Part shown: piece after piece, positions 1 through 64,000 of the stretch | How positions within the stretch are numbered: the stretch's first letter is position 1 | Layout: each line of letters opens with the position of its first letter | Origin: Acephala macrosclerotiorum | Taxonomy: Eukaryota; Ascomycota; Leotiomycetes; Helotiales; Mollisiaceae | Length of the DNA: 64,000 bases | Assembly (NCBI GenBank): GCA_014904845.1 | Contig: MU119318.1 | Location: forward strand, 62,001-126,000 | Direction of reading: 5' to 3' | Program-made: the position numbers and the translations under genes | The notes under the pieces: generated by a model | What the model was told of the DNA's origin: nothing | Database searches by the model: none | What the model saw: only the letters and a program-made list of their open reading frames with translations

Positions 1-2300
1 TTGACAGCGTCGCAGCATCTAGGTCCATAGCTTCGCGCCCCGGAGCTTTGCCAACGGTGACTGGCTCGACGTGTTCGGGTGCACTTGTGAACGAATTGCT
101 GAGAGCTCTTAATTCCTTAGTCTTACTTACTGAGGTATGCATTGGCTCAGTATTGACTTGGACATGTGCCGACTTCTTGCCTTGGTGAGCACCTGGGCCG
201 ACCTCAATGCCACCAGAAGCTAGAGATTCAAGTAGCTGTTGTCGACGACGTTCAAAATCTTCTGATTGGGGTTGAGCAGAAGAGCGCGTGGAGGAGGGTT
301 CGTTGGCCTTGGTATCAACAACCTTGGCTTCTTCCAACTTAGCAAGCGCGACTTCCGGTGGAGTGTCGTCGTCGATGCGAATCTTCATCAACTCCGCCAC
401 AGTAGTACCAGCTGGTAAGATGCCCTTCTTCTTATATCTGTCAAGGGCACTGGCCACCTTTCTACGTTGATTCCTCTTCCGCGTGGCTTGCACCCTTTGA
501 GCATCCGATAAAGACAGAACCTTTTTGGGACTCGCACTGCTTGAAGGAGATGAGAGTGCAGCGACCACAGTCGTACGAGTAGCTGAAGGTTTGCTGGAGG
601 TCTCTTCCGGTGATTCATCCTCGCTTGATGAATCACTCGAAGAATTGCTGCTATCATCGCTACTAGAAGATGAGGTGGCACGAGAAGCATCCTCTTCTGC
701 ACCGCTCTCCTCTTCATCGCTAGAATCGTCGCTGTCATCGCTGGTAGTAGCTTCATCTTCGCTAGAATCGTCACTGTCGCTTTCAGAACTACCTGAGCTA
801 GATCCGACGACTTGAGACTCTTTGTCTATGAAGGGAGTAGAGGTGAGACCATTTGACAAGCTATCGTCCATTGCGAATCTGACACTCTTATTGCTGATAA
901 CAGATGCTGATCTTCTTGCCTGGGAGCGCGGTCGAGAGGGAGAGCTATGCAATGCTTCTGCCATGAACGATAATGCTTTGCCAGACTTGATCGATCCTGG
1001 AGGCAGACCGTTCTGATCGTAGTGCTCAACGAGAGAGCTGGGAGTATCTTCAGGATCCACATCCGTGTCTCGATTGCTGAACTGTACAGGAGGTGTCTTG
1101 GCTTTCGATTGAGTCTTCGCTACCCATAGATCAGGGGAGTCTTCAGGAATCTCAGTAACTGCGCTCTTGGGTTTGACAGGTCTGAATCCACGCGCCATGG
1201 CCTCGTAGGCTTCGCCCATGTCTTCCTTCGAGCCATTGAAAACGTATTTGCAGACAGCCATGGGTGACTTAGGAAATGCTGAATGCAACTTACGGATTTG
1301 AATACGTCGATGCTCAGGAACATGCTTCAACGCGGACTCATTGGGATCTTTAGCCTCTGCAGTATCAAGCGACTCGTCCTCAACAGCAACTTCGAGAATA
1401 GGTGCGGTGCTTTGAACTTCGAGATTTTCTGCGAAATTCTCGTCTTGTGCCTCAGCCACTGGTTCGCCCTCATCGCTCGGGTTGGAGATCTCTGCAACAT
1501 CCTCGTCCTCCTCACTCTTGCTGTCTAGCTCGTCTTCATATTCCTTCGCGGCAGCCCTTGCACTATCAACGAGAGCAGCCATGGGATTCGTGTCTTCATC
1601 AGCTTCTCCATCGGCATTGTCGTCGGCCTCCTCGTCGATCTCCTCATCTTCGCCCTCGTCGTCTTCCCCAGGAACGAAATCTTCATCATCTTCTGAATCC
1701 TCGTCATCGAAATCGGCATGGAGAACAAGCTGCTTGTTTGCATCACTATCGGAATCATCATCTTCTCGTTCCATGAGCGCAGGGATATCCTCATCACCCT
1801 GCTCTTCATCATCGTATGTGACACGGCGTTTTTTGCGTGGAGGTATTGTGATCGGGGGTCGGTCGGCAGGGCGTCTTAGAAGTGGTCGTCCAAATGCCAG
1901 GCCATCGAATAAGTGTTTCCCCTCTGCTGAGATCTGCCGCCTGCCAGAAACGCGTCGTATCTTCAAATCTTGTGTAAGTAGTGGTCGAATACTGCAGAGC
2001 AAAGTTAGCTTCGAGGCGCGTAGAGGGAGGGGCAAACGCGTACATGACCTCGTCGTCTTCTTTCATAACAACAGCAATATGCTGAAAGTGAAGACACTCG
2101 TAATTGGCACCATTTGTGCCCTTCAGTTCAACTGCATAGTCCTCAAGACCCCATTCGCCGTCGGATTCGATCGGTATGGCCTCGTTGACCGATTCCAAAA
2201 GTTGCGAGACAGTAGGAGAAGGAGAAGAAGTGGTTTCTACAACCCAGATAACTGGAGTATCTGGGAGGCCATGGCGTTTGACGGTCAAACGTAGCCTCAT
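1..2300 (-). CDS. Acidic nuclear-type protein with coilin-like N-terminal domain, 3' end beyond window
   Basis: Partial gene reading leftward off the window edge. Exon 1 (2044-2300) encodes a basic start (MRLRLTVKRHGLP) and a compact domain of about 90 residues. An intron at 1992-2043 (GTACGCG...GCTAAC...CTGCAG) restores the frame into IRPLLTQDLKIRRVSGRR and a GRPLLRRP segment. The rest is very acidic and Ser/Asp/Glu-rich, with basic stretches such as PPRKKRRV that look like nuclear localisation signals. The N-terminal fold resembles the fungal family I remember as DUF7357, possibly coilin-like; this is recall, not a search. An in-frame ATG at 2342 would add 14 residues; I prefer 2300 because the domain starts there. 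Molecular function is unknown; nuclear location is inferred from composition. Confidence 0.75.
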
Positions 2301-2625
2301 CTTGAATTTGTGGACGTTGGAGAGTTGTCGAGAAGGTCGCATTGTCGTGGGGTCGAAAGCTTCGCGTTCTCGTTCGGTTCTCTCGTATAGCGCACCTTAC
2401 TGTGTCCGGACCGGCACGGTGCGGCGCCACTTTGGCGACTTTAAGAGATAACCTTGCTCATATCTCCCTGTACGCACACATCAGCTTGGTTCTTTTCTTT
2501 CGTACTGTTTTTGATGTTTCTGGTCTCTTCGTTTTTCGAATTGCAGCAGTATTTGAATGTTCCCAGCTCTTGGGGGGCATTATTTCTGGACAGGAACGCC
2601 GCCGACAGTTCGGCATGAATGCAGC
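2301..2625. other. Intergenic spacer between two tandem minus-strand genes
   Basis: About 325 bases between the stop of the upstream small gene and the start of the acidic protein. It should hold the terminator of the former and the promoter of the latter. I see no convincing coding exon, RNA gene or repeat in it. Confidence 0.5.
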
Positions 2626-3229
2626 TCAAGGGTACTGATACAGAGAGAGGGAAAGGTCTTCAAAACAGAACAAGATGAGTGTCCGGTGACAGAAGAAGAC
2701 TTACCCAATGGAGATAACGAGCGGCATCATCAAAATTCGCCATCTCTTCCGCCGACATCCACTCCATACCCCCGGACTCCTCTGCTCGCTGGGCGAGAGT
2801 CCTCTCCACCCGGAGACAAAGGGTGTGGTATGTAAAACCACGGAGAATGATGGTGCTTCCAACCTCGAGAGGAAGGAGCGGAGCAGGAGGCATGATCTTT
2901 GTCTCCCGAATGCCTCTCATCAGGTAATCTCCCTCCCAGTCCGGGACGTCGTACCAGGGGTCTGGCAGGTCGCTGTCGTCTCCGAATTCGTCGTCGTCGT
3001 CGGCAGAGGCAGCGGCGGTAGCAGCAGCAGAGCCAGCTGCTTGAGCGCCACTGGGAGGAGTGGTGGTGCTTGAGGAGGGGGTCGAGGACGTGGAGGAGCC
3101 TGAGGAGGCAGGGGAACCAGAGGAGCTCGAGGAGCCAGAGGAAACGGCAGAGGACGAAGGAGTGGCAGGGCCGCCCAGTCCAGAGAATGGGATTCCAAAG
3201 TTGCGCTTAGGGAGAGACATTTTGCTCAA
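2626..3229 (-). CDS. Conserved-looking protein of unknown function, Ser/Thr-rich N-terminus
   Basis: Exon 1 spans 2705-3229. Its donor CATTGG|GTAAGT is followed by a 70-nt intron (2635-2704) ending TATCAG, and a 9-nt last exon adds Tyr-Pro and a TGA stop, giving about 177 residues. The first 85 residues are low-complexity Ser/Thr/Ala/Pro, followed by a short Asp run. The structured part begins PDPWYDVPDWEGDYLM and runs through LEVGSTIILRGFTYHTLCL to the C-terminus. I do not recognise the family and assign no function. A second possible acceptor inside the intron (TTTTGAAG) would give a longer tail, so the last few residues are uncertain. The codon usage and the sharp change from disordered to folded sequence support a real gene. 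Confidence 0.6.
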
Positions 3230-6200
3230 TTGGTGCTTTGGCTGCTGCTGTTGTCGGGGTTGAGTTGGTGGTTTGGTGGTTTGGGGGTGCTCGTGCTGTC
3301 TCTGGAGTTTGAAGCTGTGAATGAAGAGGAAAGAAAGAAAAAGGGAAAGAAAATTCTGAAGACCTACCTCTTCACTAGTTCTGAATCTATTCTGTTAGAA
3401 TTGTCAAGTTCTGTTTCTCCAAACTCGTTTAGCTTGCTATTGTCAACATGCAATTGTGATATTTTCTCCTGAAATTAAGCGAGGTGACAATAGGAGGGTA
3501 AATTCACTTCCCACCAGCTTGTTCACAATGATTTCGCTTAGCATCCATATTGAGTGTTTGGATGCCACCTAGTGAATAGCACATTCAAATATTCGAGTCC
3601 GAGCATGCAAGGGCGGTGGCCAGTGGAATTCGGGCCCAATGTCCCACGCCAGTGCATCTCGTATTGCCTTCAAGTCTAAAGGATAGTCTCGGTGCCGAGT
3701 CTGTACGCTTTTCAAGTATGCTTAGAGGATTCAATAGACTAGTGGCCTCAGACAATGGCCGTGGGGTCAGGGGCCGAGGGAGAATACCGACAATTCTGTT
3801 TCGGTGATGGCAAATGCAGTTTGTCTTTGTCATTCTCCTTTTGGGTGTCTTTATGCCAGCTCTTGGTAGTATCAGACATTTCGAATGAAGATTCTCTCTG
3901 CTTCCAAATGTTCCATTTCTTCGTTTTCGGTGATTAGATGTTTTACGGCGAAGGGAACATTCATCACCGAGTCTGACCAAGTCAGGATCAGTGCTACTGA
4001 AGAATCGAGCTCAATGTTCATCACCAAGCTGCAACGCATTGGCCTTAGATACAAAGAAGAGTGTCTATAGTGAGATAGCAGAGCTTTTGAGTGTATCTCA
4101 ATAGAGGTTCTTGGACTTCAGCTCCGGGACTGCAGGAAAATGGGCGGTTCACAGAATGGCTATCACCTTAGACTTGAAAACATCGGGAAGTGCAGGTCAG
4201 TGTCGCTGTCCTTTGCCGCGAGACTCGGCATATCCTTACGTTTTTCTAAGCTGCTATTGGTCTCGAACATTATTGTGCGAGGCAGACCCTGTTCTCGAGA
4301 ATGCGTCATTTGCTTCGATATCGAATGTTCATTGTTCTCCAGAAAGTGAGAGGGGGACTTCGATTCAGCACCTTTCAGGAGCAGAGTTTTACTCTGCGGG
4401 TGTCCCCTACGAACCTGTAGCTCCTAGAGAGCTTAATCTGCTTTGCAGATTGGATTGAGCAGCCTGCGGGCTGCAATAAGATCCCAGAGCTGAGACTGAA
4501 TCACGACACGGGCGAAGAAGCTTCCTTATCGATATCCTCTCGCGGTCTCGAGTCTTTACTGCCACCGTGGCCTCTTCTGCTTACCGCAAGCTCGACTGCG
4601 CTCGAACTACGACCCGATCAATTGTATCGGCATATTGCTCTCTTGCGATGTTACACCTTTCCCTGGGCTGGACCTCTATTTACCTACACCTGCGAAGATA
4701 TTTATACTCGGATTGGCAGACACCACGATGAAGGATTAAGGGCGAGGACACAAGTTTCTAGAGGAGGGAAGGGGGGACATTGCGAGTAGAGGGGTGACTG
4801 TATGTCTAAGTTCACAAGAGAGGGGGATACTGTGGCTAGAGAGGGAGAAGAGGGAGGGGGAGGGAGAAGAGGGCTGGGGAGGGGGGGAGAGGAGAGAGCT
4901 CGAGAGGGATTGGTACTGAGCTTTCTACACGCCGTCGCTGCTATAGAAAAGACTTAGAATGCTATTGCTAGGTCTGTCTAAGGAGACTTTTGACGCGAGG
5001 CAACTCTGTCGGGCCCCCTGGGATTTAGCTCTAAAGGGTTCTAGGAGCCTCTCTATGGTTGGCACACATTTCTCTGGTGGTGCCCATCCCAACTGGCGGG
5101 GAAGGGTCACAGTCGCTGCTTTTTAGCCCGCGTATGCTCAAAATGCTTTCATTAAGGTTTACTTGATCGTAGAGTTTTTCCCCTTGGGGTTTTTGACATC
5201 TACAATATCCTGTACATAAGTCCTTTGCTTAGCACGTCTCCATGCCCCCTGGGAGGCTCTGTAGCATAGCTTTGCTATGCTCTCTAGACGTAAATCAATA
5301 CAACAACAACAACAATCCAGAAAGTGAGATATTCATGGCCGAGTTCGAGCATGCTAGAAATGGTATTTGCTAAGTCCCGAAACTCAATGTGCTAGACCAT
5401 TGCTACATCTTCTTTAATACCGAGTTAGAGTATCTATACCAAGGAAATGAGGTTTCCAAATATATGTAGAAAAGCCAGAGGCTGCTACGTTGCAATATTG
5501 GACATAAGAAACATAGGTAAATGCAAGCCATCTCAATGGAACATTCTCCTTGCCGTTTGACCAATTAAATCTCTCTAATACTTGGTAATTTCAAGCATCG
5601 CCGTACGAAGGAGATTCTACTCTCTCGAAAATCTAGCCTGTCAGCCTTCTGTTGCGAAGTAAACATTTAGCCGAGTCTGAGCAAATCCCCTCGGGACTTA
5701 CTAAAATTTTTTTTTTTTTTGAAAAGACTCTCCCGAACGAACAAGAGAGTGGACTCGCTCCTGCATGAACATCCTTACGAGGCCCTCAGTTGTCATCAAC
5801 TTGCATCATGCATAACCGAATACACGGCTGGCTGCATGTCAGCATCCTCCCCCTTTCAGCGCGTCACACAAGCTCGGAACGTGACCGTCCAAGTACAGAA
5901 CAAGCCTAGCAACTGCGAAAGACTTCAATTATCTTTTGGCTGATGTGATGGAACCAGCTTGATAGGTACAATTACTTCCAGAGCTGAAAAGGATAACTTG
6001 TTACGAATTTAGGAAACGATGTGTCAAATCAGTAAGAAAAGAACAAGCTGGGAGCTAGCAGAGCGAAAATGAAAACATGCTGCCAATGTATATTTCATGA
6101 ACATATGCTCTCTTAATGCAAAAATTCTGTAGGTAATTGACCACCAAAATGTGGTAATGCCCAGCACAACCTCGAACAATTTAAAGAACGCCAAGATGTT

Positions 6201-6263
6201 GAGCTTCTAGTGGATCTCCCCTCGCCTGTATCTACCTATAAGGCCACTCAAATCTGACCAAGT
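3230..6263. other. Gene-poor interval with repeat debris
   Basis: About 3 kb with only short, compositionally random ORFs. Recognisable pieces are a purine-rich tract (about 4740-4915, long GA runs), a retroelement-like tail ending near 5318, and an oligo-T run at about 5707-5720. I could not assemble any protein domain in either strand. Confidence 0.55.
4920..5318 (+). mobile_element. Possible 3' end of a non-LTR retroelement (LINE or SINE)
   Basis: The stretch ends in a perfect 7-bp hairpin (AGCATAG CTTTG CTATGCT, about 5263-5281) followed by TAAATCAATA and a run of ACA/CAA triplets (about 5299-5316). A simple-repeat tail just after a hairpin is typical of elements copied by target-primed reverse transcription. 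No reverse transcriptase or RNase H domain is readable upstream, so this would be a truncated or decayed copy. The 5' limit is arbitrary. A chance microsatellite beside a hairpin cannot be excluded. Confidence 0.35.
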
Positions 6264-8021
6264 CTAGAAGTCAATAACGATATGCCCCACGCCTCGAGAA
6301 ACACAACTCAACATCGCCTTTCTTTTGTCCTCCTCGCCCAATCCACTTCCTCTATGTTCCACTTTCCCCTCACAAATCTCCACTCTACACGTCCCACAAT
6401 TTCCAGTCTCACAACTAGAATCAACATCCAAACCCGCCTCTCTCAACACTTGTAACAACGTCTTCTCCCCCTCAACCTCCAACTTGTGTCCTGAGTTCTT
6501 CACCTCTACCGTGAACGGATCTCCTGAGGCGTTAATCTGGAAAGCCTCAAAATGGATATCTTCCTGTGGCATCCCGACCGCATTCGCTGACCTGACGATT
6601 TCATCAATCATGCGTTGAGGACCACAAGCATAGACGAAACTATTCCAAGTCCTGGTCCTTAAAATCCCATGAATATCCATTCTTTGGCCCTTGCTCTTAT
6701 CATAAATCACGACCTTGTCACCCATTTTCTCGAGCAGCGGCTTAAACGGAATGTCCTCTTCGCTGTTAACCGCGTAATGCAGCGTGTAGTTGAAGTTGAT
6801 CTGCCCATAGATATCTGCATGCATGAAATATGCAGTGATACCGATACCAGCCACAATGAAGATATGGTTTGACGCTTGTGCCGTGATCGGAACACTCTCC
6901 GTCATCTTCCCAACTAGGATCTTATCCCCTTCTTTGAGCTCATCATGCAAGTACTGCGAGCCACCACGGCTGTTCTCCTCTCGCTTAATGCCGAGTTGGA
7001 ACTTATGCGTGTTTCCGGAGACAATCGAGTAAGAACGGATCAGGCCGTTGGGAAGCTTGAGTCGGACGAAGAAGCCTGGATCGAGTTCCTCGCCTTCGCC
7101 TGGTTTGGAGAATATGAAGGATGTAATATGTGGAGTTTGGCGTATTTTCTTGATGAGAGTGAAGTCCTCCCACTTTTCTGACTCTTTCTTCTTGTCTTTT
7201 GCTGCGATGTCGGCTTCACATTTGGCGATCTTCTGCTTGAGGCCTCCCTTCATCTCATCGCCAAACTCTTCGATTTTCGACAGCTGTTGAGGTTGTTAGC
7301 TTAAGTCCCTTAAGAAACAATCTGCGCCACTGGAATCGAAATGTTCACCTCAAGTAAAATATCAAGATGATTAGTATCTCGATGAAAATACTCCTATACT
7401 TTGTCAGTGAGTGCTCCGAGAACATGTGCTGTGTGGGATAAGAACTTGAATTCTCTCAATCGTCCACTTTGGATGCAACCTTTCCACAAGTGTAATCCGA
7501 TCACCCACACCCATCCACCCCTCCTCCAAAACCCTATAATACCACCCCGTCCGGCTCTTCTTCCACGTCTGCGCCGCAAACCCCTTCAACCCAAACCGAT
7601 GATTCAACTTAAAACACGGCTGCCTCGGCAAACAAACTTGCAGCAACACCTCCCCAACCCTCACTTTATCACCAATACAAACATTCCTCTCATTCATTTT
7701 CTCCGCCACAAGATTCTCTCCGAAGCCGCCGAGTTGAAAAGCATCAAGTCTCTCTGCATGAGGGAATTCTTTGCGCCACTTCGAGTAATGACCCGGGTAG
7801 TATTGATGCACAGCTTTATCGACTCCTCCGTGGAACGTGAGATCGTGCTCATCGGACTCGAGGCCGGTGGAGGAGCAGAAGACGCGATCGGTGCGTGGTT
7901 GCTTGTATATACCAGTCGTAATGGCGAGGTTGAGCATCGGCTTCATTTTGCTGGTGCGCAGTTGGAGAAGAGTGTCTTCGTGCCATGGCGCATCGAGATC
8001 TAGGGGAAGGATAAGAGCCAT
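6264..8021 (-). CDS. MOSC domain / FAD-NAD(P)H reductase / [2Fe-2S] ferredoxin fusion oxidoreductase
   Basis: Three exons (7446-8021, 7349-7393, 6264-7283) give 546 residues. Introns are 7394-7445 (branch CACTGAC) and 7284-7348 (branch GCTAAC). Residues about 20-160 form a YiiM-type MOSC domain (FHGGVDKAVHQYYPGHY and the Cys-containing CLPRQPCFKLN). A 3-alpha-type linker follows (HPKWTIERIQ, then HRDTNHLDILL in the 15-codon middle exon). Residues about 240-450 are a ferredoxin-reductase module with the FAD motif RSYSIV and an NAD(P) loop IVAGIGITAYF. The C-terminus carries a plant-type [2Fe-2S] site, CETGNCGTC plus a later Cys in LSCVSRG. MOSC proteins handle Mo-cofactor-bound sulfur or reduce N-hydroxylated substrates; here electrons would pass NAD(P)H to FAD to Fe-S to the MOSC centre. 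The substrate is not deducible. Cytosolic location is likely because no targeting signal is visible. Confidence 0.92.
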
Positions 8022-9023
8022 GACGAGTTCCGAAAGTTAGATTTGTGGATAGATCTTTGGCAGACTCGATGACTTGATGTAGTCGGAAGATCTTCACTAC
8101 AGAGCGTATAAGAACTTGACATGAACTTCGTTATTGAAACAAGAATGTGTAGCGAGGGAGAATAGGGGTAAAGTACGAAGCGAGACCGACGACCAGGGGC
8201 AGGATTTGAAATTGATGTTTCCGGGTGTACTAGTAAGCGAAGAACACGGAAAGCGGCTGATTCTGGTTATGCGGAATTCCAATCGTACGAAAGGAAGAGA
8301 AAGGAAGAAAGGGTGTGTGGGTAAGAAATAACACTGCAGGCAGACACCAGAAGCGAAGGGTAAATAGTGACTGGACGTTAGCGCATTGGCGGCCGTTCGG
8401 GCTTTGAAACAGATTTAGTATTTGCTCTATCAGCAGAGATTGTGGCCAATCGTGACGGCACAGTACGTAATCAGCCTAGTGTCAGCCTCAAGAATGGGAG
8501 GATGGGCGAGCGAAGAGTCACTCAGCTTCTCTCCACCACAGTATGAACATAAATTGTGCTCCATTCCAATCAAGTCTTCGTCCTCAGCAATAGCCACCTG
8601 TACCATGATGATAAATACACAGGATCCTTATCCAGGGTCGCCCTAACAACGCAACAGTAATAAACAGATGAGAAGTTGTTGAGATTCGACCCCAACGCCA
8701 ATTTCCACCTCCCGCCGATGCCTTGCGCACTGCGAGGCAGCGGGAATACAGCATGTATTATAGGTACGTCCGTTGCGACACAAGCATAAACACATAAAAC
8801 AAAAGAAGTATGACCGGCCCATATCCTATCGCACTGAACGACGCATGTATATGTAGAAATATGAATTTTTTGAGACACTCGGAAACTTGCTCTCTCTAAT
8901 CATGAACCTGGACTCTTTTCGCATGAACATGGAACACGCCGGGACTGATGGTATGATCCGCTTAACGCCGGAAGATATATGCTGGAAAAACGCCGGGAAA
9001 TTGACACTTGTAGGGCTCGTCGA
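8022..9023. other. Intergenic region between two tandem minus-strand genes
   Basis: About 1 kb containing the 3' region of the Som1-type gene and the promoter of the MOSC fusion gene. ORFs here are short and low-quality. No RNA gene or repeat was recognised. Confidence 0.5.
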
Positions 9024-11635
9024 TCAGTCGGCACCAATCTGGTTGTCGTCTAGGCCTTGGAAGGTGTCGAAGTTGAAATTGTCTCCGACAGCGTCATCTT
9101 GGTGCAAGAACGAGTCAAAGTCGAAGTCCTGGAGGACATCTAAGTTACTGTTACCAGCACTTGCGAAGTCCATAGTGCCGGCACCGCCAAAAGCATCGAA
9201 CTGCAGAAGATTAGCACACAATCATGCATGTCACGGATGTAAGACTTACACCGCCGTTGTCCATGAAATTGACAGGGTCCGGTTGCTGAGGCATGACTCC
9301 TGCATTCGCGTTCGAGGCAGCAGGTTGTCCGTTCGTAACAGGCTGGACGGCTCCGTTCTGACCGGTGAAGCTTTTCGGGTGTTGGGGGGTAATGGGAGTG
9401 GCAGGAGTGGGTGTTGCCGCTGCGGCATCGGCATCGGCGGATGGTGTAGCACCAGCGTTGAGGTTTGCGTTCGGTCCCTTCTTTGCAGCCCGCTGTCATC
9501 AATGTCAACATTTCTACAAAAAAAATCCATTTAACGCAGAAATATACCTTTGCTTTAGAATCCTTCGACTCAGTCGCTGCCTTCTTCTTCGGATTTGCCT
9601 TATTCGTTTGTGAGGGCGTCGGTGGCGCGGGATTCTGCTGGGGGGACGAAGTCGCACGGCCATTAGTAGCTGCACCAGCCGCTGGAACGGAAGGTGGTGG
9701 CATGTTACGTTGCTGGGGGGTTCCCATGTTCTGCTGAGGCGGTCCTTGAGCTCCGGGCTGTGGCATCATTTGCCCATTTGGACCAGCTTGCCATTGATTC
9801 TGGACAGCTTGTTGCTGTTGGGCTTGTTGTTGACGGGCCATAGATATTTGTTGCGGAGTCATTCCGTTGAAGGCACCGCCTGGGTGAGAACTCGGAGGTC
9901 GCATGCCATTGGGCATACCTGCTACCATATTAGGATCCATCCCGTTCATCTTGTTGAAGTATTGAGGGTTCATGCTTGGATCCATCGGTCCACCTGGTAG
10001 ATTGAAGTTCATGCCGCTACTTGGAGAACCGCGAGACTGTCCTTCAGGAAGCGGCGACGGCATACCAGCATTGTTCATGTGAGGTGTGCCTCTCTTCATC
10101 TGGTCGCCAGGGTTGGGGGAGTTGCGAGGCCCACCTTGTGGCGAGGTACCTTGGAAGGGTTGTCCATTTGGTCCAACAGCTCCAGCAGCTCCTTGACCAT
10201 CGGGGCGCGGCATCATGTTGTCTTGCTCTTGGCGCGCCATCATGAGTCTTTTCTTGTTTTGCTGCTCTAACAACATGAGCTGCATCTGATAGTCCTGTAG
10301 TGCATGATTGCCTCCAGAGCCGCCGGGCTGTCCACCTGGTCCACCCCGCAGTCCATTTGGACCCATTTCGCCAGGGTTGTAGTAATTGGCGATTGCCGCT
10401 CCGCCATCTTGCCCCTGTGTCATCATGGGTGACCCCTGGTTCTGAGGTCCGCCTTGGTTTGGCATAGTTTTAACAGCACCCATCTGATTAGCTTGCTGAG
10501 CTTGCTGCCGGACCATATTGGCTTGATAAGCTCCTAATCCTGCTTGTGCGTTCGCGTTCGGGCCGCCTGGGATGTTCTGGAACTGCTGAGCTGTCAGATT
10601 GTTTTGTTCGATGCCATTGGCAAGCTGCATATGAGCTTGAAGAGCATTGCTGGGGCCAGTATCTCCCACCTGTTGGGGCATTCCTGCAACTTGTCCTCTC
10701 CCATTTGGCATCTGTTGAGGGTTGAAGGAAGGTGTTCCATCACCAAGACGAGGTCGTTTCGAGGGGGATGGCGCGTTCTCTCCTGAGCCAGGAGATTGGG
10801 GGCGTTGCTGGCCATTACCATCAGATGGATCTCGCTGCATGGCCTGCTGTTTCTGCTGTTGGGCCATGATCATCTGCTGTTGCGGGGTTCTAAGAGGAAG
10901 CTGGTTAGACATTATAGTTACAGGCCATAGAAGTAAACACACGTGTTTCTGTTGTTCTGAATAGCTTTTTGTCGCAGCTCATTCGGATTCAGAGCCATGC
11001 CATTCGGCTGCTGGCCTCGTTGCATCATCATCTGTTCGTATTGTCCAGGCATAATATTGCCCCCGCCTCTCAGTCCCCTAAGCATTTGTTGCTGTTGTTC
11101 TTGTCTCATCCGCGATTGAGACTATATAATCATCAGTTGAGATTGATCAAAATGTAGGTTTCAGATAGTGACTGACCTGCGTGTGGTGAACATATTGCAA
11201 GACATTTCGATGTTCTCCTTTTCCACGCTGCGCGTTGAACATATCCCAGAATAAACACCACCACTCGTATAAGAAGCAGCTTTCAGGACATTCCTTTGGC
11301 AGATTAGGGTCTGGAAGATCAGAAGGCCGTTTTGAGTCGATATCATCTTTCGATTCGCCATCTCCACCTTCATCACCAGCCCCATTTTCGCGACGACGCC
11401 CCGGACTGTCTTTAAGGACATTCATAGGCTGATCACTGTTGAGCAGCGATCTCGCACAATCGTACATCTCATTCCGCAAGAAATATTCGTAGATATAGGT
11501 GTTGAGCTGCGATCGTTGATTATCGTTGCTCATCGGTTGCCGGACTGCAGCTGCGCCATTATTCATACCCATGGACATCCCACCACCAACGGGACCACCC
11601 ATAGCATTCATCCCACCCATATTGACGTTATTCAT
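9024..11635 (-). CDS. som1: LisH-domain transcriptional regulator of the Flo8/SomA/Som1 family
   Basis: Five exons (11177-11635, 10943-11121, 9548-10889, 9250-9492, 9024-9200) total 2400 nt, 799 residues, with all phases consistent. Residues about 40-75 are a LisH motif (NTYIYEYFLRNEMYDCARSL), followed by the WWCLFWDMFNAQRG segment seen in this family. The middle is long and low-complexity (Gln, Asn, Met, Gly, Pro), typical of activation regions. The C-terminus is acidic and Phe/Asp-rich (DVLQDFDFDSFLHQDD). Flo8, A. fumigatus SomA and M. oryzae Som1 act downstream of cAMP-PKA to control adhesion, conidiation and virulence-related development, so a nuclear regulator of development is expected. 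The start is the first ATG of the N-terminal Met/Gly/Asn-rich tract. A uORF at 11628-11906 overlaps it. Confidence 0.9.
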
Positions 11636-11906
11636 CGTCGCAGATCTTGATCGCGAAAGTTTTCGCCTTTCGTCCCTGTGCCTTGCAGACTGCGAGCGTG
11701 GGAAAACCCTCCGTCAGCCACCGCACCTCTGACGCGGAGCGGTTAGAGCCGAATGTGTCGCAACGGCAGATCTTCCTGAAAACCACGTCTTCTGCAGAAT
11801 AATATATCCTCCGTGCCAGCTGCTCGTCGACCTGGCCGTGGAAGTAGCGCAAAGGAGGTAAATTGGTAATCGGAGACCGTGGGCCGACGTGTAACTTTCG
11901 TCTCAC
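11628..11906 (-). promoter_or_regulatory. Upstream ORF overlapping the Som1-type start codon
   Basis: A 92-codon ORF in another frame starts upstream of the main ATG (11635) and its TAA stop lies inside the first main codons (GACGATGAATAA). If the mRNA leader starts beyond 11906, ribosomes translating it would end 8 nt past the main start, so it could limit or couple translation. The transcript start is unknown and the encoded peptide has no recognisable domain. Confidence 0.35.
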
Positions 11907-12650
11907 ACCCTTTTTGCGAAGAAAAAGGGAATGCGATAGGCGCGTGATGGAGGCAAGCGAGAGAGTCGGGAGGCAAAGGTTCAGGGGCGATTAGGTCGAC
12001 CGAGTGCCTAGGTTGGAGGTATCTCTGCTGAAATGCTCGACTCAATGGGTCGTCGATGGCGGGTCGAGCAGCGATGAGGTTGAGGTGAGTTTCTGAAAGT
12101 CGGGAAGTCCAGATGGGGTGCCCGTGTGGAGTGCCGTGATGCAGCAGTTCCCACCGTACTTTTCAGTACGGGACAACTTCTTGACACAGCAAGGCAAGGC
12201 TAGCTACTCAACAGACGTCGTATCAAAAGGCTGCGAGGCAAGAGAGCAACGAACAACGAGGAGATGAGATTATGAAACGGCTCTCGAGCACACTGCGATC
12301 AGAACTGAAGGAGGGAATATGAATGGGAAAATGTGCCAGACGTAGATTCGTGAGAATGGACATTTTCCATACCAGCTAGCCCACTTTCTTCCTAGGCCTC
12401 TCGCCGCTCTTAGATCACCCGATAAGCGAGTGAGAATCACGTGGTTATGTATGAAACTGATGATTTCTTCGGCGAATCAAACATCTTCCAGGAAGGCGTG
12501 AGAATGTACTTTTGGGCTATCTTGAACCTGTATATTTATGGATATACTGATGTTAATAAACAACTGAGTTCCCCTTATCCTAGAAACTCTTGAACTCAAA
12601 AGGTTTCTAGGAGAAGCTTAGGACATTAATCTGGTAAAAGCGGCCCCATG
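11907..12650. other. Upstream region of the Som1-type gene
   Basis: Probable promoter. It contains a perfect 9-bp inverted repeat (CCTAGAAAC ... GTTTCTAGG) at 12579-12611 and a shorter one (CCGTACTTTTCAGTACGG) near 12152-12170. No gene recognised. Confidence 0.4.
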
Positions 12651-13420
12651 TCAGTGTGACGAACTTTGAGCTTCCACCTCGCATGGGTAACTGCTGGAGT
12701 ACGTCAGTTTTCCTTGACCATCCCTCATGAAGATAGATAAGCGGAGATTTATATAGATACTTTGTTCTTCAACATTGCTGCTTTTCTGATCAATATAATT
12801 TAAATTCAGGATATAATCACGTGATATAATGTTGAAATCAGGAGGTTGGGAGGGCTGACCAACCAGGATACCGATGCGACCGGAGGAAATGGAAAAAGAG
12901 GTATTATCCAGAGACTCGAAAGACCATTGCTGACTACCGAGATTGCCGTTGCTATACAAATGTTCAAGCTGGTCCGCCAGTGTACCGGTGTAGGATGCTG
13001 TCAGACATGACGCCGAAGTGTCCGGAGCTTATAGCACAACTTGCTTTTGAATCAATAAACAGGACTGGTTCTCCGCTCTACATATAGATAAGATACAATG
13101 ATGCCAATGGCAGTGATGATCATACACCTGTTTTTACTAGATTCCAAATTTGACAGAAAGCAGAAGGCTTTTCCGGAAGAGTAACCAGGGCTTCTACAGA
13201 CAGAAATATACAATTTTGCAGTGGCAGGTGAATTGTTCAAGGAGATCTTGGCAGCCTGAGGAACACAGTAAGCTACCGAACTGAAGGCACAGTCAATCGT
13301 TTTCTAATAACCTGCCCACTTGGTAGACAGTAGGTATGGCTCATAAATGAGGCAAAAAGGGGGTCGCAACAAGTGAGGGAAGTGCATTCTGAACTGACTT
13401 TCTGTCCATCGCATTGGAAT
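12651..13420 (-). CDS. Candidate cysteine-rich secreted protein, 5' exon unresolved
   Basis: Three linked exons are readable: 13312-13420, 13138-13255 and 12651-13027. Their introns have proper ends (GTTATT...CTTAC...CTCAG; GTAAAA...CTATAAG), and phases agree from exon to exon up to a TGA stop. The product carries at least nine Cys (for example QCDGQ, SEC, LTCC, HTYC, SVCRSPG, AFCFLS) and a Ser/Asn/Thr-rich C-terminal half, as in fungal secreted proteins. No known domain is recognised. The start is not settled. A signal-peptide-like ORF beginning at 13802 (MVLTLALALIGVLSVIV) is the best candidate first exon, but at least one exon between 13420 and 13740 must be assigned before the frame joins. 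An alternative splice at the second intron would truncate the protein early. Confidence 0.45.
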
Positions 13421-13873
13421 CTTAGCAAAGAAAAACTCTGGTATGAGTATAATATTGTGGTCCAAAAAGCCACATATAAAGCAAAAGGGGAAATGATAAA
13501 CAAGAAAGGAAAGCACATTGTGGGGTCTTGAGAGATGAGAAACTCTCGTATGGTTTTGTGGTTGAAAATGCCACAAGCCAGTACTGACTGTTATCGAAGC
13601 GACTTCCAGGTAATAACTATGCAGGGAGAGCCTCCGACGGACCGTAAGCAAAGTGGCTTTGTGTGAAACACTGAATATGCTAAGTAGGGCGTCAAGACAA
13701 CAAAAATAATATATGGGACTTCAGAACGACGAGAATGAACTTACCAAATCACACGATAACTGAAAGTACCCCAATTAGTGCCAACGCCAATGTAAGGACC
13801 ATGTTCTTATCTCCGCCTTGATATCCGCGCCCATTGATCTAAACGCCAATAACTCCAATCTATACCACCTTCT

Positions 13874-14604
13874 CTATTCGTCATCCGCCGGCATCTCATC
13901 ATCGATATACCGGATCAGCGATATTCTCATTTCTGTCGAGTCGTTTCCTCTCAAAATATCCGTGATGAAATGTGCCTCGACTTGCATCTGTACCATCTCC
14001 AATGCACCTCTCAAGACTCCACAGAAGATATTTGAGTACCATAGCTCATCTTGTGCTCTCCCATCATCTGGTAATTCGACAAAGTCCGCTAATGGGTTCT
14101 CTTCGAATATCAGGGAGAACTGCTTGCTATCGGTCGTCCAGTTCGTGATCGTAGGTGTGATGTTGAGGAATATTTTGAACCCAACCTATGCAAGTCAGCT
14201 TGATGAATGAAGCGATGAACACAAAACCCTGCGCACCTTCGCAATCATCTCCGCCGTTTCCCTGAAGTTCGAGCACCGCCGCATAGTATTCGACTTCGCA
14301 AGGTAATCCTCGATAAGTCGCAGACCGATGTTGTAGCCCATCTTGTCCAGCTGCTTGTTCACCTCCACGTAGTCGCTATCGTAATCCTTGCATAATTGCG
14401 CAACAATGGTGCCGTAAGTGAGCGTCACCAATTCGGCGTTGACTTTGTCGACTCGACTTCTGGGAAAGTCTGGTCAATACTAGGAACATCTGGGAGATAG
14501 CTGTGCAGGTACTCACTTCCATACTCTAGCCTTATGTTAGCCGTAGCTCTCGAGATGCAGAACAGAACTTACTCCTCTCCTATTCTGGCAGCTTTGGTCG
14601 CCAT
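13874..14604 (-). CDS. bet3: TRAPP complex core subunit Bet3 (TRAPPC3)
   Basis: Four exons (14573-14604, 14517-14525, 14237-14459, 13874-14185) give 191 residues, the usual Bet3 length. The second exon is only 9 nt, and its inclusion yields the family sequence [19 protein letters not shown]. Other hallmarks are [13 protein letters not shown], the [18 protein letters not shown] segment, and a C-terminal half with [20 protein letters not shown]. Bet3 is the acylated central subunit of TRAPP, the tether and Rab1/Ypt1 exchange factor for ER-to-Golgi vesicles. It diverges from the U5-40K gene across a 248-bp gap, so both probably share a promoter region. Confidence 0.96.
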
Positions 14605-14852
14605 ATTTTAGGTATTGCCTTCTGACTGCTTGCAAAAGGTTTGGCTTGTGGCTTATGAAGTTGTCCGGGGCATAATGACATTCGTGTGGAGTTCTTCGAA
14701 AGGCTAGGGTATGTGGAGTAAAAGGCTGAGTTGCGCTAAGGATTTCGCGTCGTCTAAAAAATATCAAGCTTCAACTTGTGAGCTCTACAACAGGAATTCG
14801 CGACCACGCCTTACAACGAAAAGCTGTTCCGATCACCTAAACGGCTCCCATT

Positions 14853-16104
14853 ATGTCGTCGGAAAATCGCCCTCCAGGAGAAGACTTTGGGTCCTCCCAG
14901 ATGGTGGTGAAGAGACCGAATTTGGGCAAGGATAGCAAGGCTGTAGCTGTGACCAATGGATCAGGAGCAAATGGCGCGCTCATACAAGCGGTACGTGGCT
15001 ACTAGAGCATATCAAGATCTATTTGCTGAGCCTCATAAGTAATTCAGTAGCTAATGCGCGTCTCTAGGTACCGCGAACCACGGGCTTACAAGCTCCTGTT
15101 ATGGAATTAACTGGACACTCTGGAGAGGTATTCTGTGCAAAGTTCGACCCTAATGGCAACTATATTGCTTCAGGATCTATGGATCGATCAATTAGTAGGT
15201 CTCTAGGCGCATGTATCTTTAAGACTAGCTGCTAATGTTAACCCAGTGCTTTGGAGAACGTTTGGCAACTGCGAGAACTATGGGACATTAACAGGTCACA
15301 AAGGGGCTATTCTTGATTTGCACTGGTCGCGCGACTCAAGGGTCTTATTTTCAGCTTCTGCGGATATGCATTTAGCGAGTTGGGATCTAGAGACTGGGAC
15401 GAGGATACGACGACACGTTGGACATGAAGAGATCATCAACACTATGGACATCAGCAAGAGAGGCGAGGAGCTACTCATCAGTGGCTCAGACGATGGCTAT
15501 ATTGGGATTTGGGATCCTCGGACGAAGAACGCGGTCGACTTCATCGAAACGGAATTTCCTGTAACAGCAGTGGCCCTGGCTGAGGCGGGTAACGAGCTCT
15601 ATTCTGGGGGAATCGATAATGATATTAAGGTCTGGGATATGAGGAGAAAAGCTGTCGTTTACTCCATGCTTGGCCACACAGATACTGTTTCTTCGCTTCG
15701 GATATCCCCAGATTCACAGACACTTCTGTCAAACTCAATGGACTCGACTGTACGAACATGGGACATTCGACCATTTGCTCCAACTGAACGACTTATTCGA
15801 ACGTTTGATGGAGCCCCTGCTGGTATGGAGAAGAACCTCATCAAAGCTAGCTGGAACTCGGATGGAAAGAGAATTGCTGCAGGAAGTGGTGATGGCAGTG
15901 CAGTCGTCTGGAACAGTGAGACTGGCAAGCTTCTCTACAAGCTACCGGGTCACAAAGGGACTGTAAACTTTGCAGAACTTTCTCCATCCTCAGATCCCAT
16001 TAGTAAGTACTCGCGGCCGAAACACTTTGTGGAATAAGTAACTAACATCACCAGTTCTCTCTGGAAGCTCCGACCGTACATTATTACTTGGAGAACTTAA
16101 GTGA
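14853..16104 (+). CDS. cwf17: U5 snRNP-specific 40 kDa WD40 protein (SNRNP40/Cwf17-type)
   Basis: Four exons (14853-14990, 15068-15194, 15247-16002, 16055-16104) encode 356 residues. After a short N-terminal tail (MSSENRPPGEDFGSSQMVV) there are seven WD40 blades, starting LTGHSGEVFCAKFDPNG and ending LSGSSDRTLLLGELK at the stop. The ring order, the spacing and the conserved SMDRSIMLWR and SGSDDGYIGIWDPR stretches match the U5 40K protein. It sits with Prp8/Brr2/Snu114 in U5 and the tri-snRNP and acts in nuclear pre-mRNA splicing. The final exon is short (50 nt) and completes the last blade, so a model stopping at the preceding intron would be wrong. The start lies shortly after the divergent BET3 promoter. 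Confidence 0.94.
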
Positions 16105-17473
16105 GACCTCCTCGGTGTGGTGCTAATGAGGTCACCATGCCCCCAGTCTTGAGAACTTTGAGGGGTTCATGGAACAGGAGTTAAAGGATCTTCTGGAGAA
16201 ATATTGACCGAGAGGGAACGGTCTGGCATTTCTGGAGTTTGGAGTCGGCACCGTGCGTCCGGTACGAAGGTACCCCTCGACTCCTGGTTTGATATCTGCG
16301 GATCTTGGTTGCGTGCGCACAGCATGATTTAAAACAACCAGATTCATGCAACGCCTTCGCTCCAATGAATCGGACTCCGGCAACCGTGGAATAGATTAAA
16401 CGACAAATGATCGACAGGACATAATTGTATTTGGTAGAACATGCTTGTGTCAATCGGTTCCGTACATACGTTGTGCTCGTGGCGGGACAAGCAGGGACAA
16501 CAAAATGAACATGTGAAGCCGGTGCGATGCAGCGTGCCCGCGAGCCAAATCCTTCTGCAGCGCAATCTCTAGTCCCACTCAATCTGCGAGGTTATCTGCT
16601 CTAATTGATGCTTATTACTGATAATAAGGCCCTATGGCGTTCCCCTAGTGCTCGTGCTCTCTATCGTCAGTGTCAAACGGGCTCCTCGATTGGCTCTCAG
16701 CGGTGTTGGGTCGGCAAGCCACAGCAAACGCTGCCACATGAAACTCGCTTCCATATGTCCAGCTTCATCCCAAACCGCATCAAACCCGATGTGTCTGAAT
16801 GATACCCCTTTTGCCCTTGCTCATTGGTGCATTCGAGGTCAATCGTGCTCGAGGGGTCCCCGTCGCAGTTGCAGTCTCCCTTCGCCTACGGCGCGACACA
16901 CAAGTCAAGACAAGGTCGGTGCTTCCTTCGTATCCAACAAACTTTCGCCCTTCCTCTCTGTGCTGTATCCTCGTCCATGAGCGAGTCTTGCCCAATTCAA
17001 CTTTGTCAACCTTCTTTTGCTGTGTTTGTGTTTCAACCCGAGGCTCTGTGAGCGCGCGAGTCGTTTCTGTTACTGTCACTCTCTTGGTTCTTTTGGATGT
17101 AACTTTCTTGCCCTTCTCTATACATCTACTGGTACCCAACCATCAATCATCTTCGCAGCAAGACAATTTGACCCTTGATAAGATTAAGAGCTACTGGCCT
17201 CTAGATTGTCCACTTCCTTCAACACACATACGGTATTCCGAACCCACCGACCTCGAACCGACCTTCACTACGACTACTCATGCATCTGAACCTCAACACT
17301 AGTCGGTCGTGTTGACGGTCCTGCCTCACGCGTATCGAGACTTTGGGTAGACGTGTTAGGGGTCAATACCATAACAGGCGGGCATTCCCTAGAAGACTAT
17401 AATTTCGATCCTACAAGTTCGAGAGGTTGGACGATTCGGGTTTCCCTCCATACACATCAATCTTGCAAGCGCC
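16105..17473. other. Long intergenic or leader region
   Basis: About 1.4 kb between U5-40K and the next plus-strand gene. The second half is pyrimidine-rich, as in fungal promoters and leaders (around 16960-17160). Several ORFs of 60-170 codons occur on both strands but show no domain and overlap each other, so I treat them as chance. Confidence 0.45.
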
Positions 17474-18722
17474 ATGCCTCCCTCAAGGCAGAATACGCCG
17501 AGACGTTCTTCCCAAGCCTCACTAGAGCAGCCGTCGAGACTTGAGAATGTGCGAGTAAGCGTACACCAGCTATTTTCAGGACGGTCGAGAGTTGGGACAC
17601 CACCGAGAAGTCAAACACCCGAGTCTCCTAAGATCCCCCGAATGACTTTGGGATTGGGGAATCTGCCATCCACAAGACTAGTCATTCCATATCTCACAAG
17701 GACAAATACGATCAGCTCGCAGAGAAGCAACTCTCCCTTAAACTCTCCCCACTCTTTACGACACCCATACACTACATTGAACGACCGACCTGCTTCGGTG
17801 AGCTCTTTGAGGCAAGAGGCTCCACAGCCACCTGTTCCTGCGGCGCAACCTGAGTCTCGAGAACCTCGACGAAGTTCTCCAAGGAGATTTGTTGGTGTAG
17901 ATCCGGCGGAGCTTCACCTAGCTGAATTAGCTGAGTCTGGCAGACGACGGAGGAGACGGAAGACTCCTAGACCAGCGCGAATATGTCTACCGAAAATAAA
18001 GAACAGAAAGATTCGTGCAAAGCTTCTTAGCTGTTTCATTTCTGGAATGGTAAGGAACATTATAAAAGACCTTGAATAAATATACTGACCGTTTCTAGTT
18101 CCTTACACTCGTGTTGACCATATATCTTGCATTGGCTCTATCGAATCGAAACGAAAGCCAAGAATTCCACGTCTTACTGATTCTCATCATCTTAATAACG
18201 ACCATCTTCTTTTGCCATGCTTTAATTCGACTGTGTATGATGATCACCAACCCACCAGACGACACTGAACAAGACCAACGCGCTCTTCCTGCTATGATCG
18301 GTCCTGGTGGTTACGCGAACCCGTCGACACCAATTAGGGTCGCATTGGCTCGTGACGAGGAAGCGGCTGGTATTGAGAGCGAGGCCACTAAGCTACCTCC
18401 TCCCGCCTATGGTCTCTGGCGTGAGTCTGTGGTATGTTCTCTCGGAACCCATACAAATTATCATTTTCTAACAATTGGGTAGAGAGTTGATCCAAATCGA
18501 ATATTCTGGCAACGCAACGAAGCAGCTGCACTGGAACGCCAGACTTCTAGATCAGGAGAACGCCCAGCAACAGCCAACAGGCCCCCGTCGTATTTATCGG
18601 ACGATGGAGTAGACTATGTCGTTGAAGCGGCTCCTCGGTCGATTGCCCCTACTACAAACGTTCCACTGCCACTGCATCCATCAGAACGAGGCAGAACATG
18701 GCCCATACAACCTCAATTTTAG
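17474..18722 (+). CDS. Fungal two-TM membrane protein of unknown function
   Basis: Three exons (17474-18049, 18099-18431, 18483-18722) give 382 residues. Residues 1-180 are Ser/Pro/Arg-rich and probably disordered, ending in a very basic stretch (RRRRRRKTPRPAR) before the membrane part. Two hydrophobic helices follow in exon 2: FLTLVLTIYLALAL and FHVLLILIILITTIFFCHAL. The remainder is soluble and includes ALPAMIGPGGYANPSTPIRV and PPPAYGLWRESVRVDPNRI, a PPPAYGLWR-type motif I associate with conserved fungal membrane proteins of unknown role. The basic stretch suggests the N-terminus faces the cytosol. Extending exon 3 past the intron keeps one frame open to the TAG at 18720, which supports the splice. 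No enzymatic motif seen. Confidence 0.85.
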
Positions 18723-20682
18723 TCTCATTGTATAAACATTTCGAGCATTCATTAGCGAGTATAGCGTTTCATCATTGGAGTATGGAGTTTGGGAAATATA
18801 TATGAACATTACTACCCGCTTGCGGCGCAGCACATATCGGAGTTTAATGCGGGTCTGAATCACGAGATGAAGAAGCTTTGAGCTGTGTGTGGGCTCTATG
18901 TATCCTTAGCAGTAAAAGAGATACCTGTTGAGGCCATGAATATAAAGTAGCTTGGATCGGTAGTGCAATCTTCTTTCCATGCAGGTGCTTCGGCTGCTAA
19001 GTCGAGATTTGAATTCTAGAACAATAGCGCTTCCTAATCATTCTTCAGGAACAGGAAGAAAGCTTCTAATAAGTAAAGCGGTTTGATCAGAACATCAGAT
19101 ATTTGATGCCATGGACCAGATTCCTGAGCATGTCGAAAAGCCTCCATCTTTGCCCTGCAAGTCGATCTCAGACGCGGAGCGAATCCTCCAATCAACCAAT
19201 TTGGACTTTCTGGAATTCGTTATTTGGTTCTTTGTAAATTATATGAAGCTGCGTTGAGAACAGAAATGTAGCGAAGGTCTTACTTCAATGTTCTTCATCA
19301 GTCAGGACTCCAGTAACCAATAATATGTACAACTCTACATCGACGTTCTACTCACGGTCAGACATTCTTCAACACTCCTGCTAACTTCCGCGGTCCGCAT
19401 GTCCGACTCTGAATTTCGATCTTGCCCTGTACTCAGGTCTCAAGTCGCTATAATCTTTCCGATACTCGAAACCCCTGAGTAACTCCCAGAGACACGTGGG
19501 CGTACAAGGCGTTTCCTCTCAAATACTACGCCGGGTGCAACCATACACACAGCAGCGCACGCCTCGGCTTCCCAAAATCTTCAACACGGGCTGACGGACG
19601 GCACATCTACAGAGGATCTGTAGAGTATCGAATAGAGATACAGGAAGAAGCATTTCTCGCATGGCTGGTCCTGGTGGCAGTTCTACGGCACAGAGGCTAG
19701 TTACCTACTATCTGCAGCAAAAACAAAATTCGGGAAAAAGGAAGCATCGGGTCTGAAAGGTTTCATAAATATCGGACAATGGAGCTCCCTTTTTTTCGTG
19801 GGTTGACTTGACTGCTGCTTTGACTGAAATCCCCTCGACAGAACGTTGCGAATACTTGTCTTCTCGCTCGTATTGTTGCCCCTATTCTCGCTCATACATT
19901 TTGGATTTTGGGTACGCCAGGGGCAATAGTTCGCGTCTTTGCTTGAAGGAGCGAAGCTGGAGCGCAAGAGAAGAGATCTTACCGCAGCTCCCCCTAGTTT
20001 TCGCCACAGAGCCCAACTCCCGGCCACTCCAACGCTAGCCTATTCAGGCTCAAGCGTGTCCCGACTCACTGAAAGAGTTTTTGGGTCCTTGCGGCTTGTC
20101 TTCGATTCCAACAAAGTCACCATTTTGCAGTCTGTCTCGCGACGTCGTACGATACGGAGGGAAGAAGGTAGACGAAGGAAGTTGCAGTTGTGAAGGAAGA
20201 AGGATAGCAGGATATCAAGCAGGAAGATCATGTAAGTTCCAATCGACAGCTGGTCCCGCGTCTGGCGCTCCCAACTCCATGTTCCTCGGTGAATTTGCCT
20301 GCCTCTCGAAGAGGCGGCACATCTGCTCTCGACCCAAGAACTACCTCGTATGACCGACAACACGTTGCGACCATCATCCCAAAAGCGCTTTCGATACCGA
20401 TCGCATCCTCAAGTCGCACAAGATCCATGCATCCTGCAGCCTGACGGATGCTGGTCATGCAACGCAATCTTGGTAATCCCCAGTCGTCAAAAACAACCTC
20501 ATTTCACCATCAGCCCTATCAACATGCCAGTCACCACAGTTGAGGAATGGTTACAGTCCGAACAAACAGATGAGCCACCGCACCGATGCAAGAAGATTGT
20601 CAAGGAATGGACGACGGAAGAGGGCGCATTTGTTACTTGCTGTGCTGACGACGGAACACAACAGACACATCGATTAGTCGCC
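18723..20682. other. Intergenic region and possible long leader of the GIS2-type gene
   Basis: About 2 kb without a recognisable gene. The 3' end (20524-20682) is open in frame with the zinc-knuckle gene and could be a translated extension; the rest looks like promoter or leader. No RNA gene or mobile element recognised. Confidence 0.45.
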
Positions 20683-21575
20683 ATGTCTTCACTCTCTCGC
20701 CGCGCTTGTTACAAGTGTGGTAACGTTGGCCACTATGCCGAAGTCTGCTCCTCTGCTGAGCGCTTGTGTTATAACTGTATGTCACAAATTCCCCACTATG
20801 AACTTCAAAGAAATAATGAACTGACAATTTTTCACAGGCAAGCAACCGGGTAAGGATGAACTGCATGCGATCTGCCACGACATACTCTGACATAAGGATA
20901 GGCCATGAGTCGAATGGATGCCCACTGCCACGAACTACCGAGGCTAAGCAGTGCTACCATTGCCAGGGTCTTGGACACGTTCAGGCTGACTGCCCAACTC
21001 TGCGACTAAGCGGAGCTGGCACCAGTGGGCGCTGCTACAACTGTGGACAACCAGGACATTTGGCTGTAGGTGGATCCGGAATACACTGTTGATGGACAGA
21101 TGATTGACGGAGAATAGCGCTCTTGCCCAAGCCCAGCTGGACCAGGTCCCATCCCAGGTGCTGGCCGTGGTGCTGGTGCTCCCCGCGGTGGATATGGTGG
21201 TGGATTTGCCCCTCGTGGAGGATTCGCAGGTGGACCTCGCCCCGCTACTTGCTACAAGTGCGGAGGACCCAACCACTTTGCCAGAGATTGTATGTTGTTG
21301 TCTGGTAATCGTCTGAGCTGTACTGACGTGTATCTCTAGGCCAAGCTCAAGCCATGAAGTGCTATGCTTGCGGCAAGCTCGGACATATCTCTCGCGATTG
21401 TACCGCTCCCAACGGTGGTCCTCTCAACACTGCTGGCAAGACTTGCTACTCTTGCGGTGAGGCTGGTCATATTTCTCGTGACTGCCCTCAAAAGGCTACC
21501 AACGGCGACCTTTCCGGTGATGTTGCTGATCTCGGTGTTGCCCCTGTTGTGGCACCAGTTGCTCCCGTAGCATAG
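20683..21575 (+). CDS. gis2: CCHC zinc-knuckle nucleic-acid-binding protein (Gis2/Byr3/CNBP-type)
   Basis: Five exons (20683-20776, 20838-20849, 20902-21065, 21118-21289, 21340-21575) give 225 residues with seven CCHC knuckles: CYKCGNVGHYAEVC, CYNCKQPGHESNGC, CYHCQGLGHVQADC, CYNCGQPGHLARSC, CYKCGGPNHFARDC, CYACGKLGHISRDC, CYSCGEAGHISRDC. Three introns split knuckles, and the second exon is a 12-nt microexon (CKQPG), so frame agreement across all seven is strong proof of the model. A Gly/Arg/Pro-rich linker separates knuckles four and five. Gis2/CNBP bind single-stranded nucleic acids and associate with translating ribosomes and stress granules. The start MSSLSRRACYKCG matches the usual family start. 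An in-frame ATG at 20524 would add 53 residues with no Gis2 similarity. Confidence 0.95.
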
Positions 21576-22685
21576 ATCCTCTGGGATCGCCACAGTTCGA
21601 TAGGCCTCGATGAACTATCGATCACCAGTGTGGATAATTGATCATCGTTTCTTACTTGTAATTTGGACAGCAATGGATTTCCCCCCGCGCTCGTTCTCGG
21701 TATACAGCATACGAAGAGAAATCATCGACATTTTTCAGCAAAATTCACGGATTGCTTCGAGGCGCCTGGTCTTCTAAAAAGCTTATTGATCTTCATTTCA
21801 TACCTTACGAACTGGCAACCCGGTAGATACCAACCAAACGACGTTGCACCCTTAATTCTGTGGTTGGCAAATAGACATGTTGTTGTCCTAGGCTAATTTT
21901 AGGGACTCAACACACTTGGATCAATCCACATGGAGAGGCACGATGACGATGACAATGCACGCAGGTAGAGAGGGAAGTTGACGGGCGATGGAAAAGGGTA
22001 GATGGATGATGGGAGAGTGGTTGGGAGAAAGACCGTCGATAGCAGCGTGATACATCATCAATGCTGAGTCGTTCATGAAAGTATTCTATGAACACCCGCC
22101 CCCGCACCTTACCTCCGTTGATTGGCTTCGTGACTCTGCTCTGCTCCCCAACTCGTTGCTTACCAGCTTTTTGCACACCATGCCTCTGCTTCTTTAGACC
22201 CCCTCGAGTTTCTTTGCCTGGTGATGAATTGCTAGCGCTACAAGTGACATTGGAATGATGTAGAGCTATTGTTCTGGCAGGCCTCCATGCTTTCGAGGCA
22301 GGAGAGCTGGCATATTGCAAGGTTGACCTGGTATCATGCACACCTCAGGAGTATCACGTGGCAGACATAGATGCTGCGGGAATGACTTCATTATGCTGCA
22401 CGAGCAGCCTTCTTCGCTGCATGGGACCGATACTTCCACGTACAAGATATAGTGGTATGGCCCTACAACAGAGACGCCGTCCTACAGAAGTTTTTCTCGG
22501 GTTGATTCCACGTGCCTACCCGTTTTGTGCTCCTCGAGCCCCTCCGCCTTAGTCCCCCACAGTCAGCTTAGCTTCTTCTTGCCAAACACCGCTGCAGTAT
22601 TTCATTGAATTTCCCCTCCTTTCATCCTCATTTTCTCTTTGATCAACATCACATCACAAACTTCACTTCCCAACTCAGTCTCTCA
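21576..22685. other. Intergenic region
   Basis: About 1.1 kb between the GIS2-type gene and a small membrane peptide. A 144-codon minus ORF at 21907-22341 has skewed Ser/His/Arg composition and no domain, so I do not call it. The end (22550-22680) is pyrimidine-rich, like a leader. Confidence 0.4.
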
Positions 22686-22835
22686 ATGCTCAACCTCCAG
22701 GACTGGAACTTCATTCAAGTCCTTGCCTCAATTATCGGAGTGAGCGTCGCCTCAGGTCTGATCTTCTGCATCATCGCTGCCTGGGTCCTGCCCGACGACG
22801 ACGACGAGCCTCGCTGGGAGCGCTGGGAGAATTAA
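22686..22835 (+). CDS. Small single-pass membrane peptide (49 aa)
   Basis: The ORF encodes MLNLQDWNFIQ, one strong transmembrane helix (VLASIIGVSVASGLIFCIIA), and an acidic-aromatic tail (LPDDDDEPRWERWEN). An in-frame ATG at 22605 would add 27 poor-quality residues, so I start at 22686. Regular hydrophobic spacing, a charged tail after the helix, and a pyrimidine-rich leader before the ATG look like a real micro-membrane protein rather than a chance ORF. No family recognised. It precedes DMC1 on the same strand by about 160 bp. Confidence 0.5.
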   Translation: MLNLQDWNFIQVLASIIGVSVASGLIFCIIAAWVLPDDDDEPRWERWEN

Positions 22836-22993
22836 CATCTGCTATACCAATCTTCTTCCCATACTTATCTCACAGCACTTACTAAACTTCATAGCGGCTG
22901 CGGTTCCCGCCACCACCTGCTTCATCGCTAATCTTTGTGACACGTCCACACTTCATTGAAATCTATCATCTTACTCTCTACACTCGCGCAAAC

Positions 22994-24539
22994 ATGTCTG
23001 TCTTCGATGAATGCGATTGGGTAGGTGACCTTAGAATGCTCATCATCACCGTAGCTGACTCTGCATAGTCGACGATCGTCGACATCGACGAGTTGCAGTC
23101 TCATGGTGAGTCTTCATTCCATCCCCAAAATGTGGATGGTAGCTAATGCTTGCAGGTATCAATGCTTCTGACATCTCCAAACTCAAGGCTGCCAACATCG
23201 TGACTATTGCGGTAAGTGTCGCGAATGTCTGTTGACAAAATTGGCAATTCTAATCACCAAGCAGACTCTCGTCGGCACTCTGTCAAAGAAACTCCTCAAG
23301 ATCAAAGGTTTCTCTGATACCAAGGTCGAGAAGATCAAGGAGGCTGGCAAGAAGCTTTCGGTGAGTACTCGAGACACTACATGACACTCATACTCATATT
23401 TTTCAGCCTACTTCTGGCTTCATGACTGCGGCGGAGCTCGCTCAACTCCGAAAGCGCTGTGTCAGGATCTCTACTGGTAGCAAGCAACTCGATGCTGCAT
23501 TGAACGGGTATGGTTACCTGCCTGTTTCTGCAACATTTTGCTGACTCTAGGTAGTGGCTTCCAGACTATGAGCATCAACGAGGTTTATGGAGAGTTCAGT
23601 GAGTCTACCGCCTGTCAGCAACCGAAATCAATCACTGACGCGTTTTCAGGATGTGGCAAGACTCAACTAGCGCATACATTGGCTGTCGTCGCTCAGCTTC
23701 CAAAGGAGATGGGTGGTGCTGAAGGCAAAGTTGCGTATATTGGTTGGTCTGTACCCAATTTCTCTCGAGCTGCCTAACAGAAGCTAGACACTGAAGGCAC
23801 CTTTCGACCAGAGAGAATCATGGAGATTGCTGAGCGATTTGGCGGTAGGTCGCACCACAAAGTCGATGCTTCAATGACACTGCTAACATATTCAAGTCGA
23901 TCCTGAGCAGGCTTGTGAGAACATCTCGTATGCTCGTGCTCAGAACACCGAGGTAAGTCTTAAAATTGCTCTCATAGATGCAACACATTGACTAACAGTC
24001 ATCCAGATGCAAATGGAACTCCTCGAAGGACTTGCTCCCAACTTCGCAACCAACGAGTACCGTCTGCTCGTCATTGACAGTATCATGGCTCTCTATCGAA
24101 CAGACTACACTGGCCGCGGAGAACTTTCTGAGCGGCAGCAAGCTCTAGGTTTATTCCTTCGCCGTTGTGCAATGATGGCGGAGGAGTTCAATCTTGTTGT
24201 TTTCATGGTAGGACACTCTACTTAAATTTATCATACACTCACTAACTATACTGCAGACTAATCAAGTCATGTCAGATCCTGGAGCGAGTGCGATGTTTGC
24301 AGGAGTTGATGGTCGCAAGCCTGCCGGAGGTCATATCCTTGCGCATGCTTCTACTACTAGACTTCTTCTTCGCAAGGGTCGTGGTGAGGAGCGAGTTGCT
24401 AAGATCATGGACTCCCCCGGTAAGAATTTCGACCTTGCATACACTGCAACAGGGTGCTGACAGTAACACAGACTGCCCTGAACGTGAGGCTACCTATATC
24501 ATCACCACCGGTGGCATCAACGATCCCGAGAAGGCTTGA
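22994..24539 (+). CDS. dmc1: Meiotic recombinase Dmc1 (RecA/Rad51 family)
   Basis: Twelve exons: 22994-23020, 23069-23105, 23156-23211, 23265-23360, 23407-23507, 23555-23598, 23650-23742, 23788-23844, 23897-23952, 24007-24207, 24257-24419 and 24472-24539. They sum to 999 nt, 332 residues. The N-terminal helix-hairpin-helix part ([19 protein letters not shown]) leads to the RecA core. Walker A is GEFRCGKTQ, assembled across an intron, and Walker B is [25 protein letters not shown] and the carboxy-terminal [19 protein letters not shown] are diagnostic, and [12 protein letters not shown] favours Dmc1 over Rad51. Dmc1 forms filaments on single-stranded DNA and drives interhomologue strand exchange in meiosis. 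An uninterrupted, correctly spliced copy implies the lineage keeps, or recently kept, a sexual cycle. Confidence 0.96.
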
Positions 24540-24886
24540 TCGATTCAATCATACCTAGTCAGATTCTTCCTCGCATTTCGCTCAAATCTTCGTAATGACT
24601 TACGAGCCACTTTTACTGTCCAGTCATGACTTGTGACGAAAGGATAGTACATGTACATTTGCATATCAAGGAGCTCAGGAGTTGCTGTTGGAAACAGGAT
24701 GATACCCCTTGGCTTAGCTTCAATAGCTTGTATATCGCGATTAGATTAGATTAGATCTCGGCTATAATTTCTTGCTTCGAAAAAGTTCCGCTCTTCAAAC
24801 ATCTCCAACCTCCATTTCTCTCCACGCCCATTGTGACCATTCCCAGCCTCCAACAATCATCTGGGACCCTGATATCCTCAATCGCA

Positions 24887-25831
24887 ATGTCGCAAATAGG
24901 CCCCTACACAATCCTCCCGCTCACCATTCCCCCAACCCCCGCATACGCAAAACCAACAACCCACACCCTCTACCTGCGTCCTCACACCCCAAAAATCCCC
25001 ACCGCAGACGACGCACAAAGTCTCTTCCTCGTAAACGTCCCAATCGATTCTACATCTGCGCATCTGCGCGCAGTTTTCTCTTCCTTTTTAGGTGCGGGGA
25101 AATTCGAGAGTTGCGCTTTTGAGCATGAGCGGAAACAGGCTGGCAGTGAGCGGTTGCTTGTGCAGAAGAGAGGTGCGGACGCGAATGGGAAGAAACGGAA
25201 ACGTGGCCAAGAAGAGGAAGCCAGGGGAGAGGTAGAACTGCCGAAGGTGTGGGATAGGGACTTGAGACGGAGTGGAAGCACAGCTGTCGTTGTTTTGGTG
25301 GATGAGAAGAGTGTTGAGCTTGCTCTCAAAACGATTCGCAAACTTCATAAGAAGGCTGGGAAAGCGAAGGAGGGTGTGTGGCCTGTTTGGGGTGAGGGCG
25401 TTCCTGAATCGGAAAAAATTATGGGCAGTAAACGATACGCCCTTCATAACAAAATGAAATATCCGGATCCAAGAGAACTTCAGCAAAATATCGACGCATT
25501 CATGACCCTCTTCAATGACCAGGAATCCTCCCGCGCTGCTCTAGCGAAAAGAGCAAGGAATGAACCAGATGAAGATGGATTCATCACCGTCACGAGAGGA
25601 GGAAGAGTTGGACCAGCGAGGGCAGAGGAAGTAGAGAGGAAGAGAGTAGAGATGGAGGAGAAAGAAAGAAAGAAAAGGGAGGGGATGGAGAAGGCGGGTT
25701 TTTACAGGTTTCAGACGAGGGAGAGGAGGAAAGAACAGCAGGGGGAGATGGTCAGGAAGTTTGAGGAGGATAGGAGGAAGGTTGAACAGCTTAAGGCTAG
25801 AAGGAGGGGGAAATTCGTCCCAGAAAAGTAG
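24887..25831 (+). CDS. rrp7: Ribosomal RNA-processing protein Rrp7
   Basis: Single exon, 314 residues. The N-terminus (YTILPLTIPPTPAYAKPTTHTLYLRPHTP) and an RRM-like fold (SLFLVNVPIDSTSAHLRAVF, later STAVVVLVDEKSVELALKTI) match Rrp7. The C-terminal Rrp7 domain is clear: MKYPDPRELQQNIDAFM, DEDGFITVTRGGRVGPA, GFYRFQTRERRKE, and a final basic KLRARR-like helix ending GKFVPEK. Rrp7 is part of the UTP-C/CURI complex in the small-subunit processome in the nucleolus and is needed for 18S rRNA maturation. I start at 24887, where homology-like sequence begins; an in-frame ATG at 24833 would add 18 residues. It follows DMC1 on the same strand at about 350 bp. Confidence 0.93.
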   Translation: MSQIGPYTILPLTIPPTPAYAKPTTHTLYLRPHTPKIPTADDAQSLFLVNVPIDSTSAHLRAVFSSFLGAGKFESCAFEHERKQAGSERLLVQKRGADANGKKRKRGQEEEARGEVELPKVWDRDLRRSGSTAVVVLVDEKSVELALKTIRKLHKKAGKAKEGVWPVWGEGVPESEKIMGSKRYALHNKMKYPDPRELQQNIDAFMTLFNDQESSRAALAKRARNEPDEDGFITVTRGGRVGPARAEEVERKRVEMEEKERKKREGMEKAGFYRFQTRERRKEQQGEMVRKFEEDRRKVEQLKARRRGKFVPEK

Positions 25832-26577
25832 GATGAAGGAATTTGGAGGGATCGATTCCGTTTGGGTCTTGAGGCATTGTGGATGGTGGGATTGTCTTGA
25901 TGACTAAAGAAGGTATGTGCGCTTTTCTTACTATTAGAGGTCACAGAGAGAGAACAAATGATGATGCCGCGGGGCCATAGAAGCTCTCCTCTTCGTAGGT
26001 CCAATTCCTACGTTGAAAGGAAGGCGATGCCTACAAAAACCGCAATAACAAATCTTCTCAAATTTTCTGAAAGTTCTCATTTACATTTCGAGTTGTCGTC
26101 TTAAAGAGGGAGGGAGATATTTGCTGACTTTCTTGTGAGGTGTTAGGGAATTGCTGACTCAATATCTGTTCAGCTCGTAGTGTGGATGTCGGGCAGAGAG
26201 TCGGGCAGGGGCAAAGAGATCCTTGTGGGGTTGGTTGAGGCAGTTGGTCTTGAGTACGGCTCAGTGAGGAGTTACGAAGATACCCTTGGCAATGTGAATT
26301 AGGACTTGGCTATACAAAAGATCCAAGTGAGAATCAAGAACTCGGCATCTGAATGCCGGACTTGGTGTCAATCTCGTCATATTGGTGCATATGTGCCATA
26401 TACCAAAGCTACTGCCTCTGTAAGGTTATCAAAAGCCAATGTTTCCTACGTACTTTTCATCTCCTGTCCATCGTCCAAACATTCCTCTTTTTGCGAATCG
26501 TTATCCAAGTCCCTATCCTTAGCTCATATCTCAACTCCCCAATGCCAGATCCAACCCACCCTCTCCTCATACCAACT
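25832..26577. other. Convergent 3' intergenic region
   Basis: About 750 bases between the ends of RRP7 (plus) and the dienelactone hydrolase gene (minus); both transcripts should terminate here. A T-arm-like palindrome (CGTAGGTCCAATTCCTACG, near 25996-26014) was noted, but no tRNA could be built around it. Confidence 0.45.
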
Positions 26578-27651
26578 TCAAGCAAACCACCTCAAAAACC
26601 AGTTAACAGCCTGCGTCTCCGCTTGATCCGCATACTCCATCTGGACCTTATCATCTTTCATCGTGCGAACAGCAAACCCATGCTTCGCCCCCTCCAAAAC
26701 ATTCACCTCATGATCCCCCTTCATCTTAACCTCCAAAATCTCCTTCATCGTATAAACCTCCTTCTTAGTAATCGCCATGTCCACATCCCCCACCGCACAA
26801 CTCAATGGCACACTGATCTTCTCAATATCGCCCGGAACAGACAGCATCGAAGGATGAGCGATGAATGCACAGTCGATTAATGGGGAGAGGATATTGGATG
26901 TTAGTTGGGAGGAGTGAGGGTGCACGCGGGAGGAGGGAGTGTCGTGAGCGAGGAGGACGGTGTATTTTCCGCCCCAGCAGAAGCCCGCGGCGGCGATTTT
27001 TAGGTTGTTCGTTTCGTATGGGGGAGGAGAAGTTCGTAAAGCCTGAATGAAAGGGAATATTCTAGGTTTGACGACGGAGGCACGGTTGGAGATGAAGAAG
27101 GGGATTGCCACTAATTTGCTGTCAGCACTTTTCTATTAAGCTTTTGTGGAAGAAGAAATTATGGAAATGGGTTGTAAAAGATCTCAGGGGAGCTGGATGT
27201 TCTTACTGCTGGCTGCTCGGAGGACGTAGAATGGTTTGTAGAGGAGGGTGGTGAGCCACGAGGCGGGGGTCATGATTTTTTCCATGAGGGAGAGGGCGAG
27301 GGTTGGCATTGAATGGCCTAAATAGAAGAGGTCAGCATATGAGTATTTCAGATTCTCAAGGTAGAGAGGGGTGTGAATGTCCAGAAGGAGGAGAGGAAGC
27401 GTACCACCCATAAAGTCTGGAAGGTAAACAATAGCTGAAGCTCTCTGAGCATATTTATCGCACAGCAGACGACTGTTCACAAACTCCCAGCCAAAAGCAT
27501 CTGGAATATAAACAACAATCCCTTTTGGAGTCGTTCCTTCTGGTGGATTGGCAACATAAGTTGGGAGACCATGAATGGTTGTAACTGTTCCTGTGGGTGT
27601 GCCTTCGTGGACGTCGCCGCGGAAGCAGTCTGCGCAGGGTCCTCCAGACAT
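26578..27651 (-). CDS. Dienelactone hydrolase family alpha/beta hydrolase
   Basis: Three exons (27405-27651, 27207-27317, 26578-27110) give 296 residues. The N-terminus MSGGPCADCFRGDVHEGTPTG is characteristic of fungal family members. The nucleophile elbow is GFCWGG with Cys as nucleophile, CAVGDVDMAI holds the likely acid, and GAKHGFAVR the catalytic His, so the triad looks intact. The family hydrolyses dienelactones in aromatic catabolism, but many fungal copies act on other lactones or esters, so the substrate is not fixed. No signal peptide, hence cytosolic. The Met at the start of exon 3 is split by an intron and is internal. The multicopper oxidase lies 2.9 kb away; any shared role in aromatic breakdown is speculation. 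Confidence 0.92.
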
Positions 27652-28888
27652 TTTGAAGGGTCAATTGAGTTGTCAAAGATACTGTACTTGGGTTCAAGGA
27701 GATAGTTGTGAGACAGAGATTGGAAGGAATTGAGGATGGTGATGTTGTTTGGCCAAGCTCGAGGATGCAGCTCTTATCGATTTTGATAGGGACGGCTCGG
27801 AGTTAGGCTTTCTCCGGCGATCTTCACAGGGGCTGCACTCCGTTGTGGGGTGCTGAAGCGAGCACTTGTGGTCACTGCGTTTGCACCCCACTCCTGCTCT
27901 CTCTTAGGACGTATTTCTCCTGTCCGAAAGTCGACAGTACAGTACGAGTATCTATTGTCAAGTGGCGTGATCTCTTTCTATGCGAATTCATTGTTTTAGG
28001 TCTCGCGGAACATTCATGACGTTCGAAAACAAACTTTTGGCTTTCGTACGTGGTGCAGGTTATCAGATGTTTCGAAATCATATGACTTCAAGATGACAGC
28101 TGCAGAGTCTTTCGGTTGGCTAATTATCAATCGACCATTTAGCCTCGATTTCCATCTATTCTCTATTGGCGTATTGCGGGCCTCCGACACCTTGCCCTAG
28201 AGCTTGCAGAGAAATAGACTGTCCAAAAACAGCTGTCATGCTCATGCCTTCCCTCGAGGATCTCTGTCAAATGTTTAAAGTCTCCTTTAAACAATGAATG
28301 AAAGAATGTCTTTGAAAGTATTCAAACTAGAATAGGGCAACAAGGCTATCTCTGATTGCCAGTTGTAGGCAGGTAATCTGACTTGAGAAATTTTCTCATC
28401 CAGTTGAACTGTGAACAAGAAGTTGTTATCAATCTTGGGAATCATACAAAATGTGTTCTGTATTTCTCTTACATATCGCCTCCATGATGAATGTCCGCTT
28501 GCGCCTAATATATCAAGGTGGTTTTCTCGCATATCGTCACTTCCAATGTCCAACTCTGACTTCGCTTTCAGCCTGCTCCACATTCACACTCTTGTCATAG
28601 ATCGATTGTTCAGCTCAAGTCCGAATTTGAAATTTCGAGTTCTGCTGCATTTCAAATATCCCACGTTGTAGTTGCAAGTTCCTTCCTTAATACCTTACTA
28701 TCACAGCAGCCGATTCCTTTCACATTACCTGCTAGATATACAACATCGCCCGCACTACTCTCTGCAACGTATAAGCGTACTCCACAACAAAGAACATTCG
28801 CATATCGACATACTCGTTGGTCTTTTGTCTTTTGAGCTGGCCGCCTTTACATACACTTCGACACAAGTCGAAAATATTTTGGTTTGTT
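27652..28888. other. Upstream region of the dienelactone hydrolase gene
   Basis: About 1.2 kb, probable promoter of the minus-strand hydrolase. Scattered short ORFs on both strands have no recognisable content. I see no RNA gene or clear repeat. Confidence 0.4.
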
Positions 28889-29278
28889 ATGCCTCATCGT
28901 TCAATCATGGCCTCGTGGTTCTCGCAAACGTACCAATGCACTTGCCACGCACCTCTACTTACAACACCATCTTTCTCCCTCTCTTCTGCGATCATTGGTA
29001 GAGCATTCTTACCCATCGCAGTAGCCACCTTCCTTATACACTTCATCCGAAAGAAACGCATGGATCCACTCGCTCAGCACACTGCGCGTATGAGCCGTTT
29101 GGGCACACAATTGAAAGCGCTGATGGCGTTGGGGAACTCGCCTGGAATTTATGAGGCTTATGATGATGGATGGAAGGTTAAGGAGCATATCTTGCTGCGT
29201 TCGAAAATATTGACGGAATGGACGAGGATGGACGCTTGCCTCTCGATACGATGTAACTACTGGCTGCGTATATGGTGA
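28889..29278 (+). CDS. Candidate small protein with one membrane segment, unknown function
   Basis: ORF of 129 codons. It has a Cys-containing start (SQTYQCTCHAP), a hydrophobic stretch (SSAIIGRAFLPIAVATFLIHF), a basic stop-transfer-like KRK, and an amphipathic second half (DPLAQHTARMSRLGTQLKAL, then SPGIYEAYDDGWKVKEHI). The second half has the even composition of real protein, unlike most ORFs nearby. No family recognised. The C-terminal 15 residues look odd and an intron near 29200 could change the ending. An upstream in-frame ATG at 28817 adds poor sequence. Confidence 0.4.
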   Translation: MPHRSIMASWFSQTYQCTCHAPLLTTPSFSLSSAIIGRAFLPIAVATFLIHFIRKKRMDPLAQHTARMSRLGTQLKALMALGNSPGIYEAYDDGWKVKEHILLRSKILTEWTRMDACLSIRCNYWLRIW

Positions 29279-30560
29279 TCGGGGGGAAAGCTATTTGACT
29301 TCGATGGGGCATGGAAATTTACCAGAGGTTGCGTCATTAACTCTAAGTTAGAGGGTAATTCGTGATGTAGTGGTGTCGACGCCTGCGGTCCAGGGTAGGA
29401 CAGAGACCCGAGCTGCCGCACCGCGTTGTCAATCTCTCAATCTTAGGAGGACAATGGAGAAGACTTGAGTGTGCTGAGACATTCCCTGCTATAAACTGTC
29501 TCAATATTGGCCAACTACCGTTCTTTATGACAGAGAGCTGCCGAGAAAGTCCAGGCAAGCCTGAGATATCGAGAACTCATAACTCATTGACAATCTGCTC
29601 ACTCCTCCACACATTTCGACATTCCCAAAGCCATATGATTGTCACTGGATGCAAGAGTGTCCTCTGATACCTCCCTTCCTTGTTGCACTCGTCTTTTTGT
29701 GTGTTCTCATCACCATTGCCGGTCTCGCTTGCCTCCTTTCTAAGCGAGCCTTGGCTCGCAAAATGATTGAACAACAACAAAAATAAAATAAAAAATACTG
29801 TAATAATAGCCACTCGAAATAGCAAAAACAAGAACCCTCGATTTCGAGGTGGGTTCTTGAAAATCCCTCGGTGTCGATTGGGATTTTTTTTCGTTGTGGC
29901 GTGTGCTCTCGCTTTTGAGCTCGGGGCAGGCGATTTTCTCTTCTTTGTTGTTAAACCACCTCTTGCCGGCTCAGTGTCCTGATCTACTGCCTAATAGATT
30001 GCGTCTGGCTCGGTTGTGCTGAGGTTTTGCTTATTTAAATCTATATGGGTTTTAGCGGGATTGTGGGCTTGGAGTATATCTCGGATGAGGGTGTGTTTAG
30101 TGCGGGGTATTTGTTGACGCCTTGGAGTTAGGGATGACGTGTGAGAAAGGGACCCGACGCGTCTTATCGTAAATGGGAGCTCTTAAGAGGATCCTAGGAA
30201 CATTTTGGGAGTCTACAATCTTCTCTGTGCTTATGAGAATACTTGTTCTGCTAATTTTGCGGATGCAAATTTTATTTTCATCAACTCCTGCTTTCTTTCC
30301 AGTTACTAGATTAACTCGCTCACAAGTATTACACCTTCATCTTTTACAAGGACTTAATGTCCCTCTGGGCATGGAAGATTACAAACATTGTCGGGACCAT
30401 TCTCGTTTGCCAAGTTTGAAGTCAAGATCGCAGGAGAGCTTGCCAACACAACAGCCCACTTGATGGGAATTACTGACCTCGAGTGATGACGCCTCATACA
30501 CCAGCATCTCAGTTCAATCAGAGCTCCTGGATTAATGTCTTGCGCCCATCGAGACATTGA
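29279..30560. other. Intergenic region with hairpins and a possible repeat relic
   Basis: Contains two perfect inverted repeats: GCGAGCC TT GGCTCGC (29744-29759), and CAAGAACCC ... GGGTTCTTG (29829-29859) enclosing CCTCGA TT TCGAGG. A GCTTATTTAAATCTATA block near 30029-30045 resembles the same block in the tandem repeats at 48.6-50.5 kb. No gene is supported here. Confidence 0.45.
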
Positions 30561-32659
30561 CTAAACAACATGGAAGCCCATCGCCATACCTGTCCCTGCG
30601 TGCCATAATATGTGGCAGTGAAAGAACCACAGTCCTGGATTATCAGCACGAATTCGAAGAATCACATACCCTCGTCTTGGAATATGGACTGTATCCTTTA
30701 ATGGCGGATCAATCAAATTAGGCTCTGGATACGTGAGTGCGGCGTCAGAGGGGAGGTCGAAGGGATTGTAGGTTCGGTAACCGGCTCGACGAGGGAAGGC
30801 GTGGCGGGTAAGGACGTAGAAATCATACCCATGCTAAAAGAAGTGGTTAGGTCACACTTGGGAGGTATGTGGAGAGGGAGTGTACTAAATGGAATGGATG
30901 TCCAGCATCCTTGTCGAGATTGTTGACGATGATGTCGACCCATTCTCCGTTCCCGACTATCTCGGGCATGAATTGATGCTCGTCCCATTCTCCTTTTGGT
31001 AGAGAGAGAAGGGCTGAAGTCTGAGGAGCCCAGTTTGTGTGATTCATGTAACCCATTGGCACGTGGTCGTAGTGTGCGAGCATCTCAATGTGTGTGTAGA
31101 TGAGGAGAGTTTGGTTGACTGTTGCTGGCATGGGTTGCTGCTGAGCGCTGCGGGCCGTTGGGAGATCGAATAGGGTTGCCGATGTTTGCCCTTCTGGGCT
31201 CGTTTGAGAAAGCCTGGCGGGCGAGATAATTTGAAATGCTTGGCTTGGTGTCAATGCTGGATTTTGCATAGTAAAGAGTCTGTGACGAGGTCAGCAAGTG
31301 GAAGGAAGAGAAAGCCCAAGGCACATACTCCTCGTCGAGAATTATAGATATGTTCGCTGCAGTGGTAGAAGAGATGATGATGTCGACTCGTTCGCCTGGA
31401 TAGAGAATGCCGATTCCTGAGGCAGTGATGGGTTTGATTGCATTGCCGCCGTCAATCTGGACGACATCCATGTGACCATGGGGTAGAGAGATATTGAGTC
31501 CTGCCATAGCTCTATTCGAGAGATCATTAGAGTCGATGAATGTCCTAGTTTAGGAGGGAGAGTAATACCCAGTATTCACAATTCGAAGTCTTGTCCTTTC
31601 ATCTTCTAAACTCAAAGATGGACGTTGAACGAACTCGCAGTCTACAGGTCGGGATGGGACAGCCATCGAGCAATCAAAAGCACCTAGGCCATTGATCAAA
31701 AGAGAGTCTGGGACAGGCTTGAAATGTCAGCAATTCCTGGAAGATATAGACATGAACCAAATACCTCGTGTCCTGAGCTCATGAAAGTGAGATAGCTCGC
31801 TTGCACATCTACTGCCGATCGGTGGTACCAATCTCCTATGAGGAGAAGCTGCTCATGATCGTAGTTGTATATTTCGGATTCTACATCAATCTCTGTGATT
31901 GGCTTGTGGATGACGAGACCACCATAGAGGCCGTCACTTCGCTGAAGCTCAGAATGCGAGTGGTACCTGTAAAATGTTCAGCGGAAGATGAGACATGAAG
32001 ATAGCAGCGAGGATAGTAGCCTTACCAGAATGTTCCAGCTTGCGAGCTTGAAAGTTCAAAGCGATATTTGAACTCTTCTTCAGCAGGGATAGCATTTTGA
32101 GTGATGCCAACAACACCATCCATTTCATTTGCCCCTATATGATGATGAGCTTTTAGCTTCAGTGCAGTCCAGCACAAGCTTACCCTTCATATGTAATCCA
32201 TGAAAATGAATAGCAACGCCTTCTTCATGTCCAAGGCGATTAGAGACAACGATTTCAAGTGTGTCTCCTGAGCGAGCTTCGATTGTCGGCCCAGGGAATT
32301 CATCTGCCAGTATGGTAAGCAAAGTCATATGAAGAACTGATGAATAAATAACTACCATTGATGAGATACACGAGTTTACGCACACCATCTGGGTACCGAT
32401 ATCCCTTTGTTATATTCCACTTACGAGTGATAGTCGTTGGAGCACGGTGACTGTGGTCTTCCGGGTGAAGAGTGATGCCGAGATCACGTGTACTCTCGGT
32501 GTGTCCATTGGTGAGATTGGACAGAAGAGCCGGACGAAGATTCCAGTACTTTTGATACGTGAGGATAAACAATGCAGTACTAGATAACAAGAGAAGAAGC
32601 AAGACAGAGGTCGCTGCTCTTCCGAGACGCTTTCGTGGCCAGGTATTGTCACATGCCAT
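30561..32659 (-). CDS. Multicopper oxidase (laccase-like) with N-terminal membrane anchor
   Basis: Eight exons (32356-32659, 32184-32303, 32026-32134, 31765-31966, 31569-31717, 31329-31511, 30886-31279, 30561-30833) give 577 residues, all phases consistent. All four copper motifs are intact: IHFHGLH, FWYHSH (about residue 178), HPFHLHG (about 483) and HCHILWHAGTGM (about 559), several assembled across introns. The residue ten after the type-1 Cys is Met, which usually means a lower redox potential. Instead of a cleavable signal there is a basic start followed by a long helix (ATSVLLLLLLSSTALFILTY), so I infer a type II anchored enzyme with the catalytic part outside the cell or in the secretory lumen. 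The family oxidises phenols, iron or pigment precursors while reducing O2 to water. The substrate is unknown. Confidence 0.92.
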
Positions 32660-34131
32660 GGCTCTTTCTCATTTGCCTACCCCAATTTGAACATCGTTGA
32701 AATTGTATGGATCAACTTCCGGTTCGAGCAACAAGAGAACTGGAGCGCTCGAAGTTGTCAAGATGCTTAACACTTCAATAATTTGCAAATAGCGGCTTTG
32801 AGTTCTCGTGCGAAAAGGAGTATGGATAGGCCCGAACTCCGAGCCAAATAAATGCAATTGCTGCTCTTTGAATGTAAGAGTTGGGGCCACAGCTCGTAGT
32901 ACACTTAAGCGAAATACACTAAAATCCCAGTTTTTATTTACTTTTCAAAAGTGTATATCAATTTTATGTTTAAATATATTTATTTAACTTTTAAAACTAT
33001 AATAAAACTTTATATTAAATTATATATATATATTTTTGTAATTTTAATTTTATTAAAAATTAATAAAATTAAACGTTATTAAAATGAATTTAATTTGAAA
33101 TTTTTAATATTTTATACGAATTTAAGCGATTTTGTATAAAAACACTAAAAATTTCAAATTTAACTCATTTTAATAGCGTTTAATTTATATAAATAATATA
33201 AAATACGTAAAGTTTTTTTAATATTATAAAATTTGAAATCTTTTTATTATTAAATAATAATAATAATATTTTTTAAAAAGTAAGTAAAAACGGGATATAT
33301 ACTTCCAGAACTTTTTTTGGCCACCCAGTCACGCATGCTGATGCATAGAGAAACATTAATAAAGTGTTGTGATAAGGCTGAGAAGGGATGTCAATCCTAC
33401 CAGCTTGCGGCCTTCCCCCTTTCGGAACCCTGCATCGCTTGCTTCAATCGAGTCGTAACTCTTCTTTCTCCATCGTCTCACCTCCCTAATACATCGAAGC
33501 TTCATGCAATGCTAATGTACAAAGGGTCATGAAAATGGTTCGCGTGGCCCCTACGCTTGATGTCTGCAGCCGGCAGTTGAGACCGTGCTCTCCAAATGAC
33601 CGTTGATTGGAGAAGCTACCGTTCAGGAACCAGGAACAATTCGGGGCCTGCATCAGGCTTATATTGATTAAGCGTCGGATGAATAGCGAACTTCGCGGAT
33701 TCAGCCAATGGACATGTCGTTCGCCCACCCATCTCAAGCCCACCTTCGAGCATAATCTCAACAATGAAGCAATCCAGACCCGCTGTGAGCGGCTCATCGG
33801 CTCTCTCGGTTCACTCCTTGCCCTCCCTATGGCAGACCTTGATATTGAATGTCTGAAATAGAATTGCTTTTACTGGGTGCAGCAATGTCGAAGTCTATGA
33901 TAGCTCTCGTTCTGAGGACGTGCTCCAGTTTTGGGTTGCGCTGAAACTGATGCGAATGCGCTCTCAAATGAGAAGGATCATTTCTTTAGAGATCGCCAGA
34001 CATAAGTGATTGGATACCGACCTCATAGTCCGCGAGATACAACCTCCTCTTCATCATTCGCATAGCCTCTTCGCCTGGACACCAGCTGAATACTTCCGAC
34101 GCCGCGGGTACTAAAAGTTGAGCTGGACAAG
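32660..34131. other. Intergenic region with a MITE
   Basis: Promoter side of the multicopper oxidase (minus) and of phospholipase C (plus), separated by an AT-rich palindromic element annotated separately (32920-33298). The part at 33320-34100 has ordinary composition and no supported gene. Confidence 0.5.
32920..33298. mobile_element. AT-rich palindromic MITE-like element
   Basis: About 380 bases of almost pure A/T in otherwise balanced DNA. The two halves are inverted repeats over nearly their whole length. The left end ATCCCAGTTTTTATTTACTTTT matches the reverse complement of the right end (ATCCCGTTTTTACTTACTTTT). Inner arms at about 33066-33106 and 33147-33186 also pair, with only a few C/T or G/A differences. 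The centre lies near 33126. No ORF is present. Structure, size and TIRs fit a non-autonomous DNA transposon (MITE), and the mismatches and extreme AT suggest RIP mutation. The target duplication is not certain; TA is possible. Confidence 0.7.
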
Positions 34132-36444
34132 ATGGTTTCTCAAACTTTGAAGACAATATTGCTGTCTATGGCCGCTGTGGTCTCCGCTGGCAGCCTCAAA
34201 GACATCAAACATGTTGTCCTCTTCATGCAAGAGAACAGAGCATTTGATCATTACTTTGGTACTATGGCCGGAGTGCGCGGCTTCTCTGATCCCAATGTCC
34301 AATACAATCCTAGCACAGGCCTGAACACATTCCAACAGTAAGTGTCCCATCACCTTTCGGACACCTACCTTTTCATCCTTGCTGAGATAGCGAACAGAAA
34401 GGTTAACTCTGGCTTGTCAACTCTGGCCACCTCTTTGCTCCCATTCTACATCAACTACCTCGGCGGTGCAAACTGGACAGCAGCCTCGCAATGTGCAAGT
34501 GGTGGCAGCAACTCGTGGTTCAATAATCACCTCGCATTGAACGGAGACTTGAATGATCAGTGGGCTTGGGACAACACCGCAATGTCCTGGACTCACTTCA
34601 AAAGACAAGATCTCCCTCTCCATTTTGCTCTTGCCGAGGGCTGGACGTTGGCCGACATGTACCAGGTAAGTTCGGAATTCGTTCAACCACGCTCACACAA
34701 GGCTCTTATCCTTCCTGGCCCTTGCGTCCAATCGATTCTGTAACGAGCAGAGCACTCATTCCCCTTTATTTTCGCATAGCCAAATATGTGTGCAATCTTT
34801 CCGTACCAATAGTCACAAAATTTTGATCTAAATTCTGATCGTGTTATCTCTCAAATAGGAGGGCGTCATTGCATCTACCTCTCCAAACCGAGTGACGTGG
34901 ATGAGTGGATCCATCAATTGTCCTGGTGGACCTCAAACTCCCGACCAAGGAGGTATCGTGACAGACAACAGTGAAGGACCAGGTAAGGCAATCCTGTACA
35001 CAACACGAGTCAACAAACTGACAAGTATCCAAAGGCTGCGAGTCTCCAGGACTCAACTGTGAGCCTCTATACTGGAAGACCGTCCCCGAGTTTCATCAAG
35101 ACGCAGGTGTTTCATGGATGGTCTACCAAGACGAAGACAACTTTGGAGATGATCTCTTGATTGACTCCTTCTATCAATACCAGAACGCACCAGCTGACTC
35201 TCCGCTCACGATGTATGGCGCTTCATACCCTGGCTTGGACAAGTTCTACTCGGATGCAGCTGCTGGAACTCTTCCGCAGGTTTCTTGGATTGTTGGACCA
35301 GCTGAGTTGAGTGAACATGCGACGTACGGACCCCAGGATGGTGCGTGGCTGCAGAGGAAAATTGTTGAGGCGGTCACGAATGGTGCTGCTTACAACGAGA
35401 CTGTGTTAATGATCTCTTATGATGAGAGTGGAGGATGGGGAGATCATGTTACTCCATTCCACTCTCCTTCTGGAACAGCTGGAGAGTGGATAGAGGATCC
35501 ATATAAAGCTGTCAACTACACATACACTGGGCCTGGGTTTAGGGTACCCTTCACAATCATCTCACCCTGGACTCGTGGAGGTCATGTCTTCACCGAGCAC
35601 GCTGACCACATTTCTCAAATTCTGTTTATGGGTAAGCTTGATGTCCAGAGTATAAGAGAACAATTACTCACAGATTTGTACAGAGGAATGGCTCGAAGCA
35701 CTTGGATACAAAGGAGTCCGAACAACAGAAATCCCCGCTTGGCGACGAGCACACATGTCTAACCTCGTCAGCGCCTTTGACTTTGAAAACGTGAGTTTCA
35801 AACTCCCCGCTACATACAACCCTCTAACACAACCGCAGCCCGACTACTCCATTCCTTCCCTCCCCGTGATCCCAACACCCTCCACCGACTCCTCAGGAAA
35901 GTACAACGCCGCCTCCGTCTGCGAAGCCCTCTACGGCCACTTCGGGCCCCCAATTCCTTACGGACCCGAAAACGAAGCCCTCGACCCCTCAACTCTTAGC
36001 GAAGAAGGCTTTAAATCCACGCGCGGCTACCTTACTGAAGGCCGATACCTGGTGTTCGAGATGAATGGCTACGCTCTTACTAACCCTTCTCCTAAAGCTA
36101 CCCAGTTCACTGCCACCAAAGCCACTCCTACCCATAGTGATATTCATCAAAGATGGGTAGTGCATGCGATGGGAGGGACGGCGACGGATGGTGGAAGTGG
36201 AGCGGGGAGATTTAGTGTGAGTAGTGCGTTGGATGGGAGGTACGCGAAGAGCCATTCTAGTCTGAGACGGGGAGCGAGTGATGCGGAAACGTATATGATT
36301 GAGGATTCGGGGAATGGGAAGGGGTATACTTTGGTAAAGGAGAATGGGAAGTTTTTGACGATTGATAGGAATGGGGTGGTGGATACTGTGGTAAAGGCAC
36401 CTGCGGTGGGGTGGAAGATTTGGAGTGTTACTTATCAGAAGTGA
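34132..36444 (+). CDS. Secreted phosphoesterase-family phospholipase C
   Basis: Six exons (34132-34337, 34398-34665, 34859-34982, 35035-35631, 35684-35790, 35839-36444) give 635 residues. A short signal peptide ([14 protein letters not shown]) precedes the catalytic start [20 protein letters not shown], the first metal/nucleophile motif of non-haemolytic phospholipases C. Further hallmarks are [34 protein letters not shown], and [11 protein letters not shown] near the domain end. The C-terminal 190 residues form a beta-rich domain ([16 protein letters not shown] ... [11 protein letters not shown]) of unknown use. The enzyme should cleave phosphodiester head groups of phosphatidylcholine-type lipids outside the cell, releasing phosphate esters. 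The third intron is long (193 nt), and the fifth (48 nt) is a stop-free multiple of three, so a 651-residue isoform is possible. Confidence 0.92.
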
Positions 36445-36841
36445 GAGCACGGAAGGAGAGTGGTGCCGTGGGTAGATTATAAATGATCCTGGATTTGGAT
36501 AACGAAATATAATTAATTCTGAGAACGATGGCAAAGTGTACCGGAGAAAGACTTTGGTTCTGATATGCGGACAGGCGATTATGCGGAAGAACGTCAGCCA
36601 CAGCGGCATACTCGGGTCCGGATAACTCATCTTCGGGTAATTGTACCCGGCGAATCGCTCCGGTATGGACCCCCGCCAACACCCGCAGGGCCCTCGGATC
36701 GCTTGCAGGTGCACACATGACCTAGGCATGTGGTAACGCTAGCTAGCTCGTTCCACGTCTTAATTCTATTATACCTTAACATTTTCGAATTTTCTGGCAG
36801 CAGTGTCAAGTCTTGTAACATCTTCCTCTGGCTTCAGGATG
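36445..36841. other. Spacer downstream of phospholipase C
   Basis: About 400 bases holding the 3' region of the phospholipase C gene and the leader of the decayed F-box-like gene. Nothing else recognised. Confidence 0.45.
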
Positions 36842-37834
36842 GATTACATCAAGAGACTATTTGTCCTCTTGAGACAAAGAACAGAACTGTTTTCTCGACA
36901 CCCCGCTGTGCATAGATCAAATCCGCTAGAAAACTTTCCTTTGGCCAAGCTCCCAATTGAGCTACTGCAACAGATTGCCAACGATCTTCTTATCGCATTA
37001 GCCGCATCATTTTCTCTCTCTTGTTGGCACATTCATCTTTTGATCGAGACTCAGTACCTTGAGAACCTAGTGGCCTCGAATCACGAAACACTGGTGTTCT
37101 TGAAGCTTTTAGAACATGATCTTTAGAACCACATCGTTTGTAATTCTTGCAGAAAGCTGCATAGGATATAAGATGCCAGGAAATACACGGAGAACGGTCA
37201 GCACGTATTGTCAGTAGGAGAGCTAGATTGTCTCTCCGATGGTAGAGAGGCAATGGTTACACAGTATATTCACGAGAATTTCAGCACTACCACCACCTTG
37301 GTTACGATGCTCAAAGCCGCAAGCTCTTGAATCTTCTGTCTAGAGAATTCTGCACACACGCCTGGACACCTTGGTTCAAAAACAAAAAGCGGAATGTCAG
37401 ATAAAAAATGGTTCTCTGTTCACCTGCAAACGAATAGCTTTCCACGGTAGGTGAGCAGGCGTCGAGTGAGACTCAATACACTTCTGGATATGCTCGCATC
37501 TTGAACTCAAATCAGCAAGGCGGCCTCCTAGTCTCTGCATCACAACATCATACCCTCTCTCAACGGAGGAGAAATGGTCAGTGTTACTGCATTGCGAGAA
37601 CAGCACTAAGATAAAGAAGACATCGTGGGATCTCTGCTCGGAACCTCAGCAATGTCGATATTATCGAACTGAATATAATGCTGGTATCAAGCACGATAAT
37701 AGTTGTAGTATAAAATTCACAATGACGATCTGGAAAGATCTTGGGCAAGGGCCTGAGTCTGAAGAATGGAAAGAGCATTTCCCCCTTCAGGACCGGCTAT
37801 TATTTCCACAACCAATTCAGTTCCATGGAGAATA
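36842..37834 (+). pseudogene. Decayed F-box-like gene
   Basis: A family-like reading frame begins MDYIKRLFVLL, carries an F-box-type helix (LAKLPIELLQQIANDLLI) and continues through LVASNHETLVFLKLLEHDL. It is then cut by TAG at 37124-37126 and TAA at 37169-37171. The same frame stays protein-like across both stops (HIVCNSCRKLH, then TENGQHVLSVGELDCLSDG) to a TGA at 37328. More remnants follow in other frames, including MTIWKDLGQGPESEEWKEH and LLFPQPIQFHG ending near 37834. TAG and TAA in place of sense codons fit C-to-T mutation, the RIP signature. F-box-like genes of this type form large, fast-evolving families in Pezizomycotina. The exact end is uncertain. Confidence 0.65.
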
Positions 37835-39049
37835 GCTTCCATCTTCGAATGAAGGGGGAGGAAGTTGGCTGGAGATGAAGTCTCATAGTTCTCAGTGGGG
37901 GAGCCTGAATTCTGTAATCCATGAACTTGCGGATTTATGAATAATTGATTGCTACCAATTTCGATGAGAAATTCAGAAATTATGCAACAAAAACAGACAA
38001 TACCGTCTCAGTAGTAGCAAATTGCGTATAAGGTTGAAAATGTGATACCAAAGGGGTTCAAGTACAAGAGGAGAAGAGCGAGAAGACTCTTGAGCAGGTT
38101 TCCCTTCGTAAATTCGGAGTTTAAGCAGCTACTTGAGTCGAGTCATGAATGATAGTAATTCGTCTGAAGATGAGAGCAACAACCTTTTTCTGCATGAGCA
38201 GGCTGCATGAGCTAGGATTTGGTGCTGACATGTGCGGGTGTCGCCTTGCAGGCTGCCAGGAAAAGGAGGCTAATGCAGGGGACTCACTACCGACAACCAG
38301 TCTCCGATAGCTTCATCGCTTCCGACGAGATACGGAACATCAGACTCGGTGATGAAAAGGAGTGGCAAAGCAATATGCTGCTGGAAATCCAGAATGATAA
38401 CCTCGGCTAACCTCGACGCCACGGCACTTGCTGCAGGAAGGTGGGGAGGAAGCTCTTCAATTCAAAGAACATCCCATGAAACTCAAATCCATTTGAACAA
38501 AATCCGTTAACTCCGATCAATTTATGAATTTCGAAAAGGTTTCCGAACTCTCGTGATATCGCATCGGCTTTTCCACCTGCCGTGACAACGCAAGCAACCC
38601 CGATCGGCCGAAAAAAAAGTTGCGCTAGACCCTTAGACCCCACCACTCATAACGACATCATCACTCCATAAATTTTAAACTAGACGCCGATAAACGCCCA
38701 ACCCAACACCAGCAAAGCAATTGGAGAGAACAATAGAAAAGCCGGCGGATATCGGTGTTAAGATAGGCCTTCGAAGGTGTTAAAAGTAACTTATCTGCGA
38801 AAAAAGTGGCTCCTCGTGCAGAAGGGCTTAAGTTATTCCCACTTGATGCAAGGATACGGTTTACGGTGAAGAGAGTTTGTCACCGATTGCGTAGGTGGAC
38901 TTGGATACGTATATGTGGTTTCAAGAAAGCATATATTAGCTATGGCTCCCACGAAAGTTCCAGCTTCAGCAGCTACTGAGAGAATTCTTTCACTCACAAA
39001 TCATTTTAAAGACTCGTTGAATCTAGCAGACGATTTAGAGAAAGCGAAG
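37835..39049. other. Gene-poor region with possible coding remnants
   Basis: About 1.2 kb upstream of the alcohol dehydrogenase. Short protein-like pieces survive (for example a basic stretch reading FKYKRRRARRLLSRF near 38050), suggesting another decayed gene, but no continuous frame can be followed. The last 135 bases (38915-39049) are open in frame with the dehydrogenase. Confidence 0.4.
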
Positions 39050-40237
39050 ATGTCGGCTCCGTATAAGTTTCAGGGATGGATGGGTATTGATAAGGATGCC
39101 ACGAAGGGAAAGATGGTGTGGCAGGAGTATGAGCCAAAGACTTGGACTGAGGATGATGTTGATATCAAGATCACTCACTGCGGAGTCTGCGGCTCGGATA
39201 TCCATGTTTTAAAATCAGGATGGGTTTGTTTTAACTTCATAGACGTATAGAATGAAGTACTGACAGCTGAACAGGGACAATCGCTGTACCCATGCTGCGT
39301 TGGACATGAAATTGCTGGTACAGCAGTTAAGGTCGGAAAGAACGTGAAGCACATCAAAGTTGGAGACAAGGTTGGAGTTGGAGCTCAATCTGGCTCCTGC
39401 TTAGACTGTGAGCAATGCGCAGACGGCCAAGAGCAATACTGCCCATCAATGGTCGGAACATACAATGGAAAGTACTCGGATGGTTCAAAGTCATATGGTG
39501 GATATGCAGACTACTGCCGAGCACCAGCACACTTTGCCGTCAAGATCCCAGATGGATTGAGCCTCGCTGAAGCAGCTCCTATGCTTTGCGGCGGTATCAC
39601 AGTCTACAACCCTCTCATCCATAACGGCGCTGGCCCTGGCAAGAAGGTTGGAATTGTTGGCGTTGGCGGATTGGGACACTTCGGTCTCCTCTGGGCTAAG
39701 GCGTTGGGGTGTGATGAGGTTGTCGCCATCTCGCGAACAAACAGTAAGAGGGAGGATGCTTTGAAGATGGGTGCCACTAAATTCATTGCCACCGAGGAAT
39801 CTGGCTGGAATAAGAAGAATGCCCGCAGCCTGGATTTGGTCATTTCGACTGTGTCCAGCCCCAACATGCCATTGGCCGAGTACTTCCAATTGTTAAGAAC
39901 AAATGGACAGTTCATCCAGGTAAGCACTTATCGATCGTCGGTCTCGGGGGTAGTTTGCTAATCTGCCACACAGGTCGGAGCTCCAGAAGACAAGATCCCT
40001 GCGTTCAGCGCCTTCGCTCTTATTGCCAAGGGATGCAAGCTGGGTGGTAGCTGTATCGGTTCTCCCAAGGATATTTCGAACATGTTGGACTTTGCAGTCA
40101 AGAAGAATGTTCATCCTGTTATCCAAATTAGACCTTTGAAGGATGCCAACCAGACGGTCATCGATATGGACGAGGGAAAGGCTAGGTACCGATATGTACT
40201 GCAGAACGAGGCACATGCAGCAGAGCTTAAGGCGTAG
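39050..40237 (+). CDS. Zinc-dependent, NADP-type alcohol dehydrogenase (Adh6/cinnamyl-alcohol type)
   Basis: Three exons (39050-39223, 39275-39919, 39974-40237) give 360 residues. The catalytic zinc motif ITHCGVCGSDIH and the following VGHEIAG are intact. The structural zinc cluster is CLDCEQCADGQEQYC. The nucleotide-binding loop is GIVGVGGLGHFGL, followed by VVAISRTNSKRED, where Ser-Arg at the second strand favours NADPH, as in yeast Adh6 and plant CAD enzymes. It should interconvert aldehydes and alcohols, including cinnamaldehydes and medium-chain aldehydes, in the cytosol, often for detoxification. The start MSAPYKFQGWMG matches the usual family start. In-frame ATGs at 38915 and 38942 would add 45 or 36 residues (MAPTKVPASAATERIL...). 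Confidence 0.93.
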
Positions 40238-40987
40238 ATATTATAGAACTCAAATAGAATCTGCATCGCTAATCCTAACTCGGATATGAACTCCTCGACG
40301 TCGTGTCACGTGCCAACTGTAGCACTTTCTATTCACTCCCTACGAATTGAGCTTTTCTGGTGCATGGCTGAACACTAAACGCACATTGCTGAATACAGAG
40401 ATTGTTCTATAGTAGATGCCAATTGCCTTGCACAACGCCTCCCACCCCTCGCCTCTTTCGCTCACTGGAACGTAGAGAACTTATATCTTTCGACGGAAGG
40501 AAATTGCATATCGTTAACTTTCAATACATCAGAAAACCAAGTTCGAACCTCAAGACACTTCAAGATTGCTGCCCTGGGAAAGATTCATGTTTGTTCTTGA
40601 CTGGAGCCAGCAAGTCGATTTCAATCGCAGGGGAGAGGCGAATATTCACTCTAGTCCAAATCTGGACAAGCGCCATCTTCACATCGCGACAAGGCCAAAA
40701 GTCCCAAGGTGCGGCTGCTCCTGGAAGAAATCCATCAATAGCTCCCTCCCGGGCAACAACTTCAACGACGACCAAACCTCCTGCGCATACAACTGCAGTC
40801 CTTTCAAGTCCTTCCAAACACTTGATGATCTTTTATTCACGCTGCTGAAGCCTCGCAGAGATTCGAGGCATACCCCTCGAAGTCTGAAGGCGACAGCTTC
40901 TCGCGCCACGAGCATTCCTTCGAGTTTTCCTTCGAGTTCGACGTAATCTCATCCCGCAAGCGCTGCAGCATACCTCAATCCAGCAAT
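40238..40987. other. RPB2 upstream region
   Basis: About 750 bases between the alcohol dehydrogenase stop and RPB2. An ORF at 40402-40848 is Ser/Pro-rich without a domain and overlaps others in different frames. I read the interval as terminator plus promoter and leader of RPB2. Confidence 0.45.
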
Positions 40988-43900
40988 ATGGCGGACTTTG
41001 AAGATGGCTACGAGTACGATGATGGGTACGAGGAGGAGGATACCAATATTTCGGCCGAGGACTGCTGGATGGTCATTCAAGCATTCTTCGAGTCCAAGGG
41101 TCTGGTGTCGCAACAACTAGATTCCTTCGATGAATTCGTCTCTACGACCATGCAAGAGCTTGTGGAGGAGAATTCTCAGCTTACTCTCGATCAGAATGCG
41201 CCGCCCTCCTCCGACGACAACCCGATCGCTTTGCGCAGATACGAAATCAAGTTTGGAACTGTTTTGTTGTCTCGACCAGCTATGACCGAAGGCGATGGAA
41301 GTACACAAGTTATGCTTCCACAAGAGGCTCGATTGCGAAACCTTACCTACTCAAGTCCTCTTTACCTGGAGATGACCAAGAAAGTCTCCGTGGCTGTTGA
41401 GCGCCCTGTGCCTCTGAACGAGCTGGACGATGAACAGCAGGAGGAGATGCAGCGAACCAACGTACACCCTACACGTTTGATCTGGGAAGATGAGGACGGT
41501 GGCGGTATGGATGGCGACAAGAATGAGAGAGCTCCTGACCGAGTATTTATCGGGAAGCTGCCTATCATGTTGAAGTCGAAATACTGTATCCTCAAGGACC
41601 TTGATGAGGATGAACTCTACGCCTGGAACGAATGCCCGTACGACCAGGGTGGCTACTTCATTATCAATGGTTCCGAGAAGGTCTTGATCGCCCAGGAGCG
41701 CAGTGCAGCCAACATCGTGCAGGTCTTTAAGAAGTCCGCTCCAAGTCCTATTCTATACATGGCCGAAATCCGTAGCGCTCTTGAGAAAGGCTCTCGACTC
41801 ATTTCCTCGATGCAGATCAAATTATACGCAAAGGGAGATGGACAGCGAGGCGGCTTCGGTCAAACGATCAAAGGCACATTGCCATATATCAAGGCTGATA
41901 TCCCAATCGCCATCATTTTCCGCGCTCTCGGAGTCGTATCGGACGAGGACATCTTGAACCACATCTGCTACGATCGTAATGACTCGGTTATGCTGGAAAT
42001 GCTAAAACCTTGTATCGAAGAAGCCTTTGTTATTCAAGATCGAGAGGTTGCCCTGGATTTCATTGGCAAGCGTGGCAGCAGCCAGAGTCTTACGCGGGAT
42101 AAGCGTGTCAAATATGCTCGCGATATCATGCAGAAGGAACTGTTACCCCACATCTCGCAGGCAGAAGGCAGTGAGACCCGGAAGGCTTTCTTCCTAGGGT
42201 ACATGGTACACAAGATGCTCCAATGTGCTCTTGGGCGACGAGAAACTGATGATCGTGATCATTTCGGTAAGAAGCGTCTGGATCTCGCTGGACCTCTTTT
42301 AGCAAAGCTCTTCCGTGGCTTATTTAAGAGATTGACAACAGATGTCCAGAAGTATCTTGCTCGTTGCGTGGAGAACAATCGAGAGTTCAACCTGACTTTG
42401 GGAGTTAAAGCTACCACAATCACTAATGGCCTTAAGTATTCCTTGGCTACGGGAAATTGGGGAGACCAGAAAAAGGCTGCTAGTTCAACTGCCGGTGTGT
42501 CTCAGGTGTTGAACAGATACACGTTTGCTTCAACCCTATCCCATCTTCGTCGTACCAATACTCCAATTGGTCGTGACGGCAAGATCGCTAAACCTCGACA
42601 ATTGCACAACACGCATTGGGGATTGGTGTGTCCGGCCGAGACTCCTGAAGGACAAGCTTGTGGATTGGTCAAGAACTTAGCTCTGATGTGCTATGTGACG
42701 GTCGGTACACCTAGCGAACCCATCATTGAATTCATGATTCAGCGGAACATGGAAGTCTTGGAAGAATACGAGCCTTTGCGATCTCCCAACGCTACAAAGG
42801 TCTTCGTCAACGGTGTATGGGTTGGTGTACATCGTGATCCCGGCCATCTGGTCAAGACCGTGCAGCACCTTCGTCGGTCTCACTTGATCTCTCACGAAGT
42901 CTCCCTGATTCGAGACATTCGCGATAGAGAGTTCAAGATCTTCACAGATGCTGGCAGAGTATGCAGACCGTTGTTCGTCATTGACAATGATGTCGACAGC
43001 CCCAACAAGGGTAACTTGGTCTTGACGAAGGACCACATCCGCCGTCTCCAGGAGGACCAGGATTCTGCAGGCATGGACCAGGCGTCGCGTGAAGCAGCTG
43101 GCTACTTCGGATTTCAGGGCTTGATTGACAATGGTGTGGTCGAGTATGTGGATGCAGAGGAAGAGGAGACCATCATGATTGTCATGACGCCTGAAGATTT
43201 GGATATTTCTCGACAACTGCAAGCTGGATATCAAATCCGCCCCGAGGAGAATCCAGATCTAAACAAGCGTGTCAAGGCTCCAATGAACCCTACAGCACAC
43301 ATCTGGACCCATTGCGAGATTCATCCTAGCATGATTCTAGGAATTTGTGCCAGTATCATTCCGTTCCCTGATCACAACCAGGTAAGCTATTTGATATCAT
43401 GTTTGCATGCATTATTAACAAACTTCAGTCTCCTCGTAATACCTACCAATCTGCTATGGGCAAGCAAGCTATGGGTGTCTTCCTCACAAATTTCGACCAA
43501 CGCATGGATACTATGGCGAATATCCTATACTACCCTCAGAAGCCTCTTGCCACTACCCGTTCCATGGAGTTCTTGAAATTCCGAGAACTTCCTGCTGGTC
43601 AAAACGCAATTGTCGCTATCGCATGCTATTCCGGTTATAACCAGGAAGATTCCGTCATCATGAACCAGAGTAGTATTGATCGTGGCCTCTTTCGAAGTTT
43701 GTTTTTCCGTGCCTACACAGATCAGGAGAAGCGTATTGGTATGAACGTTGTCGAGCAGTTCGAGAAGCCTTTCAGATCAGACACCCTCAGACTGAAGCAT
43801 GGTACTTATGATAAGCTTGATGACGATGGAATTGTTGCTCCTGGAGTCCGTGTTTCTGGAGAGGATATCATCATTGGAAAGACTGCCCCTATTGCCCCTG

Positions 43901-44869
43901 ATGCAGAAGAACTCGGTCAACGCACCAAAGCTCACGTCAAGCGTGATGCTTCTACTCCTCTCCGAAGCACCGAAAACGGTATTGTTGATCAGGTTTTGAT
44001 CACCACCAACGCCGAGGGTCTTCGTTTCGTCAAGGTCCGTATGCGTACAACCAAGATCCCACAGATTGGAGACAAATTTGCTTCTCGTCACGGACAGAAG
44101 GGAACCATTGGTATCACATACAGACACGAGGATATGCCCTTTACCAGGGAAGGAATTGTACCTGACTTGATCATCAACCCCCACGCCATTCCATCTCGTA
44201 TGACCATTGCCCATTTGATCGAGTGCCAATTGAGTAAGGTCGGGACTCTTCGAGGTTTGGAAGGTGATGCGACCCCGTTCACTGAGGTCACCGTCGACTC
44301 TGTGTCCAAGCTTCTCCGCAGCAATGGCTACCAGTCTCGTGGCTTCGAGATCATGTACCATGGCCACACTGGGAGAAAGCTTATGGCTCAGGTATTCTTG
44401 GGTCCCACATATTATCAACGTCTTCGTCATATGGTCGACGACAAGATCCATGCTCGTGCAAGAGGTCCTGTCCAGATTTTGACCCGTCAACCAGTGGAGG
44501 GTCGTGCAAGAGATGGTGGTCTGCGTTTCGGAGAGATGGAACGTGATTGTATGATCTCGCACGGAGCTGCTGCTTTCTTGAAGGAGAGATTATTCGAGGT
44601 TTCGGATGCATTCAGAGTCCATGTGTGTGACATCTGTGGACTAATGACACCGATTGCGTAAGTTTGAATCCTTCTTTTCGTTGACCGAGTACTGACCCTG
44701 AACTAGCAAACTCTCAACCCAATCTTTCGAGTGCCGACCTTGCAAGAACAAGACCAAGATTTCGCAGATTCATATTCCGTATGCCGCAAAGTTGCTCTTC
44801 CAAGAGTTGGCATCGATGAATATTGCGTCTAGAATGTTCACCCAAAGATCTGGCATTTCGGTTCGCTAA
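40988..44869 (+). CDS. rpb2: DNA-directed RNA polymerase II second-largest subunit Rpb2
   Basis: Three exons (40988-43381, 43429-44657, 44707-44869) give 1261 residues, close to the usual fungal size. The N-terminus is acidic ([18 protein letters not shown]). Protrusion and lobe segments are present ([33 protein letters not shown]), and the fork region reads [20 protein letters not shown]. The hybrid-binding core has [37 protein letters not shown] and [12 protein letters not shown]. The last exon completes the zinc site begun by [11 protein letters not shown] with [20 protein letters not shown]. It forms the catalytic cleft with Rpb1 in the nucleus. Two 47-49-nt introns near the 3' half are conventional. 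RPB2 is a standard fungal phylogenetic marker, so this locus can place the organism. Confidence 0.98.
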
Positions 44870-45321
44870 ATAATGGGTGGGAAGAGACAAGAATGTATAG
44901 GAAAATGAGGTTATGCGGGGGTGATAGTCTTGCATATCACGGCGTTTGGGATGGAGCAAGACTGCCTGCCACAAAATGGATGGCCGGGCTGCATATTTGG
45001 TTGCGTTCGTTTGCGGTGGAGAAAAGGGCCATCAAAAACTTGGGATTTAAAATGCTGAGATGTCCATTCCCCTAATGTACCATATCTAGAACTCGGGGAC
45101 ACCTTACAGATGAGACTGACGACACAATGAATCTGAAAATTCTATCTGCATGCTGCTTCACCCTGGTTCGTACCTATGATACAGGCCGAGACCTTCCGTT
45201 TGACTTCACCTTGAAATAACCTGATTCCACCCCATGCGCCATGCAATGCTGATGTAGTTGTACAATGCCTGTTGGTACAAATGTTGAGAAGAGATTCGTC
45301 GATTCAGTATAGCAACCCTCA
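44870..45321. other. Convergent spacer between RPB2 and PET117
   Basis: About 450 bases where RPB2 (plus) and PET117 (minus) transcripts meet. No gene recognised. Confidence 0.5.
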
Positions 45322-45663
45322 TCACCGTGGCTTATCCAACATTCCACCGCCATCAGATACAGTCTGCACCTTCTTGTATTCCTCCTCCAAGGCTCTCTGC
45401 ATATCAAAATCGAGCTGGCGTTCCCTCTTCAATCGTTGCTGGTCCATATCTCGGATTACGCCTGCGTGCATTGCCTATACATTGCATTAGCATCTTGCTA
45501 TGCATAGGTTCGTAAATCTCGTAGAGGGTGAGGGAAGAAAAGGGGGGGGGGGAAGGGACGAACGTACGGCTTTCTCTTGCTGTTGCCCATAATGCACTAT
45601 CACGATCGTAGCAGCTGCCATGAACGACGTCCCCGCCAGTGTGAGTTTCGCTGCTCTTGACAT
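45322..45663 (-). CDS. pet117: Cytochrome c oxidase assembly protein Pet117
   Basis: Two exons (45568-45663 and 45322-45474) give 82 residues, small like the family. The N-terminus MSRAAKLTLAGTSFMAAATIV is a mitochondrial, membrane-embedded segment, followed by HYGQQQEKAAMHAGVIRDM. The conserved DQQRLKRERQLDFDMQRALE block and acidic-aromatic tail complete the Pet117 pattern. It is a mitochondrial inner-membrane factor needed for complex IV assembly, linked to haem A synthase Cox15. The start is the first ATG before the hydrophobic segment. The VMA10 gene diverges 271 bp away. A homopolymeric G tract (45543-45552) lies in the intron. Confidence 0.92.
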
Positions 45664-45934
45664 CTTTCCTAAACCTCTTTCCTCCTTCAAATCATCCAAT
45701 CCGCAAAAATCGTAAAAATGGTAGAGAGAAATAAATGTAATTTGGGGAGTTGCCAGAAAAGTCAAGAACGAATTGGTCACGAGCGGAAGTTGCCGTGTAG
45801 GGGTCTGGAGCTTCGTTGCTTTTGGTGGATTGGAGCTTCGCCAGTAGCCTGCGGAACTACGACTATTGCACGTCCGACGATAACGAGCTTACGAAGATAT
45901 TTGACGCTGTGAATTCTTTACGGAGGATTGCAAG
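45664..45934. promoter_or_regulatory. Shared divergent promoter of PET117 and VMA10
   Basis: Only 271 bases separate the start codons of the two divergent genes, so the promoters must overlap. I see no specific factor site I can name with confidence. Confidence 0.5.
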
Positions 45935-46617
45935 ATGGTTCGTTTATTCCTGCTGGATTTTTGGAAAGGAAAAGCTAACGTGGGAGTCACAGTCGGCCCA
46001 AAACTCAGCGGGTATTCAAACCCTTCTCGATGTATGTATTTGGGATATGAACTGGGGATTATGATGAGGCTGCTGATGAGTGCATAGGCGGAGAGGGAAG
46101 CTCAGAAGATTGTTCAGAGAGGTAGGTTCTGCTGCTGTCATTTGGGGGTCAATTGGGACTGCGTTGCTAACGTTTGTGTAGCCAGAGAATGTGAGCAAGC
46201 TCCTCCTGGCACCAGATGTCATTCGAGAACCTGAGGACTGATTATGGTAGACCGCACGAAGAGAGTAAAGGAGGCTAGAGACGAGGCGAAGAAGGAGATT
46301 GATGAGTACAAGAAGAATAAGGATGAGGAGTTTAAGAAGTTTGAGTCTGAGGTATGCTTGGCATCCTTCTATCTATTCTACCTCCTTCATATGGCAGATC
46401 GATTCTACAGGTCTTGCGAAGATTCTGATTGTTTGGGTTCTAGCACACCAGCGGAAACAAGAAGGCCGAAGAAGACGCAAATAAGGAAGCAGAGGTTAAG
46501 ATGAAGGAGATCAAGGAGGCTGGCAAGAAGGGACAAGACAAAGTCGTTGCGGAGCTATTGAAGGCTGTCTTCGACATCAATCCTGTGGTCCCAGAACGTA
46601 TCGAGGTTCCGAAATAG
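45935..46617 (+). CDS. vma10: V-type proton ATPase subunit G (Vma10)
   Basis: Six exons (45935-45937, 45993-46031, 46088-46121, 46182-46190, 46251-46351, 46444-46617) give 119 residues, normal for subunit G. The first exon is only the ATG, followed by an intron with branch GCTAAC, and exon 4 is 9 nt. Despite this the spliced frame reads MSAQNSAGIQTLLDAEREA, then YRTKRVKEARDEAKKEIDEY and the C-terminal helix. SAGIQTLLDAEREAQKIV and the Arg/Lys/Glu-rich helices are the family signature. Subunit G pairs with subunit E to form the peripheral stalks that connect V1 to Vo, needed for vacuole and endosome acidification. The start-codon intron is shared by many fungal VMA10 genes, to my knowledge. 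Confidence 0.94.
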
Positions 46618-47076
46618 GTGGGGTCGATGTTGGGGGAGCAGATTGTATGACCTAGAACGGCGCCGGGTTCGCGATATCAGCATTGGCTTTTGGACCGCTT
46701 TGATGCTTGGGAGGGGCGTGGGCACGAGGATGAGCTGTATAGACTATTGGTAGCTGGCAATTTCACAATGATATCCATTCGAGAGCGTTGAGGGCATTTT
46801 CTAGGTAACGCTGAATTTGCTTTCTCTCTGTTGCGAGCTCTATGGTAGCTTGACTCAAGTCCGTGGACCTCTCACTTTTCTGTATGCCTTGACTAAATGC
46901 TCAGAATCAAAAAGACGCATCTCTTGGCCCCTCCATGCATCAAGTCACATGTTTGCAAGGATGCACGCTCCAGGTACAGTACGTCACTGACGCTTTTCCG
47001 AGAGCTTCAACATCATCCCATCGCGACTTCCTCACAATGGCATTCTACACCCAAACCCAATGTATAGAGTTCAGCG
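46618..47076. other. Spacer between VMA10 and the lipase gene
   Basis: About 460 bases with terminator and promoter roles. No further gene recognised. An additional 5' lipase exon could lie here. Confidence 0.4.
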
Positions 47077-48249
47077 ATGACATATCTGGTAGCTCGTGTA
47101 ATACGCACGAAATGGCTCCTCCACAATGGGCCACAAGCAACACGCGGCATTCCACGCCCTTTCCTATGCATACCAATGTACTTCTCGACTTGTGGCTGTT
47201 GCGGTCAGCGAGTGGTGAAAGAAAATAGGATTAGCGACCGGGGAGAGAATGGAAGAGGACATATTGATGGGAGGAAGATTGATGAGGATCCGAGGATAAA
47301 TGATTTGGGGAGAGCGATTGAGGATGATTATGCGACTATTCGACAGAATTATGGTACCACCCTTGAGATGCTCGAATGAGAAGGGTGCTGATGTTTGTAG
47401 CTACGCCTAAGAACCCGATTGTCCTTGCACATGGCCTCCTCGGGTTCGACGAGCTGCGTCTAGCGGGCAATCTCCTTCCCGGTGTACAGTACTGGCGCGG
47501 CATCACAGAAGCAATGCGCGCAAATGGCATCGAAGTTATCCTCACCTCCGTCCCTGCATCAGCGAGTATTGAAGAACGAGCTGCGAAGTTGAGTCAGGAC
47601 ATAGCTACCAAAGCCAATGGCAAGAGCGTCAATATCATTGCTCACAGTATGGGAGGTCTAGATGCTAGGTACATGATCTCGCGACTCAAGCCTGACAATG
47701 TCAATGTCCTCTCTTTGACGACCATTGCCACTCCGCATCGAGGATCCTACTTCGCGGATTATACATTGAATGAGATTGGACCTAAGTATTTGGGTCAGAT
47801 TTATAAGGTTATTCAGAATATAGGATACAGCACAGGAGCGTTCAGTCAGTTGACACAGAAGTATATGCAGGAGGAGTTCAATCCCAATACGCCGGACAAG
47901 GAGGGCGTAAGGTACTTCTCGTATGGGGCTACTGCAGACCCTGGGCTCATGAGTGCGTTTCGAAGACCACATAGAATCGTAGAGGAGATGGAAGGGCCGA
48001 ATGATGGGCTGGTCTCGGTTGAGAGCGCGAAGTGGGGGACTTACAAGGGAACGTTGGTTGGAGTTAGTCATTTGGACTTGATCAACTGGTCGAATAGATT
48101 GAGGTCGTGGTTCTGGCACGTCGGTGGGTATAAGAAGAAGTGAGTGTGAGAGCTTCTGCTTTGTGTTAGTTGGCTGACTTGTTGCTAGGTTCAACGCTGT
48201 TGCATTCTACTTGGATATTGTAGACATGCTTGCAAAGGAGGACTTGTAG
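47077..48249 (+). CDS. Triacylglycerol-lipase-like alpha/beta hydrolase
   Basis: Three exons (47077-47353, 47401-48139, 48189-48249) give 358 residues. The catalytic core begins ATPKNPIVLAHGLLGFDEL, the oxyanion-side HG motif of lipases. The nucleophile elbow is IIAHSMGGLDARY (Ser about residue 173), and a candidate His lies in GVSHLDLINW. Further family sequence includes TTIATPHRGSYFADY and GPNDGLVSVESAKWG. It resembles fungal homologues of bacterial triacylglycerol lipases, probably intracellular or mitochondrial because no signal peptide is visible. The N-terminal 90 residues (WLLHNGPQATRGIPRPF, a Cys cluster CGCCGQ, then basic-acidic sequence) are poorly conserved-looking. The true start may lie elsewhere or use another 5' exon, so the core is certain but the N-terminus is not. 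Confidence 0.88.
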
Positions 48250-48680
48250 TTGTTCCTCGAGTATAGAAAGAATTGCTAGATCCTCAAGAGGGCTTCTCTA
48301 TGAATTGTAACAAAACTCTCGCACTTGCTTATAGCCTGCGTTCAAAATTCCTCATTGCTCTGGGACAATTGTACTCAAGCTTACTGTCTTGCTAAGTCCT
48401 GCGTTTGATCTACTCTGCCTTGCTTCACAGTTTTGTCTAAGCAATACCTCAATGTCTGTACCTTGAACAGAAAGGGCCCCAGCCAAAGCTGAATCAAGAG
48501 TCGTAGCATATGCAAGGACATTGAACTTCTGGCTGCAGGGCCCTCTCCCATTCTAGCTCTGTTCGCCAGGCGTCACTCGCCTCTTTTCGCTTCGCTCGGA
48601 CGCTACGGCCTCTAATCACACAGAAGAAATCTCTGCAGTTGTTGTTATGAAAACTCCAAAAAATTTGCAAAAAGATATTT

Positions 48681-48793
48681 GGACCGCTCGGGACTCGAAC
48701 CCGACCCTCCTTACCCAAAATCCGGGCCAAATCCCAGCATGACACCCAAAGTGTGCCATGTGTGTAAGGCGAACTTCCCAGTTCCAGCGGCCC
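48681..48793 (-). ncRNA. tRNA-like core, copy 1
   Basis: Read on the minus strand, the 113-nt core starts GGGCCGC and ends GCGGTCC; these 7-mers pair (one G-U). Just before the 3' end a perfect T-arm reads TCGGG TTCGAGT CCCGA, which is also a Pol III B-box. A GAAC TGGGAA GTTC hairpin sits in the D-arm position. A T5 run lies about 7 nt beyond the 3' end. The middle is too long for a standard tRNA and no anticodon is assignable. It is a tRNA-derived SINE head or a structured Pol III transcript. Confidence 0.5.
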
Positions 48794-49317
48794 TGTGCTA
48801 TATGCGCTATAGACGCTGGTTGATAAGGGAGTTGTGGTTATTTAAAGTTATACGGACGTTTTGCGTTTCGCTAGAATGTCGGATGCGGGGTAGTTGTGAT
48901 AGGAGGTGGGGAGCAAGGCTGGCAAGTGCAATGGGGTATGGCGTGATGGACGAGGCTGTATTTATAGGGGAAGGGGTGAGTGCATGCAAGGCATATTTAG
49001 TCGGTGAATGAGTGGACAAAGGCCAGCAATTGCTTGGACATCAATATTACATCTTTCAGAAGCTATGCTCTATTTCATGCCTTGAACTGTTCGTCAACTT
49101 CAGCCAGCTCATGATCCCCCCATCCCCTCCGACATTATCTCTTAGCACCTCGCTTTGCTCTACCCTCACTTGCATCTTCCAATCAAACCTCAAAAAATTG
49201 AAAGGACTAAGTTTCCATCTAGGGGAAAGTCCAAGCGAGGCTTGGAGATTGAAAGCACCTTCTAAGTCTTCCCTTCCCCTCCAAAATTTTGCCAAAAAAA
49301 AAAAAAATTGATATCTT

Positions 49318-49431
49318 GGATTGCCCAGGGGTCGAAACCGGAATCTCCCTACCCAAAATCTGGGACCCAAGTTCCAGACGCAACCCAAAGTGCCGTGTGT
49401 GTAGGGTATAATACCAGATCACCAGCAACCC
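49318..49431 (-). ncRNA. tRNA-like core, copy 2
   Basis: The minus-strand core of 114 nt starts GGGTTGC and ends GCAATCC, pairing over all seven positions (one G-U). The T-arm-like block is degraded (TTTCGACCC). An A-box-like TTGCGCAATGGG lies just upstream of the 5' 7-mer (about 49436-49447), and a T13-14 terminator-like run follows the 3' end (plus-strand A run about 49294-49307). It has the most complete Pol III signals of the three copies. Confidence 0.5.
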
Positions 49432-50016
49432 TTACCCATTGCGCAATAGACGCTTTGTTTGATGAGGGGTTTCGGCTTATTTAAATCTATACGGATGTTT
49501 GGTGTTTGCTCGGTAGAAGATCAGAGGTGTGGGACTTGTGATAGGAGGGGTTGGAAAGCAAATGTAAGCATTAGAAAGGGGTCACGGCATGATTGGCGAG
49601 GGTATGGAAGTATTCACGAGGCTGGCGAGGTGGGGTTTGCAAGCTAAGCGCGGAGATGGCGAATAGACAAAAACTAGCAAGTGCTGGAACATTGTGCTTT
49701 AATCCTTTGCTAATGACTCTTCGCAAGGTGCAAGGTGCACGAATGCAGAAATCGCTCGTAGTCACTTTTCCTTCTTTACTATTGTTTGCCTTCGCAAAAA
49801 GATGGTTTCCCTCTTTCAAAGTCGTCAATAATACTAGGGCTTTGTCATTTGCCATTACATCTCTGAAGGAAGCTTGCTTCAGCGTTTAACGGCTCGCTTT
49901 GCCATACCTTCGGACCACTTGTACAATCCTTGAGCAAGCAAAAACAGACTTCAAAAAGAGATCCGGATCTTGGTACCAGCCCTCAAAACTGGCAAAAAAA
50001 AAGTAATTGATATCTT

Positions 50017-50132
50017 GGATTGCCCGGGACTCGAACTCGGAACCCCTGCCCAAAATCTGGAACCCAAGTTCCAGCGTGACACCCAAAGTGTGCCACGAGC
50101 GCAGGGAATGATAACCATTTCAACAGCAACCC
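50017..50132 (-). ncRNA. tRNA-like core, copy 3
   Basis: The minus-strand core of 116 nt starts GGGTTGC and ends GCAATCC. It has a B-box-like GAGTTCGAGTCCC and a perfect hairpin CTGGAAC TTGG GTTCCAG (50057-50074) in the position of a variable arm. A T9 run follows about 11 nt after the 3' end. The upstream A-box is poor. Confidence 0.45.
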
Positions 50133-50829
50133 GATCTGATTGATTGATACTGGAAATCGGCTTATTTAATTCTATACGGACCTGTTTGGGAGTTGGCGAG
50201 AAGTCGGCAACGCTAAGGTAGGCGAATGGATTGGGAATAAGGAAGAGGAGGGGAATGGCGTGATAGGGACAAGGCCGGGTTTCACGTGGGAGAAGGAGGT
50301 AGAGGGCTTGGGTCTAGCTTATGGATGGACATTTACGAAGACCAGCAAGTGCTAGCACATTCATGGTCTGCATGACACCTTGAGAAATGCAGGACGCAAA
50401 TATGGTCAACTTTTCCCTTCTTACCGTTGTCTGTGTTTGCAAAAGGACAATCTTAGCTGTTGTCAACTTCAAAGTCGTGATTAATGCTGGAACATTATCG
50501 TCATGGCTGTGGGCAGGTAAAAGAGAAGAGAAAGGGAAAGAAGTCGAGAGTGACGTTCAACAAGTGCCAGCGGACGCTCATCCGGACATGGGCGCAACGG
50601 CTATGCCTATGCTCACACTTTCATGGAGAATTTATACGTACTTCTTGCTTTGCTATATATATAAATGCATTAAGTACATTGTTAGGTTACAATTCCAATG
50701 CTATGACTTCCCCTTGTGCTTTTTCATCCTTTCTCCCAACCTCCTATGTTCACTTCGCAAGTCCTGCATTTTTGGAGGTACATTCACTCCACACCCTAAT
50801 CCTCAACACTCTCACGTTTGTAACGCTAA

Positions 50830-51525
50830 TCAAAACAGAGGAGACTCTTGGTCCATATCATGCTCATAAACCTTCGTCCACCTCCTCCCATCCTGATCTA
50901 ACTCTTCCATCTCATGACTCCAGCTAACCCTCTTCTTCTTCGCCACCCTAACCTTAACCTTCTTTTCGTTCCACCCCACTTCTTCTTCCTTCCCCTCCTT
51001 ATCGTTCCTATTTTTCCATTTCCAGTTAAGCCAAACAATCGTGTTGTATATCCAGGATACGAGATCGATTAGAAGACCGAGGATGAAGATAGATAGCTTG
51101 ATAATTAGGAGGATTGTGAATAGAACTGTGAAAACGGCGAAAATGAAGAGACCAAAGTAAGGGATCAGGATGCATAGGATGAGAAGGTTGAAGCCAAGGA
51201 TGCAGAGGAGCATAGTGGAGAGCATATTTGCCTGCTTGCGGAGAGTTGGGGGTGTGATATCCAAAGGAAAAGTTAATGTCCTGAAAGGCGAGGGACTGTT
51301 CTGGACGAGGATCTCGAGAATCGAGGAGGTTTGGACTTGGAAGAGGAAGAGAGGGGGGGGGGATTGCAGCAGAAAATGAGAATGAAGGAACAAAGAACTT
51401 AAGAGAGAGACATTTTCATCCATAAAACCAACCATCACCACGACAATGGGTGTGAGACATTCATGAAGGACAAAGACAAAGAAACATCCCCAGACGAGAA
51501 AGGATACCTCCAAATGTCCCAGCAC
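50830..51525 (-). CDS. Candidate multi-pass membrane protein, unknown function
   Basis: A 231-codon ORF. A long hydrophobic core (FNLLILCILIPYFGLFIFAV, then TVLFTILLIIKLSIFILGLL) holds about three membrane helices. A strongly charged C-terminal tail follows (KWKNRNDKEGKEEEVGW, KKKRVSWSHEMEELDQDG), with an orderly helix-then-charged-tail layout. The N-terminal 100 residues are less protein-like, so the start could be 51423 or 51225 instead of 51525. No family recognised. It abuts the tandem repeats on one side. Confidence 0.45.
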   Translation of the reverse strand: MLGHLEVSFLVWGCFFVFVLHECLTPIVVVMVGFMDENVSLLSSLFLHSHFLLQSPPPLFLFQVQTSSILEILVQNSPSPFRTLTFPLDITPPTLRKQANMLSTMLLCILGFNLLILCILIPYFGLFIFAVFTVLFTILLIIKLSIFILGLLIDLVSWIYNTIVWLNWKWKNRNDKEGKEEEVGWNEKKVKVRVAKKKRVSWSHEMEELDQDGRRWTKVYEHDMDQESPLF

Positions 51526-52780
51526 CTATGGAACATTCACTAAAACCTTCGTTCCACTTCCTAGGCAAGCGGACACGCCTCGCTTCAACTCTTTCCCCCT
51601 ATTCCCCTTGATTCACCCACTCCCTCCCTCAGAACTGTCCCGTATCCGGCACTTCCCAGTCCTCACCTCCCAGATAAGCGAGACCAACCTCGCCTCGCTT
51701 TACATCACACCACCCCTCCGCCCTTTCCCCTTGCTTCACCCATCCGCTTCCCCCATCCCTTAGCCCACCTATGTAATTCTAAATAACTATAAACCCCCCA
51801 TCAACCATCCCAAGCTCGGTCGCTACGACTGAGTAGGAATTAAAAATAAGAACAAAGGCTAGGTAGCGTAATGGCCAGCACGCGACTAAGTCATTCTGTC
51901 TGTGATCTTGTAGTTGGTTCCCCTTGGCCATTTTTGCGAGTATTGGAATCTCGATTTTGGGGAGTGGAATGGAGGAGGAAGGATGAGATTCGATTCCTTG
52001 CCTGGTTATGAATTATAATCTTTTTCTGGCTACTCTTTGAAAGATGGGTGGAGGCTTGGATCTCAGGTTTTGGTCTATGGTTTGCTTGCTTGAAAGATCA
52101 GGCGATTTCATGTGGTGAAGCGGCTAGCAAGGGAGCAATGAAACGACGCACAGGTCTAAGCCAAGGATGGGAAAGGAGATTATGTCCCGGTGGCTATATA
52201 TGAATGTCCTAGAACTAATCACAACTTTGAAAGGTTGAATCATGAAGAATCATCTTTTTGCTAGAACAGACAATAGTTTTCGCGAGGGAGAAGACAATTG
52301 TAATGTCCTTGATCCTGAGTGAACTCCATCCTTTCACAGTCTCTTTTGTGCAATCTTGAGAAAGTTTTAGTTATCTAAGTTCATTTCTTCAAACACGAGC
52401 TAAACAATACAAGATGCCATGCCACGCACACATGGATTCAGCAAAGCCGGGGGTATGTAAGCAATCCAGTCCAGTCCAGTCCAATTGACTCCGAATTCCC
52501 GCTGACCACAAACCGCAAAACAAGCAAGGCATGCAAGGCAAGCAAGGCAAACGTCAAAACGCCACGCTTAGCCAAGCTACCTATTGATCCAGACTCCAAT
52601 CCTCGAGTCTCGAAGACTCTCATGCTAAGCCCGTACGCCAAATACAAAGATGCATGCAAATAGCCCCCCGAACGATGCTTAAATAAAAGCCAGATCCACG
52701 CACGCTATTTTGAAGACAGAACCGCTCGCTAGATGGAAAACAGAATGTGAAAAGAAAAGGAACATCAGAGTTCCATGAAC
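51526..52780. other. Intergenic region with a tRNA-like relic
   Basis: About 1.25 kb. At about 51858-51932 (plus) TAGCGTAATGGCCAGCACGC resembles a tRNA A-box and D-arm, and GTTGGTTCCCCTTGG lies where a T-arm should be. The anticodon stem does not form, so it is at most a pseudo-tRNA or SINE head. The rest is promoter or terminator sequence. Confidence 0.4.
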
Positions 52781-55700
52781 TCAGTCATCAAGATCGATCA
52801 CCTCTACTACTTTCTTCGGCGCAGCTTGCTTCGATGATGTCGAAGTCCCCCGTCTCAAAGCTCCATCTCCATCGCTCGAGTAATCACTATCGTCCCCAGG
52901 ACCGTTCGTAGCTTTTCTCTTTTCGACCTTGGGACGCCATCTGCCATCAGCCCCGATCAAGATAGCTTTCACATCTAGCTTTCCTTGCTCCTGCAACGAA
53001 GTTCTCACTGAGCCAAGGAAGTCATCTATCTGTAGACTGTATGGGCGAGCATCTTTGCCACACAATGGGCACTTCCAAACATCGATCATACATGGCTGTT
53101 CTGGGCGCTTGGGCTTGCTGTTGCGGGTCAACAGGAAAGTCTCGAGGTCGAAGCATTCGCGGTGCAGGCAGCTACTACCTCGCACAGGTGTTTCGAATAT
53201 CCTCGCCGTGAATGGATCGGCAACGTCAATAGAAAGATCGCTAACTACCATGGCAATATCGTCGTCGTCATCGCCCGATGGCCCTGCTAGACTCTTCTTA
53301 ATCTTGTTCAGAGTTAGATTGAAAGGTATGTGATTTTGATGGACCATTGCAAGGACCTGATTGTGGTGCATGATCTCAATAACCTCAACCGCTATGAAGT
53401 AGCTGAACTCCTTCATCTTACTGCGGCCTTTGAGAATAGAGAGCGTAATTTGATTGGTTGAGTTGGGCGTTGACAATCTTACGAAAGGCGTGATGTCGAT
53501 TGGGAGATCCTTGCCATGATGATTCTTGCGTCTGATCTCCAATTGATTCTTATTGATAGCCAAGGAAGTACTCTCTGGCCACACCGTATCGTAGACGACC
53601 CAGTCGGCAATGGGGCATTTTGTGTCCGTTCGCTTAGTCTGCACACAGCGCAAGCGGTATTGAAGCGTGCCCTTCGTGAACTGCCGGGTCGCGACTTGAC
53701 CATTGCCATGGCTGTTGTCTTTGGGGATCATAGCAAGGTCACCAGGCGGAATCGTGAAATCGAACTTTGAAAGTAGGCTTGTCGAGGAGATTCTGGCTGG
53801 AGACAACACAAAACCGCGAACTGTTTGGTAGTATCTAAAGGCTGGGTTGTCTTGAGAGTTTGTTGAAGGGGAAAGCTCAGCTGCTACCAAGCGTGGGCTG
53901 CGGATGTGTGCCTGGTGTAATGCGGTAACATCGGGGTTTGTTGGCTGCGAAGGATGATTGTATTGCAGCGGCGGGATGAGGGATCTTTGTAGAGGATGTT
54001 TTTGGTTGTATACATGTATGTCGAGTGCTTCTTGGTCGCTCAGCAGACCTGGCTGCCTTTGGCCCGGATACGGTGGCTGTACAGCAATAGGGCCGGCCAT
54101 AGGATATGCACCCTGAGGTCGGTATCCGTTACTAGCAACGCTGTTGTTCCTTGATGGAGTTCGCTGTTGGACATCCATTGGGTTGCTCTCCCTTCTTGAT
54201 TGAACAACACGATTCATTGTAAGAACCTGTCGGCTGAGTAGTTCCTGCTGTTGCAATCGTTGCTGCTGAACGACTTGCTGTTGTACCGCAGCGGTATGTT
54301 GTTGTTGTTGTTGTTGAAGATTATTGTTCTGTTGCCATTGCTGAGCAGCATTCTGCTGGAAATGAGTCGCGGCCCCGGCACTCTGCTGCTGCAGGTACTG
54401 CGATGCAGCCTGGGCTCGTTGCTGCGTCGCCGGATCAGTCTGTTGTGGAAGAACGTAGTATGTTCCGTTCGGTTGCGGTGCCATTTGCCCATTTTGCTGT
54501 GGCTGAGCATGAGCATTACTTCTCACTACTGAAGGAGACGGAAAGTTCTGTTGAACAGGCGATTGCATAGACAGACCCTGAAGAAGTGTCGGGGACGGGG
54601 TGTTTGTATAGACTCGATGGGCTCCAACACTGGGCGGTCGGGACCCATTAATCGCCGGATACGGAGAGCCATCTGGAGCCCTCTGCATTTGAGGTGGTAG
54701 TGGGTTGGAAAACTGCCGATTGCCTCCAGGATCGGGACTTGGCATGTTTTGATTCCAAGCGTCTTGATTGATAGCTTGCTGAGGCCGAGATACTTGGGCC
54801 GAATTCATAGCTACAGGTTGGAAGTAACCGTTGCTTGGCATTGTTGGTGTGGGTACTCGCTGTGCAGGATTGGCCATGGCCGACGAATGCCGCTGTTGGA
54901 TCAATTGATTGTGTAAATTGATGTACTCAGTTGCCAGTGCTCGATTTCGCTCCTGGATCTCTCGTGCGGAGGGTGGGCGTGCAGTGTTGTATCTAGCAGC
55001 TAGCTCCTGATGTCCTCGTTGGTCCTTTTTGAACAAATCTTCCATCCGGGTACCGATCTCTTCATCACGAATTCCTAGATTTCGGCGACTGGCAGTGAAG
55101 ACCACGCTTTGTAAAATGGGCGACAGCAATCCCATGCGGTTGACAAGTTCATCCACAAGAGGGGGATATCCTCGACTAGAGCATTCGAGGGACAGTGCAC
55201 CCCAATCCGAGGCTAGCCTACTCAGAAAGTTACCAACCTCTGCCACGATCTTCCGATATGGCTCTGATGATTGCAACAAGTTACCCAATGGGCTGGGAAA
55301 TTCTGCAAACCATTTCTTGTGATTAACCGCTAAGGAGTCATTGTCTCGGATCAATTGACCAAGAATCCTGACTGCCAGACCCAATACCTGTGCAGTAGGA
55401 TAGCCCTGAATGGACAGAACTTGATTCCGATCCGTGTCCCAACAACAGAAAATCTGGTGCAAAGCAACGTAGAAGGCGTCCTCGGTATCACAAGCCTGTG
55501 CAAGTAATTGAAAGCGTGGACGCTCGAGGCCTGTATTGAGATTATTGACCCCTCCTGATTTCTGAATATGTTGATCTATTAGGGAGACTCTTAGCTTTAA
55601 AGACGGCATTGATGCGGGCTGGATCCGTTGCCTCTTGCGTGGATTTGAAACAGTTGCACCTGACATAGGATAAGACGCAGCAGCAGGTGGTGATGTAGCA

Positions 55701-56589
55701 GGTGGGAATACGACGTTCTGATCAAATCTTGGGGAAGAATTGTTGATCTGCACAGGATTCGGGAGTTGATCCTGCTGTACTTGCCTCGAGTGATGTGTCT
55801 GAACTGGATTCTGCAGTCGGGGCGACTGTTGTCCTTGGTGAGTCGACTGTACAGGTCCAGGCCGTGCAGGCAATGCTTGTGTCTGTGAAAAGCCTCGATC
55901 CAAGACGGGGAAAGTTTGCTGGGCAACTGGAGGCGATACTTGATGTTGGTCTCCTTGCTGAAGGTCTGAAGGTAGCAGTACTGAAGAGGGAAGGGGAGGG
56001 AGATTATTAGACATTGTAGTAGGTGATTCAACTACTTCTGTTGGATTTGTGAATGGTCGGCTGGGCTGATTGCTAGGAGACGATAACGACGCAGATCGGT
56101 CTTGTGTGTTGTTCGAAAAGGGTTCTCGCGGATTTTGGACGTCAGCCTCGCTCGACGAGGGTTGTGGGATGTGGGTCAAGGGAGTGAATGTTGTCGAGGA
56201 GAACTGCCTCGTTTCTTCTCGAGGTCCGTCGCGCCAACCTTCCGTCTGCAATCCATTGACAGCGGTATGTGAAAGAACAGGACTTGGCTCATCGCTTGGG
56301 GCAGGCGAGGGTAATACTGGTGTCGTTGTTCTGGAAGTGATGTTAGGAAGGGGGGTTTCTATACAAGCTTCACTCGGGAATAGGCCGCAACGTACTTCTG
56401 CGCGGATGCTACTTGCGGTACAGAGGACTTTGAAACGCTTGTACGAGGAGTTGGGCGCACTGGAGTACCTCCCACCATCCATGACTTCTGTCTGGCCCCT
56501 CCAAAGAGTGTATTTAAGGTAGCGTTGGAAGAGTCGACGTCTCGGTCGCTCAAAACTGGTTGGCCTTCTTTATCTGGGGGTCGCCGCAT
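52781..56589 (-). CDS. MIZ/SP-RING zinc finger protein (PIAS-type SUMO ligase-like)
   Basis: Two exons (56396-56589 and 52781-56330) give 1247 residues. The intron (56331-56395) has donor GTACGT, branch CTAAC and acceptor TTCCAG. It joins the N-terminus (MRRPPDKEGQPVLSDRD, then TLNTLFGGARQKSWMVGG) to a very long Ser/Pro/Gln-rich central region with polyQ and polyN tracts (about 54250-54520). Residues about 1105-1165 form a MIZ finger: SCLHRECFDLETFLLT, then WKCPLCGKDARPYSL, with C-H-C-C zinc ligands. The tail is acidic with EVIDLDD, a SUMO-interaction-like motif. PIAS/Siz proteins use this finger to promote SUMO transfer. The absence of a recognisable SAP or PINIT domain and the length suggest a Zmiz-type regulator, so SUMO ligase activity is inferred. 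Confidence 0.88.
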
Positions 56590-57631
56590 CTCTCAGCAGA
56601 ATATTCGAGTGGACATTGGTATCGAAGTCATCGAAGACACAATTGTGCTTGCAAGAGTTAGCCATACGTTGGTGGGGGAGGGAAACAACTGGTGTGTACC
56701 CTGAGCGGCTCACCGATCAGTGTTGCCGAAGCGTGAGACAAGGCTGTGCGAGTGTATGTTGTTGCCTTTCTTTTGATACTCGAGCAGGCAGAGCAAGAGG
56801 CGTAATTCGAGTTAGGAGGATATGTGTCGTGAAGTATTAGGATAGTGGAGGAACGAAGAGAACTCGAGGCGTCACTTCAAATGGCCGGCGCAATCTTCGA
56901 AGAGATAGATACGTGATTAAGGAAGAGTAGAAATACGACGTGATTGATTGATTGATTGATTAGTGGATCAGAGAATGGTAGTGAATCCTAAACGTCCTCT
57001 ACGTGCATCGAGGCGACTCTTGGTCTAGTCACTGCAAAAGGGGGAGTGTAGATGGCAGAAAGACAAACTCTGCACCTTGACTGCCGTTGTCAGTATTGCG
57101 GGCGACGTTGATGATGTTTGCAGCGAAATGCTCTTAGCGTGCCAAGACTTGGGAGTGGAAGCCGCCGCCCGCCCGATGCGGTCTAGGGCTAATTCGCTGG
57201 GCGGGTCATCGAGAATAAACATCACCTTGCTATCCCCCCATTCATTCTCCTGATCTGCGACATTGAGATTGAGGACTGTCTCTACACCAGTGCATTCTCC
57301 TGAGTTGGCAACCAACATTGCTGGCAGGGCGCCCGTTCAATCGTGCTCGTGCGCACTCTGCTGAGGTGTTCCTGCGACCCAGCCCATGCTCGCGACAGCA
57401 AGAAAGTCCGCTGGCTTTTATGCAACGACTATCGTGCCTTCCGAATCTCGAAAACGACTGCTGAGCCTCCTCCATCCCTCTGATACGACTGCGGCCAGAT
57501 GAGATGATCCCTTGCTGATGTCAGCCTTTTCGATCTCCCTACATTTCAGATACCCACGCTTTCATCAGATGTCCCTATTGTGAATATATCCGGTCCCTGG
57601 CGGAACGTAAGAAGTCAGCATTGAAGAGAGG
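56590..57631. promoter_or_regulatory. Divergent intergenic region between the MIZ protein and Boi-like genes
   Basis: About 1 kb between the start codons of the two divergent genes. It contains a short GATT tandem repeat (about 56940-56961). I see no gene in it. The MIZ gene's promoter is expected on the left and the Boi-like promoter on the right. Confidence 0.45.
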
Positions 57632-60600
57632 ATGGCATCCCGACCGTCGATCGAGCCTCAGGGCAGACCGGAGCCTGGGCAAATTCTCATCGTAATTCGT
57701 GAGTGGGCGCGTGTTCCCATATTTGTCTGTGATTGATTGGACTTGAGGAACGAAACATGTCATCTGGCTGCAACGTTTCTTGACCTGGAAGAAATAAAGG
57801 ATTGTGCTGATATTCATTAAAACCAGACGATTTCTCCGCGCGAAGTTCAGATGAGTTGAGTTTGTCCAAAGGAGATCGTGTCGAGTTGATCGAGCGCGAT
57901 GATGACTTTGGGGATGGATGGTATTTGGGGCGGCACTTGATGAATGGGAGTAGCGGACTATTTCCCGAAGGTCAGCAACATTTATACTTTCAGCCCTCAT
58001 ATGAAGACTAACACCAGGAAGTTTACACGAGAATTGCTCCTCGTGGCCCCCCCTCATACCCTCCTACATCCACAATACCTCGATCGACTCCAACAATAAT
58101 CCAACAACCCACTGGACAATCTGTCCAACCACAGATATTTCCAATTACTGAGGATTCGAAGATGACGGAGCCTGCGGTTGCTACACCGGTGAATGGAGCG
58201 GAGGAAACAGCGCAGACAAGCCGGCATCCCAGCCTTGTTGAGAAACCCAACGTCACCTCCCCTCTGCATACAACCAATATTCCACAAGAAAACGAAAAAC
58301 CAATGCCCACGATCTCAACTACAACGCCAATGGGTCAACAAAAGAGTGTCATGGCGGCGGCCAAGGCACACATCCACGGTCAGGATAGCCCAGTGATGAA
58401 CGAGACTCTGAGCGTAATTGACGAACACATCACCGACATGCATTCCCCTCATCGCAGTGCCATCTCGGCAGCAGAGCGACACGTCGCAAACGATTCTGGG
58501 AGCGAATACAGCAGCCACCTTGTGGATGATTCTCGTCTGTCATACATCAATGGCGAGGACACCGACGAGGAAGATGAGAATCTGCACACGCGCGAAGAGG
58601 TTTCCATTTGGTCACCGGACCAAGTAGCCGAGTACCTCTTCACCGCAGGTGTTGAGGCCAAGCACTGCGAGGTGTTCCGTGATCAGGAAATCACTGGAGA
58701 TGTCCTTCTAGGCATGGACCAGACTTCGGTCTTTCTGAAGGAATTTGAACTGGGTTCTGTAGGACGCAGACTCAAGACATGGCAAAAGATCAAGGTCCTG
58801 CAGGACGAGGTCAATGGAATTGCCTCGACTAGACGGAATACAGGAACATACGGCAGCGAGCATGGCTCAGACTCCACCGGCCGGCATGGCAGTCGCAGTA
58901 TCAGCTCGTCTACCATGCTCCCTAGAATCCCGAGCATGAACGAAGGACCTACTAGAACAAATACACGCCTGCCTAGCCAGCACATCTTCCGAAACGAACA
59001 TTCACCGATTACTTCTCCGGTATCTCCCAAAACTGTGCAAGAAAGACCCGGAACAGGGGGGAAGCGACGACCGTCTGCTGCGTCCATCCGTGACTTGCAT
59101 CATTCTCGGCAAAGTTCTGCAAATGAATTCAGCACTGCTTCACTCACAGGCTCTGTCGCAGGAGATACTCCAGCGTCACCGGACATGCAAGATGGGTCAC
59201 ACAAGAAACAACCTTCCTTCGACAGAAATTGGACGATGGGCTCTGCCATTTCACCATCTCTTCCAAGCCGTCCTTTGTCTTCATCCGGTGTCAAAGCTGT
59301 TGCGAGAAGCGCCACAGATCATTTGACTCAAGATGCGCCTGCATCAACGAATCTTGAGGCACTTGACCGTGGCTACTTCTCTGGCGGCGAAGTTGAGGGA
59401 CGTCAGAAAAATGTTTTGAGGAAGAGAGGGAGCACGACAACACATTCTCGGAACTCAAGCTATACTGACGAACAAAGACTACGTAGCGCAACTGCGCATA
59501 CCAGACATTCACGATTCGGTAGTGTCGACTCTGTCCAGGGCAGCCCATCTCCTGCTGCGCAGAAGTATTACAACCTGTCCATAAACGGGCGTCGGAGAAC
59601 CCCATCTGAAAACTCTATCAACGCTCCTCCTCGACCACTCCCACCTCCAAAGGATGCTCCATCGCCAACTGTTACGAGGCTCGAAGGCGATGCATCTGAA
59701 AGTCCTGCACTCAAGTCTCCCGAGGGTGTTCCTGGTAGGGGTGCTGACTGGCTGCTACCTGTGAAACCAGTTTCGAGTCGTCACTTTGGCCTCAGGGCTA
59801 TCTCGGATGCAGTCACTGGACTTGAGAAATCCCGAGTTACCTCACCCACAGAGCCAGCCGCATCTCCTATGAAGGATTCGCCCATGCAATCTCCATCAAG
59901 AACAGGCTCGAGTACCCCATCTGCAGGCCCAAGTTTTGATCTCGATTCACCTGAAGCAAAAAGCTCGATGACAATGAGTTCGATAAACTCAAAAGCGACT
60001 ACAAGGAAGAAGTCCAAGAAAGAAACCAGTGCATACACCAGAGGACTTGAGAAGAAGACTCCACAAGAGCAGATGATTGGGGCGGATTACAGTGGATGGA
60101 TGAAGAAGAAGAGCCCAAATCTAATGACAACGTGGAAGCCGCGTCTATTCATCTTGAAAGGGCGTCGATTATCATATTACTACTCGGAAAACGACACAGA
60201 AGAGAAGGGTCTGATCGACATCTCATTCCACCGAGTCCTTCCTGCTGATACTGATCGGTTGACTGGCTTGCATGCAACTCTCACCGGAGCCACAAACAGT
60301 CCTACTAGTCCTGCTGGCGCCACAACTACAATGGCCGCCAAAGATGCAGCTGCTGAGCCTGAATCAACTTTGAGCAAGGGCAACAATGAGCAAATGTTCA
60401 TTTTCAAACTGGTTCCCCCACGAGCAGGACTTACTAAGGCTGTAACATTCACAAAGCCTACTATTCACTACTTTGCGGTTCCCAATATCAAGCAAGGACG
60501 CCTATGGATGGCGGCGCTGATGAAGGCCACAATTGACCGAGACGACTCCAAGCCCATCACCACCACATATCAACAGAAGACAATATCCCTTGAGAAGGCT

Positions 60601-60858
60601 CGCCGAATGCGTCATCGTCCACCAGCGCTCATGAACCTCGATGAGCACGTTGATGAAGAAGCGATGAAGACACCTGCGAGCGACAAGAATGGCCTAAACA
60701 TTCACGGCATAATTTTCGACAAAGATGACCAAGAGGGCGACAGCGGAGTTTCAGGAGTTTCGAATTTCGATGTGCAAAAGCCAGAAAGTGCCACTGGCGC
60801 CTTTCTCGATATGAATGGCACAGAAGAGGCCCATCTTCCTGAACCACGAACAGCGTGA
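57632..60858 (+). CDS. SH3-SAM-PH polarity scaffold (Boi1/Boi2-like)
   Basis: Three exons (57632-57698, 57827-57970, 58022-60858) give 1015 residues. Residues about 17-75 are an SH3 domain (IHDFSARSSDELSLSKGDRV, ending GSSGLFPEVYTR), split by two introns. Residues about 263-330 are a SAM domain (SIWSPDQVAEYLFTAGVEAK, then LLGMDQTSVFLKEF). A long Ser/Thr/Pro-rich region follows, and a PH domain at about 757-905 (YSGWMKKKSPNLMTTWKPRL, then LKGRRLSYYYSENDTEE). This order is unique to the Boi1/Boi2 family. They link Cdc42/polarity machinery and exocytosis at growing tips, with the PH domain binding acidic lipids or Cdc42. The exon-2/3 joint uses acceptor CAGGAAG|TT; the nearer CAG would break the frame. 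Confidence 0.95.
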
Positions 60859-62376
60859 AAGCACAGAAGAGCCTAGAGATATGATGACCATGTTCTTTGT
60901 TCATACAACTTTTATTTGGCATTTCAGCGTGCACATTCCGTTCCCTAATTTGAACTTTCTCGCGTATCAAATTCCCCACATTACACACATACCTAAATTT
61001 ACTACTTTTGCAGCTGGATTTTGGAACCAGACAGCAGGCTGGCTGGCTGGGAACTTAGGCTGTCAATATTGGACAGATATTTGGAAGAGGAGTACGAGGG
61101 TAGGTGGATTCGAGAGGATATACGAGATAAGTTTTTTCTGGCTGGATGGACCAATGAAGGGATGAATTCGATTGAGGAATGATGCCTTCTAGCGATTACT
61201 TCATCGCAGCCATTATTGTAGATTATGAGGATAGGTGGCAAGGCGATAAGGGGAAATACCAGCAAATACGGAAGGCAAAGGCAAGCAAGCCATTTTTTGT
61301 AGCGTACAAATGAAAATGGGAAAATATCAGAAAGCTTCCGTCTTGAAGCATCTCTCTCGCGTCTCAGCCGCTTCCCTCCGTGTTCCATGGAGGTATCCAT
61401 GAGAGTTAGTTCCTTTCTTCCGAAGTCTCAATGCTGATTGGACAATCATAGATTGACTTCATGTGGCCAGAGCTTGGCCGTAGGCCCGCAAACTTTCATT
61501 GGAGAAATTTTTCCTTGAAAATTGTGGACTTGGAGAAGTTTTACAGCAATTGTTTGGTCACATTGTGGAAATGCCGGGACGCCATCCCGCCCCGCCAAAA
61601 TTTCAAGGGTGGCTTGAGGCGCCACTGTACGTCACGGTGCACTAAGGTGAAAGATTTACACAATCGTTTCCTTGGGGAGGAGGATTTTACTCGCATGCAG
61701 GCGGTTATGGGTTTTAAAGGACGAGCTGGCGAGGATTGAAGGTCTTGGAAGGACCCAAGGAGGATGGAAGCAAGTTCGACCAGGTAACCTTACTTGAGAT
61801 GGGCTAGTTAGTACTCAGAGAGATGGAGCCAGGTGAGGGTTTACCTAAGTTGGTTTAAATCTGGTCCGCCTCCCGTGGATGGTTGAAGTTTGTTTTTAGA
61901 TTACCTCTAATCCATTTCTATCCTCACTTCTCTCTAAAACCCTCAATTCTTTTCAGATCATTCAATTGATTGTTAGGAAGTTGTTGCTCTGTGAGCAAGA
62001 ACAAAGAGGAAAGAACAATCGTATATGAGTCGATACTTCCCCCATCAACAACAAGAAGTTTTCATACTTTCTCGGTCTAGGTCCCTCGTGCTTGCTCGAC
62101 AGCGTGATCACTTTGTTCGAAAAGTGTATTGCATTTGACACATTATCGACAACCCATTGCAGCGTATCGAGCATCACTCTCTACACTAATCGATGTCCAA
62201 AGCAACATTGCATCAATCAACACATCTCTTCCACACCACCCAGTGCCGCAACAACAACATCAACAATAGAAGCCCGACAACTCATCTATTCAACAATACA
62301 GCAAACAGATCGCCCAACCCACGACCTCGACAGCAGCAACCAAAATAGGATTCTTAGGCTTCCGAAGGATGCCAAT
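60859..62376. other. Intergenic region
   Basis: About 1.5 kb downstream of the Boi-like gene. ORFs are short and without domains. The frame running into the transporter relic from 62092 lacks transporter similarity before about 62377. Confidence 0.45.
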
Positions 62377-63054
62377 ACACTCAGCACCGCTGAAATCATC
62401 AAAAGGAAATTCGGTGCTTTCTCAACTGAACGTGTTGGCCCATTGTTCCACACCAAGCAACTCGGATGGACAACGGTCCTGCTTTGGTCTTGCTGGTTGA
62501 CGATTGGTATGGGCTATCCGCTCTTCAACGCTTTCCTACCTCAATACCTTGCCAACTGCAAGGGGTCGGATGGAGAGGCTGTCAGCACGAATATCACTCA
62601 CCGCAACTACGCCACCACTTCAATTGTCGGTGTTCCTGGTTCTATCATCGCCTGCTGGACTGTCGATATTAAGTACATTGGAATTTTCCTCTTCCTCTTC
62701 ACCCTCTCTGTAGACTCCAAGTACCAAGTCGCTTTCTGGTCAATCGAAGCTTTCTTCCAGAATATCATGTATGGCATACTCTATGCCTATACGCTAGAGG
62801 TGTTCCCAGCTCCGAACAGAGAAACCGGAACCGGTAACTCGAGTTTCTTGGACAGAATCGCCGGGCTGTGTGCTCCTATTATCGCAGCAAACATCCCGAA
62901 CGCCAATGCGAATGCCCCAGTCTTCGTCTCTGGTGGCTTGATTCTGGCGGCATTTATTGGGAATGATTTTCCTGCCTATCGAGAGGAGAGGGAAGCAGAT
63001 GTTGTGAGCGAAGCGAGGAGAGAAAGAGGGAGACGGGATGAACATGGTTTATGA
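62377..63054 (+). pseudogene. Truncated MFS sugar-transporter-type relic
   Basis: The frame from about 62377 encodes only the second half of an MFS carrier. LLWSCWLTIGMGYPLFNAFL, a gap after WTVDIKYIG where the cytoplasmic loop and one helix are missing, then FLFLFTLSVDSKYQVAFWSI, GILYAYTLEVFPAPNRETGT and RIAGLCAPIIAANIPNANAN follow. The last helix breaks into charged sequence (GNDFPAYREEREADVV), as after a frameshift. The first six helices are absent. The frame is open, so a transcript is possible, but a working 12-helix transporter is not. The parent family resembles plasma-membrane sugar-porter-like carriers. Confidence 0.65.
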
Positions 63055-63848
63055 AACGAACGAACATTGATACCTACTTCAAGCACAAGTACTCTACGCT
63101 TGCGGAACATTATTGGACATAGATATTTTGAATGAACAGATTTTTGTTTCGAACCTTCGGATGAATGAATGTCCATCCTTCAACGTGCATTCGAAAATAC
63201 CCCTGACGAGCTGAACAACAAGCCATAAGGCTTTCTTGTGGCACTGTAAAGCCTCTTTGGCAATACGAAAACAATGCGATTCGTCCCAACTCAGATATGC
63301 ACGTGAAATGCTTAATATTTTTGCGCAACAGTTGCCAATTGAGGTCATAATAAGGCTCACTTTGCTGACAACAGGGTCCGTCCTAGGGTACAGGGGCAGG
63401 AATGTTTGCCGAGCAATGACGCTGGCCTTTGGTGACCCCACCAGACCAACACCCCTCCAAGACCTTCGCATGCATCAGAAGTCAGGCTGAGCGAACCTGG
63501 GACATCTTCCTATCCGATTTATCCACCTCGCGCTCGAACATCGAACATGCCATCTTTGGATATGGTTCACAATTGCACAGCCTTGCCAATTATCTCTACG
63601 AATCTGAAGGAAGAGTGAATACTTGCCGCGCAATACGTGTGTTCGATCCAGGCATCTGTTACAAGAGCTCGCAGCGAGGCTGAGTCTTGAGACCTACCTT
63701 GGCCACGACATCCGATCAAACCGAGCGCGTCTTGGTCAAAACAATAACAATATCGCCATCTCCGACCCTCACGAACCTCGCATTTCGATGACCAGGTCCC
63801 TCACACCCGAGATCTTTCACCAGAGATTCTGCAGATCTAACCACCGCC
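63055..63848. other. Intergenic region before the last gene
   Basis: About 800 bases. Small ORFs at 63236-63683 show no domain. Probable promoter and leader of the arrestin-like gene. Confidence 0.4.
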
Positions 63849-64000
63849 ATGTCTGTCCGAATCGCCCTCGACAACCCCCACGCCTTCTACACAAACCTCG
63901 ACTTCATATCCGGCCGAATAATCCTCTCTCTAACCTCCGACGAAAACGTCTCCGCCATAGTCGTAAAACTAGAAGGCGAATCGAGGACCGTCCTAATGCG
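63849..64000 (+). CDS. Arrestin-like protein, N-terminus only (cut by window end)
   Basis: The first 50 codons read MSVRIALDNPHAFYTNLDFI, SGRIILSLTSDENVSAIVVK and LEGESRTVLM. The ordered beta-strand pattern (a ligand-like strand, then GRIIL, then AIVVKLEGE) matches the start of the arrestin N-domain in fungal arrestin-related proteins. Those adaptors recruit the Rsp5-type ubiquitin ligase to membrane transporters. The rest, including any PY motifs, lies outside the window, so the subfamily is open. Confidence 0.7.
   Translation, partial: MSVRIALDNPHAFYTNLDFISGRIILSLTSDENVSAIVVKLEGESRTVLM

Follow-up and report, generated by a model that had tools for sequence, protein, structure and literature searches.

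What kind of gene is repeated on the minus strand of the window, the 64-kb stretch of DNA analysed here, where three diverged units follow each other at spacings of 637 and 699 bases? The original prediction had described three copies at exactly these spacings and offered a structured Pol III ncRNA, a tandem tRNA-derived SINE, or stems paired by RIP coincidence. Judged from sequence, the units appear to be a small Pol III gene family, with three members in tandem and one on contig C17, that would encode non-decoding tRNA-like RNAs of the alanine type (probability roughly 0.5). The features on which this reading is built are located in the table below.

The cores, first given as 113-116 nt, were mapped at 114, 115 and 117 nt in copies 1 to 3, and the family as a whole ranges from 114 to 118 nt. 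The fourth copy (hereafter C17) was found on a different contig of this ~70 Mb genome, whose BOI2-like protein marks the fungus as a relative of Phialocephala/Mollisia; an RPB2 fragment, for which few of the listed matches bore names, was left aside. The four cores diverge by 23-39%. Whether the unit recurs in its own genome had been posed as a check: DNA and pattern searches found at least four copies, three in one array and one, C17, outside it.

Table. Features of the tandem array in the window (positions of the window; hairpin arms are separated by a slash)
Feature	Position	Strand	Remarks
Copy 1 core	48680..48793	-	114 nt; tRNA cloverleaf, two-hairpin insert in place of anticodon loop; G3.U70, A73
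Copy 1 insert (anticodon-loop replacement)	48715..48763	-	49 nt; hairpins CATGGCAC/GTGTCATG and CTGGG/CCCGG, then ATTTTGG
Copy 1 T5 terminator-like run	48669..48673	-	T6 run further on
Copy 1 leader hairpin CTATA-GCGCA-TATAG	48798..48812	-	also A-box-like
Copy 1 upstream element TATAACTTTAAATAA	48838..48852	-	13/15 against tRNA-gene element
Copy 1 far upstream palindromic element AGCAATTGCTGG	49023..49034	-	
Copy 2 core	49317..49431	-	115 nt; G3.U70, A73; T-stem and first hairpin weak
Copy 2 insert (anticodon-loop replacement)	49353..49400	-	48 nt
Copy 2 T14 terminator-like run	49294..49307	-	
Copy 2 leader hairpin CTATT-GCGC-AATGG	49436..49449	-	covers 11 of 12 bases of A-box-like TTGCGCAATGGG
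Copy 2 upstream element TATAGATTTAAATAA	49477..49491	-	15/15
Copy 2 far upstream element AGCACTTGCTAG	49674..49685	-	
Copy 3 core	50016..50132	-	117 nt; G3.U70, A73
Copy 3 insert (anticodon-loop replacement)	50050..50100	-	51 nt; hairpins CGTGGCAC/GTGTCACG and CTGGAAC/GTTCCAG, then ATTTTGG
Copy 3 T9 terminator-like run	49994..50002	-	
Copy 3 upstream element TATAGAATTAAATAA	50162..50176	-	14/15
Copy 3 far upstream element AGCACTTGCTGG	50342..50353	-	

A tRNA body can be read in each core: a 7-position acceptor stem, U8, a D-arm with GG and a 6-bp anticodon stem, followed in the 3' part by a short variable loop, a T-arm with TTCGA, and A73. The cloverleaf marks of an elongator tRNA (7-position acceptor, D-arm GG, T-arm TTCGA, A73) are thus all present, and U8, the D-loop GG, TTCGA, A73 and the pair G3.U70 are kept in all four copies despite their divergence. 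The terminal stems GGGCCGC/GCGGTCC (copy 1) and GGGTTGC/GCAATCC (copies 2 and 3) pair over seven positions, as had been described, with a G.U at position 3; the B-box/T-arm block was likewise found in all three window copies. The statement that the middle is too long for a tRNA is correct solely with regard to the anticodon arm; the rest is of tRNA or near-tRNA size.

That both sides of the stems changed together is borne out by two counts. With all four copies aligned by MAFFT, double-sided changes affect 11 of 37 pairs (shuffles average 4.7, and 0 of 500 reach this value), a number too low for the D-stem pairing because MAFFT misplaced the D-arm. In an alignment of the four tRNA stems made by hand, and therefore biased towards the structure, pairing is present in 84 of 88 cells, and 9 of 22 pairs are doubly changed, against an average of 3.67 in shuffles, 1 of 5000 of which scored as high. 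Among 24 permutations of the arms, the pairing of each arm with its own partner was the best (84), with a runner-up at 83. The unpaired cells are acceptor pair 4 of C17 (C-U), D pair 1 (T-T) and T pair 4 (A-C) of copy 3, and T pair 5 (T-C) of copy 2. Each of the four tRNA stems shows compensated changes, transversions among them: T-stem pair 1 (T-A/C-G/G-C), D-stem pair 2 (A-T/T-A) and D-stem pair 4 (C-G/A-T). As the sequences are four paralogues from one genome only, this covariation represents few independent events.

Without an imposed structure, RNAalifold recovers the acceptor, the anticodon stem, the second hairpin and the T-arm, with compensated changes in 9 of 26 pairs; it misses the D-arm and the first hairpin, the latter a weak helix in copy 2 and in C17. 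The imposed fold lies above the minimum by 6.5, 16.2, 4.4 and 13.9 kcal/mol in copies 1, 2, 3 and C17. For 20 intronless tRNA genes of the same genome, this gap is 0-8.1 kcal/mol; copy 2 and C17 are therefore outside the tRNA range and prefer other folds. Shuffle z-scores of window copies 1 to 3 with their flanks are -2.82, -0.63 and -1.58. Taken together, a fold into a tRNA body with a junction is likely.

A 15-base upstream element scores 13, 15, 14 and 14 of 15 against TATAGATTTAAATAA in copies 1, 2, 3 and C17, a level (12 or more) reached by 32 of 35 ordinary tRNA genes of this genome and by 0 of 2000 random plus-strand stretches of the window. The family therefore shares the upstream element of the genome's own tRNA genes, and an earlier idea of a PSE-like, snRNA-type promoter for this block was dropped because ordinary tRNA genes carry the same element. 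By-eye comparison with the usual consensus shows a complete box B in copy 1, one departure in copy 3 and two each in copy 2 and C17; for box A in the D-arm, C17 has the complete motif, copy 3 departs once and copies 1 and 2 twice each. An A-box-like motif is also visible by eye in the leader of copies 1, 2 and C17, not in copy 3; the TTGCGCAATGGG pointed out in copy 2 is this motif, real but situated in the leader at 49435-49446, outside the core. A T-run follows the core in all four copies, and its lengths of 5, 14 and 9 in copies 1, 2 and 3 agree with the T5-T14 first reported. Further out, 164-243 bases upstream of all four copies, stands a 12-base palindromic element, absent from all 56 loci without a family copy among the 79 loci examined. 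At the sequence level, the structured Pol III ncRNA of the original prediction is supported by the covarying stems, the T-arm, the T-run and the upstream element of tRNA genes, and a genuine family of Pol III ncRNA genes is probably encoded here.

Relatives were sought in several ways. A pattern search of the genome gave 21 matches, of which four are the family, and 10 for a backwards control. On the other 17 loci, with C17 as control, model R1 found the control and, apart from it, two matches in L065 with 7.6 and 5.8 bits. Across 15 further sources, it retrieved the four copies, an Arg tRNA gene at 29.1 bits (E 2.7e-6) and a Leu tRNA gene at 24.5 bits (E 6.2e-5); since such genes also score, its weaker matches indicate tRNA-likeness only. 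Rfam gave no match in the window at gathering. Relaxing the cut-off to E 5 brought up three matches only, all at chance level and far under gathering: SNORD38, lying between copies 1 and 2, and, at C17, snoZ159 next to the core and isrK overlapping part of it. One pattern fitting three of the four copies had 0 matches in IMG/VR and a prokaryote genome collection, a search from which records close to the own genome may have been omitted. Among the open-access matches listed, titles and abstract openings mention no such fungal RNA, which is not proof of absence; in passages of a paper on 15 fungal RNA motifs (PMC5640933), tRNA is mentioned once and no such motif is described. The C17 copy, the tRNA-gene promoter match, the D-arm with the anticodon stem and the invariant G3.U70 are observations beyond the original prediction.

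The unusual part of the RNA is its anticodon arm. Where the anticodon loop belongs stands an insert of 48-51 nt with two hairpins, not the single one first noticed, predicted to form a three-way junction with the anticodon stem. A TTGG in the loop of hairpin 2 is kept in all four copies, and the linker ahead of the closing stem is ATTTTGG in copies 1-3 and GTTTTTG in C17. Position 33, after C32, is A or G in every copy in place of U33; no normal anticodon is found at the canonical place in any of the four, and the 7-nt loop with U33 of an elongator tRNA is missing there. The nominal triplets for an intron at 37/38 vary (CAC, CAC, CTC, ATC, by eye). A canonical 37/38 intron that leaves a normal anticodon loop was ruled out: U33 is lacking, the nominal triplets differ, and ARAGORN puts introns elsewhere. 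Run without introns, ARAGORN, which also seeks tmRNA, reports neither tRNA nor tmRNA in the 64-kb window; such genes may escape tRNA finders that do not allow long or ectopic introns.

The acceptor stem carries the mark of alanine. All four copies have G.U at pair 3:70 and A at position 73, while the adjacent pairs 4:69 and 5:68 differ between copies. In a sample of 35 other tRNA genes, G3.U70 occurs in Ala genes only, a count that rests on a by-eye correction of three rows shifted by one base. In the identity table of PMC9976931, as far as that table goes, the eukaryotic Ala determinant is G3-U70 alone; the family thus carries the determinant of an alanine-accepting RNA, and an AlaRS gene is present in the same genome (C7:495109-496953). 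Model R1 did not match the three Ala tRNA loci among the 15 further sources, so support for descent from tRNA-Ala is confined to the acceptor. From these acceptor features, charging of the RNA with alanine is about an even bet. As the Ala mark is kept and the junction replaces the anticodon loop, the RNA may bear an amino acid without reading codons; that it functions outside decoding has a similarly balanced chance.

A rather unlikely alternative is a structured Pol III ncRNA that uses the tRNA body only for promoter, processing or stability, presumably in the manner of vault RNA, BC1 or mascRNA, with G3.U70 inherited and uncharged. The same promoter and fold evidence fits it, and the conserved insert (the hairpin-2 TTGG and the linker) resembles a working part. 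Shape alone, however, needs neither G.U at 3:70 nor A73, both kept in all four copies although 4:69 and 5:68 vary. The copies could also be old pseudogenes: tRNA genes with an intron, duplicated in tandem and once dispersed, would then have decayed, leaving promoter remnants. They are few, the stems of copy 2 and C17 are weak, a normal anticodon is absent, and the flanks of copy 1 and C17 are as similar as the cores (61% and 63% in the far flanks, 61% in the core). Against decay stand compensated changes in all four tRNA stems, the promoter element in 4/4 copies, the invariant U8, D-loop GG, TTCGA, A73 and G3.U70 at 23-39% divergence, and the conserved length and motif of the insert, and this origin is unlikely.

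Decoding tRNAs with a long ectopic intron (at about 31/32) are more doubtful still. With introns allowed, ARAGORN reports a tRNA with an intron of 44-45 nt before the anticodon for copies 1, 3 and C17 but none for copy 2, and manual parsing gives all four a 7-nt loop with U33 and a purine at 37: TTTTGGG (TTG, Gln) in copies 1-3 and TTTTTGG (TTT, Lys) in C17. The anticodon is inconstant, however, TTG or TTT; ARAGORN reads Gln (ttg) in copy 1 and Lys (ttt) in copy 3 and C17, so that copy 3 is Lys for the program and Gln by hand, and Gln or Lys anticodons would sit on an alanine acceptor. According to passages of PMC4090602, eukaryotic tRNA introns are mostly at 37/38; introns elsewhere are regarded as rare, nucleomorphs and a red alga providing examples. 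The two remaining suggestions of the original prediction have very little in their favour: A- and B-box-like motifs with T-runs recall a tandem tRNA-derived SINE, and the acceptor shows CC to TT with GG to AA as RIP would produce. Instead of many dispersed, tailed copies, the DNA and pattern searches found at least four, three of them in one array, 23-39% divergent and with neither SINE body nor tail seen. A non-RIP origin of the pairing follows from the transversions among the paired changes, and the dinucleotide RIP indices are not raised, the array being no different in this respect from the spread of values among 4-kb blocks of the window. AfuSINE2 of Aspergillus fumigatus, as presented in part of PMC5063351, is tRNA-related as well and has target-site duplications; the family here differs in its low number (at least four copies), in that a tail was not seen, and in its conserved external promoter element.

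For the non-decoding, alanine-type RNA proposed here, the following path can be drawn. TFIIIC and TFIIIB would recruit Pol III, which would stop at the T-run; the transcript would be trimmed by RNase P and tRNase Z and would receive CCA as a tRNA does. AlaRS, which presumably depends largely on the acceptor stem, could then charge it with alanine. The junction arm would exchange codon reading for contact with a protein, another RNA or the ribosome, and the molecule would carry alanine or bind AlaRS in a role outside decoding.

Several known systems are close. Intron-bearing tRNA genes, including the tRNA-Ala genes L021 and L034 of this genome, share the upstream element, the cloverleaf and an insertion in the anticodon loop, and the tRNA-Ala genes also G3.U70 and A73 (L034 by eye). 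Their introns are mostly 5-25 nt (ARAGORN) and leave a normal anticodon loop, whereas in the family C32 precedes an A or G and the insert is structured and 48-51 nt long. BC1 RNA, mascRNA and the trypanosomatid SRP tRNA-like RNA resemble the family in being tRNA-shaped and non-decoding; viral tRNA-like ends are non-decoding RNAs that keep their aminoacylation identity. To our knowledge, no tRNA-shaped Pol III RNA joins alanine identity with an anticodon-arm junction. The tRNA-like domain of bacterial tmRNA, in the description found in parts of PMC3985003, has an alanine-type acceptor with a conserved G-U third pair, tRNA-type ends and no anticodon. All these traits recur here, whereas the present gene is fungal and nuclear, 114-118 nt long, and has a D-arm, an anticodon stem and the two-hairpin insert; Rfam gave no match to tmRNA models at gathering or at E up to 5, and the insert is only 48-51 nt.

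Only tentatively, then, might the family be a nuclear eukaryotic counterpart of that domain, charged by AlaRS without reading codons and delivering or sensing alanine through a grafted three-way junction. If true, a bacterial tmRNA-like solution, aminoacylation identity without decoding, can arise in a eukaryotic nucleus, and the use of alanyl-RNA outside translation becomes directly testable. A ribosome-rescue or quality-control RNA, or a sensor of AlaRS or alanine, are possible uses. The RNA might also supply alanine to a tRNA-dependent transferase; among the proteins encoded in the genome are a free LPG_synthase_C/DUF2156-type protein and an apparent AspRS fusion of it.

The three tandem units of the window, and a fourth on contig C17, each carry a minus-strand core with the predicted shape of a tRNA in which an insert replaces the anticodon loop. 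Read 5' to 3', a core starts with a seven-position acceptor, followed by TG (U8, G9), a D-arm (3-4 bp, GG in its loop), a single base and a 6-bp anticodon stem. The insert, 48-51 nt long, comes after the 5' side of this stem. The variable loop is 3-5 nt, and a five-position T-arm (loops TTCGAGT, TTCGACC, TTCGAGT and TTCGAAC) precedes the 3' side of the acceptor and A73. Within the insert, hairpin 1 spans 8 bp in copy 1 and copy 3 and is weaker in copy 2 and the C17 copy, while hairpin 2 holds TTGG in its loop in all four. A 7-nt linker before the closing stem reads ATTTTGG, or GTTTTTG in C17. Together, the four loci likely form a tRNA-type Pol III gene family, judging from sequence.

Units, associated elements, neighbouring frames and transferase candidates (window positions unless a genomic locus, L, is given)
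Feature	Position	Strand	Remark
Copy 1 core	48680-48793	-	114 nt
Copy 2 core	49317-49431	-	115 nt
Copy 3 core	50016-50132	-	117 nt
C17 copy core	L051:4761-4878	-	118 nt
Palindromic AGYAMTTGCTRG	49023-49034		upstream of copy 1
Palindromic AGYAMTTGCTRG	49674-49685		upstream of copy 2
Palindromic AGYAMTTGCTRG	50342-50353		upstream of copy 3
Palindromic AGYAMTTGCTRG	L051:5042-5053		upstream of C17 copy
Lipase-like ORF	47376-48143	+	one flank of array; name read from translation
Mechanical ORFs	from 50387 on		other flank of array
BOI2-like protein	58162-60858
Free LPG_synthase_C (DUF2156)-type protein	L080:1024-2556 (C49)	+	510-aa ORF
AspRS fusion of LPG_synthase_C (DUF2156), as read from sequence	L081:1360-3489 (C83)	-	709-aa ORF

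The window cores lie 637 and 699 bases apart, exactly as first described. A DNA search of the 69.66-Mb genome gave a single additional place (C17:200247-200431), and further DNA searches and three sequence patterns confirmed no fifth copy in this genome; such counts are lower bounds. One pattern matched exactly the four copies (backwards control, 0 matches), a second matched three and missed copy 2, and a third matched all four plus 17 other places, none supported by R1, the model of this RNA family. Among the matches listed, the best three for the BOI2-like protein are to Phialocephala subalpina (94% identity), a Mollisiaceae isolate (89%) and Mollisia scopiformis (87%), so the genome belongs to a relative of these fungi (Mollisiaceae, Helotiales).

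In a MAFFT alignment of these few, exclusively paralogous sequences, 86.8% of 144 cells are paired, and both partners have changed in 11 of 37 pairs; neither value was matched in 500 shuffles, and sliding the partners by 1-3 columns gave just 1-3 doubly changed pairs. RNAalifold without an imposed structure found the acceptor, anticodon stem, hairpin 2 and T-arm from the four copies, and did not recover the D-arm and hairpin 1. In a hand alignment of the tRNA stems, which leans towards the structure, 84/88 cells are paired and 9/22 pairs are doubly changed (mean of 3.67 in shuffles, with 1 of 5000 as high). The copies' own arms pair better than all 23 other arm assignments, the exchange between copies 2 and 3 being close, at 83. 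Relative to the minimum-energy structure, the imposed fold costs 6.5, 16.2, 4.4 and 13.9 kcal/mol in copies 1, 2, 3 and C17, respectively. As 20 intronless tRNA genes of the same genome span 0-8.1 kcal/mol, copies 1 and 3 fall within the tRNA range and the other two outside. With flanks, z-scores are -2.82, -0.63 and -1.58 for copies 1 to 3.

RIP causes C-to-T changes, and the original prediction had considered that it might produce the paired changes by coincidence. This explanation is rejected, because the compensated pairs include transversions: T-stem pair 1 reads T-A, C-G or G-C, D-stem pair 2 reads A-T or T-A, D-stem pair 4 reads C-G or A-T, and leader hairpin pair 5 reads A-T, T-A or G-C. 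Each pair of copies differs by 9-19 transversions in the core. Moreover, the TA/AT ratio of the array (0.73; window, 0.64) lies inside the range of the window's 4-kb blocks (0.53-0.78).

Core identity among copies is 61-77%, and far-flank identity is 34-49% for most pairs; the exceptions are copies 1 and 2 far upstream (56%) and both far flanks of copy 1 and C17 (61% and 63%). Hence, the core is more constrained than the flanks for most pairs, though not for copy 1 and C17. In these two, a block 3' of the gene (window about 48540-48640, plus strand; L002 about 1390-1500) shows 63% identity, approximately the core level, and may contain a second element or RNA; by eye, a possible small hairpin (GGCG AGTGA CGCC) is seen in copy 1.

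The upstream regions also resemble those of tRNA genes. The comparison set is a sample: an RF00005 search scored 63 of 2302 first-look candidates, 37 matches were listed, and ARAGORN with introns on these loci left 35 tRNA calls, some doubtful, once the copies and one duplicate were removed. The element TATAGATTTAAATAA, a consensus picked by eye from a display that included the copies, reaches at least 12/15 matches within 110 bases upstream of 32/35 tRNA genes, a score reached by 0/2000 random window stretches (2.45% reach 11). Copies 1, 2, 3 and C17 score 13, 15, 14 and 14, and 44, 45, 29 and 41 bases separate the end of the match from the core. T-runs of 5, 14, 9 and 7 start at most 13 bases from A73. 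A leader hairpin of 5 bp, built around GCGC(A), occurs in copies 1, 2 and C17 (15/15 cells paired), not in copy 3; for the leaders of copies 1 and 2 the fold program favours a different hairpin. This motif resembles a box A and begins 28 and 30 bases past the TATA element in copies 1 and 2 (hand count), so it may serve as promoter, as structure or in both roles.

The palindrome AGYAMTTGCTRG lies 164-243 bases upstream of the four genes and occurs three times in the window, once per copy, versus 0.10 expected. It is absent from 56 of 79 loci examined, the remaining 23 all holding the array or the C17 copy. Its presence at the copies is by construction, as it was derived from their alignment; its absence elsewhere is the result, making it a candidate regulator site specific to the family.

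In all four copies, the fifth pair of the anticodon stem is followed by C and then A or G; U33 is therefore missing, and the nominal anticodon triplets differ among copies. Pair 3:70, in contrast, is G.U in every copy, whereas 4:69 and 5:68 vary; A73 is also present in all four. The passage on eukaryotic alanine identity in PMC9976931 has G3-U70 as the sole entry, with a role conserved in evolution. In this genome, G3.U70 is found in the Ala genes L021 and L027 and, by eye, in L034, an Ala(TGC) gene printed as Ser with an offset of one base; L026 (Ser) and L032 (Arg), printed with G-T, begin one base early and become C-G after by-eye correction. A search reading through introns located one AlaRS gene, on C7, with one stop within the match, and C32 holds a 302-aa open frame matching the C-terminal part of the AlaRS model. 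With G3.U70 invariant while the anticodon is missing, the best single reading is that the RNAs would be alanylated and non-decoding, a reading based on a single identity element shared by four related copies.

Alternatively, the units could be genuine tRNA genes with an ectopic intron, and ARAGORN, with introns allowed, indeed places such introns before the anticodon in copy 1, copy 3 and C17. Copy 2, however, is not called even then, and non-canonical introns are supposed to be rare in eukaryotes: the relevant part of PMC4090602 puts eukaryotic tRNA introns mostly at the canonical position, with exceptions known from nucleomorphs and from a red alga. This explanation is improbable, but retained because manual parsing leaves a tidy loop after removal (TTTTGGG in copies 1-3, TTTTTGG in C17). 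ARAGORN also reported long tRNA-like sequences at L045:719-849 (C108) and L029:1902-2042, with 54- and 60-nt insertions, as Val (aac) and Glu (ttc). By eye, L045 is a tRNA-Trp-like gene with the insertion in the variable region; both may be tRNA genes that were disrupted or carry an ectopic interruption.

For the putative alanylated, non-decoding RNAs, a link to DUF2156-type transferases is speculative, as the passage on ErdS, the fungal AspRS-DUF2156 fusion enzyme (PMC9437257), concerns transfer of Asp, not Ala. The L080 and L081 products are candidates for ErdS-type aminoacyl transferases that depend on tRNA. Elsewhere in the window, an AT-rich stretch at about 32900-33300 lies within the region of lowest GC and contains two degenerate tandem repeats with periods of 46 and 28 nt.
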